Notes under the pieces: model-generated
What the model saw: only the letters and a program-made list of their open reading frames with translations
Told to the model about the DNA's origin: nothing
Databases searched by the model: none
Assembly (NCBI GenBank): GCA_004017535.1
Contig: SAJS01000003.1
Coordinates: forward strand, 62,001 to 126,000
DNA from: Mesorhizobium sp.
GTDB lineage: Bacteria > Pseudomonadota > Alphaproteobacteria > Rhizobiales > Rhizobiaceae
Reading direction: 5' to 3'
DNA: 64,000 nt
Made by a program: the position numbers and the translations under genes
Part shown: in pieces, positions 1-64,000 of the stretch
Position numbering within the stretch: the stretch's first letter is position 1
How the letters are laid out: each line of letters starts with the position of its first letter

Positions 1-345
1 CGGCAGCGGCAGTTCCTTGGCGGCCGACAGCACTTCGATCTCGCGCGCGAAAATCTCGATCTCGCCGGTCGGCAGGTTGGCGTTCACCGTCTCCGGCAGC
101 CGCGCCCTGACCTCGCCGTCGACGCGGATCACCCATTCGCCGCGCACCGTCTCGGCCACTTTGAAGGCCGGCGAATCCGGATCGGCGACGATCTGGGTCA
201 GGCCGTAGTGGTCGCGCAAATCGATGAAGAGCAGCCCGCCATGGTCGCGCACGCGATGCACCCAGCCCGACAGGCGGACGGAATTGCCGACGTCGTTCTT
301 TCTCAATTGGGCACAGGTGTGGCTGCGGTAACGATGCGTGGTCAT
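1..345 (-). CDS. aspS: Aspartyl-tRNA synthetase, N-terminal part (partial)
   Basis: Charges tRNA with aspartate in the cytoplasm. Only the first 115 codons lie in the window; the rest runs off the left edge. The product begins [18 protein letters not shown] and contains the OB-fold anticodon-binding domain with the typical segments [11 protein letters not shown] and [14 protein letters not shown]. The ATG at 343-345 is the family start. No strong Shine-Dalgarno sequence is seen before it. The catalytic class II core is outside the window, so discriminating versus non-discriminating AspRS cannot be judged. Confidence 0.95.
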
Positions 346-453
346 GGGTAAAGTCCGGAAATTGCGGGCACCAGCCCGGCTCGAAAATTGGCGCGAAAAG
401 CGCATGAGAGGCCGGCTTTGTCAAGGCAAGCGGTCACACAGGCGCGCTTCTGC

Positions 454-1212
454 TCAGGCAAAGTGGATTTGCGCGCCCTGGCTTTGGAAATCGGCGAGCG
501 TGGCGGCAGGCGCGGTCTTCCCCACCACGAGATGGCGGATCGCATCGGCGCCGGCGACACGATACGGCGCAGCCGTCGCAAGCTTGTCGTTGGTGACGGC
601 AATGACGATGCCGGCGCTGTTTTTCGCCATGGCGCGTTTCACCTCAGCTTCGGCCGAATCGAAGGCGGTGACCCCGCGCGTGGCATGCAGACCGCAGGAG
701 CCCAAAAAGAACAGATCGGCGCCAAGCTGGGCCACGGCGGCCAGCGTATCGGCGCCCACGCAGGTGCCGAGATCGGGAACATAGCGGCCACCGAGCACGA
801 TCAGTTCGACCAGAGGACGATCGACCAGCGCCGAGGCGACCCCCAGCGAATTGGTGGCAATGGTCAGTTCCATATCGCGCGGGATTGCCCTGGCGATGGC
901 TTCATTGGTCGTGCCGCCATCGATGAACAGGGACTGCCTCGCCACGAGCAGCCCCACTGCCGCTTTCGCCAGGCGCGTCTTTTCCTCGACCGCATGCCCG
1001 CTGCGCTGGCTGAGCGTCGCGGCGGCAAACGGCGCCGAGGCGACCGCGCCGCCATAGACGCGGCGCAGCTGCCCGGCCTTAGCGAGCTCCCTGAGATCGC
1101 GCCGCACGGTGTCTTCCGAGACACCGAAGCGGCTGGCGAGTTCTCCGGCCAGCACCTTTCCGTCCGCCGCAAGCTGATCGCGAATGAGTTGGTGGCGTTC
1201 TTCGGTGAGCAT
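454..1212 (-). CDS. DeoR-family transcriptional regulator
   Basis: A 252-residue repressor of the DeoR/GlpR type. Residues about 5-55 form the winged helix-turn-helix (ELASRFGVSEDTVRRDL). The remainder is the sugar-phosphate sensor domain with the phosphate-binding FIDGGTTN motif and the GCGLHATRGVTAFD-like segment (here SCGLHATRGVTAFD) that precedes the conserved acidic EAEVKRAM. Length is normal for the family. It is divergent from an MFS transporter, so it probably controls that transporter and itself in response to a phosphorylated sugar. The effector cannot be read from sequence. Confidence 0.9.
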   Translation of the reverse strand: MLTEERHQLIRDQLAADGKVLAGELASRFGVSEDTVRRDLRELAKAGQLRRVYGGAVASAPFAAATLSQRSGHAVEEKTRLAKAAVGLLVARQSLFIDGGTTNEAIARAIPRDMELTIATNSLGVASALVDRPLVELIVLGGRYVPDLGTCVGADTLAAVAQLGADLFFLGSCGLHATRGVTAFDSAEAEVKRAMAKNSAGIVIAVTNDKLATAAPYRVAGADAIRHLVVGKTAPAATLADFQSQGAQIHFA

Positions 1213-1240
1213 GCACGATCCTATTTATTTGTGCACGTTA

Positions 1241-1265
1241 TTGCATGTTTTGCCTGTTCATGCAA
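1241..1265. promoter_or_regulatory. Candidate DeoR operator between regulator and transporter
   Basis: Perfect 7-bp inverted repeat TTGCATG / CATGCAA with an 11-nt spacer, lying in the 118-nt divergent gap between the DeoR gene and the MFS gene. Related TGCAC/TGCATG words occur again at 1210-1216 and 1231-1237. The position is right for a shared operator. Binding is inference. Confidence 0.4.
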
Positions 1266-1330
1266 GAAACAGAGTCGTGAGCGGGTCCAGGAGTTCGCCC
1301 GCCGTATCTCCCTGTTGTTGGATGCCCGCG

Positions 1331-2557
1331 ATGACCCTTGGCCTGAAACTCGCTCCGCAGCACCGCGTCTATGCGGGTTTTGCGATCTATTCCTTTGCCA
1401 TGGGGAACATCTTCCCGCGCCTGCCCGACATCAAGCGAGCCATGCGGATCGAGGATGGCACGCTCGGGCTCGCCCTGATCGGCACGCCGATCGGTACGCT
1501 GATCGCGCTGACGCTGGCGACGCCGGTCCTGGAGCGTGTAGGCTTTCGCCGCGCGCTGCTTTGGCTGGTGCCGTTGCTTGGCCTGGCATATGCGATAGCG
1601 GTGCACGCGCATGGCCCGGCGTCCCTGTTCCTGATGCTGCTTCCGGTCGGGCTGATGATCGGCAGCATCGAGATCATCTTGAATGTCGAGGCCGACAGGA
1701 CCGAGTTCCTGCTCAAGCGCCGCATCATGAACCGGGCACATTCCTTCTGGAGCATCGGCTTCTTCGGCGCCGGCCTGTTCGGCGGTGCGCTGGCGCATCT
1801 CGGCCTGTCGCCGCAACTGCATCTGGCGCTGGTGGTGCCGATGGTGGCGGTTGCGATGGCGCTGTTCCTCGGCGGCTTCGAGCCGGCGCCGGCGCGGTTC
1901 GCCGCGACCAGCGACGAAGCGCCGATATTCGCGCGCCCCACGCTGCCGATCCTCATCCTCGTCGCGGTGACGCTGTCGGCCATGCTGATGGAAGGCGCCA
2001 GCATGGACTGGTCGGCGATCTATATGCGCACCGTGTTCGAATCCGGCCCGCTGACCGCCGGCTTCACCGTGGCGCTGTTCGCCTTCTCGCAGGCGACGAC
2101 GCGCTTCTTCGCCGACAGCTTCGTCGACCGCCACTCGCCGAGCGGCGTGGCGCGCGTGCTGTTGGCGACGATGACGGCCGGCGTCTTCACCGTCTTTTTC
2201 TCGCCCCTGCCCTTCATCTCGATGCTTGGCTTTGCACTTCTGGGCATCGGCAGCAGCGCCATCTTCCCGCTGGCGATCTCGGCGGCGGCTCAGCGCACCG
2301 ACCGCCCCGCGGCGATCAATGTGGCGGCGCTGTCGCAGATCTCCTTTGTCGCCTTCCTGCTTGGGCCGCCGCTGCTCGGCTTCGTGTCGGACCATTGGGG
2401 TATCCGCTCGGCCTATGGCATCGGCATACCGTTCATCCTGCTCAGCCTGGCGGCAGCGGGCGCGCTCGGCCGGCGGCCATCGCCGAGCGGCGTTCCGGAC
2501 GGCGCGGTGTCCGGTTCGACAAGAGAGCGAGTGCCGGCGCGGGCCTATGAGGCATGA
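1331..2557 (+). CDS. MFS transporter, YbjJ-like
   Basis: Integral membrane transporter of about 408 residues with around twelve hydrophobic segments. It has the loop GTPIGTLIALTLATPVLERVG between helices 2 and 3 and a conserved N-terminal MGNIFPRLPDIKRAM, resembling the YbjJ subgroup of sugar/drug MFS proteins. The ATG at 1331 is preceded by GGA at a usable distance; an in-frame ATG at 1322 is the alternative. The divergent DeoR regulator suggests a sugar or polyol as substrate. The C-terminal 25 residues are hydrophilic and poorly conserved-looking. Confidence 0.8.
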   Translation: MTLGLKLAPQHRVYAGFAIYSFAMGNIFPRLPDIKRAMRIEDGTLGLALIGTPIGTLIALTLATPVLERVGFRRALLWLVPLLGLAYAIAVHAHGPASLFLMLLPVGLMIGSIEIILNVEADRTEFLLKRRIMNRAHSFWSIGFFGAGLFGGALAHLGLSPQLHLALVVPMVAVAMALFLGGFEPAPARFAATSDEAPIFARPTLPILILVAVTLSAMLMEGASMDWSAIYMRTVFESGPLTAGFTVALFAFSQATTRFFADSFVDRHSPSGVARVLLATMTAGVFTVFFSPLPFISMLGFALLGIGSSAIFPLAISAAAQRTDRPAAINVAALSQISFVAFLLGPPLLGFVSDHWGIRSAYGIGIPFILLSLAAAGALGRRPSPSGVPDGAVSGSTRERVPARAYEA

Positions 2558-2736
2558 ACGGCTCGGCGGAGCGGAGCGTGACGGCCTGGGGATATGGCGG
2601 CTTGGCGCGCAGGCGCGCCGTGCGATTTCGCATGGGAGAACCCGGCGATCCAACCACCGCTTACGTTGCGGCGGCTTGACGAAAGCGCGCGCGGCTGAAA
2701 TTGAAAGGGGCCTAATATTGTGCCAGAAGCGATTTG

Positions 2737-3888
2737 ATGCGCGTCATCACCACACAAGAAGAACTCGAGAGCGTTGTCGCGGCGTTCGAAAAGTCGGAAT
2801 TCGTTACCGTCGATACCGAATTCATCCGCGAGACGACCTTCTGGCCGATCCTATGCCTGATCCAGATCGCCGCGCCCGGGATCGAGGCGCTTATCGATCC
2901 GCTGGCGCCCGGTATCGACCTGAAGCCGTTTTTCCGGCTGATGGCCAATGAAGCGGTGCTGAAGGTTTTTCACGCGGCGCGCCAGGACATCGAAATCATC
3001 GTCCATCTCGGCAATCTCGTACCGCATCCGGTGTTCGACACGCAGGTGGCGGCGATGGTCTGCGGCTTCGGCGACAGCGTCTCTTACGACCAGCTCGTGC
3101 AGAAGGTCACGGGAGCGCGCTTGGACAAGTCGTCGCGCTTCACCGACTGGCGGCACCGGCCGCTCTCCGATAAGCAGCTCGAATACGCGCTTGCCGACGT
3201 CACCCATCTGATCAAGGTCTACCAGCATCTCAGCGCCGAGCTGAAGCGCGAGGATCGCGCGCACTGGCTCAACGAGGAGATGGATATCCTCACCTCGCGA
3301 GAGACCTACGATCCGCATCCCGAGGACGCCTGGAAACGGCTGAAGATGCGGCTGCGCAAGCCGCAGGAGCTGGCGATCGTGCAGGCGGTAGCCGCCTGGC
3401 GCGAGCGCGAGGCGCGCGAGCGCGATGTGCCGCGCGGCCGCGTACTCAAGGACGACGCGATCTACGAGATCGCGCAACAGGCGCCGCGCGACGCGGCGGC
3501 GCTCGGCAAGCTGCGCACCACGCCGAAGGGCTGGGAACGCTCCGCCACGGCGAGCGCGCTGCTCGTCGCGGTCAACGCGGCGCTGGCCTTGCCCAAGGAG
3601 GCGATGCCGAGACTGCCGAAGAGCGTGCAGCCGCCGGAGGGTTCGAACGCGGCGGCGGAGCTGCTTAAAGTGCTGCTCAGGATCGTCGCCGAAAAGGAAG
3701 GCGTCGCCACCAAGGTGCTGGCCTCCAGCGACGATATAGACCGCATCGCGGCCGAGGGCGACGAAGCCGACGTGCCGGCGCTGCAGGGCTGGCGGCGCGC
3801 CGTTTTCGGCGAGCAGGCGCTGAGGCTGGTGCGCGGCGAAATCGGCATCAAGTTCGACAAGCGCAGAATCGCAGTGTTCGATCTTTAA
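2737..3888 (+). CDS. rnd: Ribonuclease D
   Basis: 3'-5' exoribonuclease for tRNA and stable RNA maturation. The 383-residue product carries the DEDDy nuclease motifs: Exo I TVDTEFIRETTF near residue 23, Exo II FHAARQDIE near residue 78 and Exo III YALADVTHL near residue 150. An HRDC domain follows around residues 205-290 (KPQELAIVQAVAAWREREAR). The ATG at 2737 is preferred over the overlapping TTG at 2734. It stands alone on the plus strand and converges with the MAPEG gene with a one-base gap. Confidence 0.94.
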   Translation: MRVITTQEELESVVAAFEKSEFVTVDTEFIRETTFWPILCLIQIAAPGIEALIDPLAPGIDLKPFFRLMANEAVLKVFHAARQDIEIIVHLGNLVPHPVFDTQVAAMVCGFGDSVSYDQLVQKVTGARLDKSSRFTDWRHRPLSDKQLEYALADVTHLIKVYQHLSAELKREDRAHWLNEEMDILTSRETYDPHPEDAWKRLKMRLRKPQELAIVQAVAAWREREARERDVPRGRVLKDDAIYEIAQQAPRDAAALGKLRTTPKGWERSATASALLVAVNAALALPKEAMPRLPKSVQPPEGSNAAAELLKVLLRIVAEKEGVATKVLASSDDIDRIAAEGDEADVPALQGWRRAVFGEQALRLVRGEIGIKFDKRRIAVFDL

Positions 3889-3889
3889 A

Positions 3890-4309
3890 TCAAACCACCC
3901 CGAGCAGGTGGAGCGCGAACCAGACCCAGGCCAGGAGAAGTATGCCGGCGCCGAGAAAGAAGAGGCCGGTGCGGTGCGGCACATGGTTTCCGTCGAGATG
4001 CACCCAGGCGTGCACATAGCGCGTGAGGATGAACAGCCACATCAGCGCCAGCGTCAGATAGTTCACGCCGTTGGTGACGAACAGCGCCAGGCAGAGCACG
4101 TGGAAGAGAACCGGCAGCTCGAACTGGTTGATCAGATTGTTGGCAACGGTGACGCTCGAAGCGGGTTCGGTCGAGCGGAGCTTGTACTGGCTGACCCTGG
4201 CTTCGCCCGAATTCACAGCCCCGTAGCGCCGCCTGAGCATCACCAGATAGACGATATAGACCAGAAGCACGTGCGCCAGCATCGGCCAGAAGATGGCGGT
4301 CTGGCGCAT
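3890..4309 (-). CDS. MAPEG family membrane protein
   Basis: A 139-residue protein with four predicted transmembrane helices, the layout of the MAPEG family (membrane-associated glutathione/eicosanoid metabolism). Motifs are the N-terminal MLAHVLLVYIVYLVMLRRRYGA, the loop NNLINQFELPVLFHVLCLAL and a third-helix RYVHAWVHLDGNHVPHR. The start has a strong GGGAGGGG upstream. Bacterial family members are of uncertain function; glutathione transferase activity is possible but not shown. Confidence 0.85.
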   Translation of the reverse strand: MRQTAIFWPMLAHVLLVYIVYLVMLRRRYGAVNSGEARVSQYKLRSTEPASSVTVANNLINQFELPVLFHVLCLALFVTNGVNYLTLALMWLFILTRYVHAWVHLDGNHVPHRTGLFFLGAGILLLAWVWFALHLLGVV

Positions 4310-4377
4310 CGGCCCCTCCCCTTTTCCTTAACGCAATTGCGGACGGAAAACCGTTTTACACTCTTCCTGTAACTGCT

Positions 4378-5022
4378 TTAGCGCCGCCGTTGTCCGGCCA
4401 GCGCGAAGACTGCGATAACGAAGACCGGGATCGCCAGCAGCGCGAATTTGGTGACGGTCAGCGAGGAAGCGAAGGCGAGCGAATCGGGATTTGCCGATTG
4501 GAAATCGGACAAGAGCCGCGCCACGGCAAAATTCTGGGCGTAGTCGGCGACCGCGTAGGGAAGCACCAGCACCAGCGAGAACAGTGCCTGCAACTGCGCC
4601 GACATGGCGCGGAACGTGCTGAGCCGCCGTCCGAAAACGAGGATGAGGCTGACCAGCGTCAGCGATAGCAGCGCCGGGAACAAGAGGTCGAAGGTCAGGC
4701 AGTGCCAGACGATGATGATCTCGCCGCCGCGCCGGCCGAGCGCCGTGAGCCAGGCCATGCCCTCGTCGGGGGTGAAGCCGGCGATGCGGATGTCGAGCGA
4801 GGCCAGGCCGCCGCTCAAGCGCTGAAAATACAGGAACTCCAGCGCCGTCATGGCCAGGAAAAGCGCGATCGAGGCGATGGAGAGCGCCGCGGCGTGCCGC
4901 GACAGCCGCAGTACCGCCAGGCTCAAATCACGCCACAGTCCCCCCTGTCGGTCGGACTGGTCGGTCTCCCGATCAAATTCCGCCCGGGTAATTGGGGCTT
5001 TCGCGGGTGATCGTGACGTCAT
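4378..5022 (-). CDS. Four-helix integral membrane protein of unknown function
   Basis: About 214 residues beginning [17 protein letters not shown], with hydrophobic helices around residues 50-72, 118-140, 150-172 and 190-210. No catalytic motif is recognised. It follows guaB on the same strand. The chosen ATG lies 50 nt inside the 3' end of guaB in another frame, which is a longer overlap than usual. A later start near LAVLRLSRHAA would remove the overlap and keep all helices, so the N-terminus is uncertain. Confidence 0.65.
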   Translation of the reverse strand: MTSRSPAKAPITRAEFDRETDQSDRQGGLWRDLSLAVLRLSRHAAALSIASIALFLAMTALEFLYFQRLSGGLASLDIRIAGFTPDEGMAWLTALGRRGGEIIIVWHCLTFDLLFPALLSLTLVSLILVFGRRLSTFRAMSAQLQALFSLVLVLPYAVADYAQNFAVARLLSDFQSANPDSLAFASSLTVTKFALLAIPVFVIAVFALAGQRRR

Positions 5023-6475
5023 GGGCGTGGCTTTCACGAAGTCCGGCATTGGATATGCGCACAAAGGTGGCGCGCTCGCGGAAGTCTGCAAGGTCACGTC
5101 CACCCACATAACCCATAGCGGCTTTCAGGCCGCCCGCAAGCTGGTGCAGCACGCCAGCCACAGGTCCTTTGTAGGGAACCTGCCCTTCGATGCCTTCCGG
5201 AACCAGTTTCAGCGTATCGCGGACCTCCGCCTGGAAGTAGCGATCGGCCGAGCCTCGCGCCATGGCGCCGACCGAGCCCATGCCGCGGTAAGCCTTGAAG
5301 GAGCGGCCCTGGTGCAGATAGACCTCGCCCGGGCTCTCGTCCGTGCCGGCAAGCAGTGAGCCGATCATCGCGGCACTCGCGCCCGCGGCGAGCGCCTTGG
5401 CGAGATCGCCCGAATATTTGATGCCGCCATCGGCAATGACGCTGACGCCGGCTTTGCCGGCCGTCTCGACCGCCGACATGATCGCCGACAATTGCGGGAC
5501 GCCGACACCGGCAACGATTCGCGTGGTGCAGATCGAGCCCGGGCCGATGCCGACCTTGACGGCGTCGGCGCCGGCATCGATCAGCGCCTGCGTGCCGTCG
5601 GCGGTGGCGACATTGCCGGCCAGGATGCGCACGGAGTTCGAGAGCTTCTTGGCCCGCGCCACCGCATCCAGCACGCGCTGCGAATGACCGTGCGCGGTGT
5701 CGATGACAAGCAGGTCGACGCCAGCGTCGATCAGGCGCTCGGCGCGCTCGAAGCCGTCGTCGCCGACGCTGGTGGCGGCGGCGGCGCGCAGCCTCCCTTG
5801 TGCATCCTTTGTGGCATGCGGATTGAGCTGCGACTTCTCGATGTCCTTGACGGTGATCAGGCCGACGCAGTTGCCGTTCCTGTCGACCACCACCAGCTTC
5901 TCGATGCGGTGCTTGTGCAGCAGGCGCTTGGCCTCGTCCTGGTCGACATTCTCCTTGACCGTGATCAGGTTCTCACGGGTCATCAGCTCATAGACCTTCT
6001 GCGCCGGATCGGAGGCGAAACGCACATCGCGGTTGGTGAGGATGCCAACCAGGCGGCCGACCGTGTGGCCGCCGGTGCCGCCATTCTCCACCACGGGAAT
6101 GCCGGAGATGCTGTTGGAGCGCATCAGCGCCAGCGCGTCGGCAAGCGTAGCGTCCGGACCGATGGTGACCGGGTTCACCACCATGCCGGATTCGAATTTC
6201 TTCACCTGCCGGACCTGCTCGGCCTGCTCGGTCGGGGTCAGGTTGCGGTGGATGACGCCGATGCCGCCGGCCTGCGCCATGGCGATCGCCAGCCGCGCCT
6301 CGGTGACGGTGTCCATGGCTGCCGACAGGATCGGCACGTTGAGGTCGATATCGCCGGCGATGCGGGTGCGGATGTCGGTTTCGCCCGGCATGACCTCGGA
6401 ATGGCCGGGCTGCAAGAGCACGTCGTCGAAGGTCAGCGCCAGGGCGCCGGTGGACGTTTCGATGATTTTTCCCAT
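4973..6475 (-). CDS. guaB: IMP dehydrogenase
   Basis: Oxidises IMP to XMP with NAD, the committed step of GMP synthesis. The 500-residue product starts [24 protein letters not shown] and has the inserted pair of CBS domains at about residues 95-215. The catalytic cysteine lies in [15 protein letters not shown], and the mobile flap in [18 protein letters not shown]. An AAGGACT ribosome-binding site sits seven bases before the ATG. A longer upstream frame exists but lacks family similarity. A terminator-like hairpin lies just upstream (6497-6525). Confidence 0.97.
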
Positions 6476-6496
6476 GGCCAGTCCTTTTGAATGCGG

Positions 6497-6525
6497 AAAA
6501 GGCGCTGGGCCGATTGGCCAGCGCC
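6497..6525 (-). terminator. Intrinsic terminator or attenuator upstream of guaB
   Basis: On the minus strand an 8-bp perfect stem GGCGCTGG / CCAGCGCC with a 9-nt loop is followed directly by TTTT. It lies 22 nt before the guaB start and about 90 nt after the end of the upstream toxin gene. It may simply end the toxin-antitoxin transcript. If the guaB promoter lies in 6526-6615, it would instead be in the guaB leader. Confidence 0.6.
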
Positions 6526-6615
6526 GACTCTCATCTTCCCTTTCAGGATTGGCGCTGGCTGGTAACACGTCCCGGGACGGAAGAAAAGCCAGTCGTTGCG
6601 TGAGGCGTCGAGTTC

Positions 6616-7065
6616 CTATCCGGTGCCAAGAAGCGCATCGAGCAATGCATGGCGCGGCGATGCAAAAGGATTGACGACGGTCACGCCGCCCCAGGTAAAG
6701 CCGTCCTGAAGGTCCTCTGACAGAAGAAGCCGGCAACCCGCCTGCGAGGCGGCGGAAAGAATGACCGCGTCCCAGATGCCAAAACGATGGTCCGCGGCCA
6801 GATCGGCTGCCATGGTCATCACTTCGGGCGTCGTTGCGGTAACTGGAAATGCGTCTCGCCAGCTCAAGAGAGCGTCACGAGCTGTTTGCGGCGATCGCCC
6901 GGCCTTGCGGATAAGCACATTGTACAGTTCACCCAGCACCTGGACGGGAACGATGGCAGTCTCTTGTGGAACGTTGCGCAACAGTTCGAGAACGGTATCG
7001 CGTTTTTCAACGCCGTTTATCCCTTCCGCATAGGCGAGGATGTCGGTGTCGAGTGCAACCTTCAC
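6616..7065 (-). CDS. PIN-domain (VapC-type) toxin
   Basis: A 149-residue PIN-fold ribonuclease, the toxin of a type II module. The acidic metal-binding residues are visible in VALDTDILAYAEG (D6 region), the central Glu of QVLGELYNVL, FGIWDAVILSAA and LLLSEDLQDGF. It begins with GTG overlapping the antitoxin stop as GTGA, which gives tight translational coupling. The last 20 residues (SPRHALLDALLGTG) are longer than in compact VapC proteins. Confidence 0.85.
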   Translation of the reverse strand: MKVALDTDILAYAEGINGVEKRDTVLELLRNVPQETAIVPVQVLGELYNVLIRKAGRSPQTARDALLSWRDAFPVTATTPEVMTMAADLAADHRFGIWDAVILSAASQAGCRLLLSEDLQDGFTWGGVTVVNPFASPRHALLDALLGTG

Positions 7066-7307
7066 CGGTCGTTCTCATAAAGCTCGTCACGCCTCCAATG
7101 TGCCGCTTGCACGACCGGCTGCCGTTCAAGTCGTGATAACAATGCCCCCCGTGCGCGCGCAGGCACGCCTTCGTGCTTATCGGCAGGCACGATCCGAGCC
7201 ACTGGACGTCCATGGCTGGTCACGACGTAGCTCTGACCCTCACGTACCTCGCGAAGGATATAAGAAAATCTACGGTTGGCATCGGCAGCCGACACGGCTT
7301 CATCCAC
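7062..7307 (-). CDS. Phd/YefM-type antitoxin
   Basis: An 81-residue antitoxin with the Phd/YefM N-terminal dimer fold (VSAADANRRFSYILREVREGQSYVVTSHGRPVARIVPAD) and a C-terminal toxin-binding tail. It starts with GTG and is immediately followed by the PIN toxin with a 4-nt overlap. It probably represses the pair by binding the inverted repeat at 7320-7340 just upstream. Confidence 0.85.
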   Translation of the reverse strand: MDEAVSAADANRRFSYILREVREGQSYVVTSHGRPVARIVPADKHEGVPARARGALLSRLERQPVVQAAHWRRDELYENDR

Positions 7308-7319
7308 GATTGCACCTAT

Positions 7320-7340
7320 TTGTAGTTATTTTCACTACAA
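7320..7340. promoter_or_regulatory. Candidate autoregulatory operator of the first TA pair
   Basis: Perfect 7-bp inverted repeat TTGTAGT / ACTACAA with a 7-nt AT-rich spacer, 12 nt upstream of the antitoxin start. The position and symmetry fit the operator that Phd/YefM antitoxins bind. Inference from position only. Confidence 0.45.
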
Positions 7341-7521
7341 TAGCGACAGTAGCGCTATCTATCAAGCATATTGGCAGTGACTTGCGCCACCAGCCGCGCG
7401 TTCGCGCAAAAGTGACAGCAATTTAATGCGACATCCGGGCGAAGGCGTGATACCCGCCCGTCGTAGCCGGTTCGCCCCCAGCCGGGCCTAGAATCGCGAA
7501 GACAAGTCAGGGCGTTTCCCC

Positions 7522-8943
7522 TTGAACCGCATCATCCCGCTCATCCTGGCGGTCGCTCTCTTCATGGAGAACATGGATTCGACCGTGATCGCGACGTCGC
7601 TGCCGGCGATCGCGGTCGACATCCACACCAGCCCGATCGCGCTGAAGCTGGCGCTGACGGCATATCTGGTGTCGCTGGCGATCTTCATTCCCATCAGCGG
7701 CTGGATGGCGGACCGGTTCGGGGCCAAGACCGTGTTCCGCGCCGCGATCGGCGTCTTCATCGCCGGCTCTGTCGCCTGTGCGTTCTCCAATTCGCTGCCG
7801 GCTTTCGTGGTGTCGCGCTTCCTGCAAGGCATAGGCGGCGCGATGATGACGCCGGTCGGCCGCCTCGTGCTGGTGCGCGCCACGCCGAAGAGCGAGCTTG
7901 TGGCGGCAATGTCCTGGTTGACGGTGCCGGCGCTGGTCGGCCCACTGGTCGGCCCGCCGATCGGCGGCTTCATCACCACCTATCTGACCTGGCACTGGAT
8001 CTTTCTGATCAACGCGCCGATCGGGCTGCTGGGCATCTGGCTCGCCACGCGCTTTCTGCCAGAAACCGCGCCGGCCGCGACGCCGCCGCTCGATTTCCCG
8101 GGATTTGTGCTCAGCGGTCTCGCAGCGTCCGGCGTCGTCTTTGGCCTTTCCGTCGTCAGCCTGCCGGCGCTGCCGCCGATGGCCGGCTTTATCACGGTGG
8201 CGGTCGGAGTGATCTCCGGCGTGCTCTATCTCAACCACGCCCGCCGCGCGAAGAACCCGCTGCTGGCGCTGGAGTTGTTCCGCAACCAGGTCTTCCGATC
8301 CTCCGTGCTCGGCGGCTCGCTGTTTCGCATCGGCATCGGCGCGGTGCCGTTCCTTCTGCCGCTGATGTTCCAGATCGGTTTCGGGCTGACGCCGTTCCAG
8401 TCCGGCATGATCACCTTCGTCTCCGCGATCGGCGCCATCGGCATGAAGTTCGTTACCGCGCTGCTCTTCCGGCTCGCCGGTTTCCGGCGCGTGCTGATCT
8501 GGGGCTCGCTGGTCGCCGCCGCCTCGATCGCCATTTACGGCCTGTTCACGCCCGACACGCCCTACGCGCTGATGCTGGCGATTTTTTTGGTCGGCGGCTT
8601 CATCCGCTCGATGTTCTTCACCGGCGTCAATGCGCTCTCCTATGCCGAGATCACGTCCGCCGACACCAGCAAGGCGACGCCGATCACCGCGGTCTTCCAG
8701 CAATTGTCGATCGCGCTCGGCGTAGCGCTGGCCGGCGGCATCCTCGAAGTGTCGACCTCGATCCATGGCGGGCCGCTGACCTTGAGCGACTTCCATATCG
8801 CCTTCTTCATCGTGGCGGCAGTGTCCGCCGCGGCATCGATCACCTTCATGCGGCTTGCGCCGGAGGCCGGCAGCGCCGTCTCCGGCCATGGCCGGCTGGC
8901 CACGCCGAAGACGCTGGAAACGGTGGGCACGGCGGGGAAGTAG
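7522..8943 (+). CDS. MFS multidrug transporter, DHA2 (EmrB/QacA) type
   Basis: A 473-residue proton-coupled exporter with about fourteen hydrophobic helices. The family signature of helix 1 is complete: LFMENMDSTVIATSLPAIA. Motif A follows (GWMADRFGAKTVF) and motif C-like sequence appears in LTVPALVGPLVGPPIGGFI. The start used is TTG at 7522, because it gives the full first helix; the next ATG (7564) would remove most of it. No membrane-fusion partner gene is adjacent. The substrate is unknown. Confidence 0.88.
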   Translation: MNRIIPLILAVALFMENMDSTVIATSLPAIAVDIHTSPIALKLALTAYLVSLAIFIPISGWMADRFGAKTVFRAAIGVFIAGSVACAFSNSLPAFVVSRFLQGIGGAMMTPVGRLVLVRATPKSELVAAMSWLTVPALVGPLVGPPIGGFITTYLTWHWIFLINAPIGLLGIWLATRFLPETAPAATPPLDFPGFVLSGLAASGVVFGLSVVSLPALPPMAGFITVAVGVISGVLYLNHARRAKNPLLALELFRNQVFRSSVLGGSLFRIGIGAVPFLLPLMFQIGFGLTPFQSGMITFVSAIGAIGMKFVTALLFRLAGFRRVLIWGSLVAAASIAIYGLFTPDTPYALMLAIFLVGGFIRSMFFTGVNALSYAEITSADTSKATPITAVFQQLSIALGVALAGGILEVSTSIHGGPLTLSDFHIAFFIVAAVSAAASITFMRLAPEAGSAVSGHGRLATPKTLETVGTAGK

Positions 8944-8953
8944 AGCACCTTTT

Positions 8954-8984
8954 CCACCTCCCCTTGTTGTGGGAGAAGGAGAGG
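8954..8984. repeat. Fragment of intergenic palindromic repeat (type A core)
   Basis: An imperfect inverted repeat, CACCTCCCCTTGTTGTGGG then AGAAGGAGAGG, filling the 43-nt gap between convergent genes. It resembles the core of the larger elements at 35888-36026 and 55125-55273 and could also act as a bidirectional terminator. Confidence 0.45.
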
Positions 8985-8986
8985 CG

Positions 8987-9682
8987 CTATCCCTTAAACT
9001 CCTTCGCCAGCAGATAAAGCTCCACCGACTCATCCCTCGAAGCCGGCGGCTTCACGTGATGGACCGAACGGAAATTCTGCTTCAGCAGCGACAAGAGTTC
9101 GTTCTCGGCGCCACCCTGAAATGTCTTGGCGAGGAAATGCCCGCCGGGTTTTAGCACGTGCAACGCGAAATCGGCCGCGACTTCGCACAGATGCATGGTC
9201 CGCAGATGATCCGTGCGGCGGTGGCCGGTCGTCGGTGCTGCCATATCGGACAACACCACGTCCGGCTGGCCGCCGAGCGCCTCGGCCAGCTTCTGCGGCG
9301 CGTCCGGATCGAGGAAGTCCATCTGCAGGATGATGGCGCCCGGAACCGCATCCATCTCGAGATAGTCGATGCCGACGACATGGGGATTCTCGGCGCTCGA
9401 CTTCGTCCGCGCGGCTGCCACCTGGCACCAGCCGCCGGGAGCGGCGCCAAGGTCGATGACTTTCATGCCGGGCTTCAGCAGATGGTGCTTGTCGTCAATC
9501 TCGATCAGCTTGTAGGCGGCGCGGGAGCGGTAGCCGTCGGCCTTGGAGCGCTGCACATAAGGATCGTTCATGTGGCGCTCGAGCCAGCGGCGCGACGACT
9601 CCTTCAGGCCGCTCTTCTTCTTGATCCTAGTCTTGAGGACGCGCAGGCTGGCTGAGCCCGGCTTTTCGGGTTTCTTGCCCAT
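8987..9682 (-). CDS. rlmE: 23S rRNA (uridine-2'-O)-methyltransferase RlmE/FtsJ
   Basis: Methylates the 2'-OH of U2552 of 23S rRNA using SAM. The 231-residue product has the SAM site [14 protein letters not shown] at about residues 77-90. The K-D-K-E tetrad is visible: Lys in [16 protein letters not shown], Asp in [11 protein letters not shown], Lys in FLAKTFQGG and Glu in [13 protein letters not shown]. It starts at the ATG overlapping the ppx stop codon by one base (GTG at 9685 is an alternative). It is co-transcribed with ppx, a common alphaproteobacterial pairing. Confidence 0.95.
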
Positions 9683-11067
9683 CACCGGCCACGTCCATCA
9701 TTTCGCCAGACGCCATCGTCGGCCATCAATTCACTCAGGATCCCCTCGCGCAGGCCGCGGTCGGCGACCCGCAGCCGCTCGGATGGCCACACACCGCGGA
9801 TCGCCTCCAGGATGGCGCAGCCGGCGAGAACGAGATCGGCGCGGTCTGCGCCAATGCAGGGGTTGGCGCAACGCTGCTGGAAATCCCAGCCGATCAGCCG
9901 CTCGATCATCCGATCGACGCTGTCGCGGTCCATCCATAGCCCGTCGACGCGGCGGCGGTCGTAGCGCTCGAGATCGAGATGCACGCCGGCGAGCGTCGTC
10001 ACCGTGCCGGAGGTGCCAAGCAGATGGAAGTTGGGGCTGGCCAGAACATGCGCGAGCCGATCGCGGCCGTCAAAAGCCTTCAGCCGCGCGGCCACATCGT
10101 CGACCATCGCGGCAAAGGTCTCGCGCGTCACGGTGCGGCCGCCGAAGCGTTCGGCAAGCGAGACGACGCCGACGGGCAGCGACGTCCAGGACACGATGTG
10201 ATTGGCCAGACGTGGCGAGCGCCGTCCGGTCAGGTCGATCAGCGCGATTTCGGACGAGCCGCCGCCGATGTCGAACAGCACCACGCCCTGCGTGTCGCGC
10301 TCGACCAGCGAGCCGCAGCCGGAAACGGCAAGGCGGGCCTCGGTCTGGCGGTCGATGATCTCGAGCTTCAGCCCGGCCTCGCGCTCGACGCGATCCAGGA
10401 ACTCGACGCCGTTGGCGGCCGAGCGGCAGGCCTCGGTGGCAATCAGCCTGGCTTTCCTGATCTTGCGGCTGCGCAGCTTCTCGCCGCAGACCTTCAGCGC
10501 CTCGACGGCGCGGTCCATCGCGGCCTGGCCGAGCCGGCCGCTGGCCGTCAGCCCCTCACCCAGCCTGACGATGCGCGAGAAAGCGTCGATGACGCGGAAT
10601 TGGCCGTGACGGCCAGGCACCGCGACCAGCAACCGGCAATTGTTGGTGCCGAGGTCGAGCGCGGCGAAGACAGGCAATTCCTGCTGGGGCGGACGTGGCG
10701 AAGGCTGGAGCGGCGGCCTTCGCTCGGCCTGCAAGGGCGGCACCTGAGGCTGGCTTGCCGTCGTGCTGGCAGGCGCGGCATTGGGCACGGCGCCGTTCTC
10801 GTCACGCGCGAACACCTTGCGGCCGCGCTTGCGCTTGCGGCGCTTGCGCGTCTTGCCTTTCGGCTGATCGCCATGCTGGTCTGCTTGACCGGCGCCAGTC
10901 TGTCTCTGGCCGGCAGGTTTGGGGCCGGCATGTCTTGGGTCGGCATGTCTTTGGTGCGCACCCGCGTGGCGGCTGAATCGCGCCGGTTGCGGGCCTCCCG
11001 ACTGCGCCGGCGATGCCCCGGACATGCCCACTGCCGACGCGCCCGCGCCGGTATCGTGGTCTTCCAC
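9682..11067 (-). CDS. ppx: Ppx/GppA family exopolyphosphatase/pppGpp phosphatase
   Basis: Hydrolyses inorganic polyphosphate and/or pppGpp. The actin-like phosphatase core begins near residue 132 with [14 protein letters not shown], continues through [12 protein letters not shown] and the phosphate-binding [14 protein letters not shown], and ends in [10 protein letters not shown]. The GTG start has AAGGA seven bases upstream. The first 130 residues are odd: Pro/Gln/Gly-rich and disordered-looking, with a dense basic run near residues 71-85 ([13 protein letters not shown]). Core length is about 330 residues, normal for the family, so the tail is an addition. Confidence 0.9.
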
Positions 11068-11317
11068 TTCAGTTCCTTCCGGCGCCGCGCGAACCGGGAA
11101 CGGACGCAGCAGGCACCTCGATTTGTTTCAAGTTGGCAACAGAGTAGCAGTGCCGTTCGCAATCACCAAGAGCGCGGGGCTCGAATTTTGGCAGGGTCAC
11201 GTTGAGGCAATGTCTTGCTGGTTGAATAGCCGGCTTCAATCAGGCATGTCTCAAATGCGGGTTCGAAGAGGTTGGGCACCATCAAAACAATGAGCTGCAA
11301 CGCATGATGACGACGCC

Positions 11318-12250
11318 ATGAACTGGAGGCGCTATATCTGGCCGGTCATAGGCATCGCGGCCGTTGCGTTCTCGCTGTGGCTGCTCATTCACGAATTGCG
11401 CGGCGTATCGCTCGACGATGTCTGGGCCGGCATCGCCGCCATCCCGCCGCGCGGTTGGGTCCTGGCGGCGCTAAGCTCGGTCGTCGCCTATGCCTCGCTC
11501 GCCGGCTACGATCACATTGCGCTCTTGCATATCGGCAAGAAAGTATCGTGGCTGTTCGTCACGCTGTGCTCCTTCACCACCTACGCGGTTTCGCACAATA
11601 TCGGTGGCTCAGTGTTTTCCGGCGCGGTGATCCGCTATCGCGCCTATGGCACAAGGGGGCTGACCGGCCAGGAGATCGGCGTGCTGGTGGCGATCTGCTG
11701 GTTCACCTTCATTCTCTCCAGCGTCTTCCTCGGCGGCCTCGTTCTGCTGTTCGAGCCGCAGATCATCGATCGTTTCACCGGCGCGCCGCATCATGGCGCC
11801 GCCTTCGCCGCCGGGCTCGCCATGCTCATCCTCGTCGGCGCCTATGCCTTCGGCAGTTGGCTTCGGCTGAGGCCTTTGAAGATCGGCTCCTTCCAGCTGC
11901 ACTACCCCGCGCTGCCGATCGTGGCGCGACAGTTGCTGATCGGGCCCGTCGAGCTGTTGGCCGCCGCCGCGATCATCTATTTCGCCCTGCCGGAAGCCGG
12001 CAATCCCGGCTATTTCGTCGTGCTCGGCGTGTTCATGGTTTCGTTCTCGATCGGGCTCCTGTCGCATGCGCCGGGCGCGCTCGGCGTCTTCGAGGTCGTC
12101 TTCCTCACCGGGCTTTCCGACATGGACCCGGTGGGCGTGCTCGCCGCGCTTCTGGTGTTTCGCCTGTTCTATCTCATCATTCCGCTGCTGATCGGCCTTT
12201 GCATGGTGCTCTATTTCGAGCATTCGCAGTACAGCAAAGGCGAAGGCTGA
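11318..12250 (+). CDS. YbhN/LPG-synthase-TM family membrane protein (UPF0104)
   Basis: A 310-residue protein with eight or so transmembrane helices. It has the family landmarks YASLAGYDHIAL, the loop SHNIGGSVFSGAVIRYRAY and FSIGLLSHAPGALGVFEVVFL, as in the membrane half of lysylphosphatidylglycerol synthase and YbhN. It lacks the aminoacyl-transferase half, so lipid flipping or transport rather than synthesis is the likelier role. Start at the ATG giving the first helix; the ribosome-binding site is weak. The 250 nt upstream show no gene. Confidence 0.82.
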   Translation: MNWRRYIWPVIGIAAVAFSLWLLIHELRGVSLDDVWAGIAAIPPRGWVLAALSSVVAYASLAGYDHIALLHIGKKVSWLFVTLCSFTTYAVSHNIGGSVFSGAVIRYRAYGTRGLTGQEIGVLVAICWFTFILSSVFLGGLVLLFEPQIIDRFTGAPHHGAAFAAGLAMLILVGAYAFGSWLRLRPLKIGSFQLHYPALPIVARQLLIGPVELLAAAAIIYFALPEAGNPGYFVVLGVFMVSFSIGLLSHAPGALGVFEVVFLTGLSDMDPVGVLAALLVFRLFYLIIPLLIGLCMVLYFEHSQYSKGEG

Positions 12251-12396
12251 CGGCTTTTGGGGAGCTTGGCAGACCGCTTCGGCAAAAACCCTGCGATTGA
12301 ACTCAGCTGCGGGCTTGACTATTTTCCGATGGCGGCTACAAGGCAGCGCTCGCGGCACATGAGCCGCGGGGCTAGCGCGATACCAGACGCGCCTGC

Positions 12397-12470
12397 TGGG
12401 GAATAGGTTAACGGTAGACCCACGGACTCTGACTCCGTTAGTCCTGGTTCGAATCCAGGTTCCCCAGCCA
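12397..12470 (+). tRNA. tRNA-Gln (anticodon CTG)
   Basis: A complete cloverleaf: acceptor stem TGGGGAA / TTCCCCA, anticodon stem ACGGA / TCCGT with loop CTCTGAC (anticodon CTG, reads CAG), and T-arm CCTGG TTCGAAT CCAGG. The discriminator is G and the CCA end is encoded. The gene is 74 nt long. No integrase or duplicated 3' end was seen nearby. Confidence 0.97.
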
Positions 12471-12552
12471 GTTTCTTTGCATCGATCGCAGATTATGGGA
12501 ATGCGTGCTGGCGCGTGCTATCGGTCTCAGCGCGTAGGCGGCCTTCATCCGC

Positions 12553-12762
12553 TCATTTTGAGCCTTTTCCTGCCAGGTGCCTATGCCTTTCGAAGATCGC
12601 CAGTTTGTGCCCGTATGTCATCGGCACCTCGGATCGGCACCCTTCGCATCTGAAGGTTTTGATGCTCTTGATCCAGGAGCCTTTCCGGACGATCGTCCTG
12701 GAGCAGCGTTGACATTGGAACATCAAGTTCTTGTCATGCAGGTCACTGGAAAGGGGCATCAT
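12553..12762 (-). CDS. Small zinc-ribbon-like hypothetical protein
   Basis: A 69-residue protein with two CxxC pairs (FQCQRCSRT near residues 17-20 and FRCEGCRSE near 38-41) separated by about 18 residues, forming a probable structural zinc ribbon. The rest is basic. The true start may be the internal Met of MFQCQRC, at residue 14. No function is known to me. It stands alone between the tRNA-Gln gene and an intergenic stretch. Confidence 0.6.
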   Translation of the reverse strand: MMPLSSDLHDKNLMFQCQRCSRTIVRKGSWIKSIKTFRCEGCRSEVPMTYGHKLAIFERHRHLAGKGSK

Positions 12763-12904
12763 CCCTCCTGGCTGAGCGGGCTGTACCGACGCGCTTTCGC
12801 CACGGGGTTATGCCATGTGCTGCAGCACAGAACCGTGACAGACGTCACATGCACAGGTTGCGCCCACCGGCCAACGCTCCCTCTTGGCCAAGCCCCTATG
12901 TCGG

Positions 12905-12973
12905 CGATATATTAGCAATCAACGATATATTAATGCTTGGCGTGCAGCCTGTTCGAATCGGGAATTTCCCGAT
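12905..12973. promoter_or_regulatory. Direct and inverted repeats upstream of a small gene
   Basis: Two direct copies of CGATATATTA start at 12905 and 12923, 18 bp apart. They are followed at 12957-12973 by the near-perfect palindrome ATCGGGAATTTCCCGAT (8-bp arms, one central base). The region is AT-rich against a GC-rich background and lies before the hypothetical gene at 13028. It could be a promoter with operators. No regulator can be named. Confidence 0.35.
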
Positions 12974-13027
12974 CGGCGATCCGGTACTCGGTGTGCCGAG
13001 ACGCTCGACCAGATGCGGAGCAAACGC

Positions 13028-13261
13028 ATGAGTGTCGAAACAGTATTGGCGCAGCTATTGCGCATGATCCACCGTCGCGCGCTGAATTTGGCGGCACTGC
13101 CGGACGATGAGAGAGATCCATATTACGACAGCATCCGCCGATCCTGCTGCGGAGCGGCCGAGCACATCGGTCAATCGCCGGACAACGCCGCCATCACCGC
13201 AAACAGCATGGTGGAATTTACGCGGGCGATGGTCGGTATCATCGAAGTGGGCCGCGGGTAA
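13028..13261 (+). CDS. Hypothetical protein, 77 residues
   Basis: Starts MSVETVLAQLLRMIHRRAL and is mostly helical by composition. It has two adjacent cysteines in RRSCCGAAEHIG and no recognised domain. Codon use is coding-like, and the gene begins 55 nt after the repeat cluster at 12905-12973. The function is unknown; a longer upstream frame exists but looks non-coding. Confidence 0.5.
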   Translation: MSVETVLAQLLRMIHRRALNLAALPDDERDPYYDSIRRSCCGAAEHIGQSPDNAAITANSMVEFTRAMVGIIEVGRG

Positions 13262-13361
13262 CGAGCGTGGCAGGTACCAACAAGCGGGGTTACAGCGTAT
13301 TGCCCGAAGCTCGCAAGGCGACGATTGCAACCGGGCACTTCGACGATCAAGCTTCTCGGCT

Positions 13362-13610
13362 ATGGTTTATCTCGGACCGTCCCAGATGTTCGGCGACAGA
13401 TGCCTGGTTATCGGCATCACAGGGAAACCAAAATCCATAGGCGTGCCGGGCGGCAGCCCGTTCAGCATCCCCGCCGTCCTGCGGCCGTCCTGGGCGTATT
13501 TCAAGGCCATACCCATGCGATTCAACGTCTTCAATATCGACATAGACCTATCCCTGTTTCGCCAAGGCTATGACGGAGACAATCCCCGCCGCCTCATTGT
13601 GGCGGTCTAA
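13362..13610 (+). CDS. Doubtful small open frame in a gene-poor stretch
   Basis: An 82-residue frame beginning MVYLGPSQMFGDRCLVIG within the 580-nt interval 13262-13841. No family is recognised, no clear ribosome-binding site precedes it, and codon bias is weak. It is listed only because nothing else fills this interval. An 8-bp inverted repeat without a T-run (GTTTCCGT / ACGGAAAC, 13624-13647) follows it. Confidence 0.22.
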   Translation: MVYLGPSQMFGDRCLVIGITGKPKSIGVPGGSPFSIPAVLRPSWAYFKAIPMRFNVFNIDIDLSLFRQGYDGDNPRRLIVAV

Positions 13611-13841
13611 ATGATCGATCAATGTTTCCGTCGCATTGCACGGAAACGCCCGGCACGTAACATTTGCATGCAAACAAGTTTATCGTTGCCTGCAGAGTGC
13701 CGGCCGGCTTAGGCCCCTGCCGGAACTGACAGTTTCCAATTCGAAACAAATTCGCACTCAAGCGCCATCAAATCGAAACGCAACTGCGGGAAAACCGGCA
13801 TCGACCGGCGTGGCCGGAATTTAAACAAAGGAAAATTCGAG

Positions 13842-14021
13842 ATGTCCAAGATCCTCCGCAATGCAGTTCTCGCGGTTGTTGCTGTCGCCGGTCTGTCCGG
13901 CTCGGCTTATGCACAGCAGGCGACCATCAATTCGTGCAGCAACCATGACGATTACTATGGAATGTGCCTGGGCGCCGCCAACAACGGCGGCCACCATGAA
14001 AGCCGCGGCGACCGCCGCTGA
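13842..14021 (+). CDS. Small exported protein, 59 residues
   Basis: Too short for most gene finders but well supported. It has an AAAGGAAAA ribosome-binding region, an ATG, a clean Sec signal peptide (MSKILRNAVLAVVAVAGLSG then SAYAQ, cleavage after AYA) and a perfect terminator 15 nt after the stop. The mature part is about 35 residues, Asn/Gly/His-rich, with two cysteines (NSCSNHDDYYGMC) that could form a disulfide. No family is recognised. Its monocistronic layout suggests an abundant periplasmic or secreted peptide. Confidence 0.7.
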   Translation: MSKILRNAVLAVVAVAGLSGSAYAQQATINSCSNHDDYYGMCLGAANNGGHHESRGDRR

Positions 14022-14036
14022 TCGACAAGTCGCGCT

Positions 14037-14077
14037 AAAAAAGGCCTCGCGGGCATCTCGCCGGCGAGGCCTTTTTT
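14037..14077 (+). terminator. Strong intrinsic terminator
   Basis: Perfect 14-bp inverted repeat AAAAAAGGCCTCGC / GCGAGGCCTTTTTT with a 13-nt loop. It follows the small exported protein and, being A-rich on one side and T-rich on the other, also ends transcription from the converging aldehyde dehydrogenase. Confidence 0.92.
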
Positions 14078-14147
14078 CGCGTTCCAAGTAGGTGCGGCGG
14101 CTGCCCGTCGCTCCTCGGACACTCTTCCGGTTGTGGACCCGGGCCCG

Positions 14148-15581
14148 CTACTCCGCCGCCTCGTACCCCGCGATGCCCTTGATCTCGAGGAAATCCTCCA
14201 GACCGTATTCGGCATATTCGCGGCCGTTGCCGGACTGCTTGTAGCCGCCGAAGGGCAGGCCGGCGTCCCAAGTGGGATAGTTGATGTAGACATTGCCGGA
14301 GCGCATGCGGGCAGCGACGTCGCGCGCCTTCTCGATGTCCCTGGCCTGGATGTAGGAGGCAAGGCCGTAGACCGTGTCGTTGGCCTGCTCGACCGCCTGC
14401 TCGACCGTGTCGTAAGGCATGATCGACAGCACCGGGCCGAAGATCTCCTCCCTGGCGATGCGCATGTCATGGGTGACATTGGCGAACACTGTCGGGCGGA
14501 CATAGTAGCCGCGGTTGAGCTCGGCCGGGCGGCCGGGACCGCCGGCGACCAGCGTGGCGCCTTCGTCGATGCCGCTCTGGATCAGGTCCTGGATCTTGTC
14601 GAATTGGATCTGGCTGACCACAGGACCGAGCTTGGAACCGGGCGCGTCGGCCGGGCCGACGGTGAATTTCTCCGCTGCCTTCTTGGCGTAGCCCGCGGCC
14701 TCATCGTGACGGTCGCGCGGCACGAACATGCGGGTCGGCGCGTTGCAGGACTGGCCGCTGTTGGAGAAGCAGCCGGCGACGCCCTTGGTGACAGCCCTTT
14801 CCAGATCGACATCCGGAAACAGGATGTTGGCCGACTTGCCGCCGAGCTCCTGGTGCACGCGCTTGACCGTTTCGGCCGCCGCCTTGGCTACGAGGATGCC
14901 GGCGCGGGTCGAGCCGGTGAACGACATCATGTCGACATCCGGGTGGCTGGCCAGCGCCTGGCCGACGGTCGGGCCGTCGCCGTTGACGAGATTGAACACG
15001 CCCTTCGGCAGGCCGGCCTCATCGATGATCTCGGCGAAGATGATGGCGTCGAGCGGCGCGATCTCCGACGGCTTCAGCACCATGGTGCAGCCGGCGGCAA
15101 GCGCGGGGCCCACCTTGCAGGTGATCTGGTTCAGCGGCCAGTTCCACGGCGTGATCAAGCCGACGACGCCGATCGGCTCTTTCACGATCAGCGACGAGCC
15201 TTTGACGTGGCGGAACTGGAAGGTCTTCAGCACCTCGGCCATCTTTTCCAGATGCGCCTGGCCGACGCCGACCTGGCTGTCCAGCGCCATCTGGCGCGGC
15301 GCGCCCATCTCGCGCGAAACGGCGAGCGCAAGGTCCTTGCTGCGCTTCTTGTAGATTTCGATGACGCGGTTGAGGATGTCGAGCCGCTCCTCGACCGAGG
15401 TGAAGCCGAAGCTGGCGAAGGCGCGCTTGGCGGGGGCCACCGCCTCGTCGACATCGGCCTTGGAGCCCAGCGATATCTGCGCGAAAACGTCCTCGTTCGA
15501 GGGATCGATGACATCGAGCGCGTTCGGCACGACCGGATCGACCCAGGCGCCGTCGATATAGAATTGCAGATTGTGGGACAT
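14148..15581 (-). CDS. NAD(P)-dependent aldehyde dehydrogenase
   Basis: A 477-residue soluble ALDH superfamily enzyme. It has the cofactor-site segment ITPWNWPLNQITCKVGPALAAG, the FTGSTRAG turn, catalytic Glu in ELGGKSANI and catalytic Cys in NSGQSCNAPTRM. Conserved EEIFGPVLSIM and GNVYINYP follow. Length matches class 3-like family members. GAGGAAAAAC precedes the ATG. It is monocistronic, so the substrate aldehyde cannot be inferred from its neighbours. Confidence 0.92.
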   Translation of the reverse strand: MSHNLQFYIDGAWVDPVVPNALDVIDPSNEDVFAQISLGSKADVDEAVAPAKRAFASFGFTSVEERLDILNRVIEIYKKRSKDLALAVSREMGAPRQMALDSQVGVGQAHLEKMAEVLKTFQFRHVKGSSLIVKEPIGVVGLITPWNWPLNQITCKVGPALAAGCTMVLKPSEIAPLDAIIFAEIIDEAGLPKGVFNLVNGDGPTVGQALASHPDVDMMSFTGSTRAGILVAKAAAETVKRVHQELGGKSANILFPDVDLERAVTKGVAGCFSNSGQSCNAPTRMFVPRDRHDEAAGYAKKAAEKFTVGPADAPGSKLGPVVSQIQFDKIQDLIQSGIDEGATLVAGGPGRPAELNRGYYVRPTVFANVTHDMRIAREEIFGPVLSIMPYDTVEQAVEQANDTVYGLASYIQARDIEKARDVAARMRSGNVYINYPTWDAGLPFGGYKQSGNGREYAEYGLEDFLEIKGIAGYEAAE

Positions 15582-15745
15582 GTTTTTCCTCCTCGGCCAG
15601 CCGCGGGTGCTCGATTGCAGTGGATTGGGTCGTCGTATACCGCCAGCGATAACGATGCCGCAAGCGCCCTGTCAAACGCAAGCGCGGGCGGTTGAGCCAG
15701 CCGTCCGTCGAGCCTGACGTGCCGGCGGAAGGCGACTGGGACGGT

Positions 15746-16153
15746 CTACAGCAACGTATGTCCAGCGTCACCCAGCAGCCGCGCCGCCGCAGCTTGATCG
15801 GCGGCCTTCACCAGCAGATGGTCGCCATCGAAGGTAGACACGACGAAGATGCCCAGGCCGTTCTCCGACAGCGGCCGAATGACCGACAGCACGATGCCGG
15901 TTTCGCCGAAGGCAAAGGGGCCTTCGAATTTGAAGGCGATCCAGTCGCGATCCTGCCTGGCGGCAGCCGGTACTCGCTCCTGCAGGCAGGTGATGGAAAG
16001 CTCGTCCTCGGTTCTGGTGATGCTGACGAAGCCCGGCCCGTCCGCCCAATCGGGAATGCCATGTCCGGCCTCCAGCCGCGAAATCGCGTGTAGGCCCGGC
16101 AGTTGCTTCAGGCTGATCCTGGCAGCCATTGCACTCTCCGATTTGCCGGTCAT
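15746..16153 (-). CDS. ACT-domain (CASTOR-like) protein
   Basis: About 135 residues with two ACT-type halves. Landmarks are LPGLHAISRLEAGHGIPDW, TEDELSITCLQERVP and the second half GIVLSVIRPLSENGLGIFVVSTFDGDHLLV. Such proteins resemble the amino-acid-sensing CASTOR fold; the ligand here is unknown. It starts with ATG overlapping the GNAT stop by four bases (ATGA), so the two are translationally coupled. An internal ATG (MAARISLKQ, 16129) is an alternative start. Confidence 0.82.
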   Translation of the reverse strand: MTGKSESAMAARISLKQLPGLHAISRLEAGHGIPDWADGPGFVSITRTEDELSITCLQERVPAAARQDRDWIAFKFEGPFAFGETGIVLSVIRPLSENGLGIFVVSTFDGDHLLVKAADQAAAARLLGDAGHTLL

Positions 16154-16617
16154 CCCGCGATCCTCTTGCTCATATAAACGGTCGTGCCATTCATGAACGG
16201 CTCTTCCCGGTCGACCGAATAGCCCTGTCTCTTGTAGAGCGACACATTCGCCTCGAAGGCGCCGTTGGTCAGCAGGCGAATCTCATGGCGCCTGACCTGG
16301 CGCGCCTGGCCTTCTGCCCGCTCCAGCAATAGCCGACCGATCCCTTTGCCCTGCGCCTCCGGCGCGACGCAGAGATTCTCGATCCAGAGATGATCGTCGG
16401 CGAGCATGGTCTCGAGCATGCCTACAATGCGATCCTGAGCGATGGCGAGGTCGAATGGATGCTCGGCGACAGCCTTGTCGTAGTCGGCGCGCATCGGCAG
16501 CGGCTCGCGGCCGATCACCGGCACCCATTTGGCATAGGCGGCGCGCACGATGTCGCGGATGGCGGCGGCATCCGCCGCTTCGCCTGGCCGAAACCGGATG
16601 GAAGAATCGATGGTCAT
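16150..16617 (-). CDS. GNAT-family N-acetyltransferase
   Basis: A 155-residue acetyl-CoA-dependent acetyltransferase. Motif A is intact ([26 protein letters not shown]), with motif B in [24 protein letters not shown]. The start [14 protein letters not shown] is chosen because it gives the standard GNAT length; the frame stays open upstream without conserved sequence. It leads a two-gene unit with the ACT protein, suggesting an amino-acid-related substrate or control. A terminator-like hairpin lies 19 nt upstream. Confidence 0.87.
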
Positions 16618-16635
16618 TGCAGGGCTCCAGATGTG

Positions 16636-16667
16636 AAAAACCCCGCCGGCTGAAGTCGCGGGCGGGG
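16636..16667 (-). terminator. Terminator-like hairpin in the GNAT leader
   Basis: On the minus strand the stem CCCCGCC / GGCGGGG with a 13-nt loop is followed by TTTTT. It stands just before the GNAT gene and no minus-strand gene lies upstream of it. A candidate promoter (minus-strand TTGCGC at 16711-16716 and GATAAA at 16688-16693, spacer 17) would put it inside the leader. The rest of the 359-nt interval 16618-16976 holds nothing recognisable. Confidence 0.55.
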
Positions 16668-16976
16668 CAGGAAACGAACGAACCTTATTTATCGTATCGG
16701 GTCTATCGTCGCGCAATCGGCCTGCCGCTCCGCACTCGGCGAAGGCGGCGTCGCTTGGTATTGGCGGGCGCGCGGGAGAACATGGCGGCAAGCTGGAGGA
16801 GGAACCGGCAAGCGTCAAGGCTCGGCCGGTGCCGGTCGTTAGGCCACCCATTGGCAGGCCAGTCCATTGGCGGTCGCCAATCGTTCGTAAAAATCGATCG
16901 TTATAACTCGAATAATTCGTTGGAAAGATTGGTTCTGGAATGGCATTCCGGCACCGCACACGCTTGGAGAATTAGA

Positions 16977-18032
16977 TTGCCTTTCCTGCCCGCTGCCGCG
17001 AACGCTCTTCCAGATCACCTGAACCCGGCCACCGCCGGGCGCGGGCACCCTGCCCTGACCACGATCTCGGCCGGCATCATGCCAGGATTGGTGCTGGTGG
17101 CGATGATCACCAGCGTCGCCTACTCGGCACGCGGCTTCTCCGGTTTGTTCAGCCCGATGATCCTCGCCGTCGTCGCCGGCATGATCTTTTCCAACGTGCT
17201 CGGCCGGCCCGCGCACGCCAAGGCCGGCATTGCGTTTTCGCAAAAACGCCTGCTGCGCTTCGCCATCGTGCTGCTCGGCTTCCAGCTCACGCTCGGCCAG
17301 GTGGCGGGCATCGGCCTTGGCGGTGTCGGCATCGTCGCGGCCACGCTCGGCGCCACCTTCCTGTTCACCGTCACGCTTGGACGGCTGATCGGCGTCGACC
17401 GGAAGCTGGCGCAGCTCATCGCCGCCGGCACCTCGATCTGCGGCGCTTCGGCGATCGTCGCCACCAACATCGTCACCAACGCGCGCGACGAGGACGTCAC
17501 CTATGCGGTCGCCGCGATCACGCTGTTCGGCACCATCGCCATGCTCGGCTTCCCGCTGCTGGCGCCGATCTTCGGCCTCGACCAGCACGCTTTCGGCCTG
17601 TGGGCGGGCGCCTCGATCCACGAGGTAGCGCAGGTGATCGGCGCCGGCTTCCAGAACGGCACGCTTGCTGGCGAGACCGCGACCGTTGCCAAGCTGACGC
17701 GCGTCGCCATGCTGGCGCCGATGGTCATTGCGCTCGGCCTGATGGCGCGCCGCGGCAGCTCCGACGCTTCCGGCGCCAAGCCGCCGCTGCCCTGTTTCGT
17801 CGCGGCCTTCGTTGCGGTGGTGGCGCTGAACAGCCTGGTTACGATCCCGGCGCAGATCCATTCGGCGATCGCCTTGGCCGCGCAGATCATGCTGACCATG
17901 GGCCTCGCCGCCATGGGCCTGCAGGCCGATATTTCGGAGCTGCGCTCGCGCGGACTGCGGCCGCTGATGCTGGCCTTCTCGGCCTTCCTCTTCATCGGCT
18001 GCTTCAGCCTGGTGCTGGTGAAGCTCGTCTGA
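16977..18032 (+). CDS. YeiH/UPF0324 family membrane protein (putative sulfate exporter family)
   Basis: A 351-residue protein with about ten transmembrane helices. The family signature is clear: [48 protein letters not shown] and [14 protein letters not shown]. The start is TTG, chosen because GGAGA lies eight bases upstream and the next ATG would shorten the conserved N-terminus. The family is annotated as putative sulfate exporters, but direct evidence is thin. It stands alone. Confidence 0.88.
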
Positions 18033-18070
18033 GGCAGGCCGAGACCGCCCTGGTCTAATCCCGCTATCCC

Positions 18071-18580
18071 CTAGTCCTCGTCATCCTCCTCGAACTCGCA
18101 CGCCGCGACATAGATCGCGGCGAGCTTCTCGATACCGGCCTGATCCTCCTTGTCGAAGCGGCCCGGCAGCGGGCTGTCGAGGTCGAGCACGCCGAACGCG
18201 CCGTCGGCGTCGCGCAACAGCACCACCAGCTCGGAGCGCGAATCGGCATCGCAGGCGATGTGGCCGGGAAATTCGTTCACGTCCTTGACCAGCATCGACA
18301 TGTCGAGCTCGATCGCGGTGCCGCAGACGCCCTTGCCGACGGCGATGCGCACGCAAGCGGGCTTGCCTTGGAAGGGCCCGAGCACCAGCTCGCCCTCGGA
18401 GGCGAGGAAATAGAAGCCGGCCCAATTGAGGTCGGGCACCATCTGGTAGATCAGCGCCGCCGTGTTGGCGGCGTTGGCGACGGAATCGCCCTCGCCTTCC
18501 AGCAACGCTTTCAATTGCGTGGCCAACTCCTTGTAGAAGGCCGGCTTGTCCTTGGTGTCGATGACGGTTGCCGCGAACAT
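18071..18580 (-). CDS. msrC: GAF-domain free methionine-(R)-sulfoxide reductase
   Basis: Reduces free Met-R-sulfoxide with thioredoxin, an oxidative-stress repair step. The 169-residue single GAF domain has the fRMsr hallmarks NWAGFYFL, LGPFQGKPACVRI, GKGVCGTA and HIACDADSRSELV, including the three cysteines used in catalysis. The acidic tail CEFEEDDED is unusual but common in related rhizobia. It is divergent from the Nudix gene. Confidence 0.92.
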   Translation of the reverse strand: MFAATVIDTKDKPAFYKELATQLKALLEGEGDSVANAANTAALIYQMVPDLNWAGFYFLASEGELVLGPFQGKPACVRIAVGKGVCGTAIELDMSMLVKDVNEFPGHIACDADSRSELVVLLRDADGAFGVLDLDSPLPGRFDKEDQAGIEKLAAIYVAACEFEEDDED

Positions 18581-18693
18581 TCGTATTGTCTCTCCGTTGC
18601 AAGCCGGCCGCGTGGCCAGCTACAGTTCACCTCTCTGCCACCAAAACCGCCGCCGGGAAACAGCCTGTCGTGACCTCCAGCCATTCCAGAACA

Positions 18694-19098
18694 GTGACGG
18701 CCAGGACGATCCGCATCGCCGCTGCCGTGATCCGTGACGATGGCGGCAGGCTGCTGCTGGTGCGCAAGCGCGGCACAAAAGCCTTCATGCAGGCCGGCGG
18801 CAAGATCGAGCCGGGTGAGTTGCCGGCCGCAGCCCTGGCGCGCGAATTGCGCGAGGAGCTGGGCATCGTCGTCGATCCGGGCGCTGCCTCACATCTCGGT
18901 TTGTTTTCGGCGCCCGCCGCCAACGAGCCGGACGCCCGTGTCGAGGCCGAGCTTTTCGAGCTTTCCATCACACACGAGCCGATCCCGGCGGCGGAGATTG
19001 AGGAGATGATCTGGCTTAACCCGGCACTGGCGAGCGGCATGGACCTGGCGCCGCTGACCGCCGATATCGTCCTGCCGCGTTACGGCCGCCAGCCATGA
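18694..19098 (+). CDS. Nudix hydrolase
   Basis: A 134-residue (d)NTP or nucleoside-diphosphate-linked pyrophosphatase. The Nudix box GGKIEPGELPAAALARELRE then ELGI is intact at about residues 36-58. The start is GTG (18694, alternative GTG at 18670); no ATG fits. It overlaps the GlxA-type regulator by four bases (ATGA), so they are co-translated. The substrate is unknown; MutT-like sanitising is possible. Confidence 0.87.
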   Translation: MTARTIRIAAAVIRDDGGRLLLVRKRGTKAFMQAGGKIEPGELPAAALARELREELGIVVDPGAASHLGLFSAPAANEPDARVEAELFELSITHEPIPAAEIEEMIWLNPALASGMDLAPLTADIVLPRYGRQP

Positions 19099-20072
19099 GT
19101 TTGCGGAGCCAGACAAAGCAGGCGGCGAACGACGCGCCCCTCACCTTCGCGGTGCTGGTCTTTCCTGGCTTTCCGATGATGGCGTTTTCGTCCGTTATCG
19201 AGCCGCTGCGCGCCGTCAACATTCTTGCCAAGCGCGACTGCTACCGCTGGGTCATCGTCGGCGCCGATCCGGGCACGGTCGAAGCCTCCAACGGCGTCGT
19301 CATCCAGCCCGGCTTTTGCGCGACGGACGCGCCGAAGGTCGACCGCATCGTGGTGTGCTCCGGCGGCGATGCCGACCACGTCGTGGCCGACGAGGCGATG
19401 AATTGGATCCGCAAGAGCCTACGTGGCGGCGCGCATATCGGCGCTGTCGCGGACGCCGCCTTCTTCCTCGCCCGCGCCGGCCTGCTCGACGGCCATGCCT
19501 GCACCTTGCACTGGACCAGCCAGCCCGCCTTCACCGAGGCTTTCCCGGATATCGAGCTTCGGCGCGATCTTTTCGTCATCGACCGCAAGCGTTTCACCTC
19601 GGCCGGCGGCGTCGGCAGCCTCGACATGATGCTCGAGATCATCACGCGCGACTGTGGCGCCGAGCTCGCGGCGGGTGTCGCCGAATGGTTCGTGCACAGT
19701 CCACTGCGCTCCAGCGTCGACCGCAAGCTGATGCCGCTCAGGCTGCGCACCGGGGTGCAGAACGAGCTGGTTCTATCGGCCATCGCCATCATGGAGGATG
19801 CGGTCGAGGAGCGACTTGGGATGGCCGAGCTGGCGGAGCGGCTCGGCGTGTCGCCCGACAAGCTCGAGCGCAATTTCCGCGCCGAGCTGGATATCTCGCC
19901 CAACGGCTACTACCGGCGGCTCAGGCTGAAGCGGGCGGCCGACCTCTTGGCGCATTCGACGCTGATGGTGCGCGATGTCGCGCTGGCCTGCGGGTTTGCG
20001 TCGATGTCCAGTTTTGCCCGGGCGTTTCGCGAGGAGCATGGGCACGCGCCGAAGGCAATCCGAAGGCAGTAG
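19095..20072 (+). CDS. GlxA-type transcriptional regulator (DJ-1/PfpI + AraC HTH)
   Basis: A 325-residue regulator. Residues about 15-195 form a DJ-1/PfpI-like sensor ([25 protein letters not shown]), and residues about 225-320 the double AraC helix-turn-helix ending in [21 protein letters not shown]. Relatives control use of quaternary amines (GbdR, CdhR), which makes it the likely controller of the downstream hydrolase cluster. It is coupled to the Nudix gene, which looks incidental. The 319 nt after it hold a palindromic repeat and no gene. Confidence 0.9.
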
Positions 20073-20093
20073 GGTGCAGTGCGCGCTGGCGCG

Positions 20094-20291
20094 ATGAGAC
20101 GCTGGCGGGACAGCGCCCCCTCTGGCCTGCCGGCCATCTCCCCCACTTGGGGTCCACTTGGGGGGGAGATTGGCAGCCTCGGCGCCGCGCCCTTGTTGCA
20201 ACGTCGGCAATTGACGAAGCCCTGCGCGACATCTGATCTCCCCCCTCGTGGGGGAGATGTCCGGCAGGACAGAGGGGGGCGCGAAGGATCG
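20094..20291. repeat. Intergenic palindromic repeat, type B copy 1
   Basis: Two arms face each other: 20094-20171 (GAGACGCTGGCGGGACAGCG, then C-rich, CTGGCCTGCCGGCCATCTCC) and 20230-20291 (ATCTCCCCCCTCGTGGGGG, then AGATGTCCGGCAGGACAGAG and GGGGGGCGCGAAGGATCGC). The inner cores are inverted repeats of each other. Arm 1 has a local duplication of CCACTTGGGG. A second copy with the arm order swapped lies at 23365-23542. This resembles REP/RIME-like mosaic elements of rhizobia. Confidence 0.8.
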
Positions 20292-20391
20292 CTACACTGC
20301 CCATGCCTGCGGCATCCGGCACAACAAGCGCGGAATGCCGCACAAGCTCAAAACCCTGGCCGGCTATGGTCTCCGCAACAGGAGACCTCTG

Positions 20392-21690
20392 ATGAGCATC
20401 GTCGTATTCGATCCCGACAGCACCGAGGATGTGGACTTCAAGGACCGCATGCGCCATCCGGTGGCGGCGGATCCCGCCGGCGGTATGTGGCTGTCCGATA
20501 CCGAGCCATCCTTCATCGATGCGGACGCGCTGCGTAAGGGACGCCTTACCAAGCTACGCGCATGGATGCGCGAGGCGGGTTACGGCGGCGTCGTGCTGTT
20601 CGATCCCTATAACCAGCGCTACGCCACCGGCTCGCGCAACATGTTCGGCTATTTCCTGCGCAACTCGACCCGCTACTTCTTCATCCCCACCGAAGGGCCG
20701 ATCGTGCTCTTCGAATATCCGCAGAGCTACCATGTCTCGATGGTGCTCGACACGATCGACGAGGCGCGGCCGTCCAAGCTGGTCTGGTCATCCGTCTCCG
20801 GCCGCGACGACGAAACCGCCGGCCCTTTCGCCGACGAGATCACCGAGCTTCTGAAAAAGCATGGCGGCGGCTCGATGAAGCTGGGGCTCGACCGCTGCAG
20901 CCATCTGCAGGCGCTGGCGCTCGAAAGGCGCGGCTGCGAGGTGAAGGACTGCCAGGGCGAGATTTTGGCCGTGCGCGCGGTGAAGACGCCAGAGGAAGTG
21001 AAGTGCCTGCAAGCATCGATGGCCGGCGCCGAAGCCGCGGTGGCGGCGGTGCGCGAGGCGATCAAGCCGGGCGTTTCCGAAAACGAGCTGTTCGCCATCA
21101 TGTATCACGAGGTGATCCGTCAGGGCGGCGAGTTCATCGAGACCCGGCTGCTGACATCCGGACAGCGCACCAATCCGTGGTTCAATGAGGCGAGCGGGCG
21201 CAAGATCAGGCCGGGCGAGCTGGTCGCGCTCGATACCGACACGATCGGCTGCTACGGCTATTATTCCGACTTCTCGCGCACTTTCCGCTGCGGCCCCGGC
21301 AAGCCCACCCCGTATCAGAAATCGCTCTACCGCATGGCGCACGACCAGGTGCAGCACAATATCGGCATCGTGAAGCCCGGCATGGCTTTCCGCGAGATCG
21401 CCGAGAAGGCCTGGAAAATCCCCGACCGCTTCGTCGACCAGCGCTACACATCGGTTATGCACGGCGTCGGCATGCATGGCGAGACGCCCTTCATCGCACA
21501 CGCGATGGACTATGAGACCTACGGCCGTGACGGCATCATGGTGCCGGGGATGGTGGTCAGCGTGGAAAGCTATATCGGCGAGAAAGGCGGCCGGGAAGGC
21601 GTCAAGCTCGAGGACGAGATTCTCATCACCGAGACCGGGACGGAGCTGCTCTCGCGGTTTCCTTATGAAGACGAATTTCTTGACAAGTAG
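20392..21690 (+). CDS. DddP-like M24 family enzyme
   Basis: A 432-residue pita-bread-fold protein related to DMSP lyase DddP rather than to ordinary aminopeptidases. Shared segments are YGGVVLFDPYNQRYATGS and GGEFIETRLLTSGQRTNPWF. Metal ligands are present: D281, D293, H357, E392 and E407; D283 is also kept. These align without gaps to DddP D295, D307, H371, E406, E421 and D297. The residue equal to DddP D377, reported there as catalytic base, is G363. The ATG has AGGAG seven bases upstream. It leads three enzyme genes with short gaps. Substrate unknown; creatinase-like or C-N/C-S cleaving chemistry is possible. Confidence 0.82.
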   Translation: MSIVVFDPDSTEDVDFKDRMRHPVAADPAGGMWLSDTEPSFIDADALRKGRLTKLRAWMREAGYGGVVLFDPYNQRYATGSRNMFGYFLRNSTRYFFIPTEGPIVLFEYPQSYHVSMVLDTIDEARPSKLVWSSVSGRDDETAGPFADEITELLKKHGGGSMKLGLDRCSHLQALALERRGCEVKDCQGEILAVRAVKTPEEVKCLQASMAGAEAAVAAVREAIKPGVSENELFAIMYHEVIRQGGEFIETRLLTSGQRTNPWFNEASGRKIRPGELVALDTDTIGCYGYYSDFSRTFRCGPGKPTPYQKSLYRMAHDQVQHNIGIVKPGMAFREIAEKAWKIPDRFVDQRYTSVMHGVGMHGETPFIAHAMDYETYGRDGIMVPGMVVSVESYIGEKGGREGVKLEDEILITETGTELLSRFPYEDEFLDK

Positions 21691-21717
21691 CGCCCACGTA
21701 CCGACAGCACATTGCGC

Positions 21718-22395
21718 ATGAAAACGCCCATTTCCATCCGACGCGGCACGGTGGCCGCGGTGTTCATCGATCTCCAGGAGGAGCATCGCAAGGACAAGCG
21801 CTATCTGGTCGAGGGGTTTGCCGACATCCTCGCCAATGTGCAGCGCCTGCAGGAGGCGGCGCGCCGCAATTTCGTGCCGCTTTACCATTGGGCCTATATC
21901 GTCGACCTCGCCGAGGCGCGGCCGTTCCACCCTGTGGACGAAAGCGGCAAGTCGGCCTTCTCCGACAAGGACGATCCGCTGACGGCGATCTGCCATGAAG
22001 TGGCGCCGCAAAACGGCGAGGCCATGCTGGTCAAGCAGCAAGCCAGCGCCTTCGGCAAGAACGATTTCGGCGACAAGCTCAAGGCATCCGGCATCGAGTG
22101 GCTGGTGATTGCCGGCGTCTGGACCGAGGCCTGCATCGACGCCACGGTGAAGGACGCGGTGGCCCGCGGCTTCCGCGTGCTGCTGGTCAAGGATGCATGC
22201 GGCAGCGCAAGTGCGGCCATGCACCAGACCGGCATCCTCAACCTCGCCAACCGCCTCTATGGCGGCGCCGTCACCAACACGCTCGACGCGTGCCGGCTGA
22301 TGGCCGGCGACACGGTCAATGTCTGGCAGGTCGAGGGCTCGGTACCGCTGCGCTTCACCTTCGAGAACGCGGCGCAGCTCTACGCCGAGCTTTGA
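21718..22395 (+). CDS. Isochorismatase-fold cysteine hydrolase
   Basis: A 225-residue enzyme of the cysteine hydrolase superfamily that includes N-carbamoylsarcosine amidase and nicotinamidase. The triad is visible: Asp in AAVFIDLQEEH (D18), Lys in EAMLVKQQASAF and Cys in GVWTEACIDATVKDA. The typical cis-peptide segment VIAGVWTEACID is intact. The ATG at 21718 is preferred over TTG at 21712. It lies 27 nt after the DddP-like gene and 5 nt before the alpha/beta hydrolase, so it acts in the same pathway. Amide or carbamoyl substrate likely. Confidence 0.85.
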   Translation: MKTPISIRRGTVAAVFIDLQEEHRKDKRYLVEGFADILANVQRLQEAARRNFVPLYHWAYIVDLAEARPFHPVDESGKSAFSDKDDPLTAICHEVAPQNGEAMLVKQQASAFGKNDFGDKLKASGIEWLVIAGVWTEACIDATVKDAVARGFRVLLVKDACGSASAAMHQTGILNLANRLYGGAVTNTLDACRLMAGDTVNVWQVEGSVPLRFTFENAAQLYAEL

Positions 22396-22400
22396 CGTCG

Positions 22401-23441
22401 ATGGCCAGCAACCCGAGCAATCCGGCAGGCCGCGGCAAATATGCCAACCGGCTCGATCCGGAGCTCTGGGACTATATCGACAAGGTCAACAGCTGGTACC
22501 CGCCGGAGATCGCTGCAGCACCGATCGCCGACCAGCGTGCGGTCTACAACCGGATGTGCATCGCGTTTCACCAAGGACACCCTGAAGGTGTGACCACCAG
22601 TGACGGCATCGTCGCTACGGCGGCGCATGCGATCCCGGTCCGCCGCTATCGCATGGAGGGTAAGCCGGCGGCGATCGTCGTCTATTATCACGGCGGCGGT
22701 TTTGTCCTGGGCGATCTCGCCAGCCATGACGACATCTGCGCCGAAATCTGCGCCGGCACGGGATTCGAGGTGGTCTCGGCCGACTACCGGCTGGCGCCGG
22801 AATATCTGCATCCGGCTTCCTTCGACGACGCGCTGGCCGTGTTCGACTGGGTCGCCGCGACCAGCGCGCTGCCGATCGTGCTGTGCGGTGAAAGCGCCGG
22901 CGGCAATCTCGCCGCTGCGGTGGCGCAGGCGACGCGGCGTCATGCGCGGCACGCGATCGGGCAGGTGCTGATCTATCCTGGCCTTGGCGGCGACGAGACC
23001 GGGCGGTCATACATCGAACATGCCGAAGCGCCGCTGCTGACGCTCGCCGACATCGAGTTCTACCGGCGCGTCCGATCCGCGCCTGGTCAGTCGCTCGACG
23101 ACCCGACCTTCTCGCCGCTCAGGGACCGCGACTTCTCCGGCCTGCCGCCGACTGTGATCGTCACCGCCGAGTGCGACCCGCTGTCGTCGGACGGCGAGAC
23201 CTATCGCGACCGGATTGTTGCCGCCGGCGGACAAGCGTGGTGGCGCGAGGAGAAGCGGCTGGTGCACAGCTTTCTGCGGGCGCGTTCCGCGGTGCCAAAG
23301 GCTGCGGAGGCGTTTGCGCGGATCATCGAAGACATCGCAAGGCTGGGCGCAGACGGTCGAACGCTAATCTCCCCCCAAGTGGGGGAGATGGCCGGCAGGC
23401 CAGAGGGGGGCGCGAAGGATCGCGGCCTCTCAGTGCCGTAG
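22401..23441 (+). CDS. Alpha/beta hydrolase, HSL type, with repeat-derived C-terminus
   Basis: A 346-residue esterase/lipase-like enzyme. The oxyanion motif is [11 protein letters not shown], the nucleophile serine is in [14 protein letters not shown], the acid in [11 protein letters not shown] and the histidine in RLVHSFLRA. The first ATG after the preceding stop is used. The family fold ends near [13 protein letters not shown]. The last 24 residues ([20 protein letters not shown] and on) are encoded by the type B repeat that begins at 23365, so the natural stop was replaced by repeat sequence. It is third in the putative catabolic operon. Confidence 0.87.
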
Positions 23442-23542
23442 CGTCCAAGATTGCCTCAAAAAGTCATCGCAACCAGCTGAGACGCTGGCGGAACAGCGCC
23501 CCCCTCTGCCCTGCCGGGCATTTCCCCACAAGGGGATAGATT
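23365..23542. repeat. Intergenic palindromic repeat, type B copy 2
   Basis: Contains the same two arms as 20094-20291 in swapped order: 23365-23423 matches arm 2 (ends GGGGCGCGAAGGATCGC) and 23477-23542 matches arm 1 (GAGACGCTGGCGGAACAGCG onward). The first arm overlaps the 3' end of the alpha/beta hydrolase gene. The 262-nt gap to the next gene is otherwise empty. Confidence 0.8.
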
Positions 23543-23703
23543 GGCTGTATCCCCTGCGGAACAGCGCACAAGAACTGCGGAAAAGCAAACACTTCGCCGC
23601 GGAAAGCGGACCTATCATTCCTCAGCAAGCAACGGCGCCTCGGCGGTTGCATCCGCCCCCGAGCATGGCGATCCCCGGGCGCCCAACAACAGAGGGAACG
23701 ACA

Positions 23704-25344
23704 ATGAAATTCATGCTGACCGACAGGAAACTGCACCCGCGCGCCAAGCCGATCGCCGACGATTTCAGGAAGGGCGCGATCAGCCGGCGCGAATATCTGG
23801 CGCTGATGGCCGGCTTCGGCGTCAGCGCCGCCGGCGCGATGGCGCTGGGCGGGATTGTCCTCTCGCCTGCCCGCGCCGCCGAGCCGAAAAAGGGCGGCGT
23901 TTTGCGCGTCGCCATGAACGTCAAAGGGTTCAAGGATCCGCGCACCTTCGACGGCGTCGAGATGTCGAATGTCGCGCGCCAGTGCAACGAATATCTGGTG
24001 CGCTGGAACACCGATTTTTCTTTCGAACCCTGGCTCTTGGAAAGCTGGGAGACCAGCGACGATGCCAGGACGATCACGCTTCACGTGCGCAAGGGCATCA
24101 CCTGGTCGAATGGCGACACTTTCAACGCCGACGACGTGATCCACAATCTCGACCGCTGGTGCGACGCGTCCGTCGCCGGCAACTCGGTCGCGGCGCGCAT
24201 GGGCGCGCTGGTCAATGCCGACACCAAGAAGCCGGTCGATGGCGGCATACAGAAGGTCGACGACTACACGGTCAAACTCAACCTGCCCAAGCCCGACATT
24301 TCGCTGATCGCCGGCATGGCCGATTATCCGGCGCTGATCATGCACCGCTCCTATGAAGGCGACGCCGATCCCAAGAAGGCGCTGGCCATCACCACCGGCC
24401 CATGCGAGCTGGTGAGCTGGGATGCCGAGACCGGCGCCGAGGTGAAGCGCAAGGACAAGCCCTGGTGGAAGGGCGAGTTCCATCTCGACGGCATCAAATG
24501 GGTCGACTACGGCTCCGACCCCAACGCCACGCTGTCGGCCTTCGAATCCGGCGAGATCGACACCGACCACGAAACCGCGTCGGACGCCGTGTCGCAGACC
24601 GACAAGATGGGCCTGCAGAACTCCGAGATCGCCACCGGCTCGACCATCGTCGCGCGCTTCAATGTCTCCAACGCGCCCTATGACGACGTCAAGGTGCGCC
24701 GCGCCGCCCAGCTTGCCGTCGACAATGCGGCCGTGCTGAAGCTCGGCCTCGACGGGCGTGGAAAACCCGCCGACAACCACCATGTCGGCCCGATGCATCC
24801 GGAATTCGCCGATATCGGCCCGGCCAAACGCGATGTCGAACAGGCTAAGAAGCTGATCGCCGAAGCCGGCAAGGCCGACCATGAATATGAGCTGATCTCG
24901 GTCGACATCGAATGGCAAAAAAGCACCGCGGACGCGATCGCGGCGCAGATCCGCGAGGCGGGCCTCAAGATCAAGCGGACCGTGCTGCCGGCCGCGACCT
25001 TCTGGAACGACTGGAGCAAGTTCCCCTATTCCTGCACTGAATGGCTCGGCCGCCCGCTCGGCGTCCAGGTGCTGGCCTTGGCCTACAAATCGGGCGCGGC
25101 CTGGAACGAAAGCGCCTATTCGAACAAGGAGTTCGACGAGCTTCTCGACAAGGCGCTTGCGACGCCGGACGCCGCTACGCGCAAGGAGATCATGGCCAAG
25201 ATCGAGACCAATTTGCGCGACTCCGGCATCATCATCCAGCCCTACTGGCGCTCGGTCTACCGCACCTATCGCAAGGGCGTGCAGGGCTGCGAACAGCACC
25301 AGTCGCTCGAGCAGCATTTCGAGAAAGTCTGGCTGGAGTCCTGA
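23704..25344 (+). CDS. Tat-exported ABC solute-binding protein (peptide/opine type, SBP_bac_5)
   Basis: A 546-residue periplasmic binding protein for an oligopeptide-like or other organic ligand. It has a twin-arginine signal ([14 protein letters not shown], residues 27-40, preceded by a long n-region; cleavage near ARAAEP). The family signature follows in [19 protein letters not shown], with [18 protein letters not shown] later. GAGGGA precedes the ATG. No permease or ATPase gene follows, so it is an orphan that must share a distant transporter. Its position after the hydrolase cluster suggests it supplies that pathway's substrate. Confidence 0.88.
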
Positions 25345-25478
25345 TCCTCCCGCGGCCGAGCGGCCGGCGCGACCTTCCAGTCGCGTCGGCCGTTTGCCAT
25401 TTGCCAAGCGATTGCCTTTCAGCTCAGATTGCGCTCCGGCCGGCACTCGCCGGCGCGGAATGCGAGAAACAGCAAGGC

Positions 25479-25838
25479 ATGGGCCACTTCGACCTCGGCA
25501 TCTATCGCCGCCCCATCTCCACATCATCGGCCAAGACGCAGCGCTGGTTCGATATAGGGCTGAACTGGTGCTACGGCTTCAACCACGAGGAAGGAATAAA
25601 GTGCTTCGAGAAGGCGCTGGAGACCGACGCCGGCTGCGCGTTCGTGCATTGGGGTGTCGCCTATACAGCCGGTCCTTTCTACAATTTCAATTGGAAGGAG
25701 CACGGCAAGGCCGAGGCGGACCACTCTGTGGAACGTTGCTTCGCGCATGTGCAAATGGCGCTCGCCAATGCAGCGAGCGCGAGCCTTGTCGAGCGGCGCC
25801 GGACGAGCGCGCGGGCGGACTGTTGCTGTTGTCACTAG
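25479..25838 (+). pseudogene. 5' remnant of a TPR-repeat protein gene
   Basis: The first 105 residues read as a good TPR protein start (MGHFDLGIYRRPISTSSAKT, then WFDIGLNWCYGFNHEEGIKC and FEKALETDAGCAFVHWGVAY). After VER the frame degenerates into RRRTSARADCCCCH and stops. Relatives I know of with this N-terminus are several hundred residues long. The 3' part is absent: the next gene on the opposite strand begins its stop only 31 nt later. A deletion or frameshift remnant is the simplest reading. Confidence 0.6.
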
Positions 25839-25868
25839 GCGGCTGTCGCTCCTCGACGATGCCGGCCG

Positions 25869-26651
25869 CTACGAGAAAATCTCCGCCAGTTCGTCGATGC
25901 TTGCCCCTTCCTTCGCCTGGCGCAGCTCGACATAGCTCACTGCCGTGGCGATCGAGAGCACCATCGACACCACTGTCTGCACCAGCGCGGCTCCGATCTC
26001 GGCGATGATGCCGCCGAACAGCACGAGAACGAGCAAGATTCCCCACTGGATGATCATCGCGATAATGATAAGAATGAGGAACAGGCCGAACAGGGCCCAG
26101 CGGCTGCCCTTGGTCAAGGCGCGGCTGCGCGACATCGAGCCGAACACGCCCCGCCGTTCCTGGATCAGGACGGGCACCGACATCGACCAGCCAAGCCACA
26201 GAATGATGCCGGGCACGATCAGCAGCATCAGGCCGATGCCCGCGCCGAGAGCGACAAGAATGCCGATCGCCAGCGTCGGCAGCAGAAAGCGGATCGCAAT
26301 CTGGACGCAGTCGCCGAAGGACGGCCGCTTGCCGTTGAGGTCCTCGATGGTCGCCCGCACCAGCGCCGATTGCAGCAGAAGCGTGCATACAAATGAAATC
26401 AGACCGGCGATGATGGTGATGTAGGAATTGCGAAATGCCGCGCTCGGATCAGGCATGGCACCAGGATCCCTTTGCAGAATCGCGTCGATCTGAGGCTGGG
26501 TCGCCATCCGGATTACCAATGTCGGCAGGCCGGCGAACAGCGCCGCTAGGCCCACGCAAAGCCCAATGTTTCGCCCGATTACCCCGAATGTATTGCTGAA
26601 TACCCTGCCGATCTCGAACCTGCCGGGTTGTCCCAATGTCGCAGTGGTCAT
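25869..26651 (-). CDS. Multi-pass membrane protein of unknown function
   Basis: A 260-residue protein with a short soluble N-terminus (FEIGRVFSNTFGVIGRN) and about six hydrophobic helices; the central LLLIVPGIILWLGWSMSVPV resembles the membrane domain seen in YciC and in glycerophosphodiester phosphodiesterase membrane domains. No catalytic residues are visible. It is divergent from the MoxR operon with a 148-nt gap. The function is unknown. Confidence 0.72.
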   Translation of the reverse strand: MTTATLGQPGRFEIGRVFSNTFGVIGRNIGLCVGLAALFAGLPTLVIRMATQPQIDAILQRDPGAMPDPSAAFRNSYITIIAGLISFVCTLLLQSALVRATIEDLNGKRPSFGDCVQIAIRFLLPTLAIGILVALGAGIGLMLLIVPGIILWLGWSMSVPVLIQERRGVFGSMSRSRALTKGSRWALFGLFLILIIIAMIIQWGILLVLVLFGGIIAEIGAALVQTVVSMVLSIATAVSYVELRQAKEGASIDELAEIFS

Positions 26652-26799
26652 GATAATTTCCCCGAGTCATCGCCGCATCCGATCGGTGACTTCAAAGTAA
26701 ATTTGCCAAGATTGCGGGGCTGCGTCCAGTGCACTTGCAATTGTCATGGCGTATTGTCAGTGTCGGCCCTGAACCGCGGGTTGCAGGGGAAACGGGCGG

Positions 26800-27426
26800 G
26801 TGACAGCCGCAGGGACGGAAGACGCGGAACGGCTGGCACAGTTGCACAAGCAGCTGCTGACCGACGATTCGATCCAGTTCGGGCTGCCGACCTATGTGCG
26901 GCCCGAGCCTCCCGAATGGCTGAAGCCGTTGCTGGACGGCTTGGCCAAGCTCGGCCCCTATATGATCTATCTGTTCTGGGGCGCGGTGATCATCGGCGTC
27001 GCGATAATCGCCTTTCTGCTCCTCCTTGAAGCCAGAGGCGTCGCCTGGCGCATGCCCTGGCGGCGCAAGCGCCAGGAGACCGAGGAGAAGGAGGAATGGC
27101 GCCCGGACGTGGGTGTCGCCCAGGTGCTGCTCTCCGAGGCCGATGCGCTTGCCGCGCGCGGCGAGTTTGACGAGGCGGTGCATCTTCTGTTGCGCCGCAG
27201 CGTCGCCGACATCGCAACCCGCATACCGGACTTCCTGCGACCGTCGCTTACCGCGCGCGACATCGCGGCTGCCGGCTCGATCCCCAGCCGGCCCCGCGCC
27301 GCCTTCAGCGAGATCGCCCGCATTGTCGAGGCAGCCTTGTTTGCCCGGCGGCCCGTCGGCGCCGAAGGCTGGCGGCAGGCGCGCGGCGCCTATGAGCGTT
27401 TCGCCTTCCGGGACGCCTGGGCATGA
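26800..27426 (+). CDS. DUF4129 domain protein, first gene of MoxR operon
   Basis: A 208-residue membrane-anchored protein: a soluble N-terminus, one transmembrane helix near residues 50-78 (YMIYLFWGAVIIGVAIIAF), a basic/acidic linker, and a C-terminal DUF4129 region (RGEFDEAVHLLLRRSVADIA). The start is GTG at 26800; no ATG fits. It overlaps the next gene by four bases. Role inferred from context: membrane subunit of a MoxR-DUF58 system. Confidence 0.78.
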   Translation: MTAAGTEDAERLAQLHKQLLTDDSIQFGLPTYVRPEPPEWLKPLLDGLAKLGPYMIYLFWGAVIIGVAIIAFLLLLEARGVAWRMPWRRKRQETEEKEEWRPDVGVAQVLLSEADALAARGEFDEAVHLLLRRSVADIATRIPDFLRPSLTARDIAAAGSIPSRPRAAFSEIARIVEAALFARRPVGAEGWRQARGAYERFAFRDAWA

Positions 27427-28637
27427 GCGCGGCAACGACGGAAGCAGTGCACGAACCGTTCAGCCGCAAGACGTTGTTCTGGGGCATCTTCGCCAGCCTT
27501 TTGGCCGCTGCCGGCTTCTTCCTGCTGTCCACCTATGCGCCCGATTTCCGCCAGCCTGAAGGCGGCGCCACGCCGTTCTCGAAAGGCGGCACCGGTTATG
27601 CCGGGCTTGTCGAATGGCTGAAGCTCACCAATGGACAGGCGCCACCGATGGAGCGCGGCGAGAAGGACCTGGAGTCGCCGCTGGCTTCGACCTTCCTGCT
27701 CGTCGTCACCATCGCGCCGGGCAGCGACCCGGCCGCCCTCGATCGCCTCATCAAGCTGCGCACCGGCAAGCCCACGCTGTTCGTCCTGCCCAAATGGCAG
27801 ACTTTTCCCCTGTTTGGCCATGACGGTTGGGAGACGAAGGTCGGACGGCTACCCAACGACTTCATCAACGACTGGCTCGGCCGCATCGCCAAGGCCAAGC
27901 TCGGCGAAGCGAAGAACACGCTCCCACAAATCAATATAGCCGGCCGCATGGTGCCCGTGCCGGACGAACTGCAATGGGTGGCGGACGATCGCCCGCTGAT
28001 CGCGGCCGGTAACGGCGAAGCCATCCTCACCGAGCTCGACAACGAACCCTTCTACATCCTCACCGATCCCGACTTCATCAACAATGCCGGGCTGAAGGAC
28101 GAGCAGACGGCAGCAGCCGCGCTCGACATGATCGCCATGCTGGAGCCCGCCAAGGGCGCGGTCATGTTCGACCTGACGCTGCACGGCATCGGCCAGAAAT
28201 ACGATCTCGCCAAGCTCCTGGTCGAACCGCCTTTCCTGGCGCTGACGCTTTCGGTGCTGGTGGCGGCCGCGCTTGCCTTCCTGCACGGGCTCGGCCGCTT
28301 CGGGCCGCCAAAGGCGGAAGGCCGCGCCATCGCCTTCGGCAAACAGGCGCTGGTCGACACCACGGCGACGCTGTTGAGGCACGCCGGGCGATTGCAGGGG
28401 CTCGGCGACCGCTACGCGACGCTGATGCGCCAACGCGCCGGCGCGCTGCTCGGCGCGCCGCACGGGCTGCAGGGCGAGGCGCTCGACCGCTGGCTCGATT
28501 CCCGCGACAGAAGCGAGGCGCACGGCTTCACCCGGTGCTTCCAGGCCGCGAACGAATCCAACAGTTTGGCAGGAATGCATGAAGCAGCCGAACAGCTGCA
28601 TGACTGGACGGCAAGGAGGCTCAGTGAACGTCGATGA
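27423..28637 (+). CDS. DUF4350 domain protein
   Basis: A 404-residue protein with an N-terminal transmembrane helix (residues 17-38), a long periplasmic or cytoplasmic domain of the DUF4350 type (KGGTGYAGLVEWLKL, then LLVVTIAPGSDP) and a second helix near residue 265 (FLALTLSVLVAAALAFLHGL). The C-terminal 120 residues are soluble and Arg-rich. It overlaps the genes on both sides. Function unknown beyond membership of the MoxR operon. Confidence 0.8.
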   Translation: MSAATTEAVHEPFSRKTLFWGIFASLLAAAGFFLLSTYAPDFRQPEGGATPFSKGGTGYAGLVEWLKLTNGQAPPMERGEKDLESPLASTFLLVVTIAPGSDPAALDRLIKLRTGKPTLFVLPKWQTFPLFGHDGWETKVGRLPNDFINDWLGRIAKAKLGEAKNTLPQINIAGRMVPVPDELQWVADDRPLIAAGNGEAILTELDNEPFYILTDPDFINNAGLKDEQTAAAALDMIAMLEPAKGAVMFDLTLHGIGQKYDLAKLLVEPPFLALTLSVLVAAALAFLHGLGRFGPPKAEGRAIAFGKQALVDTTATLLRHAGRLQGLGDRYATLMRQRAGALLGAPHGLQGEALDRWLDSRDRSEAHGFTRCFQAANESNSLAGMHEAAEQLHDWTARRLSERR

Positions 28638-29580
28638 AGTGAAAGCCCTGGCGAGCGCGATCAGGGAAGAAGTGGCGAAAGCGATCACCGGCCAGCACGA
28701 CACGGTCGACATGATGCTGACGGCGCTGTTTGCCGGCGGTCATATCCTGCTCGAAGGCCCGCCGGGCACCGCCAAGACCATGACGGCGCGCTGCTTCGCG
28801 CAGGCGCTGGGTGTCGCCTATGGCCGCATCCAATTCACGCCCGACCTGATGCCCGGCGACATCGTCGGCGCCAACATCTACAATTTCCAGACCGGGCAGT
28901 TCACGCTGACGCGCGGCCCAATCTTCTGCGATCTGCTGCTCGCCGACGAAATCAACCGCACGCCGCCGAAGACGCAGGCGGCCCTGCTCGAGGCCATGCA
29001 GGAGCATGCCGTCACCTTCGACGGCACCACGCACTCGCTCGGCAGGAATTTCATGGTGGTGGCGACGCAGAATCCGATCGAGCATCAGGGCGTCTATCCG
29101 CTGCCAGAAGCGCAGCTCGACCGCTTCCTGTTCAAGCACCGGGTGAGCTATCCGGATCTCGCTGAAGAACGCGCCATCATCGTCAACCACGGGGGCGGAT
29201 CGGCCTCGCATGGCATCGAGCAATACGGCATCAAGGCGCAGACCGACCGCACGACGCTTGAAGCAGCGCTGGCGGCTGTCGGCGACGTCACGCTGGTCGA
29301 CGATATCGTCGGCTACATCGCGGCGCTTGTGCGCGGCACACGCGAAAGCCCCGACCTGGAGGTGGGCGCGAGTCCGCGCGCAGGCGCCATGCTGGCGAGA
29401 GCCGCGCGCGCCAGGGCGGCGCTAGACGGCCGCAGCTACGTCATCCCGGATGACGTCAAGGCCTTGGCAGTGCCGGCATTGCGCCACCGCGTCGTGCTTT
29501 CGCCGGCCGCGCAGATCGATGGGCGGCTGGTCGAGCAGATCGTCGCCGACCTCGTCGATCATACGGAAGCGCCGCGTTGA
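28624..29580 (+). CDS. MoxR-type AAA+ ATPase
   Basis: A 318-residue cytosolic AAA+ chaperone of the MoxR branch. Walker A is LLEGPPGTAKT, Walker B is LLADEINRTPPKTQAALLEA, and sensor-1 ATQNPIEHQGVYPLPEAQLD with its Arg finger region follows. The start is GTG at 28624, chosen because AAGGAGG lies four bases upstream; it overlaps the DUF4350 gene by 14 nt. MoxR proteins remodel or insert cofactors into partner proteins, often DUF58/VWA proteins such as the next gene. Confidence 0.93.
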   Translation: MNVDEVKALASAIREEVAKAITGQHDTVDMMLTALFAGGHILLEGPPGTAKTMTARCFAQALGVAYGRIQFTPDLMPGDIVGANIYNFQTGQFTLTRGPIFCDLLLADEINRTPPKTQAALLEAMQEHAVTFDGTTHSLGRNFMVVATQNPIEHQGVYPLPEAQLDRFLFKHRVSYPDLAEERAIIVNHGGGSASHGIEQYGIKAQTDRTTLEAALAAVGDVTLVDDIVGYIAALVRGTRESPDLEVGASPRAGAMLARAARARAALDGRSYVIPDDVKALAVPALRHRVVLSPAAQIDGRLVEQIVADLVDHTEAPR

Positions 29581-30881
29581 TCTATCCGAGCGGGCGAGCG
29601 GTCTGGGCGGCGGCGGCGGGGGCGATCCCCGCCTTCCTGATCGCGCTCGCGCTGCCTTCTGTCTGGTATCTCGGCCTGTTGTGGATCTGTGTCCTGCTTG
29701 CCTTCCTTGCGGTGGACGCGGCCGCGGGCAGAGGCCGCGCCGCGCTCGATGCGGTGCTGACGGCGCCGCCGCAAGTCGGCATCGGCGGGCGCTTCACGCT
29801 GCACATCGCGGCCGGTGTCGGGGCCAAGCTGCGGCGCCTGCAGGCGCGTGTCGGGCATGATCTGCGCGTCCAGCCGATAGCTGGCACGGGCGGCGCGCTG
29901 CCGGCCAATGGCGGCACGCTCGACCTCGAATTCGAGGCCATCCGCCGCGGCATCGCCAGTTTCGACCGGCTCTGGCTGCGCTGGCAGGGCCCGTTCGGGC
30001 TGGTGTGGAACCAGGTCGTGCTGCCGGTCGACCGCAAGGTCGCGGTGCTGCCCAATGCCAACAGCGCGCGCGACGACGCGATCACGCTCCTGCAGCGCTC
30101 CGCTCTTGCCGACGGCCATGCGCAAAAGCGCGCCGGACAGGGCCGCGAATTCGAGGCCCTGAAAGACTACCAGCCCGGCATGGGCCGGCGCATGATCGAC
30201 TGGAAGCGCAGCGCCCGCCACGGCAAGCTTCTGGCGCGCGAATTCCGGATCGAGGAGAACAACAACATCGTTCTGGCGATCGACAGCGGCCGGCTGATGT
30301 GCGAGCCGGTCGACGGCGTGCCGAAGGTCGACCGGGCGGTGACGGCGGCTCTCCTGTCGGCCTTCATCGCGCTCAAGGGCGGCGATCTCGTCAGCCTATT
30401 CTCCTTCGACGCCAGGCCGCGCGTCTCCAGCGGCGCGGTGCGCGGCTCGCCGAGCTTCACCATGATCCAGAAGCGCGCCGCCGAGATCGACTATTCGACC
30501 GAGGAGACCAACTTCACCCTGGCGCTGGCCACGCTGTCGGCCAAGCTCGACCGCCGCTCGCTGGTCATCGTCTTCACCGATTTCGTCGACCCGATCAGCG
30601 CCGAGCTGATGCTGCGCACCGTCGGCCGGCTGACCGAGCGGCATCTGGTGCTGTTCATGCTGATGAAGGATATCGAGCTTGAAACGCTGGCCGACATGGC
30701 ACCGGCGGCGCCGGAGGATGTCGCCCGCTCGGTCACAGCCGGCGACCTCCTGCGGCAGCGGCAGGTGGTGATCGGCAGGCTCAGGCTGCTCGGCGCGCAT
30801 GTCATCGAGGCCGACCACCAGCGGCTCGGACCGGCGCTGGTCGAGCGCTATATCCAGATCAAGGAGGAGAACCTCTTATGA
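29577..30881 (+). CDS. DUF58 domain protein (VWA-like)
   Basis: A 434-residue protein with two N-terminal helices, a beta-rich middle and the DUF58 signature ALKDYQPGMGRRMIDWKRSA with RHGKLLAREF directly after. A VWA-like part follows (IVLAIDSGRLMCEP). The start is TTG, overlapping the MoxR stop (TTGA), with GGAAG upstream. It is the usual partner of MoxR. It overlaps the SpoIIM-like gene by four bases. Confidence 0.88.
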   Translation: MIYPSGRAVWAAAAGAIPAFLIALALPSVWYLGLLWICVLLAFLAVDAAAGRGRAALDAVLTAPPQVGIGGRFTLHIAAGVGAKLRRLQARVGHDLRVQPIAGTGGALPANGGTLDLEFEAIRRGIASFDRLWLRWQGPFGLVWNQVVLPVDRKVAVLPNANSARDDAITLLQRSALADGHAQKRAGQGREFEALKDYQPGMGRRMIDWKRSARHGKLLAREFRIEENNNIVLAIDSGRLMCEPVDGVPKVDRAVTAALLSAFIALKGGDLVSLFSFDARPRVSSGAVRGSPSFTMIQKRAAEIDYSTEETNFTLALATLSAKLDRRSLVIVFTDFVDPISAELMLRTVGRLTERHLVLFMLMKDIELETLADMAPAAPEDVARSVTAGDLLRQRQVVIGRLRLLGAHVIEADHQRLGPALVERYIQIKEENLL

Positions 30882-31894
30882 CGCTCGCCGCCGGCACCGA
30901 TGCGGTGCGCCAGTCGCTGGCGAGTTTCCGCCAGGAGCGCGAGGCCGACTGGAAAGCCTTCGAGGCGCTGCTGGCGCGCGTCGAGAGGCGCGCGCCGCGC
31001 GCTCTGTCGGAAGACGAGCTGCTGTCGCTGCCGCTGCTCTACCGCTCGGCGCTGTCCTCGCTTTCGGTGGCGCGCGCGACCTCGCTCGACAGCGCGCTGA
31101 TCGCCTATCTCGAGGCGCTGTGCCTGCGCGGCTATTTCTATCTCTATGGCGCGCGACGCTCCTTGCGGACGCGCATCGGCGATTTCTTCCTGCACGACTG
31201 GCCGGCGGCGATCCGCGATCTGTGGCGCGAAGTGTGGGCGTCGGTCGCCCTCACGGTGATCGGCGCGATCGCCGGCTATTGGCTGGTCGCCTCCGACAAG
31301 CGCTGGTACGACGCCATCATCGCGCCGAGACTGGCGGGCGGGCGCAACCCGGATTCTTCGGCCGAGGTGCTGCGCAGCGTGCTTTACGGCGGCGGCGACC
31401 ATTTCCTGTCCGGCTTTGCCGCCTATCTCTTCACCCACAACACCCAGGTCTCGATCCTGGCCTTCGCGCTGGGCTTCGCCTTCGCGGTGCCCAGCGTGCT
31501 GATCATCCTGATGAATGGTTGCATGCTCGGCGCCATTTTCCAGATCTATGCTGCCAAAGGGCTCGGCTTCGAGCTCGGCGGCTGGCTTTCGATCCACGGC
31601 ACGACGGAGCTGTTCGCCATCGCCATCGCGGGCGCGGCCGGCATGCGCATCGGCACCAGCATCGCCTTTCCCGGCGAACTGACCCGCATGGCCGCTGCCG
31701 CCCGGGCCGGTCAGGTGGCGGCGACCGCCATGATCGGCGTCACGGTGATGTTGCTTTTCGCTGGACTGTTGGAAGGCATCGGAAGGCAGACGATCACCAG
31801 CGACGTTGTCCGCTATTCGATCGGCGGCGGCATGCTGGCTTTCTGGATCTGCTATTTCTACCTGTTCCGGATGGTGCGCCATGGCGACCGCTAG
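30878..31894 (+). CDS. SpoIIM/DUF95 family membrane protein
   Basis: A 338-residue protein: a helical soluble N-terminus of about 100 residues, then around five membrane helices with the SpoIIM-type core FAFAVPSVLIILMNGCMLGA and the charged loop GLGFELGGWLSIHGTTELFA. It has a strong AAGGAGG ribosome-binding site. The name comes from sporulation, but this lineage does not sporulate; the family occurs in MoxR operons. Function unknown. Confidence 0.85.
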   Translation: MTLAAGTDAVRQSLASFRQEREADWKAFEALLARVERRAPRALSEDELLSLPLLYRSALSSLSVARATSLDSALIAYLEALCLRGYFYLYGARRSLRTRIGDFFLHDWPAAIRDLWREVWASVALTVIGAIAGYWLVASDKRWYDAIIAPRLAGGRNPDSSAEVLRSVLYGGGDHFLSGFAAYLFTHNTQVSILAFALGFAFAVPSVLIILMNGCMLGAIFQIYAAKGLGFELGGWLSIHGTTELFAIAIAGAAGMRIGTSIAFPGELTRMAAAARAGQVAATAMIGVTVMLLFAGLLEGIGRQTITSDVVRYSIGGGMLAFWICYFYLFRMVRHGDR

Positions 31895-32759
31895 GACAGC
31901 GAAGGTCAAGAACCCGGCGGGACTGATCCGCCCGCTGGTCACGCCGGAAGGGGTGGACCTGCGCGTGAAACTGGCGGATGCCGGCACCCGCGCTTCCGGA
32001 TTCCTGCTCGACGTGGTGATCATCGTCGTGGCGGCGGTCGTGGTCAGCCTGGTCGCGCTGTTCGGCCTCGGCGGGCTTGGCGTGCAGGATGCCGAGCCGC
32101 TGTTCATCGTCTGGATCATCTTCATCTTCTTCCTGCGCAACGTCTATTTCATCGCCTTTGAAGCGGGACGGCGGGCAGCCACGCCAGGCAAGCGCATGGT
32201 CGGCGTGAGAGTCGCGTCGCGCAGCGGCGCCGGCCTCACGCTGGACCAGGTCATCGCGCGCAACCTAATGCGCGAGATCGAGGTGTTCCTGCCGCTGTCG
32301 ATCCTCGCCGCGCGCGCCAGCGCCGATGTCGCCGACACGCTGTCGACCATTTTCGGCCTGGTGTGGGCGTTGCTGTTCTCGCTATTCCCGCTGTTCAACC
32401 GCGACCGACTGAGGATCGGCGACCTCCTCGCCGGCACCTGGGGGGTCGAGGCGCCGAAAGTAGCGCTGGTCGAGGACCTGTCGCTGCGCAAGGCCCCGGT
32501 CGCGGTGCGCTTCCAGTTCAGCCTCGCGCAGCTCGACGCCTATGGCATCGCCGAGCTGCAGAAGCTGGAAGAGGTGCTGCGTCGCGACGATTATTCGGCG
32601 CTGAGAGCCGTGGCGGAGACGATCGCCCGCAAGATCGGCGCAAAAGTCGAGCCGGTCGATTCCAAGGCTTTCCTCACCGCCTATTACGGCGAGCTCCGCG
32701 CACATCTGGAACGCAAGCTGCTGCTTGGGAACCGCAAGGCGGACAAATACGCGCGGTAG
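31881..32759 (+). CDS. RDD family membrane protein
   Basis: A 292-residue protein with an N-terminal RDD domain: the Arg of RASGFLLDVVII, two helices, and PGKRMVGVRVASRSG. A soluble C-terminal domain of about 130 residues follows. It starts inside the SpoIIM-like gene with a 14-nt overlap. It is the last gene of the six-gene operon. RDD proteins are poorly characterised; ion transport has been suggested for some. Confidence 0.85.
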   Translation: MATARTAKVKNPAGLIRPLVTPEGVDLRVKLADAGTRASGFLLDVVIIVVAAVVVSLVALFGLGGLGVQDAEPLFIVWIIFIFFLRNVYFIAFEAGRRAATPGKRMVGVRVASRSGAGLTLDQVIARNLMREIEVFLPLSILAARASADVADTLSTIFGLVWALLFSLFPLFNRDRLRIGDLLAGTWGVEAPKVALVEDLSLRKAPVAVRFQFSLAQLDAYGIAELQKLEEVLRRDDYSALRAVAETIARKIGAKVEPVDSKAFLTAYYGELRAHLERKLLLGNRKADKYAR

Positions 32760-32773
32760 ATCGGAGTTCCAGC

Positions 32774-33124
32774 GTGCGCGCCAAGATCAGCGAAGCAGAA
32801 GAAGTCAGGATCAACCGCGCCATTCAGGCCGCTGTTTCCGGATCCTGGAACGAATTTGCCAAACTCACCGACGCTCCGTTCTCAAACGATGCGTCGATGA
32901 GAGAGCAGTTTGAGGATTCGTCCCAGCGCCTTCAGCAAGCCGCCGGGAATTGGAAGGTGAGCTCAGAAGTGGGTATCGTGTCTGATGGGACGCGCTTGAT
33001 CACTACACGGATCGAGAGCCCGCCCTCCGTGGATATTATTCTCTCCCTCCACAGCACGAATGACCGAGACGACAGTACAATCAGTGTCTGGACATTCTAT
33101 CAGCAGCTGAACTGGGCCGACTAA
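32774..33124 (+). CDS. Hypothetical protein, 116 residues
   Basis: Soluble acidic protein starting at GTG 32774 with GGAG seven bases upstream. It opens VRAKISEAEEVRINRAIQAA and ends FYQQLNWAD. It has no recognised domain, and its base composition is slightly more AT-rich than the operon before it. It follows the RDD gene by 14 nt and could be a late addition to that operon. It converges with the lyxose-isomerase-type gene. Confidence 0.55.
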   Translation: MRAKISEAEEVRINRAIQAAVSGSWNEFAKLTDAPFSNDASMREQFEDSSQRLQQAAGNWKVSSEVGIVSDGTRLITTRIESPPSVDIILSLHSTNDRDDSTISVWTFYQQLNWAD

Positions 33125-33130
33125 CCTCGC

Positions 33131-33817
33131 CTACCCCACCCACTTCTCATAGTCCGACACCAGCAGGTGCAGTGGCGCGACGTCTTCATCGATGTTGGAG
33201 AAGCGGCCGATCGGCTCGCGAAAGACGTTGTCGGTGAGGTCGTCATTGACGGTTGAGACCTCGCCGATCAGCACATCCTTGCCCTCCGCCCAGAAGGCGT
33301 GCCAGACGCCGGGCAGAAGCGTGACGCTCTGGCCTGGATCGAGCTTCAGGAGCCCGCCGGCCGGCAACCTGGTGATGGTGCCGTCGACCGGCACCGACAC
33401 TTCGGCTTTCGGGTCGATGCCCCCGTCGCGGTCATGCATGAAGAGTTCCAGCACCAGCTTGCCGCCGCCGCGGTTGATGATGTCCTCGGCCTTGATGTTG
33501 TGGCGGTGCATCGGCGAGAGCTGGTCCTTGCGCGAGATCATGATCTTTTCGGCATAGAGCATACCCATGCCGAGCTTCATGTCCTCGTAGCGGCCGTTGC
33601 GCACGGTGAACAGGAACAGGCCCAGCTCGTCGAACTTCTCCTGGCCGTAGTCGGTGATGTCCCAGCCGAGGCGCGAGGTGAAGATCGCCGATGAGTCGGC
33701 CTTGTGCGCCTTCATCTCTTCCGGCGACCAATAGGCGAAGGGCGGCATGATGTAGCCGAACGAGCGAATGAAGGCGTCGGCTTCGCGGATGATGTCGTTG
33801 ATCTTGGAGCGCTTCAT
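33131..33817 (-). CDS. D-lyxose isomerase family enzyme (cupin)
   Basis: A 228-residue cupin-type sugar ketol-isomerase of the D-lyxose/D-mannose isomerase family. Metal ligands are apparent in SPMHRHNIKAED (H-x-H and a following E) and in LLPGVWHAFW (H). The N-terminal EADAFIRSFGYIMPPFAYW is typical. GGAGGAGAACC precedes the ATG. It is divergent from the D-threonine-aldolase-type gene; the 199 nt between them hold no further gene. Confidence 0.85.
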   Translation of the reverse strand: MKRSKINDIIREADAFIRSFGYIMPPFAYWSPEEMKAHKADSSAIFTSRLGWDITDYGQEKFDELGLFLFTVRNGRYEDMKLGMGMLYAEKIMISRKDQLSPMHRHNIKAEDIINRGGGKLVLELFMHDRDGGIDPKAEVSVPVDGTITRLPAGGLLKLDPGQSVTLLPGVWHAFWAEGKDVLIGEVSTVNDDLTDNVFREPIGRFSNIDEDVAPLHLLVSDYEKWVG

Positions 33818-34016
33818 GGTGGTTCTCCTCCGGCCGATGCCTTGCTGAATTCTGACCATCCGAATAGCCCAATGCCGGTCCGCTGTCGACGCAAACCCGC
33901 TGTTCTGGCCCCGTGACATCCGGCCGGATCGGGACCATAAACCCAGCCGGACTTTTCGATTTTGCGCCTGTCTTTGTCCCGAAAACCGGATCCCGCTCTC
34001 GGGAGACATGCTTTGA

Positions 34017-35087
34017 ATGGTGACTTTCATGCCAAGCATAGACGACCTCGACACGCCGGCGATCCTGATCGATGCGGCCCGCGCCGAAGCCAACATCAAA
34101 AAGGCGCAGGCGCATGCCGACGCCCATGGATTGAAGCTGCGGCCGCACATCAAGACGCACAAGCTGCCCTATTGGGCGAAGAAGCAGGTAGCGGCCGGCG
34201 CCGTCGGCATCACCTGCCAGAAGATTGGCGAGGCCGAGGTGATGGCCGATGCAGGGCTGCAGGATATTTTCCTGCCCTACAACATCCTTGGCCGCGCCAA
34301 GCTGGAGCGGCTGAAGGCGCTGCATGGGCGCGTCACTCTTTCGGTGACGGCGGACAGCCATGAGACGCTGGAAGGCCTGGCCGCCACCTTCACCGATGCC
34401 GGTCATCCGCTGCAGGTGCTGGTCGAGTGCGACACCGGCATGGGCCGCTGCGGCGTGCAGACCCCGGCCGATGCGGTGGCGCTGGCCAAGGTCATCGACC
34501 AGGCCAAGGGCCTCGCCTTCGGCGGGCTGATGACCTATCCGGCGGCCGGCCGCGCGGCGCAAGCCGAGGCCTGGCTGAAAAGCGCGCACGACGCGCTTGC
34601 CGCGGCGGGGCTTGAATGCCCGCGCGTCTCCAGCGGCGGCACGCCGGATATGTGGCGCTCGGGCGAGAACAGCATCGTCACCGAATACCGCCCCGGCACC
34701 TATATCTACCTCGACCGCTACCAGGTCGCCAAAGGCGTCGGCACGCTGGACGACTGCGCGCTGACGGTGCTTGCCACCGTCGTCAGCCACCCGACGCCGA
34801 CCCGGGCCATCCTTGACAGCGGCAGCAAGGCGCTGTCCTCCGACACATTGGGGCTGCCCGAATTCGGTGAGTTGCTTGGCATGCCGGGCGCGCGAGTCAC
34901 GGGCTTAAGCGAGGAGCATGGCACCGTCACGCTGTCAGACGGCGCCGCCTTGCGCATCGGTGAGCGGGTGCGCGTCGTGCCCGACCATTGCTGCGTGGTG
35001 ACGAATTTGTTCGATCAGGTGCATCTGATCGACGGCGACAAGGTGCTGGAGACGCTGCCGGTGGCGGCGCGAGGGAAGATGGGGTGA
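34017..35087 (+). CDS. D-threonine aldolase-type PLP enzyme (DSD1 family)
   Basis: Cleaves D-3-hydroxy amino acids such as D-threonine with PLP and a divalent metal. The 356-residue fold-type III protein has the PLP lysine in RPHIKTHKLPYWAKKQ, the phosphate region SSGGTPDMW and the C-terminal metal site VVPDHCCVV. Length matches the family. The ATG at 34017 has GGGAGA upstream; ATG at 34029 is an alternative. D-serine dehydratase activity is the main alternative. Confidence 0.87.
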   Translation: MVTFMPSIDDLDTPAILIDAARAEANIKKAQAHADAHGLKLRPHIKTHKLPYWAKKQVAAGAVGITCQKIGEAEVMADAGLQDIFLPYNILGRAKLERLKALHGRVTLSVTADSHETLEGLAATFTDAGHPLQVLVECDTGMGRCGVQTPADAVALAKVIDQAKGLAFGGLMTYPAAGRAAQAEAWLKSAHDALAAAGLECPRVSSGGTPDMWRSGENSIVTEYRPGTYIYLDRYQVAKGVGTLDDCALTVLATVVSHPTPTRAILDSGSKALSSDTLGLPEFGELLGMPGARVTGLSEEHGTVTLSDGAALRIGERVRVVPDHCCVVTNLFDQVHLIDGDKVLETLPVAARGKMG

Positions 35088-35090
35088 GCC

Positions 35091-35849
35091 CTACTGCCGC
35101 TCGGCCTGCCGTGCCGCAACTCTCCGCATCGCGGTCACCCGCCGCCTGAATATCTCCGTGCGCATCGCCATCAGATGCAAGGCGAAGAACAGCACGGTGA
35201 AACCCAGCGCCATCACGGCGAGCGGCCATAGCATCGAGGGGTCGATGGTCGGGCCGCCGAGGCGGAAGACGGAGGCGGGCTGGTGCAGCGTGTTCCACCA
35301 GTCGACCGAGAATTTGATGATCGGGATGTTGATGAAGCCGACCAGCGTGATGATGGCCGCCGCCCACGCGGCGCGGCCGGCATCGTCCAGCGCGCGGGTG
35401 AGCGCGATGATGCCCAGATACATCAGGAAAAGCACGAAGACAGAGGTCAGCCGCGCATCCCAGACCCACCAGGTGCCCCACATCGGCTTGCCCCAGATGG
35501 AGCCGGTGATCAGCGCGAGCGCCGTAAAGGTGGCACCGATCGGGGCCGCCGATTTCAGCGCGACATCGGCCAGCGGATGGCGCCAGACCAGCGTGCCCAG
35601 CGCCGAGATCGCCATGATCGTGTAGCACATCATGGCGAGCCAGGCGAAGGGAACGTGGATATACATGATGCGCACGGTGATGCCCTGCTGGAAATCCTCC
35701 GGCGCGGTGAAGCTCATATAGAGGCCCGCGCCAAGCAGGATCGCCGCGATAGCCGCCAGCCACGGAATGACCTTGTCGGCCAGCCCGACAAAGCGAGTCG
35801 GGTTGGCGAGATCGATCCAGCCCGAAAAGCGTGAAGTGGCGTCGCTCAT
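35091..35849 (-). CDS. ccmC: Heme exporter/handling protein CcmC
   Basis: Loads heme on CcmE in cytochrome c maturation system I. The 252-residue inner-membrane protein has six helices and the diagnostic tryptophan motif MWGTWWVWDARLTSV, plus conserved His in MYIHVPFAW and in the W-P-L-A loop before it. No ccmA, ccmB, ccmD or ccmG gene lies next to it here, although ccm genes are usually clustered. It is followed on the opposite side by a convergent gene with a 3-nt gap. Confidence 0.93.
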   Translation of the reverse strand: MSDATSRFSGWIDLANPTRFVGLADKVIPWLAAIAAILLGAGLYMSFTAPEDFQQGITVRIMYIHVPFAWLAMMCYTIMAISALGTLVWRHPLADVALKSAAPIGATFTALALITGSIWGKPMWGTWWVWDARLTSVFVLFLMYLGIIALTRALDDAGRAAWAAAIITLVGFINIPIIKFSVDWWNTLHQPASVFRLGGPTIDPSMLWPLAVMALGFTVLFFALHLMAMRTEIFRRRVTAMRRVAARQAERQ

Positions 35850-35887
35850 GGCGACCTAAATAGACCGGCAATGTGTCGGGGGCAATT

Positions 35888-36026
35888 CCCTTCCCCTGTT
35901 GTGGAGAAGGTGTCGCCGATGGCTACGGATTAGGGGCGTTCCAGATGACGCCAACGTCTCACTCCGCTGGAACACCCCTCATCCGGCCGCTTTGCGGCCA
36001 CCTTCTCCCGCAAGGGGAGAAGGTGG
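35888..36026. repeat. Intergenic palindromic repeat, type A copy 1
   Basis: Fills most of the gap between ndvA and ccmC. It ends in the palindrome CCTTCTCCCGCAAGGGGAGA (with AGG) and contains CACCCCTCATCCGGCCGC followed by a GCGGCC hairpin. A close copy lies at 55125-55273. It shares short words with the type B elements, as expected of mosaic rhizobial repeats. As RNA it would fold strongly and could end ndvA transcripts. Confidence 0.8.
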
Positions 36027-36037
36027 AGCGCTGTACT

Positions 36038-37807
36038 TTACGCCGCTTCCGTCACCGGACGGCTCAGGCGGCGGACCTCTTCATCGTTGAGCAGGCCGCC
36101 GGCGCGCAGCAGGGCGGCGAATCGACCATTGCGCAGGGACAGCTCGGTGAAGCCGCCCATCTCGACCACCTTGCCCTTGTCCATGAAGACGACGAGGTCG
36201 GCGTCGCGGACCGTGGTCAGGCGGTGGGCGATGATGAAGGTCGTGCGGTTGCGGCGCAGCTCGTCGATCGCTTCCTTGACACGGTCCTCGGTCTCGACGT
36301 CGAGCGCGCTGGTCGCCTCGTCGAGCACCAGGATCGGCGCATCCTTCAGCACGGCGCGGGCGATGGCGATACGCTGGCGCTCGCCGCCCGAAAGCTGGCC
36401 GCCGCGCTCGCCGACGACGGTGTCATAGCCGCTGCTCTTGGCCAGGATGAAGTCCTGCGCAGCGGCGGCATTGGCCGCGGCGTGCACTTCGTCATTGCTC
36501 GCATCGGCGCGGCCGACGCGGATATTGTCCTCGATCGAGCGGTTGAGCAGGCCGGCGTCCTGGAAGACGGTGGCGATCGAGTGGCGCAGCGACTTGCGGG
36601 TTACCGTCCTGGTGTCGATGCCGTCGATCAGGATACGACCGCTCGATGGCGTGAAGACCCGCTGCAGCAGATTGATCAGCGTCGTCTTGCCGGCGCCGGT
36701 CGGGCCGACAATGGCGACCGTCTGGCCAGCCTGGACCTCGAACGAGACGTCCTCAATGCCATGGCCCGAATTGGCGAACTCGAAGCTGACGTCCTCGAAG
36801 CGCACATGGCCGGTGACGTTGGTGAGCTCGCGCAGGCCATCCGGTTCGATAGTCTCGGCAGCCGAGTCCTCAAGGCGGTAGAAATCCTCGAGCTTGGCGC
36901 GGGCCTCGGAAATCTGTGTGGTGAAAGCCGACATCTGGTCAAGACGGGCGATCAGCATCCCGGCAAAGCCGGTGAAGGCGACGACATCGCCGACGCGCAG
37001 CTGGCCACGGGTGACGAGATAGGCGCCGATCGACAGCACGATCATCATCGAGATGGTCGACGACAGGCGGTTCAGCGCATTGGCGATCGCCCACCAGTCG
37101 AGCACAGGGTTCTGCGCGTCGAGCAGGTCCTTGACGTAACGCTTCAGCGTCGCGGTCTCGTGGCCGATGCGGTTGTAGCTCTGCAGCACCGCGACATTGC
37201 TGACGCTGTCCGACACATGGGCAAAGACGGTGTGGTAGTGGCGCTCGACGGCGGTCTGCCCCGCCTTGGTGCGGCGCATGACGATACGGCCGATGCCGAC
37301 ATAGAGAATGCCGAGGCCGAGCAGCACGACGGACATGCGGATATCCATGGCGAGCGCGGTGGGCACCAGCAGCACCAGCGCGATGGCCGTCGACAAATGC
37401 ACGCGCATGAATTCGAGCCACAGGCTGAACAGGGTCTCGACGGCGCGCAGAAGCGTGTGCAGCGAATTGGACGTGCCGCGCTGGTGATGCCAGGCAAGCG
37501 GCATGGTGATCACGCGCTCGAAGGACTGGCACAGCACTTCCGAACGGCGGGCATGGGCGAAGCGGTCGGCGCCGCGCGCCACCAGCACGAAGGCAATCAC
37601 GTTGAAGGCACCAAGCGCGGCCCATACGGCGAGCGTCGAAAACACAGGGCCTTTCTCGGAGATGGCACCGATCACCCTGCCCAGCAGGATCGGCTCGAGG
37701 ATCGCGATCGCCGCGAGCGCGACGTTGGCGCCGCAAATCAGCGCGACGCGCTTCTTGTCGGCCGCCAGATAACCCAGCGCTCTAAAGTAGATCTGCAGAA
37801 GTGACAC
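36038..37807 (-). CDS. ndvA: Cyclic beta-1,2-glucan ABC exporter
   Basis: Exports cyclic beta-1,2-glucan from cytoplasm to periplasm. The 589-residue half-transporter has six helices in residues 1-310, then the ATPase with Walker A GPTGAGKTT (about residue 370), signature LSGGERQRIAIARA (about 472) and Walker B ILVLDEATSALD. The start is GTG at 37807, chosen because GGAG lies upstream and VSLLQIYFRAL matches the family N-terminus; the frame stays open further upstream. It lies downstream of ndvB on the same strand. Confidence 0.95.
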   Translation of the reverse strand: MSLLQIYFRALGYLAADKKRVALICGANVALAAIAILEPILLGRVIGAISEKGPVFSTLAVWAALGAFNVIAFVLVARGADRFAHARRSEVLCQSFERVITMPLAWHHQRGTSNSLHTLLRAVETLFSLWLEFMRVHLSTAIALVLLVPTALAMDIRMSVVLLGLGILYVGIGRIVMRRTKAGQTAVERHYHTVFAHVSDSVSNVAVLQSYNRIGHETATLKRYVKDLLDAQNPVLDWWAIANALNRLSSTISMMIVLSIGAYLVTRGQLRVGDVVAFTGFAGMLIARLDQMSAFTTQISEARAKLEDFYRLEDSAAETIEPDGLRELTNVTGHVRFEDVSFEFANSGHGIEDVSFEVQAGQTVAIVGPTGAGKTTLINLLQRVFTPSSGRILIDGIDTRTVTRKSLRHSIATVFQDAGLLNRSIEDNIRVGRADASNDEVHAAANAAAAQDFILAKSSGYDTVVGERGGQLSGGERQRIAIARAVLKDAPILVLDEATSALDVETEDRVKEAIDELRRNRTTFIIAHRLTTVRDADLVVFMDKGKVVEMGGFTELSLRNGRFAALLRAGGLLNDEEVRRLSRPVTEAA

Positions 37808-38182
37808 TTCAGCTACTCCGCCAAACTCTTGTCTGTGCTCAATGCCGGTATTGTGCACCGCACCATTTTTTGACACGTAACGGTAAACGTGTCGCGAAAC
37901 AATGCGTCGTCTATCCCTTCCGTTCCCATTTAGCGAACAAAAGATGACGACGGTGCGAAATCTGACGTGATCACCTAACGGTTTGAGATAAAAGGTGAAA
38001 TGTCAGCCTTGCGGCAAAATAGTGGCACTTGCTCCCCGCTGCCACATTTTTAGTCACAGCCTGCTTGCTTAGCCTGCCCTAAAGGAAGGCGCACGACGGA
38101 GGGCGGCAACCGCGCCAAGTAAAAAACGGCGATCGGCCACACACCCCGAGGGATGCACGGCCGACAAGTCAAGTCTTTGATT
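37808..38182. promoter_or_regulatory. ndvB-ndvA intergenic region with inverted repeats
   Basis: A 375-nt AT-richer gap without a gene. It holds a perfect 7-bp inverted repeat GACACGT / ACGTGTC (37872-37893) about 65 nt upstream of ndvA, a good operator candidate, and a 6-bp hairpin GTGGCA / TGCCAC (38022-38045) with AT-rich flanks. Together with the ndvB terminator, this suggests ndvA has its own promoter. Confidence 0.45.
38121..38164 (-). terminator. Putative ndvB terminator
   Basis: Starts 18 nt after the ndvB stop. On the minus strand the stem TCGGCC / GGCCGA encloses an inner CATCCC / GGGGTG pairing and is followed, after seven bases, by TTTTTT. The gap before the T-run makes it less than ideal. 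Confidence 0.55.
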
Positions 38183-41100
38183 TTACGCAGGTATCCTGAC
38201 GACGACCTCGGTCTTGTCGCCGGCTTTCGGCTCGAAAGAGGCTGATTTTCTCTTCGAACCGTCGACTTCTAGCGAGATCGACTTGGTCTTTTTGTCGCGG
38301 ATGACGCGAAGCTTGATTTCACCGCCGAACATCTTGAGCGTCGCGGCGTAGCCGTCCCAGTGTCCGGGCAGCTTCGGCCTAAACGTGATCTCCCTGCCGC
38401 GCCGCTCGATGCCGAGGATGCCTTCCACCGCTGCGCGGTAAAGCCAGCCGGCCGAGCCCGTGTACCAGGTCCAGCCGCCGCGGCCGCCCTTGCCTTCGCC
38501 GGCATAGATGTCGGCGGCCACTACATAGGGCTCGACACGGTAATGCTCGGCCGCCGCCTCGTCCGAGGCGTGGTTGACCGGGTTCAGCATCGAGAAGCAG
38601 CGATAGGCCTCGTCGGTGCGGCCCATTTCGGCCAGCGCGATCACGAACCAGGTGGCGGCATGGGTGTACTGGCCGCCATTCTCACGCACGCCCGGCGGGT
38701 AGCTCTTGATGTAGCCGGGGTCCTTCTCGCTTTTCGAGAAGGGCGGCGTGAACAGCTTGACGATCTTGAGCTCGTCATCGACCAGCATGTTGGTCGCCTG
38801 CTCCATGGCCGTCGTCGAGCGGGCCGGATCGCCCTCGCCTGACAGCACGCTCCAGGATTGAGCGATCGAGTCGATCTTGCACTCGTCCGAATTGTGCGAG
38901 CCGAGCGGCGTGCCGTCGTCGAAACTGCCGCGCCGGTACCATTGACCGTCCCAGGCGGTGCTTTCCAGCGCCCGCTTCAGCACGTCGGCGTGCTTCAACC
39001 AGGCCTGCGCCCGCTTGGTATCGCCGTGTCCCTTCGCGACGGGCGCGAAGTCGCTGAGCGTCTTCAGGAGGAACCAGCCCAGCCACACGCTCTCGCCCTT
39101 GCCGCCCTCGCCGACACGGTTCATGCCGTCGTTCCAGTCGCCGCCAAGGATCAGCGGCAGGCCGGCGGGGCTGCTGCGCTTGATCGCGAGATCGAGCGCC
39201 CGCGCGCAATGGTCGTAGAGCGACGCGGTGTTCTTGGTGATCTCGGGCGTGAAGAAGGCGTCATGCTCGCCTTCGCCGAGCTGCTGCCCGTCGATGAAAG
39301 GCAACTGTTCCTCGAGGATCGCGGCGTCGCCGGTCACCTCGATGTAGCGCGCCGTCGCATGCGCCAGCCAGACGACGTCATCCGAGATCATGGTGCGCAC
39401 GCCGGCATCGGTGCGCGGCAGCCACCAATGCTGCACGTCGCCTTCCGGGAACTGCCGGCGCGCCGCATTGAGGATCTGGTCGCGCGCCAGCTTCGGATCG
39501 TGCGCCAGAAGCGCGAGCGTGTCCTGCAACTGGTCGCGGAAGCCGAAGGCGCCGCTGGCCTGATAAAAGGCCGAGCGCGCGCGGATACGGCAGGCCAGGC
39601 TCTGGTAAGGCAGCCAGTGGTTGACCATGGCGTTCATCGCCTCGTCCGGCGTCTCGACCTGGATGGTGTCGAGGAAGCCGCGCCAGGCCTTTTTATTGTC
39701 GGCCAGGCGATGGTCGAAATCCTTGCCGCGATGGGTCTGCACCAACGCGCTTGCTTCGGCGGGCGTGGCCGCGTCGCCGAGCAGCCAGGACAGGGTGACG
39801 TCGCCGCCGGCGGGTATGTCGATGTCGCTGGCGACGACCGCGCAAGGGTCATCGCCCGCCTCGATGCGACCGGAGAGCGCAAGCCCGCCCAGCACGGCCT
39901 GCGGATACTCCGTCGTGCCGTGCCTGCCGATGAATTCGGAGCGGTCGGCGGTCACCGAATGGATCGGATGACTTGCTCCCAGGAAGGCGACGCGCTCGCC
40001 GAAGTCGAGGCCGTAGGGGTTCTGCGCCAGCATGGCCCCTGTTGCCGTGTCCCGCGCGGGCACGATGGTCGCCGCCGTGCGCGAGCGATGGCCGCCCAGC
40101 ACCCATTCGGCATAGGCATAGACGCGCAGCCGCGCCGGTGCCGATCCGGAATTCTGGATGCGCAACCGGCTGATCTTCACCGGATCGACGGGATCCACCA
40201 CCTGCGTCAGGTCCATCGACAATGGGCCGCGCTTGGAGCGGAAGGTCGAGAAGCCTTGGCCGTGCCAGGTCTCATAGGTCATCGACGGATCGCGAACCGT
40301 CGCGGCCATCGGCGAGAACGCCTTGCCGCTGGCATGGTCGAAGACATAGAAGCCCTCGCCCGGCCGATTCGACACCGGGTCGTTGGACCATGGCGTCAGC
40401 TGGTAGTCGCGGCTGTTGCGGCTCCAGGTGAAACCGGCGCCCTCGGCCGAGACGTGGAAGCCGAAGGAGGCGTTGGAGATGACGTTGATCCAGGGCTGCG
40501 GCGTCACACGCCGCCCGGTCAGCCGCGTGACATAGTGGCGGCCGTCGCCGTCGAAGCCGCCATAGCCGTTCCAGAGGCTGAGGCCGCTGCCGTCGGCGGC
40601 GATATCGTCTCCACCCTGGCTTGCCGGCACCGGCAGGGGCAGCGGCGGGCTGGGTTCGCGCGGCGAGCCGCCCTCTGCCTGCAGCAGGGCATCGCGGGCC
40701 TGCAGCGCCGCCGTCTCGGCGCGTTCGAGCTGATCGAAGATCGTGCCGTTGCGGGTATGAAGGACCACCCGCGCGACCGACAGCAAGGTCTTGTAGGTCG
40801 GCTCGTCCATAAGGTCGCGGCGCACCGCGAAGATGTGCTGGCGCGGCCCAAGCTCGCGACCGCGCAGGCGGCTGTTCTCGCACAGCGTCTCCACTGCGCG
40901 CTGCAGGTCCTGGACATAGGACGAGGCCTGCTCGTTGACGACGACGAAGTCGATCATCATGCCGCGCGCCCGCATATATTCCTGGAAGCGCAGCGCCTGG
41001 GCGACGATCTCGAGATCGGCGACGTCGCCGATGCGCACCAGGAAGATCGGAAAATCGCCGGAGATGCTGGTCGGCCACAGGCTCGACTGGCGGCCGAGGC

Positions 41101-44100
41101 CCGAGGCGATTGATTCCGCCGGCAGGCGCAGGAACGGATCGGGATAGATCAGGTAGCGCGCCAGCTTCTGCACATTGGCGGCGTCGGTGAGGCTGAGGCC
41201 CAGATGGCGCGTCTGCACCTGGCTGCGCGTCCAGGCAAGCATCGCCTGGCGTGCGAAGCTCTCCTGATGGTCGAGCCGGGAGATCGCCTCGTCGAGCTCG
41301 GCGCGATTGGCGCCGACGGCGGTCCAGAAGGTGAGCGAGATCTTCTTGTTGGCCGGCACGCGGACCTGGCGGCGCAGCGCCGCCACGGGGTCGAGCGTGA
41401 AGCCCTGGCTGCCGGAAAGCCGGACGCCGGGATCGAAGGCGACGGCATCGGCGATGGTGCGGCCGCGGCCGATGAAGGCGCGCCGGTCGGTTTCGGCCTC
41501 GGCATCGCGCGACGGGCCCGACGGGTCGGTGACGAAATGCACCATGGTGAGGTCGGGGTCGTTCTTGTCGCGCTTGCGCCTGGTGGCGAAGATCGCGCCG
41601 TTGTTCGGTGCGATCTCGGTCTCGACGAACATCTTCGAGAACGCCGGATGGGCGTTGTCCGAGGCCTCGTTGCCCAGCACCAGCTCGGCGAAGGATGTCA
41701 CCTCGATATGCCGGTCGGTGGCGCCGTCATTATAGAGGGTGATGCGACGCCCTTCGCCATTGCCCTCGGAAATGACGATGCACTCGACCTCGGAACGCAG
41801 CGAGCCTACGGACTTGGTGAAGCTCGCCTTGTCGTCGGCAAACAGCGTCTGGACGCGCTCGCCCTCGGCGCGCTTCGGCTCGGCGGTGGCGGACCACCAG
41901 TCGCCGGTCGCGGTGTCGCGCAGGAAGATGTAGGAGCCGAGGCGATCCTCGCTCGGATCCGGCTGCCAGCGGGTGACGGCAAGCTCGCCGAACCGGCTGT
42001 AGCCGGAGCCGGTCGCGGTGACCATGACCGAATAGCGGCCGTTGGACATGACGTTGGTCGCCCGCAGCGCCTTGATGGGATCGAGGATGACGCGGCTGTC
42101 CGGGCTCTCTGTCTCGGTCTCGTCCTTGGATCGCTCGTCTGCTTCCGTCCTGACGGTCGCGGTCGGAATGTCGCGCGGCGCCTTCTCCTGCAGGAGGAGC
42201 TCGGCCGACTCGATCACCGGGTCGCTGTGGAAACGCTCGCGCAGCCGGCCCTCGAAAATGGCGTCGGCGACAGCGGCGATCGACATGCCGGAATGATGCG
42301 CCATGTAGTTCTGCACCACGGCGTGGTCGGTGCCCTCAGGCACGCGCTGCGGCGTGAAATCGACCGCGTCATAGAAACCGTGGCGGCCAAGCGCGCCGAT
42401 CGAGCGCAACCGCTGGAGGTTCTGCACGGCCTCGCGCGGGCTGAACTGCGCCGCCAGGATCGTTGCGTAGGGCGCGATCACGGTGTTTTGGCCAAGGCCG
42501 CGCTTGAGGCCAAGGCCGGGCACGCCGAAATTGGTGTACTGATAAGTGAGCTCGCGGTCGCGGGCGTTGTAGGCCGCTTCCGATATGCCCCAGGGCACGT
42601 TCTTGGAACGCGCATACTGGATCTGGCGCTTGATGATGAGCTTGCTGGTCTGGTTGAGGATCGAGCCCTGCGGCTCCTTCATCACCAGAGGCGGCATCAG
42701 ATACTCGAACATCGAGCCCGACCAGGACATCAGCGCGCCCTGGAAGCCGATCTCGACAATCGGGCGTCCGAGACGGAACCAATGCTCTGTCGGCAGATCG
42801 CCCTTGGCGATGGCGAACAGGCTGGTGAGCCGCGCCTCGGAAGCGAGAAGGTCGTAGCAGCTTTCGTCGAGCTGGTGGTCCTCGACGCGGTAGCCGATCG
42901 AGAGCAGCTTGCGCTCCTGGCGCATCAGGAAGGAGAAATCCATCTCGAAGGCATAGCGACGGCAGCGCTCGCGCAGGGCAAGCAGCTTGGCGCGCAAAGC
43001 GGCGACGGCGCTCTCGTCATTGTGCGAATCGTGCACATGCGCCTCGCAGGTCGCCTCGAGTCTCGCCGCCCAATCGGCGATGACATCGCTCTTGGGCGAG
43101 GCCGCCTCGGTGTGAATGGCGGTGGCGAGCTTGCGGATCTCGCCGGCGAGCACGGCAAGGTTGATGGTGCGGATCGAGGCCATCTCCGGCTGCGCCTTGA
43201 TGGTCGCAACCGCGCGGCGCATGCCGTCGAGACGGTCTGCCAGGCGCTGGCGCAGCGGCCGCAGCTGCCGGCGGTCGTCCGGCAGCTCTTCCAGGCTTTC
43301 GTCGAGGATTGTGACGGTGTCGATGATGCCTTCGAAATCGCCCTGCAGATGCACGGAGGGCGCTTCGGCCCATTCGGCGCAGGAGGCAGCAACCGCGACC
43401 AGATGTCCGGCGAGATTGCCGCTGTCGACCGCGGAGATATAGAGCGGATAGAGCGGCTTCAGCGTCGTCGTGTCATACCAGTTGTAGAGATGGCCGCGGT
43501 CGCGCGGCATGTTCTCGATGGTCGTCATCGTGGCGTCGATACGGGTGATGGCATCCGACAGGCTGATCCAGCCGAAATCGCGCGCCGAAACCACCGACAG
43601 CAGATAGACGCCGATATTGGTGGGCGAGGTGCGCGGTGCCACCACCGGCGCCGGGCTTTCCTGGAAATTGTCCGGCGGCAGATGATGCTGCTCGGGCGTC
43701 ACGAAGGTCTCGAAATAATGCCATGTGCGGCGCGCGAAGGTGCGCAGCACCTGGATGTCGGCGCTCGAGATGCGCAGCCTGTCCTCGGTCTCGGCCGAGC
43801 GGCTGATCCAGCAGGCGACGGCGGGAGAAGCGATCCAGAAGATGGCGAAGAAGAAGGCGACGAAGGCGCCTGTGGAATCGGCCAGCACCGGAATAGCCAG
43901 GCCGACGACACCGATGATCACCGCGCCATACATCATGCCGTAATAGGCGCCGAGATCGTTGCCGCCCTTGGCCGCCTGCGAGGCGGTGCGCCATTCGAGC
44001 AGGTTCTGCCGGCTGACGAAGAGGCGGTAGATGGTGCGAATGATGGCGTCGCCCATCATCCAGGCGAGATGCGCCATCAAGAGCACCTTCAGCGCCACCA

Positions 44101-46762
44101 GCGCCGTGCCGAAGACGGTGTCGCGCGCAAGCGCCGAGAAATGGCCGCGCGGCGTCTGGTCGCCGCTCTTGGGCAGGATGCCGTTCACGATGTCGAAGGT
44201 AGGCGCCATGAACAGGCTGAGGATCATAAGCGCCTGCCACTGCGCCGCTTGGGTGAAGGGCAGCAGCGTCCAGCCGGCGACGCAGGCCATGACCCAGAAG
44301 ATCGGGGTGACTGAGCGGCGCAGATTGTCGACCATCTTCCAGCGCGACAGCGCCGGCACGCCGGAGCGCGGGTCGAAAATATAGCCGAGCAGCTGCCAGT
44401 CGCCGCGCGCCCAGCGATGGTGGCGCGAGGCGTCGACCGAGTAGCGGGTGGGATAGTCCTCGACCAGCTCGACGTCGGTGACCAAAGCGGCGCGCGAGAG
44501 CGCGCCTTCGAGCAGGTCGTGGCTGAGGATGGTGTTTTCGTCGATGCGGTTCTTCAGCGCCGCCTCGAAGGCGTCGACATGGTAGAGGCCCTTGCCGGTG
44601 AAGGAACCGTCGCCGAAGACGTCCTGGTATACGTCAGAGACGGCGAAGACATAGGGGTCGAGGCCGCGATTGGCCGAGAAGACGCGCTGGAAGAAGGAGG
44701 CATCGTCGCCGCTGGTGAGCGAAGCCGTGATGCGCGGCTGCAGGATTGTGTAGCCGGCGCTGACGACGCGCTTGACCGGATCGAAATGCGGGCGGTTCAG
44801 CGGATGGGCGAGCTTGCCGACCAGGCTCGAAACCGCATCGCGCGTCGTGCGTGTGTCAGCGTCGAGCGTCATCACATAGACGACCTTTTCCGGCAGCGGC
44901 ACGTCGAGCGGCAGGAAGGTGGTGTCGCTGTCGCCACGCAAGAGAAGGTTCAGCTCATGCAGCTTGCCGCGCTTGCGCTCCCAGCCCATCCAACAGCCCT
45001 GCGCCTGGTTGTAGAGCCGGCGGCGATGCAGGAGATAGAAGCGCGGCGAGCCTTCCGACGGATAGCGCGCGTTGAGCCTGGCGATCTCGTCGCGGGCATA
45101 TTGCAGGATCTCGATGTCGGCGGCGTCGATCTCGGTCTTGGAATCCGGCCAGTCGGACAACAGGGCGAAATGGATCTCTTCCGCCGTATTGGCGAGGTGA
45201 TGCACCTCGATGTTGCGGATGTTTTCCTCGACGTCGTCGCGCGAGCCGATCAGCGAGGGCACCACGACCAGCGTGCGCGACTCGGCCGGGATGCCGTGCT
45301 TGTTGTAGTCGTAGCCGACAAGCCGGGTGGGTTTGAGGAACAGCGCCACGACGGTGTTGAAGAAAGCCAGCGCCCCTTCGCTTGCCGGCACCGCGAACAG
45401 CGCCAGCATCAGCGTGATCGATTCCACCGACAGGCCGAGATTGGCGAGTGCCCTGCCCGACAGCACCAGCAGCAGCGCCGTCAGAAGGAAAACCGGCACC
45501 ACGATGCCCAGCCAGCCGGCGCTGGCAAACGCGCGCTTGAAGGTGACATAGAAAGGTGGCCGGTAGCCGATCGCCTTTTCCAGATCCTGCCGGCGCGGCC
45601 CCACCAGGAAGAAGCCGACATCGGTATGCACGTCCGGGTCCGCCGTTTCCGGCACACCGGATGCATCGGTGACGCCGGGCGTGTGACCGGCAAGCTCGAT
45701 CGCCTTTTCGGCCACCCGATATTCGGAAAGTTTGGAGCGCCGCGCCAGCTGCTCGATCGCGGTGCGGTACTGGTCGCGTGAGAAGAAATCGAGGTCGGCG
45801 AAATCGGTCTTTTCACGCAGGAGCGTGTCGATACGGCTGACGCCTTCGAACCAGACCGTCCAGTCGACGTCGTTGATGAGCCGCAGGCCGCGGATGATGT
45901 TGCCGGTTGTCACATTGCCGCTGGACAGCGTCTGATGCTCGGAGATGATAATCTCCTCGGCATCGGAGCCGGTCTTTTCCAGCTCGCCTTCCAGCCATTC
46001 CAGCGCCCGGCCGGCGTTCTGCGACCCGTCACGCAGCCGGTAAAGCAACTGGGTGGCGAAGGTGGTGTCCTGCGCATGCGCGCTGTAGTGCGACAGGATC
46101 CTGGTGCGGTCGGCATTGTCGTCGGTCGCCAGCACCCGATCGGCAACCTCGTTGGCGATGTGTCGCATCTGCCTGGTGCGATCGACGCGCACGGCAATGC
46201 GGCGCAGGTTCTCGATCAGCACGAAGCGCAGCAACGAGGGCAGCGCCCAGAGCTCGCCGATCTTCATCGGCTCGACCGATTGGAAGCCCTCGACAATGGC
46301 CTTGAACATGTTGGCCGAGACCGAGCTGTCGGAATGCTCGACATAGCTCCAGGCGACGACGAAGGCGCGCGGCAGCACCGTGCCGTCGCCGAGCGTGAGC
46401 GTCGGCAGCTGGCGGTAGAAGCGGCGCGGCAGGTCGCGCTTGACCTGGAAGATCGTCTCCTCGACCAGGTAGTTGTTGTCGAGCAGCCATTGCGCGGCCG
46501 GCGTGATGGTCTCGCCCTTGGCCTGGGCCGCATTGGTCGAGCGGTAGACTTCGAGGATCTTCTTGGCGCTGTCGCGGATGCGCGCCTGGAACTCGAACGG
46601 GGCGAGGCCGAACAATTCCTTGACCTCGCCCTTGGCCAAAGCGACGCCCAAGGCGCGCAGCCGGTCATCAGGCAGGAAATTGGAGCGTATCGGCGCTTCC
46701 GTCACCAACGGGAAGCCGGCGCTTGTCTGTTCGATCTTGTTGGGATTGGTCTGAATGTTCAT
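38183..46762 (-). CDS. ndvB: Cyclic beta-1,2-glucan synthase
   Basis: Makes cyclic beta-1,2-glucan from UDP-glucose at the inner membrane; needed in rhizobia for osmoadaptation and host infection. The 2859-residue protein has membrane helices near residues 415-500 and 820-985. Between them lies a family 84 glycosyltransferase with the acidic MTLDADTRTTRD (about 632), HDLLEG (about 746) and RWARGDWQLLGY (about 783). A GH144-like region (about 1040-1490) and a GH94-like phosphorylase half ending near 2859 (GGDWNDGMNRVGEGGKG near 2544) follow. No frameshift is seen over 8.6 kb. Large antisense open frames are shadows. Confidence 0.98.
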   Translation of the reverse strand: MNIQTNPNKIEQTSAGFPLVTEAPIRSNFLPDDRLRALGVALAKGEVKELFGLAPFEFQARIRDSAKKILEVYRSTNAAQAKGETITPAAQWLLDNNYLVEETIFQVKRDLPRRFYRQLPTLTLGDGTVLPRAFVVAWSYVEHSDSSVSANMFKAIVEGFQSVEPMKIGELWALPSLLRFVLIENLRRIAVRVDRTRQMRHIANEVADRVLATDDNADRTRILSHYSAHAQDTTFATQLLYRLRDGSQNAGRALEWLEGELEKTGSDAEEIIISEHQTLSSGNVTTGNIIRGLRLINDVDWTVWFEGVSRIDTLLREKTDFADLDFFSRDQYRTAIEQLARRSKLSEYRVAEKAIELAGHTPGVTDASGVPETADPDVHTDVGFFLVGPRRQDLEKAIGYRPPFYVTFKRAFASAGWLGIVVPVFLLTALLLVLSGRALANLGLSVESITLMLALFAVPASEGALAFFNTVVALFLKPTRLVGYDYNKHGIPAESRTLVVVPSLIGSRDDVEENIRNIEVHHLANTAEEIHFALLSDWPDSKTEIDAADIEILQYARDEIARLNARYPSEGSPRFYLLHRRRLYNQAQGCWMGWERKRGKLHELNLLLRGDSDTTFLPLDVPLPEKVVYVMTLDADTRTTRDAVSSLVGKLAHPLNRPHFDPVKRVVSAGYTILQPRITASLTSGDDASFFQRVFSANRGLDPYVFAVSDVYQDVFGDGSFTGKGLYHVDAFEAALKNRIDENTILSHDLLEGALSRAALVTDVELVEDYPTRYSVDASRHHRWARGDWQLLGYIFDPRSGVPALSRWKMVDNLRRSVTPIFWVMACVAGWTLLPFTQAAQWQALMILSLFMAPTFDIVNGILPKSGDQTPRGHFSALARDTVFGTALVALKVLLMAHLAWMMGDAIIRTIYRLFVSRQNLLEWRTASQAAKGGNDLGAYYGMMYGAVIIGVVGLAIPVLADSTGAFVAFFFAIFWIASPAVACWISRSAETEDRLRISSADIQVLRTFARRTWHYFETFVTPEQHHLPPDNFQESPAPVVAPRTSPTNIGVYLLSVVSARDFGWISLSDAITRIDATMTTIENMPRDRGHLYNWYDTTTLKPLYPLYISAVDSGNLAGHLVAVAASCAEWAEAPSVHLQGDFEGIIDTVTILDESLEELPDDRRQLRPLRQRLADRLDGMRRAVATIKAQPEMASIRTINLAVLAGEIRKLATAIHTEAASPKSDVIADWAARLEATCEAHVHDSHNDESAVAALRAKLLALRERCRRYAFEMDFSFLMRQERKLLSIGYRVEDHQLDESCYDLLASEARLTSLFAIAKGDLPTEHWFRLGRPIVEIGFQGALMSWSGSMFEYLMPPLVMKEPQGSILNQTSKLIIKRQIQYARSKNVPWGISEAAYNARDRELTYQYTNFGVPGLGLKRGLGQNTVIAPYATILAAQFSPREAVQNLQRLRSIGALGRHGFYDAVDFTPQRVPEGTDHAVVQNYMAHHSGMSIAAVADAIFEGRLRERFHSDPVIESAELLLQEKAPRDIPTATVRTEADERSKDETETESPDSRVILDPIKALRATNVMSNGRYSVMVTATGSGYSRFGELAVTRWQPDPSEDRLGSYIFLRDTATGDWWSATAEPKRAEGERVQTLFADDKASFTKSVGSLRSEVECIVISEGNGEGRRITLYNDGATDRHIEVTSFAELVLGNEASDNAHPAFSKMFVETEIAPNNGAIFATRRKRDKNDPDLTMVHFVTDPSGPSRDAEAETDRRAFIGRGRTIADAVAFDPGVRLSGSQGFTLDPVAALRRQVRVPANKKISLTFWTAVGANRAELDEAISRLDHQESFARQAMLAWTRSQVQTRHLGLSLTDAANVQKLARYLIYPDPFLRLPAESIASGLGRQSSLWPTSISGDFPIFLVRIGDVADLEIVAQALRFQEYMRARGMMIDFVVVNEQASSYVQDLQRAVETLCENSRLRGRELGPRQHIFAVRRDLMDEPTYKTLLSVARVVLHTRNGTIFDQLERAETAALQARDALLQAEGGSPREPSPPLPLPVPASQGGDDIAADGSGLSLWNGYGGFDGDGRHYVTRLTGRRVTPQPWINVISNASFGFHVSAEGAGFTWSRNSRDYQLTPWSNDPVSNRPGEGFYVFDHASGKAFSPMAATVRDPSMTYETWHGQGFSTFRSKRGPLSMDLTQVVDPVDPVKISRLRIQNSGSAPARLRVYAYAEWVLGGHRSRTAATIVPARDTATGAMLAQNPYGLDFGERVAFLGASHPIHSVTADRSEFIGRHGTTEYPQAVLGGLALSGRIEAGDDPCAVVASDIDIPAGGDVTLSWLLGDAATPAEASALVQTHRGKDFDHRLADNKKAWRGFLDTIQVETPDEAMNAMVNHWLPYQSLACRIRARSAFYQASGAFGFRDQLQDTLALLAHDPKLARDQILNAARRQFPEGDVQHWWLPRTDAGVRTMISDDVVWLAHATARYIEVTGDAAILEEQLPFIDGQQLGEGEHDAFFTPEITKNTASLYDHCARALDLAIKRSSPAGLPLILGGDWNDGMNRVGEGGKGESVWLGWFLLKTLSDFAPVAKGHGDTKRAQAWLKHADVLKRALESTAWDGQWYRRGSFDDGTPLGSHNSDECKIDSIAQSWSVLSGEGDPARSTTAMEQATNMLVDDELKIVKLFTPPFSKSEKDPGYIKSYPPGVRENGGQYTHAATWFVIALAEMGRTDEAYRCFSMLNPVNHASDEAAAEHYRVEPYVVAADIYAGEGKGGRGGWTWYTGSAGWLYRAAVEGILGIERRGREITFRPKLPGHWDGYAATLKMFGGEIKLRVIRDKKTKSISLEVDGSKRKSASFEPKAGDKTEVVVRIPA

Positions 46763-47032
46763 TGAAAATTCCGTAAGCGGGGGCGCAATGCGGCGTCACC
46801 GCCACGGCAATGGCCCTAAAACCGGTTCAATTGCAATTGGTTGCATGACTGATCGGCCGAAAGTTTGTTCTGCGCACCACAACAGGGGCGTGCCCTTTCG
46901 ACAGCTTGCGGGCGAACGCCCCTCGCTCTTCGCCCCCGGTTGGATCAGGGCAAGGAATCAGGCTTTTTCGTGATACATGCAAGGGGCCGAGCGATAATTC
47001 GCCCGCGCCGCGATCATGTTTGGCAACAGCCG

Positions 47033-47620
47033 TTAATGGTTGGCGGCAAGGCGATCGATCGCGACCACGAAAAGCAGCCCCTGCCCATCAGGCTGGAGCC
47101 GCAATTCCGGGCTGTCGCGCTCGAGGATCAGCGCATCGAGCGGTCCGAGGCTCTGCCTCTCGTCCGTGAGAAGCGTGAAGCCTGCGTTGACTGCCAGAAC
47201 CAGCGTCGTATCGGCGCGCGGCATAATGCGAATGTCACCTGAGAGCGGCCGGCGCTCGACCGCATGGGCCATGCGGCCACGGCGGGTCATGACGTTGAGA
47301 TCGGTAATCGGACCGCCGATCAGCGCCGCGCTGGTTGGCACGTCGCCCGCAAAGGCGAGCGGTACTGACGCCGTGGTCAGCCGAGCTGTCGGCTGGCCGG
47401 CTATGTCTAGCAGAATCCCCGCGCCTTCCAGCACCGAGAGCGTGCGGTCGATGTCGGTGAAGGTGGAAAAAGGCCCGGTGGCTTCGACCCGGGCCATGGA
47501 GACCCGCCAGTCGAACTCGTCGAGCCCGGCGCCATCGGGCGAGACGGCGATCTCGGTGGTCGTGCCGCCGCCATTCTTCCACGGCATGACGCGGTAATCG
47601 GCGGCACGAAGGATGCGCAT
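47033..47620 (-). CDS. hutD: HutD/Ves family protein
   Basis: A 195-residue bicupin found in hut operons; it is thought to limit histidine breakdown by binding formylglutamate, though this is from studies in Pseudomonas. The family motif MPWKNGGGTTTEIAVSPDGA is near the N-terminus. The ATG at 47620 follows the hutU stop by a few bases. It is the last gene of the minus-strand hut operon. The 270 nt between it and ndvB hold nothing recognised. Confidence 0.92.
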   Translation of the reverse strand: MRILRAADYRVMPWKNGGGTTTEIAVSPDGAGLDEFDWRVSMARVEATGPFSTFTDIDRTLSVLEGAGILLDIAGQPTARLTTASVPLAFAGDVPTSAALIGGPITDLNVMTRRGRMAHAVERRPLSGDIRIMPRADTTLVLAVNAGFTLLTDERQSLGPLDALILERDSPELRLQPDGQGLLFVVAIDRLAANH

Positions 47621-47624
47621 TGGT

Positions 47625-49298
<1,674 letters not shown>

Positions 49299-49323
49299 TG
49301 TCCCTTTCGAGTAAGGCGGCGCG

Positions 49324-50145
49324 TCAGCGCCCAGCCCATTCAATGGCGGTTTCGAGAATAGTTTTCAGCGTGGCGCGGATCGGCGCGGCATAGCTTGGGT
49401 CGTAAGGCACCGGCCAGTTCTCGGGCGAACCTTTTTCCGCAGGCTCGCGCATGTAGCCGCGGTTGGAGAGTTCCATCTGCAGCGCATGCACGCCGTTCTC
49501 GGGCTGGCCGAAGCTTCTGGTGATCCAGCCGCCCTTGAAGCGGCCGTTGACCACCCAGCTCTCGCCGGTCGCGGCGAGGATCTCGGCGACCTTTTGCTGC
49601 AGCGACGGATCGGTGCTCCTGCCGTCATTGGTGCCGAGGTTGAAGACCGGCAGCGTGCCTTCGAACAGGCGCGGCAGCACCGAGCGGATCGAATGGCAGT
49701 CATACAGCACGATGTTCTCATGCATGCCGCGCAGCCGGTCGATCTCTGCCTGCAGGGCGGCATGATACGGCACGAAATAGGTCTCGCGGCGCTGGTCGAT
49801 CTCGGACGGGGTCGGTTCGTCACCCATATTGTAGAGCGGATCGCCGTCAAAAGTGTCCGTCGGGCAGAGCGTCGTCGTCGCCTGGCCCGGATAGAGCGAA
49901 ACACCGGACGGATCGCGGTTGACGTCGATGACCGTGCGCGAGATGGCGGTGTGCACGATTGTTGCGCCAAGGTCGGCGGCAAAATCATAGAGCTTGTCGA
50001 TCCACCAGTCGCAGTCGCGCCGGCCAAGCCAGGTTGAGACCAGGCGGGAGTCCAGGCCTGCAAGATCGATGCCTGTGTGCGGGATCGAGACCAGCAGGGG
50101 CGCTGTGCCTTGGGTGACGGTAAGCCAGGATGACGTTGCCATCAT
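49324..50145 (-). CDS. hutG: N-formylglutamate deformylase
   Basis: Last step of the five-step pathway: N-formylglutamate to glutamate and formate. The 273-residue product belongs to the N-formylglutamate amidohydrolase family, with [23 protein letters not shown] and [11 protein letters not shown]. Its presence, with HutF, shows the pathway avoids formamide release. The ATG overlaps the hutH stop by four bases. Confidence 0.96.
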
Positions 50146-51683
50146 GCCGCTCCCGCGATCGAAGGCAGCGCGACCGCGCTCGCCGCCTTCACCGCGGCGC
50201 CGCTGCGCACCATGGCGATCGCCTTTTCCATGTCGGGATGGAAATGCCGGTCATTGTCCAGATACGGCACCTCGGCGCGGACCAGCCTGCGCACCGCTTC
50301 CAGCGCCTCGCTCGAAGCAAGCGGCGCTTGGAAATCGCAGCCTTGCGCCGCGGCCAGCAATTCGATGCCGACAACGGCGGTCGCATTCTCGATCATGCCG
50401 AGCAGCCGGCGCGCGCCATGCGCGGCCATCGATACGTGATCTTCCTGGTTGGCCGAGGTCGGGATAGAATCGACGCTGGCTGGATAGGCCTTTTGCTTGT
50501 TTTCCGAGACAAGCGCTGCCGCCGTCACCTGCGGGATCATGAAGCCGGAATTGAGCCCCGGCTTAGGCGTGAGGAAGGCCGGCATGCCCGACAGCGCCGG
50601 ATCGACCAGCATGGCGATACGCCGCTCCGACAGCGAGCCGATCTCGCATACGGCGAGCGCGATCATATCGGCGGCGAAGGCCACCGGCTCGGCATGGAAA
50701 TTGCCGCCCGAAAGCGCGGTGTCGTCCTCGGCGAAGATCAAGGGATTGTCGGTGACGCCATTGGCCTCGGTCTCGAGCGTGTCGGCGGCCTTGCGCAGCA
50801 CGTCGAGCGCGGCGCCCATCACCTGCGGCTGACAGCGCAGGCAATACGGATCCTGCACGCGCTCGTCGTCGACGCGATGCGATTCACGGATGGCGCTGCC
50901 GGCCATGAGATTCCGCAAGGCATCGGCCGTCTCGATCTGGCTGCGGTGCTTGCGCAACAGATGGATGCGCTGATCGAAGGGGGCATCGGAGCCTCGTGCC
51001 GCGTCGGTCGACAACGCGCCGGCAACCAGCGCCGACTGGTAGAGTACCTCGGCCTCGAACAGGCCGGCCAGCGCGAAAGCGGTCGAGAATTGCGTGCCGT
51101 TGAGCAGCGCCAGCCCCTCCTTGGCGCCGAGGGTTACCGGCTCCAGCCCATGCGACACGAAGGCAACCTTGGCCGGGAAGCGGCCGTGCGGGGTAAAACA
51201 TTCGCCGACGCCGATCATGACAGCGGTCATGTGCGAGAGCGGCGCGAGGTCGCCGGAAGCGCCGACGGAGCCCTGCGCCGGCACAACTGGAATGACGTCG
51301 TTGGCGAGCATGCCCTGAAGCAGGTCGATGGTCTCGGCGCGCACGCCGGAGGCACCCTGGGCAAGGCTGGCGAGCTTGAGCGCCATCATCAGCCGCACCA
51401 CGGCGACCGGCATCGGCTCGCCGACGCCGGCGGCATGCGAGAGCACGATGTTGCGCTGAAGCGTTTCGAGATCGCTTTCTGGAATACGAACGCTGGCCAG
51501 CTTGCCGAAGCCGGTGTTGATGCCATAGACCGGCTCGCCTTTGGCGAGGATGCGAGCCACCGCCTCGGCGCTGGCCCGGATCTTCGGCCGGCAGGCCGCA
51601 TCCAGTTTCGGCACGGCGCCGCGATAGATGGCGCGCCAGTCGGCAAGCGTCGCGCTGCCGGGCGTCAGGGTCAGTTCGGTCAT
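50142..51683 (-). CDS. hutH: Histidine ammonia-lyase
   Basis: First step: histidine to trans-urocanate and ammonia. The 513-residue product contains the Ala-Ser-Gly that cyclises to the MIO cofactor ([15 protein letters not shown]), [11 protein letters not shown] and the conserved QEDHVSMA near residue 415. Length is normal. It is coupled by 4-nt overlaps to hutI upstream and hutG downstream. Confidence 0.97.
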
Positions 51684-52906
51684 TGTCCTCTCCAGATGCG
51701 GGCATGGAGCGGGTTGAAGCCCATGCGATAGACGAGTTCGGCCGGGCGCTCGATGTCCCAGATGGCGAGGTCGGCCGATTTGCCGGCTTCCAAAGTACCG
51801 GTCTGTTCAAGCAAGCCCAGAGCGCGCGCGGCTTCGCGGGTGACGCCGGCCAGGCATTCGTCGACGGTCATGCCGAAGAGCGTCGCGGCCATGTTCATGG
51901 TGAGCAGCAGCGAGGTGAGCGGCGAGGTGCCGGGATTGCTGTCGGTGGCGACCGCCATTTTCACGCCGTGCCGGCGGAACAGATCGACCGGCGGCTTCTT
52001 GGTCTCGCGAATGAAGTAATAGGCGCCGGGCAGGATCGTCGCCACAGTGCCGGCTTTGGCCATCGCGGCGGCGCCCTCTTCGTCCGTGTATTCAAGATGG
52101 TCGGCCGACAGCGCGCCATAGCGCGCGGCAAGCGCCGCGCCATGCAGATTGGAAAGCTGGTCGGCATGAAGTTTCACCGGCAGGCCGAGCGACTTGGCCT
52201 TGTCGAAGACGCGCGCCATCTGCTCCGGCGAAAACGCGATGCCTTCGCAGAAACCGTCGACGGCGTCGGCGAGCTTTTCGGCGGCGACCTGCGGCAGGAT
52301 GGTATCGGCGACGAGATCGATGAACGCGTCCTTGTCGCCCTTGGCTTCCGGCGGCAGCGCATGGGCCGCGAGACAAGTGGTGCGGATCGTGACTGGGCGC
52401 TCGTCTGCCAGACGGCGGGCGGCGCGCAGCGACTTTTTCTCATTGTCGGCGTCGAGGCCGTAGCCCGATTTGACCTCGACGGTGGTGACGCCTTCGGCGA
52501 TCAGCGCATCGACGCGCGGCAGAGTCTGGGCGACGAGCTCGTTCTCGCTGGCGGCGCGCAGCGATTTGACCGAGGAAACGATGCCGCCGCCGGCGCGAGC
52601 CACTTCTTGATAGGTGGCGCCGGCCAGCCGCATCTCGAATTCATTGGCGCGGTTGCCGGCATAGACGAGGTGCGTGTGGCAATCGATCAGGCCAGGCGTA
52701 ATCCAACGCCCCTCGCAATCGACGATCTCGGCGCCCTGCCCGGCTGGCATGTCGGCCTCCGGACCGGCATAAACAATGAGCCCGTCGCGCGCGGCGACCG
52801 CGCCTTTTTCGACGATACCGAGACCGGTCGCGCCATCGGCCATGGTCGCCAGGCGCGCGTTGCGCCAGACCCGATGGCCGCTCTTCCCGCTTGCTCCACC
52901 CATCAT
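51680..52906 (-). CDS. hutI: Imidazolonepropionase
   Basis: Third step: imidazolonepropionate to N-formimidoyl-glutamate. The 408-residue amidohydrolase has the metal H-x-H in [30 protein letters not shown], and the later KLHADQLSN and VATDSNPGT. It is the first gene of the minus-strand operon hutI-hutH-hutG-hutU-hutD. Its promoter must lie in the 93-nt gap that carries the HutC-type palindrome. Confidence 0.96.
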
Positions 52907-52931
52907 CTTTTCCGTTTGCTTGGATAGCGAT

Positions 52932-52945
52932 TATGTATATACATA
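52932..52945. promoter_or_regulatory. HutC-type operator in the divergent hut promoter region
   Basis: Perfect 14-bp palindrome TATGTATATACATA containing TGTATATACA, which fits the TGTA-N2-TACA site known for the GntR repressor HutC. It lies 26 nt from hutI and 55 nt from hutF, so it can control both operons. hutC itself is encoded downstream of hutF. Confidence 0.8.
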
Positions 52946-52999
52946 TTGAAACGCGACGCAAGTGATAATGTCGCTCAGACTTCGGATTCGGAGAGGAAC

Positions 53000-54355
<1,356 letters not shown>

Positions 54356-54369
54356 AGCGGGACCGTCCG

Positions 54370-55116
54370 ATGAGCCTGGTCGAGACAGATGATGTCGATG
54401 GCGGCGAAAGCCTCTCGCTGCACCAGCGGATCCTGTCCGACATCCGCGAGAAGATCCTGTCGGGCGCCTGGGCGCCTGGACATCGCATCCCCTTCGAGCA
54501 CGAACTGACGGCTCAATATAATTGCTCGCGCATGACGGTGAACAAGGCGCTGTCGCAGCTTGCCAAGGCTGGACTGATCGAGCGCCGGCGCCGGTCCGGC
54601 AGTTTCGTGCGCCAGCCGCAGTCGCAAGCGGCGGTGCTGGAACTGCACGACATCAGGATCGAGGTCGAGGCGCTCGGCCTCCCCTATCGCTACGAGCGGC
54701 TGGAACGGATCAAGCGGCGCAGCAGCGCCGATGACCGCGCGCGGCTCGGGCTTGCCGCGCCGGGGCCGGTGCTTGCGCTGGAGGGCCTGCATTTTGCCGG
54801 CGAACGGCCGTTCGCGCTGGAGCAGCGGCTGATCAATCTTTCAGCCGTGGCCGAGGCTAACGAGGAGGAATTTCTCGAGATCGCGCCCGGCCCCTGGCTG
54901 ATCGGCCGCGTGCCGTGGAGCGAGGCCGAACATCGCATCCGCGCCATGGCAGCGGACGAAAATATCGCCGACGCGCTCGACATCGAGGCGAGCGCGCCCT
55001 GCCTGGTGGTCGAGCGCCGCACCTGGAGCGCCGAGCGCCCTGTAACGCATGTGCGCTTCATCTATCCGGCGGAAAGCCACACGCTGGTGGCGAGGTTTAC
55101 GCCGTCGCAGGGGTAG
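54370..55116 (+). CDS. hutC: Histidine utilisation repressor HutC
   Basis: A 248-residue GntR/HutC-family repressor that releases DNA when urocanate binds. The winged helix-turn-helix covers about residues 17-80 (PFEHELTAQYNCSRMTVNKA), and the UTRA ligand domain about residues 95-240 (ending YPAESHTLVARFTPSQG). It lies downstream of hutF in the same operon, giving autoregulation through the palindrome at 52932-52945. Confidence 0.95.
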   Translation: MSLVETDDVDGGESLSLHQRILSDIREKILSGAWAPGHRIPFEHELTAQYNCSRMTVNKALSQLAKAGLIERRRRSGSFVRQPQSQAAVLELHDIRIEVEALGLPYRYERLERIKRRSSADDRARLGLAAPGPVLALEGLHFAGERPFALEQRLINLSAVAEANEEEFLEIAPGPWLIGRVPWSEAEHRIRAMAADENIADALDIEASAPCLVVERRTWSAERPVTHVRFIYPAESHTLVARFTPSQG

Positions 55117-55124
55117 CGCCAGCG

Positions 55125-55273
55125 CCACCTTCTCCCCTTGCGGGAGAAGGTGGATCGGCGCGCAGCGCCGAGACGGATGAGGGGTGTTCCAGCGGAGTGA
55201 GACGCTGGCTTTCCCTGGAGCACCCCTCATCCGGCCGCTTCGCGGCCACCTTCTCCCACAAGGGGAGAAGGGG
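55125..55273. repeat. Intergenic palindromic repeat, type A copy 2
   Basis: A long mosaic palindrome between hutC and ridA. Its outer arms are CCACCTTCTCCCCTTGCGGG (with AGAAGGTGG) and CCACCTTCTCCCACAAGGGG (with AGAAGG); inner arms are GATGAGGGGTG and CACCCCTCATC. A close relative lies at 35888-36026. Placed between converging genes, it may also terminate both. Confidence 0.85.
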
Positions 55274-55282
55274 AAGTCGGCG

Positions 55283-55627
55283 CTACAGGGCCGCCGTCAC
55301 AATAATCTCGACCAGATATTCCGGCGTGGCGAGCTTGGCTTCGCCGGTGGCGCGCGCCGGGGTGTGGCCCTGCGGCACCCACTTGTCCCATTCCGAGTTC
55401 ATCTCGGCGAAGGTGCCCATGTCGGCCAGCCAGATGATCGCCTGGACGATCTTGGTCTTGTCGGTGCCGGCCTTGGCCAGCAATTCGTCGATGGTCTTCA
55501 GGATGTCGCGCGTCTGGGAGGCGACGTTGCCGCCGGGCTGGCCAACCTGACCGGCCAGGTAGACGGTATTGCCGTGAATGACGATCTGGCTCATGCGCGG
55601 GCCGACATCGATGCGACGAATGCTCAT
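55283..55627 (-). CDS. RidA/YjgF-family protein
   Basis: A 114-residue trimeric imine/enamine deaminase family member. Landmarks are GNTVYLAGQVGQPGG, the Arg of HTPARATGEAKLA and the closing LVEIIVTAAL. The ATG (MSIRRIDVGPRMSQIV) has GGAGG-like AACCTCCAAT complement upstream (GGAACCTCC on the message side is weak). It is monocistronic. True RidA versus another Rid subgroup cannot be fixed by eye. Confidence 0.88.
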   Translation of the reverse strand: MSIRRIDVGPRMSQIVIHGNTVYLAGQVGQPGGNVASQTRDILKTIDELLAKAGTDKTKIVQAIIWLADMGTFAEMNSEWDKWVPQGHTPARATGEAKLATPEYLVEIIVTAAL

Positions 55628-55792
55628 TGGAGGTTCCTTCGTTCCTTGGAGTCGCGATTGTTTAGAGTCCGGACCGCCCTGGGGCAAGGCCGGTGGCCGT
55701 GAAACCAATTGAGCCAATTGTCCGGTCTCCCCCATCCGCTTACACGGCGAGTTGACCGGCCGTGTCACAATTCCGCCGGACCGCGCTGTTGA

Positions 55793-55810
55793 CTAATGTA
55801 ATAACATCAC
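55793..55810 (+). promoter_or_regulatory. Zur-like box upstream of the zinc importer
   Basis: CTAATGTAATAACATCAC is a near-palindrome (ATGT...ACAT core) resembling alphaproteobacterial Zur sites. It lies about 40 nt before the ATPase start and overlaps a TTGACT that could be a -35 element. Its place before a zinc-type transporter supports zinc-dependent repression. Confidence 0.6.
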
Positions 55811-55848
55811 ATATCGACGAGCTACCCGATTTCGCGGACCGACGCCTG

Positions 55849-56667
55849 ATGACCAATGCCTGCCTGACCTTCCGCGACCTGACGCTCGGCTATGGCAGCC
55901 ATCCGGCGATCCATCATCTGAACGGCGTCGTCCGCAAAGGCTCGCTGACCGCGGTGGTCGGCGCCAATGGCTCGGGCAAGTCGACGCTGATGAAGGGCAT
56001 CGTCGGCGTGCTGAAGCCGATGGAAGGCGCCGTGGTCCGCATGCCGGGCGTGCGCACCGCCTATCTGCCGCAGCAGTCGGAGCTCGACCGCTCCTTTCCG
56101 GCGCGCGTCGTCGATCTGGTCTCGCTCGGCCTGTGGCCAAAGCGCGGCATGCTCGGCCGCTATACGAAGGAGGATCGCGAGTCGGTCAGCAAGGCGTTGA
56201 TGGCGGTCGGACTCGGCGGCTTCGAGAAGCGGCCGATCGACACGCTGTCTGGCGGACAACTGCAGCGCACGCTTTTTGCCCGCGTGCTGCTCCAGGACGC
56301 CGACCTCATTCTGCTCGACGAGCCCTTCAACGCGGTCGACGCCAAGACCGTCGGCGACCTCATCCAATTGATAAAGCGCTGGCATGGCGAGGAGCGGACA
56401 ATCATGGTCGTCGTGCATGACCTCGATCTCGTGCGGCAGAATTTCCCGGAAACGCTGCTGCTTGCACGCCAGCCAGTGGCCTGGGGCGACACAAAGGAAA
56501 CGCTGCGGCCGGAAAACCTGCTCAAGGCACGGCGCTTTCACGAGGCCTGGGAAGAGAATGCGCCATGGTGCGAGCCGAGCGAGCATGACCATGACCATGA
56601 CCGTGATCGCGACCATCACGATCATGGGCGTGACCACCGCCACGGCTCCGGACCGAAAGCGGCGTGA
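55849..56667 (+). CDS. Zinc ABC transporter ATPase (AztA/ZnuC type)
   Basis: A 272-residue ATP-binding subunit of a metal importer. Walker A is VGANGSGKST, Q-loop YLPQQSELDR, signature LSGGQLQRTLFARVLL, Walker B LILLDEPF and the H-loop VVVHDLD. The C-terminus is an unusual His/Asp tail (EHDHDHDRDRDHHDHGRDHR, residues about 243-264), a likely metal-binding or sensing stretch. ATG at 55849 is preferred over an upstream frame start that would overlap the Zur-like box. Its stop overlaps the permease start by one base. Confidence 0.9.
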   Translation: MTNACLTFRDLTLGYGSHPAIHHLNGVVRKGSLTAVVGANGSGKSTLMKGIVGVLKPMEGAVVRMPGVRTAYLPQQSELDRSFPARVVDLVSLGLWPKRGMLGRYTKEDRESVSKALMAVGLGGFEKRPIDTLSGGQLQRTLFARVLLQDADLILLDEPFNAVDAKTVGDLIQLIKRWHGEERTIMVVVHDLDLVRQNFPETLLLARQPVAWGDTKETLRPENLLKARRFHEAWEENAPWCEPSEHDHDHDRDRDHHDHGRDHRHGSGPKAA

Positions 56668-57542
56668 TGGACTTCCTATACGGCCTGCTCATCGCCCCCT
56701 TTGCCGATTTCGCCTTCATGCAGCGCGCGCTGTTCGGTTCGCTGATGCTGTCGCTCGGCGCTTGCCCGGTCGGCGTCTTCCTGATGCTCAGGCGCATGAG
56801 CCTGTCAGGCGACGCCATGGCGCATGCCATCCTGCCGGGTGCTGCCGCCGGCTTCCTGCTCTACGGGCTCGAGATCCTGCCGATGACGGTCGGCGGATTG
56901 ATCGCCGGCATCATCGTGGCGCTTGGCGCGGGCGCCGTCTCTCGCTTCACCATCCAGCGCGAGGACGCGTCGATGGCGGCCTTCTATCTGATCTCGCTGG
57001 CCGTTGGCGTGCTAATGGTGTCGATCCGCGGCTCCAGCGTCGACCTCATGCATGTGCTGTTCGGCACGGTGCTGGCGCTCAACAATGAGGCGCTGATCCT
57101 GATCGGCGGCATCGTGGCGGTGACGCTCGCCTGCCTCGCAATCTTCTGGCGCGCCCTGGTCGCCGAATGCCTCGATCCGCTGTTCCTGCGCTCGGTGAGC
57201 CGCATGGGCAGCCCGGTGCATTTCATCTTCCTAGGCCTTGTCGTGCTCAACCTCGTCGGCGGGTTCCAGGCGCTGGGCACGCTGCTCTCGGTCGGGCTGA
57301 TGATGCTGCCTGCCGCCGCCGCCCGCTTCTGGACGGTTCGCGTGGAACCGATGTGCGTGCTGGCCGTGCTGATCGGCTTTGCCTCCTGCATCGCCGGGTT
57401 GCTTCTGTCCTACCACGCCTCGCTGCCGTCCGGCCCGGCGATCATCCTTTCAGCCGGCGTCGTCTATTTCTGCTCGATCCTGTTCGGCACGCGCGGCGTG
57501 CTGCGCGCCCGCATCGTGCACCACCGCCACCGCACCGCCTGA
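56667..57542 (+). CDS. Zinc ABC transporter permease (AztB/ZnuB type)
   Basis: A 291-residue integral membrane permease with about eight helices. Family sequence includes LRRMSLSGDAMAHAILPGAA near residue 38 and LLSVGLMMLPAAAARFW near residue 210. It is coupled to the ATPase gene (TGATG). The start MDFLYGLLIAPFADF is chosen over a GTG one codon upstream. It works with the preceding ATPase and following binding protein. Confidence 0.92.
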   Translation: MDFLYGLLIAPFADFAFMQRALFGSLMLSLGACPVGVFLMLRRMSLSGDAMAHAILPGAAAGFLLYGLEILPMTVGGLIAGIIVALGAGAVSRFTIQREDASMAAFYLISLAVGVLMVSIRGSSVDLMHVLFGTVLALNNEALILIGGIVAVTLACLAIFWRALVAECLDPLFLRSVSRMGSPVHFIFLGLVVLNLVGGFQALGTLLSVGLMMLPAAAARFWTVRVEPMCVLAVLIGFASCIAGLLLSYHASLPSGPAIILSAGVVYFCSILFGTRGVLRARIVHHRHRTA

Positions 57543-57571
57543 CCAACCCCCAAGCAAGGAGACTGTCCCCA

Positions 57572-58513
57572 ATGCTGAAATCCTTCAGTGCCGCGCTGGC
57601 GTTGAGTGTTATAACATTAAGCACCTTCGCGACCTCGTCGGCCTTCGCGGCGCCCCTCAAAGTGGTGGCGAGCTTCACGGTCATTGCCGACTTTGCGAAA
57701 AATGTCGGCGGCGACCGGGTCAACATCACCACCATTGTCGGGCCGGATGGCGACGCGCATGTCTATGAGCCGAGCCCGGCCGACGCAGTGGCGATGGCAG
57801 GCGCCGACGTCGTGCTGGTCAACGGCCTGCATTTCGAGGGTTTCCTGCAGCGCCTGGTCGATGCCAGCGCCACCAAGGCCGCGATCGTGACGCTGACCAA
57901 GGGTGTCACGCCGATCGACTTCAAGCCGGAATTCGCCGACGCGGATGCCGCCGAAGGCGCCGGCACCGGCGGCGGCAAGACCGTAACCGATCCGCACGCA
58001 TTCCAGTCGATCGCCAATGCCAAGATCTATGTGAAGAACATTGCAGAGGCCTTTTGCGCGGCCGACACCGAAGGCTGCGACAGCTACAAGGCCAACGCCG
58101 CCGCCTACACCCAAAAACTCGACGCGCTGGAAGGCGAAGTGAAGGCGGCGATCCAGTCGATCCCGGAGGCGAAGCGCGTGGTCATCACCTCGCATGACGC
58201 CTTCGGCTATTTCGAGCATGAATACGGCCTGACCTTCCTGGCGCCGCAGGGCATCTCGACCGATTCCGAGCCTTCCGCGGCCGACGTCGCCAAGCTCGTC
58301 GAACAGGTGAAGCAGGACAAGGCTGCGGCGATCTTCGTGGAAAACATCACCAATCCGCGGCTGATCGAGCAGATCGCCGGTGAGACCGGCATCAAGGTCG
58401 GCGGCACGCTCTATTCGGACGCGCTGTCGGGGTCGGACGGCCCGGCCTCGACCTATATCGACATGATGCACAACAACATCACGCAGATCAAAGGCGCGAT
58501 CCTGGGTAGTTGA
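57572..58513 (+). CDS. Zinc-binding periplasmic protein (AztC-like)
   Basis: A 313-residue cluster A-I solute-binding protein with a Sec signal peptide (cleavage after SSAFA, near residue 27). Metal ligands H63, H142, H208 and D283 fit the three-His-one-Asp site known for AztC. There is no long His-rich loop as in classical ZnuA; the short GTGGGKTVTDPH loop takes its place. AAGGAG lies ten bases before the ATG. Manganese transport is the alternative. No aztD gene is next to it. Confidence 0.88.
   Translation: MLKSFSAALALSVITLSTFATSSAFAAPLKVVASFTVIADFAKNVGGDRVNITTIVGPDGDAHVYEPSPADAVAMAGADVVLVNGLHFEGFLQRLVDASATKAAIVTLTKGVTPIDFKPEFADADAAEGAGTGGGKTVTDPHAFQSIANAKIYVKNIAEAFCAADTEGCDSYKANAAAYTQKLDALEGEVKAAIQSIPEAKRVVITSHDAFGYFEHEYGLTFLAPQGISTDSEPSAADVAKLVEQVKQDKAAAIFVENITNPRLIEQIAGETGIKVGGTLYSDALSGSDGPASTYIDMMHNNITQIKGAILGS
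57607..57617. promoter_or_regulatory. Second Zur-like core inside the binding-protein gene
   Basis: TGTTATAACAT, containing the perfect palindrome TGTTATAACA, lies in codons 12-16 of the zinc-binding protein, within the signal peptide. It matches the core of alphaproteobacterial Zur boxes better than the site at 55793. It could be chance in the VITL codons or an intragenic operator. Confidence 0.4.
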
Positions 58514-58523
58514 TCGGTCGGGC

Positions 58524-58559
58524 ATCCAACCGGGCCAGGATCGGCCCGGTTGGATTTTT
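58524..58559 (+). terminator. Intrinsic terminator of the zinc importer operon
   Basis: Perfect 13-bp stem ATCCAACCGGGCC / GGCCCGGTTGGAT, 6-nt loop and a following run of five T, starting 10 nt after the stop codon. Confidence 0.95.
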
Positions 58560-58661
58560 CGATCGGCCGTCGCTATTTGGCAGGGAATTCCTTCAATGCG
58601 GATTGCCGCCCCTCTCCCGGAGTGGCAAGACTGCCGCCAAAGAGATTGCGAGGACGACATT

Positions 58662-58997
58662 ATGGAATACCGCCAGATCAGCGACGACTATTCGGTCTCC
58701 GGCCAGATCCAGCCCGAGGATATCGCCGCCATCAAGGATGCAGGTTTCAAAACTGTCATATGCAACCGGCCGGACAATGAACAGCCGGGCCAACCTTCGG
58801 CCGATAGCATCAAGGCCGCGGCCGAGGCCGCCGGGCTTGCTTTCCGCTATATTCCCGTCATCAGCGGCCAGCTCACCATGGACAATGTCGAGGACCAGGC
58901 CCAGGCGCTCGACGACCTCGAAGGGCCCGTGTTCGCTTATTGCCGCTCCGGCGCGCGGAGCGCCAACCTTTATGGGCTGATCCAGCAGCGGGGGTGA
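58662..58997 (+). CDS. TIGR01244/DUF442 family phosphatase-like protein
   Basis: A 111-residue protein with the C-x5-R phosphatase/sulfurtransferase loop AYCRSGARSANLY near its C-terminus (Cys about residue 95) and the family N-terminus YRQISDDYSVSGQI. Such domains occur alone or fused to Blh-type beta-lactamase-like hydrolases linked to sulfide metabolism. GAGG lies nine bases before the ATG. It is monocistronic. Phosphatase versus persulfide activity is open. Confidence 0.83.
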   Translation: MEYRQISDDYSVSGQIQPEDIAAIKDAGFKTVICNRPDNEQPGQPSADSIKAAAEAAGLAFRYIPVISGQLTMDNVEDQAQALDDLEGPVFAYCRSGARSANLYGLIQQRG

Positions 58998-59005
58998 AGA
59001 TCAAC

Positions 59006-59473
59006 TTAGATCGGCAACGCGCCCGTCTCCTTCAACGTCTCCAGCACGATCGCCGTCTTCACATGCTGCACGGATTCGTGCGGCAGCAGAACGCCGTTGA
59101 CGAACTCCGACAGGGATTTGAGATCGGGCGTCACCACCTTGAGGATGTAATCCATCTCACCGGTCAGCGCGTGCGCCTCCTGCACCTCGGGCAGTCGCGC
59201 CACCAGTTCGCCGAAGCGGCGGGCATTGTCGCGGTTGTGGGTGGCCAGGGTCACCGAGATGACGTTGACCAGCGAAAAGCCGAGACGATCGCGGTCGAGC
59301 ACCGCCCGATAGCCCTTGATGTAGCCATCGTCCTCCAGCCGCTGGCGGCGGCGCGAGCATTGCGAGGGCGACAGGTTCACGCGCTCCGAAAGATCGTTGT
59401 TGGTGTATCGCGCGTCGTCCTGCAGAAGCGCCATTATCTTGCGGTCAAACTGATCAAGGCGCGTATCATCCAT
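59006..59473 (-). CDS. Lrp/AsnC-family transcriptional regulator
   Basis: A 155-residue regulator: winged helix-turn-helix in residues 5-60 (NNDLSERVNLSPSQCSRRRQ) and a RAM ligand domain (LTGEMDYILKVVTPDLKSL). The start MDDTRLDQFDR is chosen because GGAG lies eight bases upstream; two earlier ATGs have none. It is divergent from hppD with a 137-nt gap and is the likely controller of tyrosine catabolism. Confidence 0.9.
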   Translation of the reverse strand: MDDTRLDQFDRKIMALLQDDARYTNNDLSERVNLSPSQCSRRRQRLEDDGYIKGYRAVLDRDRLGFSLVNVISVTLATHNRDNARRFGELVARLPEVQEAHALTGEMDYILKVVTPDLKSLSEFVNGVLLPHESVQHVKTAIVLETLKETGALPI

Positions 59474-59610
59474 ACGCATTTCTCCGTTCATGCACAATTT
59501 GCGCACATGATGGGCATTTCGGGCGACTGAATGCAAGCACCGTGCGGAGGCTTCGCGCTATCCTGATGAAAGATGGCCGAGCCCGGCCGTACAGCTCTCG
59601 GAGGACTGCC

Positions 59611-60726
59611 ATGGGCCCCTTCCCGCACGACGCACCGCCCGCGAAAATCAGCAAGCAAAATCCCGCCGGTACCGACGGCTTCGAATTCGTCGAATTCGCG
59701 CATCCTGAGCCCACCAAGCTTGCCGAGCTTTTCACCCGCATGGGTTATGTCGCGGTGGCCAAGCATCGCAGCAAAAACATCACCGTCTGGCGCCAAGGCG
59801 ATATCAACTATGTCATCAATGCTGAGCCCGGCTCGCATGCGATGAAGTTCGTCGAAAAGCATGGCCCCTGCGCCGCCTCGATGGCCTGGCGCGTGGTGGA
59901 TGCCAAACACGCCTTCGAGCACGCCGTGTCGAAGGGCGCGACGCCTTACGAAGGCATCGACAAGGCGCTGGACGTGCCGGCCATTGTCGGCATCGGCGGC
60001 TCGCTGCTGTATTTCATCGAGGCCTATGGCGAGAAGGGCTCGGCCTATGACGCCGAGTTCGAATGGATGGGCGAGCGCGACCCGAAGCCGGAGGGCGTCG
60101 GCTTCTATTATCTCGACCACCTCACCCACAATGTCTATCGCGGCAACATGGACAAGTGGTGGGATTTCTACCGCGACCTGTTCGGCTTCAAGCAGATCCA
60201 CTTCTTCGACATCGACGGCAAGATCACCGGCCTGGTGAGCCGCGCCATTACCTCGCCCTGCGGCAAGATCCGCATTCCGCTTAACGAATCCAAGGACGAG
60301 ACCAGCCAGATCGCCGAGTATCTGAAGAAGTACAATGGCGAGGGCATCCAACATATCGCGGTGGGCACCGACGCGATCTACGAGGCCACCGACAAGCTTG
60401 CCGCCAATGGGCTGAAGTTCATGCCAGGCCCGCCCGACACCTATTACGAGATGTCGCATGAGCGCGTGCACGGCCATGACGAGCCGATCGAGCGCATGAA
60501 GAAGCACGGCATCCTGATCGACGGCGAAGGCGTAGTCGACGGCGGCATGACCAAGATCCTGCTGCAGATTTTCTCTAAGACCGTGATCGGCCCGATCTTC
60601 TTCGAGTTCATTCAGCGCAAGGGCGACGAAGGCTTTGGCGAAGGCAATTTCCGCGCCCTGTTCGAGTCGATCGAACAGGACCAGATCAAGCGCGGCGTGA
60701 TCAAGCTCGACGGCAAGGCGGCGTAG
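59611..60726 (+). CDS. hppD: 4-hydroxyphenylpyruvate dioxygenase
   Basis: Converts 4-hydroxyphenylpyruvate to homogentisate with Fe(II) and oxygen. The 371-residue product has two vicinal-oxygen-chelate halves. Iron ligands are His in YLDHLTHNVYRG, His in EGIQHIAVGTD and Glu in IFFEFIQRKG. GGAGG lies before the ATG. The next steps, HmgA and a fumarylacetoacetase-like protein, are encoded 1-3 kb away on the other strand. Confidence 0.96.
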   Translation: MGPFPHDAPPAKISKQNPAGTDGFEFVEFAHPEPTKLAELFTRMGYVAVAKHRSKNITVWRQGDINYVINAEPGSHAMKFVEKHGPCAASMAWRVVDAKHAFEHAVSKGATPYEGIDKALDVPAIVGIGGSLLYFIEAYGEKGSAYDAEFEWMGERDPKPEGVGFYYLDHLTHNVYRGNMDKWWDFYRDLFGFKQIHFFDIDGKITGLVSRAITSPCGKIRIPLNESKDETSQIAEYLKKYNGEGIQHIAVGTDAIYEATDKLAANGLKFMPGPPDTYYEMSHERVHGHDEPIERMKKHGILIDGEGVVDGGMTKILLQIFSKTVIGPIFFEFIQRKGDEGFGEGNFRALFESIEQDQIKRGVIKLDGKAA

Positions 60727-60752
60727 GCGATCCGATTCGGATAGCTTGCGAT

Positions 60753-60792
60753 GCGATCCTTTATGACCTAAATTATGGTCATAAAGGATCGC
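60753..60792. promoter_or_regulatory. Perfect 16-bp inverted repeat before the second antitoxin gene
   Basis: GCGATCCTTTATGACC and its exact complement GGTCATAAAGGATCGC are separated by 8 nt (TAAATTAT). The repeat ends 4 nt before the antitoxin ATG, and the AAAGGA ribosome-binding site lies inside the right arm. It can act as an operator or as an RNA hairpin hiding the start. Confidence 0.85.
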
Positions 60793-60796
60793 AGCC

Positions 60797-61021
60797 ATGA
60801 ATGTCTCCATCGCCGAAGCCAAGGCCAAATTGTCGGAACTCGTAAGCCGCGCTGAAGCCGGCGAGGAGATCGTGCTTACGCGCCATGGCAAGGTTGCCGC
60901 GCGTATTGTACCGCCAGAGGTGGTCGAACCGCTTCCGCGTATCGGCGCCCTGAAGGGCAAGATCTGGATTGCGGACGACTTTGACGAACTCGGTCCCGAA
61001 TGGGACGAGTACGTCAAATGA
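60797..61021 (+). CDS. Phd/YefM-type antitoxin
   Basis: A 74-residue antitoxin: NVSIAEAKAKLSELVSRAEA then GEEIVLTRHGKVAARIVPP forms the DNA-binding dimer fold, and the acidic tail IADDFDELGPEWDEYVK the toxin-binding part. Its stop overlaps the toxin start (ATGA). The ribosome-binding site is embedded in the 16-bp inverted repeat just upstream. Confidence 0.9.
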   Translation: MNVSIAEAKAKLSELVSRAEAGEEIVLTRHGKVAARIVPPEVVEPLPRIGALKGKIWIADDFDELGPEWDEYVK

Positions 61022-61395
61022 CGACAGGTCCGTTTCTCGCCGACACGCATGTTATCCTCTGGTCGATTTCGGACGATCGACGTCTCAGCGAACAGCACCG
61101 TGCCATCCTGAACTCCGAAGCGGTGGTGTTCGCGAGCGCGGCAAGCGTTTGGGAAATCGCCATCAAACGATCAATTGGAAAACTTCAGGCGCCAGCTGAC
61201 CTGCCGGCATTGCTTCCGAGGATGCGGTTTCAGCCCCTCGCCGTTACGTTGCTGCATGCGCACGCAGTCGGCGATCTACCTTCTCACCATGGCGATCCGT
61301 TCGATAGGTTGCTGATTGCACAGGCGCAGATAGAGAACCTGACGATCCTGACATCCGACTCGCATTTCGCTCGGTACAACGTTGCGCTAGCTTAA
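61018..61395 (+). CDS. PIN-domain (VapC-type) toxin
   Basis: A 125-residue PIN ribonuclease of the type paired with Phd antitoxins. Acidic residues are in FLADTHVILWSI, AASVWEIAIK, HGDPFDRLLIAQA and LTSDSHFARYNV. It begins at the ATG overlapping the antitoxin stop. Its stop overlaps the end of the converging DinB-type gene by a few bases. Confidence 0.9.
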   Translation: MTTGPFLADTHVILWSISDDRRLSEQHRAILNSEAVVFASAASVWEIAIKRSIGKLQAPADLPALLPRMRFQPLAVTLLHAHAVGDLPSHHGDPFDRLLIAQAQIENLTILTSDSHFARYNVALA

Positions 61396-61940
61396 CTTTC
61401 CAGCCCCAACCGCTCGACCTCGTCCCTTCTCAGCTTGATGTCGTAGTCGAGCAGAAACTCATCCAATTGCGGCGGCGGAACGGACGTGCCGGAGAGCATC
61501 GCATGCACCTGGCCGCGGTGGTGGATGTCGTGCAGGAAGACATGCGCAAGAATGTCGCCGATGCGTTCGGGGATCTTGCCATCCTCGCGTCGGTCGGTGA
61601 TGACGCGGCGGTCGAGATCGACTTCCAACAGGCCGTCGCAGAAAGCGATCAGCCTGTGGTCGAAATCCGCCTGTGCCGCCGCCAGGCTCGCCGCATCGTC
61701 GAACGGCACGAAAGTGTCGTATGCCGCGGCGCCGAGACCGCCGTCGGTCAGGAAATCGAGATAGAGATGGTCGACCGCGAGGATATGGTTGAGCGTCTCC
61801 CTGATCGACGGAAAGAAGCTGACCCGCCCGGCCTCGAATTCGCCAGGCTGCAGCGCGAGCACGGCGCGGTAGAGCCGGTCATTCGACCACAGATTGTTGC
61901 GAGCCATGCGGCGCAGATGCTCGAGCAGGGTCACCTTCAC
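61392..61940 (-). CDS. DinB-family protein
   Basis: A 182-residue four-helix-bundle protein of the DinB/YfiT superfamily, with candidate metal ligands in ETLNHILAVDHLYLDFL and VFLHDIHHRGQVHAML. Members include metal- and thiol-dependent S-transferases and maleylpyruvate isomerases. It starts with GTG overlapping the fumarylacetoacetase-like gene (GTGA) and is last in the hmgA operon, so a role in tyrosine breakdown is possible. Confidence 0.85.
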   Translation of the reverse strand: MKVTLLEHLRRMARNNLWSNDRLYRAVLALQPGEFEAGRVSFFPSIRETLNHILAVDHLYLDFLTDGGLGAAAYDTFVPFDDAASLAAAQADFDHRLIAFCDGLLEVDLDRRVITDRREDGKIPERIGDILAHVFLHDIHHRGQVHAMLSGTSVPPPQLDEFLLDYDIKLRRDEVERLGLES

Positions 61941-62950
61941 CCCTCGTATTTCTCGACCTTCTGCTCGATGGCACCGAAGATCGAGTGACCGGCCTTGTCC
62001 TTCATCTCGATCCGCACCGTGTCGCCGAAACGCAGGAACGGCGTCTTCGGCTCGCCGCTTTCGATCGTCTCGATCATGCGCAGTTCGGCGATGCAGGAAT
62101 AGCCGGCGCCGCCGGCCGAGACGGGTTTGCCCGGCCCGCCGTTCAGCTTGTTGGAAACGGTGCCGGAGCCGATGATGGTTCCGGCGGCGAGCGGCCGGGT
62201 CTTCGCGGCATGCGCGATCAGCGCCGGAAAGTCGAAGGTCATGTCGACACCGGCATTGGCGCGGCCGAAGGGCTTGCCATTGAGATCGGCGAGCAGCGGC
62301 AGGCTGACCTTGCCGCCATCCCAGGCATCGCCCAACTCGTCGGGCGTGACAGCGACCGGCGAGAATGCCGAGGAGGGTTTCGACTGGAAGAAGCCGAAGC
62401 CTTTGGCCAGCTCCGGCCCGGTAATGGCGCGCAACGTCACGTCGTTGACCAGCATGACGAGGCGGATCGCCTCCCTCGCCTCTTCCAGGCTGGCACCCAT
62501 CGGCACGTCGTCGACGACGACCGCAACCTCCGCCTCCATGTCGATACCCAAGGCTTCGTCGGCCATGCGGATCGGATCGCGCGGGGGAACAAAACTATCC
62601 GAGCCACCTTGGTAGAGCAGCGGATCAGTCCAGAAGCTTGCCGGCATCTCGGCGCCGCGCGCCTTCCGCACCAGCTCGACATGGTTCACATAGGCCGAGC
62701 CGTCTGCCCATTGATAGGCTCGTGGCAGCGGCGAATGCGCGTTATGTTCATGGAAGCGCTCCGACGGCACTGCGTTGGTCTCGAGCGATTCCGCCAAGGT
62801 CGCGAGATGCGGCGCGATGCGGCGCCAGTCATCGAGCGCGGCCTGCAGCGTCGGCACCAGGAAGGAGGCATCGGTGAACCGCGTCAGATCGCGCGAGACC
62901 ACGACCAGCTTCCCGTCGCGCGTCCCGTTCTTCAGTGTGGCAAGCTTCAT
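61937..62950 (-). CDS. Fumarylacetoacetate hydrolase family protein
   Basis: A 337-residue protein of the FAH superfamily; with hmgA in the operon it probably cleaves fumarylacetoacetate to fumarate and acetoacetate. Metal ligands are in GIDMEAEVAVVVDDVPMG and the Asp of LVMLVNDVTLRA; KPSSAFSPVAVTPDEL and GTIIGSGTVSNK are typical. It is shorter than eukaryotic FAH (about 420) but normal for the bacterial form. It overlaps genes on both sides by four bases. Confidence 0.9.
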   Translation of the reverse strand: MKLATLKNGTRDGKLVVVSRDLTRFTDASFLVPTLQAALDDWRRIAPHLATLAESLETNAVPSERFHEHNAHSPLPRAYQWADGSAYVNHVELVRKARGAEMPASFWTDPLLYQGGSDSFVPPRDPIRMADEALGIDMEAEVAVVVDDVPMGASLEEAREAIRLVMLVNDVTLRAITGPELAKGFGFFQSKPSSAFSPVAVTPDELGDAWDGGKVSLPLLADLNGKPFGRANAGVDMTFDFPALIAHAAKTRPLAAGTIIGSGTVSNKLNGGPGKPVSAGGAGYSCIAELRMIETIESGEPKTPFLRFGDTVRIEMKDKAGHSIFGAIEQKVEKYEG

Positions 62951-63834
62951 GCGGTTTCCTCTCCTCGCGCGGCTTTGGCGCCGCTTAGTTGTACAACAAG
63001 GCCGTCGCGGGCGATCGTCAAGTCACCCGGCCAAGTTTTCCTGACAGCGGCGACCCAATCGGCTTCGCCGAAGGCTGGATCGTCGGCCGGAATGAGATGG
63101 TTGAGCACCAGCCGCCGCACGCCGGCATCGCTGGCGATGCGGCCCGCATCCTCGGCGAGGCTGTGGCTGGCGAACAGGTGCTCGCGCAGCCGCGCGCCGT
63201 TGCCGGTCCGGGCGACCAGCCTTTCCACACCGTCTTTCAGCATGGCCTCATGGACGAGGATGTCGGCGCCGCGCGCGAATTCTGCCAGCGGCGGGAAGAA
63301 GGCTGTGTCGGCGGAGAACACCACGCTCCTGCCGCCATGCTCGAAGCGCAGCGCAAAACAGTCGGTCACCGGCGGATGGTCGACGCGCAGCGCCGTCACT
63401 GTCAGTCCTTCCTCCTCCAGGATGGCGCCCTCGCCGAATTCCTTGATGGAGACCAGTTCGCGGATATCCGGCCGCCCCTCGTCGACGATGCGGATCTCGA
63501 TGTCGAACTCCATCGCCTGACAGAAATGCCGCCAGTAGTCCTGTGTGCCGCGTGGGCCGAAAACGGTCGTCGGCGTCGTCAACCCCGCCGTCCAGGCGGT
63601 GTGGATCAGCGGCCCGAGTTCCAAAATATGGTCCGAATGGAGGTGCGTGATGAAGACCAGGTCGAGCGCCTTCAGGCTGATGCCGGCATCGACCAGGCCG
63701 CGCGTGACGCCCAGCCCGCAATCGACGACGATGGTGCGCCCACCGAGTTCCAGCAGCGACGAACTCGGCCATGGACCGCCCGGCCGCAGCGCCGGGCCGC
63801 CCTTGGAACCCAGAAGCACCAGCCTGTCGCTCAT
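62947..63834 (-). CDS. MBL-fold metallo-hydrolase (RNase Z-like subgroup)
   Basis: A 295-residue metallo-beta-lactamase fold enzyme. The zinc motif is FITHLHSDHILELGPL, with later ligands in RVDHPPVTDCF, SADTAFFPPL and ASHSLAEDAG and a final LNHLIPADD. Its place between hmgA and the fumarylacetoacetase-like gene, with four-base overlap, implies a role tied to homogentisate catabolism. The reaction is not known to me. Confidence 0.87.
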   Translation of the reverse strand: MSDRLVLLGSKGGPALRPGGPWPSSSLLELGGRTIVVDCGLGVTRGLVDAGISLKALDLVFITHLHSDHILELGPLIHTAWTAGLTTPTTVFGPRGTQDYWRHFCQAMEFDIEIRIVDEGRPDIRELVSIKEFGEGAILEEEGLTVTALRVDHPPVTDCFALRFEHGGRSVVFSADTAFFPPLAEFARGADILVHEAMLKDGVERLVARTGNGARLREHLFASHSLAEDAGRIASDAGVRRLVLNHLIPADDPAFGEADWVAAVRKTWPGDLTIARDGLVVQLSGAKAARGEETA

Positions 63835-63844
63835 CGGGCGAGCC

Positions 63845-64000
63845 TCAAGACCAGTCGCCCTCCGGTGTGCCGTTGAAACGCTTCTTCAGGTCGGCCCAGC
63901 AGTCGATATAGTTCTCCTGCAAGGTGCCGAGTTCGGCGGCATAGCGCGTCAGCATCTGCGGGAAACGCGTCTCGAACATGAAGGCTATGGTGTTGTCGAG
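63845..64000 (-). CDS. hmgA: Homogentisate 1,2-dioxygenase, C-terminal part (partial)
   Basis: Opens the homogentisate ring to maleylacetoacetate. Only the last 51 residues are in the window ([20 protein letters not shown], then [20 protein letters not shown] and [11 protein letters not shown]), matching the conserved C-terminus of the family. The gene continues past the right edge. It heads the minus-strand operon that includes the MBL, FAH-like and DinB genes, 10 nt apart from the MBL gene. Confidence 0.88.

Follow-up and report, generated by a model that had tools for sequence, protein, structure and literature searches.

A conserved gene cluster around a DddP-like M24 enzyme in Mesorhizobium, possibly for the catabolism of a betaine-type compound

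INTRODUCTION

Several described systems resemble parts of the locus reported here. The nearest relative of its central M24 enzyme is the DMSP lyase DddP. Asp295 and Asp297 are metal ligands of DddP; Tyr366 and Asp377, the latter the proposed base, are stated to be invariant in it (PMC4108388). The ectoine hydrolase DoeA/EutD is likewise an M24 enzyme of compatible-solute catabolism, GbdR is a choline/betaine regulator, and N-carbamoylsarcosine amidohydrolase (1nba) has the isochorismatase fold.

A further system is the demethylation of glycine betaine by MttB-family proteins (MtgB, Bmt/MtgE; PMC12478193). Relatives of the cluster on Sinorhizobium and Shinella plasmids share MttB and DMGDH-like genes with it, whereas the cluster described here has no MttB gene nearby and carries isochorismatase-fold and HSL-type hydrolases; the word 'peptidase' is absent from the main text of that paper. 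A literature search found no description of the five-gene set.

The cluster lies in a 64,000 nt stretch of Mesorhizobium DNA (the window, meaning the whole stretch analysed). From its sequence and that of its relatives, it may encode the regulated catabolism of a betaine-type (quaternary-ammonium) compound, probably in the form of a conjugate or an amide, a reading to which we assign a probability of roughly 0.5.

RESULTS AND DISCUSSION

Gene layout and conservation

ORF and Pfam analysis recovered all five genes named in the preliminary description, adjoining and on one strand (Table 1). The gaps of 27 nt between the M24 and isochorismatase-fold genes and 5 nt between the latter and the HSL-type gene are as first given; the flanking gaps are 319 nt (glxA to M24) and 262 nt (HSL to the solute-binding protein, SBP). 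Copies of an intergenic repeat lie inside both of these longer gaps, and a search for the repeat pattern gave three matches. Approximately the last 26 codons of the HSL gene fall within the repeat, and the original end of this ORF may therefore have been earlier than 23441. The repeat was also considered, and rejected, as the cause of long M24–isochorismatase gaps at other loci: with up to 5 substitutions allowed, it occurs in 8/45 gaps of at least 200 nt and in 0/34 shorter ones. A promoter scan was at chance level, with one promoter-like site against 1.1 in shuffled sequence.

Table 1. Genes of the cluster, with positions in the window
Gene product	Position	Strand	Features
GlxA/AraC-type regulator	19095..20072	+	Pfam DJ-1/PfpI domain and HTH_18
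DddP-like M24 enzyme, 'HGVGMHGETP' subfamily	20392..21690	+	Pfam M24 and Creatinase_N
Isochorismatase-fold cysteine hydrolase	21718..22395	+	Pfam PF00857
HSL-type alpha/beta hydrolase	22401..23441	+	Pfam PF07859; HGGG and GESAG motifs
Family-5 solute-binding protein (SBP)	23704..25344	+	Pfam PF00496; twin-arginine signal

Conserved co-occurrence had been proposed as a check on the set, and its absence as one of two grounds for refutation; the set is indeed conserved: all five genes lie in order at 51 of the 65 named loci with sufficient flanking sequence. The remaining 14 comprise 11 without an SBP gene nearby and three without the HSL gene. In other genera the set is rearranged. The HSL and SBP genes shift in place or strand at L043, L045 and L049. 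In class A, 26 regions with an M24–isochorismatase core that were chosen by M24 match and include several near relatives (three Sinorhizobium plasmids and two genomes of one other genus), the isochorismatase-fold gene is present in 26, glxA in 25, HSL in 20 and the family-5 SBP in 13. The absences and displacements of HSL and SBP would fit genes that are co-located without a shared pathway. However, the M24 and isochorismatase-fold genes occur together in all 26 class A regions, amid otherwise different surroundings, and at 79/80 named loci, the exception being at a contig end; simple co-location is thus considered quite improbable.

The M24 enzyme

The best NCBIfam model for the M24 protein is that of DddP (NF043017), at 314.8 bits against a cut-off of 600. 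Four relatives from its subfamily score 286–320 bits with this model, and a DddP-like paralogue in the same genome scores 456. DddP also provides the best PDB matches (4rzy and 4b28, 246 bits), compared with 78.5 bits at best for prolidase/aminopeptidase chains and 40.1 bits for the best creatinase chain, although the majority of the PDB matches carry peptidase names. Residues D281, D283, D293, H357, E392 and E407 align with the DddP metal ligands, of which those other than Asp295 and Asp297 are positions that we take to be ligands. On this alignment, the protein is probably a dinuclear-metal enzyme. Tyr366 of DddP is retained as Tyr352, whereas the position of Asp377 is occupied by Gly363, next to His362, and glycine is found there in 53/53 sequences covering the position. 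A further difference from DddP lies in the partners, which are hydrolases here and, in relatives, betaine genes.

A locus for the cleavage of DMSP or another sulfonium compound would account for the DddP matches. It would also fit an observation in class B (more distant M24 homologues, at 57–67%), in which a gene for a CoA-acylating MMSDH, suited to a malonate-semialdehyde product, follows the M24 gene in 9/27 regions. Against this stand the score, little over half the cut-off, the loss of the proposed base, and the amidase and esterase partners, for which DMSP cleavage offers no obvious role. Identification as DddP was rejected on the score and the catalytic residue, a DMSP or sulfonium lyase locus is judged very unlikely, and the sulfonium substrate put forward in the preliminary description is not upheld. 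Ectoine hydrolase was a further candidate rejected, at 58 and 27 bits for DoeA and EutD against cut-offs of 575 and 613.

The M24 gene has the lowest dN/dS of the gene set in 11/11 class A comparisons, and it was found in 33 of 37 sampled Mesorhizobium genomes.

Hydrolases, regulator and binding protein

In the isochorismatase-fold protein, D18, K106 and C139, which presumably form the catalytic triad, are invariant across 19 aligned sequences and align with the Asp, Lys and Cys of 1nba. This is the best PDB match, at only 54 bits; scores with the curated models BiuH (53 bits) and RutB (39 bits) are both far under cut-off. The protein is a probable amidase. The HSL-type hydrolase retains HGGG and G[ED]SAG motifs in 20/20 relatives, and reaches 226.7 bits with the LipP1 model (cut-off 350).

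The 1nba match raises the possibility of a creatine or ureido route, in which the M24 and isochorismatase-fold proteins would act in the manner of creatinase and N-carbamoylsarcosine amidase to yield sarcosine or another N-methyl amino acid. The sarcosine oxidase genes adjoining the Shinella cluster are consistent with this, as is a CN-hydrolase gene in 11/27 class B regions; in the one such protein scanned, the second-best model is N-carbamoylputrescine amidase. But the 54-bit match is weak, as are the 40.1 bits of the M24 protein to creatinase, and creatinase is not known to possess the M24 metal ligands, the positions of which are retained here. Such a route seems rather improbable, and the creatine-like substrate suggested earlier is weakly favoured at most.

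The best NCBIfam model for the regulator is GbdR, but its score of 281.8 bits stays below the cut-off (480); judged by this curated model it is a relative of GbdR and not GbdR itself.

The best solved chains for the SBP are DppE and AgaA, the latter of which we take to be an agropine binder, and its ligands may just as well be peptides or opines. Its predicted Tat export agrees with the earlier proposal: the twin-arginine stretch is present, with RRE[YF] kept in 12/12 orthologues compared. The claim that it lacks permeases holds here, in that inspection of the ORF list by eye to about position 31000 found none directly 3' of the SBP gene, but not for relative L043, where Dpp-type permeases and two ATPase domains come after it. 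The DppE and AgaA matches and the L043 permeases would fit another use of the cluster, in which the M24 protein would be an Xaa-Pro-type peptidase acting on peptides or opines delivered by a Dpp/Opp-type SBP, any betaine neighbours being incidental.

Betaine-associated neighbours and a possible pathway

Eleven of the 26 class A regions have an adjoining OsmF-type SBP gene with permeases and an ATPase, eight an MttB-family methyltransferase gene and seven a DMGDH-like gene. On annotated plasmids of Sinorhizobium and Shinella the order is MttB-GlxA-M24-isochorismatase-permease-ATPase-permease-glycine betaine SBP, and on the Shinella plasmid the sarcosine oxidase genes come after the cluster. None of the three gene types occurs in the other 15 class A regions, which include all seven from Mesorhizobium, or in the flanks (up to 10 kb per side) of 79/80 named loci, nearly all of them Mesorhizobium; the sole exception is a Shinella locus, L135. 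In 8/13 genomes, picked after the clusters had been seen, the M24 gene has an OsmF-type SBP gene no more than 10 kb away, and those eight genomes hold only two to three such genes each at E <= 1e-20. The genome of the window itself has one weak OsmF-type match, 35% identical and outside the cluster, and seven MttB genes, all of them outside the window; two of the seven are about 10 kb or less from the DddP-like paralogue. DMGDH-like genes are also found elsewhere in the Mesorhizobium genome, away from the cluster. An enolase-family neighbour in a Sinorhizobium-like genome was discarded as a clue to the substrate; its best solved match, 2pgw (756 bits), is called a muconate cycloisomerase, a name that does not point to a betaine.

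The betaine-type reading is favoured because betaine ABC genes, MttB, DMGDH-like genes and, once, sarcosine oxidase adjoin the core elsewhere. Conservation of the set, the GbdR match of the regulator, the low dN/dS of the M24 gene and the MttB genes beside DddP-like paralogues also count in its favour. It is weakened, and peptide or opine use correspondingly strengthened, by the absence of betaine genes from the named Mesorhizobium loci. The betaine-like substrate of the preliminary description thus finds support in some genera and none at the 79 named loci outside Shinella. Peptide or opine use is nevertheless considered unlikely, given the far closer match of the M24 protein to DddP than to any prolidase or aminopeptidase and the recurrence of betaine ABC and MttB genes next to the M24 gene in other genera.

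In a pathway for a betaine-type compound, the GbdR-like regulator would sense the compound, and import would proceed via the binding protein, of family 5 here and of an OsmF-type betaine ABC system in some relatives. We infer stepwise hydrolysis of one compound, in which the isochorismatase-fold and HSL-type hydrolases would open amide, ureido or ester bonds and the M24 metal enzyme would make the central, most conserved cut, in a role other than DMSP lyase. MttB-type demethylation could then take over the N-methylated product, followed by a DMGDH-like enzyme and sarcosine oxidase. Shinella has the genes for these demethylation steps next to the cluster, and Sinorhizobium has some of them there. 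If this is correct, nodulating rhizobia would have one more way of breaking down betaine-type nitrogen compounds, and DddP-like annotations should not be taken for DMSP lyases unless the Asp377 position has been checked.

In Sinorhizobium the cluster is found on pSymA, and the presence of the locus in S. meliloti 1021 makes the question directly testable. SMa1462 presumably belongs to this pSymA locus in S. meliloti. One paper on N stress lists that gene as a glycine-betaine transporter gene.

DddP-like homologues beyond the cluster

M24 proteins of the 'HGVGMHGETP' subfamily come from two classes of one phylum, that of the window being one of the two. Its genes are found in two settings, with glxA, isochorismatase-fold and HSL genes, or with a LysR gene and a 2-oxoglutarate oxygenase gene; in class B the oxygenase gene precedes M24 in 26/27 regions. 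It is a tentative suggestion, and on balance doubtful, that across these classes and settings the subfamily serves in the catabolism of quaternary amines as an enzyme not recognised before, and that DddP-like M24 proteins in general are N-demethylation partners of MttB/DMGDH, a group that gave rise to the DMSP lyase DddP. MttB is absent from four ordinary M24 loci of the window's own genome and from two remote ones. MttB and DMGDH-like genes lie beside 9/15 DddP-like paralogue loci, and Bmt genes at 5/15; MttB is missing at the other six, and four of the nine loci that have it are from Mesorhizobium.

Organization and distribution of the gene set

The M24, isochorismatase-fold (iso) and HSL-type hydrolase genes in the window are closely spaced (27 nt between M24 and iso, 5 nt between iso and HSL) and are flanked on both sides by a palindromic intergenic repeat in paired copies. 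Copies of this repeat lie in the wider gaps upstream of the M24 gene (319 nt) and of the family-5 solute-binding protein (SBP) gene (262 nt), and the HSL reading frame owes approximately its last 26 codons to the second copy. A literature search found no published description of this gene set.

Features of the five-gene set and associated repeat in the window
Feature	Position	Strand	Characteristics
GlxA/AraC-type regulator (glxA)	19095-20072	+	Pfam DJ-1/PfpI + HTH_18
DddP-like M24 enzyme	20392-21690	+	Pfam M24 + Creatinase_N
Isochorismatase-fold hydrolase (iso)	21718-22395	+	Pfam Isochorismatase
HSL-type hydrolase	22401-23441	+	Pfam Abhydrolase_3
Family-5 SBP	23704-25344	+	Pfam SBP_bac_5
Palindromic intergenic repeat, paired copies	20095-20292 and 23364-23527		Arms 32-37 nt, 89-91% complementary

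The closest named loci, at 99% M24 identity, are those of Mesorhizobium atlanticum, M. plurifarium and further Mesorhizobium. A near-identical M24 (93% or more) is present in 33 of the 37 sampled genomes of the genus, counting the window's own genome and G019, where it is split into two pieces; none was found in the other four (G003, G006, G013 and G024). A genome scan matched 155 relatives, of which 80 loci were kept. The iso gene is present at 79 of these, the exception (L114) running into its contig end. All five genes occur in the same order at 51 of the 65 loci with enough flank; the SBP gene is not nearby at 11 of the 65, and the HSL gene is missing at three. The M24-iso gap ranges between about 0 and about 450 nt, and the repeat element lies inside it at eight of the 45 named loci where this gap is long.

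In the wider family, an M24 of 79% identity or more is found in 13 of 247 sampled genomes, spread over six genera. All five genes are carried by 11 of the 15 regions fetched; glxA is missing from L045, HSL from L047, and the SBP gene from L051 and L054. The outer genes vary amongst these 15 regions, with HSL and SBP relocated or inverted in some.

The M24 enzyme

The metal-ligand positions of the M24 enzyme are conserved, and Tyr366 of DddP, the dimethylsulfoniopropionate (DMSP) lyase of the M24 fold, corresponds to Tyr352. Asp377 is the favoured catalytic base of DddP (PMC4108388). This position is Gly363 in all 53 sequences covering the site: the window, 25 from regions with the M24-iso core (class A) and 27 from regions of more distant homologues, nearly all behind a 2-oxoglutarate oxygenase (class B). 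L164, a class A region, was left out of this count because its M24 match (L164:9142-10239) stops short of the site, at residue 345 of 432; this may be a broken copy. Within this 'HGVGMHGETP' subfamily, Gly363 stands between His362 and a Glu. Amongst 20 aligned paralogues, the position is Asp in nine and Gly in another motif in nine, and two are remote. Subfamily members scanned score 286-320 bits against the DddP model and an own-genome paralogue 456, with a cut-off of 600.

At eight loci in other genera, M24 identity to the window is 93-95% in six, 86% in L042 and 79% in L043, with dS of 0.6-1.3. M24 has the lowest dN/dS of the gene set in all 11 class A comparisons, by a narrow margin in L043 (M24 0.014-0.154, iso 0.098-0.336, HSL 0.143-0.578). 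We infer that in class A the central M24 reaction is fixed and the peripheral hydrolases change faster. In comparison with two class B genes, M24 dN/dS is about 0.3.

Class A gene neighbours and proposed pathway

The class A sample comprises 26 regions (the 15 fetched regions above, L135 and L164-L173). In these regions, which were selected for holding M24 and several of which are closely related, the partners are iso (26), glxA (25), HSL (20) and family-5 SBP (13), with betaine-side genes encoding an OsmF-type (betaine-type SBP) ABC transporter (11), MttB (8), a DMGDH-like protein (7) and sarcosine oxidase (1), and also enolase-family (9) and Ldh (7) genes. Betaine genes are absent from all seven class A regions of the window's genus, and OsmF-type, MttB and DMGDH-like genes from the flanks at 79 of the 80 named loci, only L135 (Shinella) having any. 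The betaine setting is therefore a feature of other genera; in Mesorhizobium, the core is accompanied by the family-5 SBP.

In L043, the SBP gene is followed by genes for DppB-like and DppC-like permeases and for two Dpp/Opp ATPase domains. In both L045 and L049, iso and the family-5 SBP are separated by a betaine-type ABC transporter with ProW-like permeases, a ProV-like ATPase and an OsmF-like SBP, and an enolase-family gene lies downstream of HSL. On a Shinella plasmid, the cluster is followed by second SBP, alpha/beta hydrolase and sarcosine oxidase genes. The order on Sinorhizobium pSymA, matched by ORFs of an unannotated S. meliloti 1021 record, is DMGDH-like, MttB, GlxA, M24, iso, permease, ATPase, permease, glycine betaine SBP, enolase family and Ldh family. 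We take the gene SMa1462 to be part of this M24-bearing pSymA locus.

Solved relatives of the OsmF-type SBP are named as binding glycine betaine, carnitine, choline or ergothioneine, and engineered ones as sensing acetylcholine, nicotine or serotonin. Most likely, a betaine-type compound would be taken up by the binding protein, a release step would be carried out by the amidase (iso) and esterase (HSL-type), and M24 would perform the central cut. By analogy with the gene content of relatives, the product could feed into N-demethylation. MttB-type glycine betaine demethylation with a colocalized gene set is described in S. meliloti (PMC12478193); in another study, SMa1462 is listed as a glycine-betaine transporter gene in a set with altered expression in nitrogen-regulation mutants (PMC3596328).

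The L169 enolase-superfamily neighbour (L169:1962-3086) has as its best solved match 2pgw, labelled muconate cycloisomerase (756 bits over 372 residues); its neighbours are a betaine ABC transporter and MttB, which suggests a role different from that label. Genes for an encapsulin shell and a DyP-type peroxidase lie near the cluster (L169:17193-19071), with equivalent gene clusters in L168 (one genus, two genomes).

Class B regions

Order- and phylum-wide searches detected M24 homologues of 59-66% identity in other families, with 17 of 397 and 14 of 398 genomes, respectively, matched at E <= 1e-125, window-type matches included. Such homologues are common in two families, being present in 52 of the 151 genomes of one and in 7 of the 12 of the other. 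In the 27 regions fetched (L157-L163 and L200-L219), where gene families were identified by scanning one or two members of each, M24 is directly preceded in 26 by a same-strand gene for a HalD-like 2-oxoglutarate oxygenase. Other partners are LysR (24), CN-hydrolase (11), OsmF-type SBP (11) and its ATPase (10), and a CoA-acylating methylmalonate-semialdehyde dehydrogenase gene lies downstream of M24 in nine. Above the thresholds used, iso, glxA and HSL were found in none of the 27. Family-5 SBP relatives occur in L162 (41%) and L217 (36%), and L160 has an MttB-family gene under threshold (39% to the MttB of the search panel). L164 carries partners of both classes, having additional 2-oxoglutarate oxygenase and LysR genes. 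The oxygenase gene before M24, and the dehydrogenase gene after it in nine regions, give this M24 subfamily an oxidative context that is so far uncharacterised.

Association with betaine genes

In 13 genomes picked once their clusters had been seen, 22 OsmF-type SBP matches (E <= 1e-20) occur in 10. At least one is within 10 kb of M24 in eight genomes, which carry just two to three each; G000 and G004, of the window's genus, have a single remote match each, located elsewhere, and G180, G272 and G675 have none at this threshold. MttB gene counts in these 13 genomes range from 0 to 10.

Amongst 15 DddP-like paralogue loci (37-47%), MttB and DMGDH-like genes are in the fetched stretch at nine, four of which belong to the window's genus, and Bmt at five; six have none of the three. 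None was found at four ordinary M24 loci in the window's own genome or at two remote M24 loci. This control, though small, suggests that the betaine link is a property of DddP-like M24s rather than of M24s generally.

In the own genome, a 43% DddP-like paralogue that keeps the Asp (L057, C22:210000-229900) lies beside MttB and DMGDH-like genes, and this locus also has a gene that, named by eye, resembles Bmt (betaine-homocysteine methyltransferase). In L224, L226 and L227, a DMGDH-like gene is situated between two DddP-like M24 genes.
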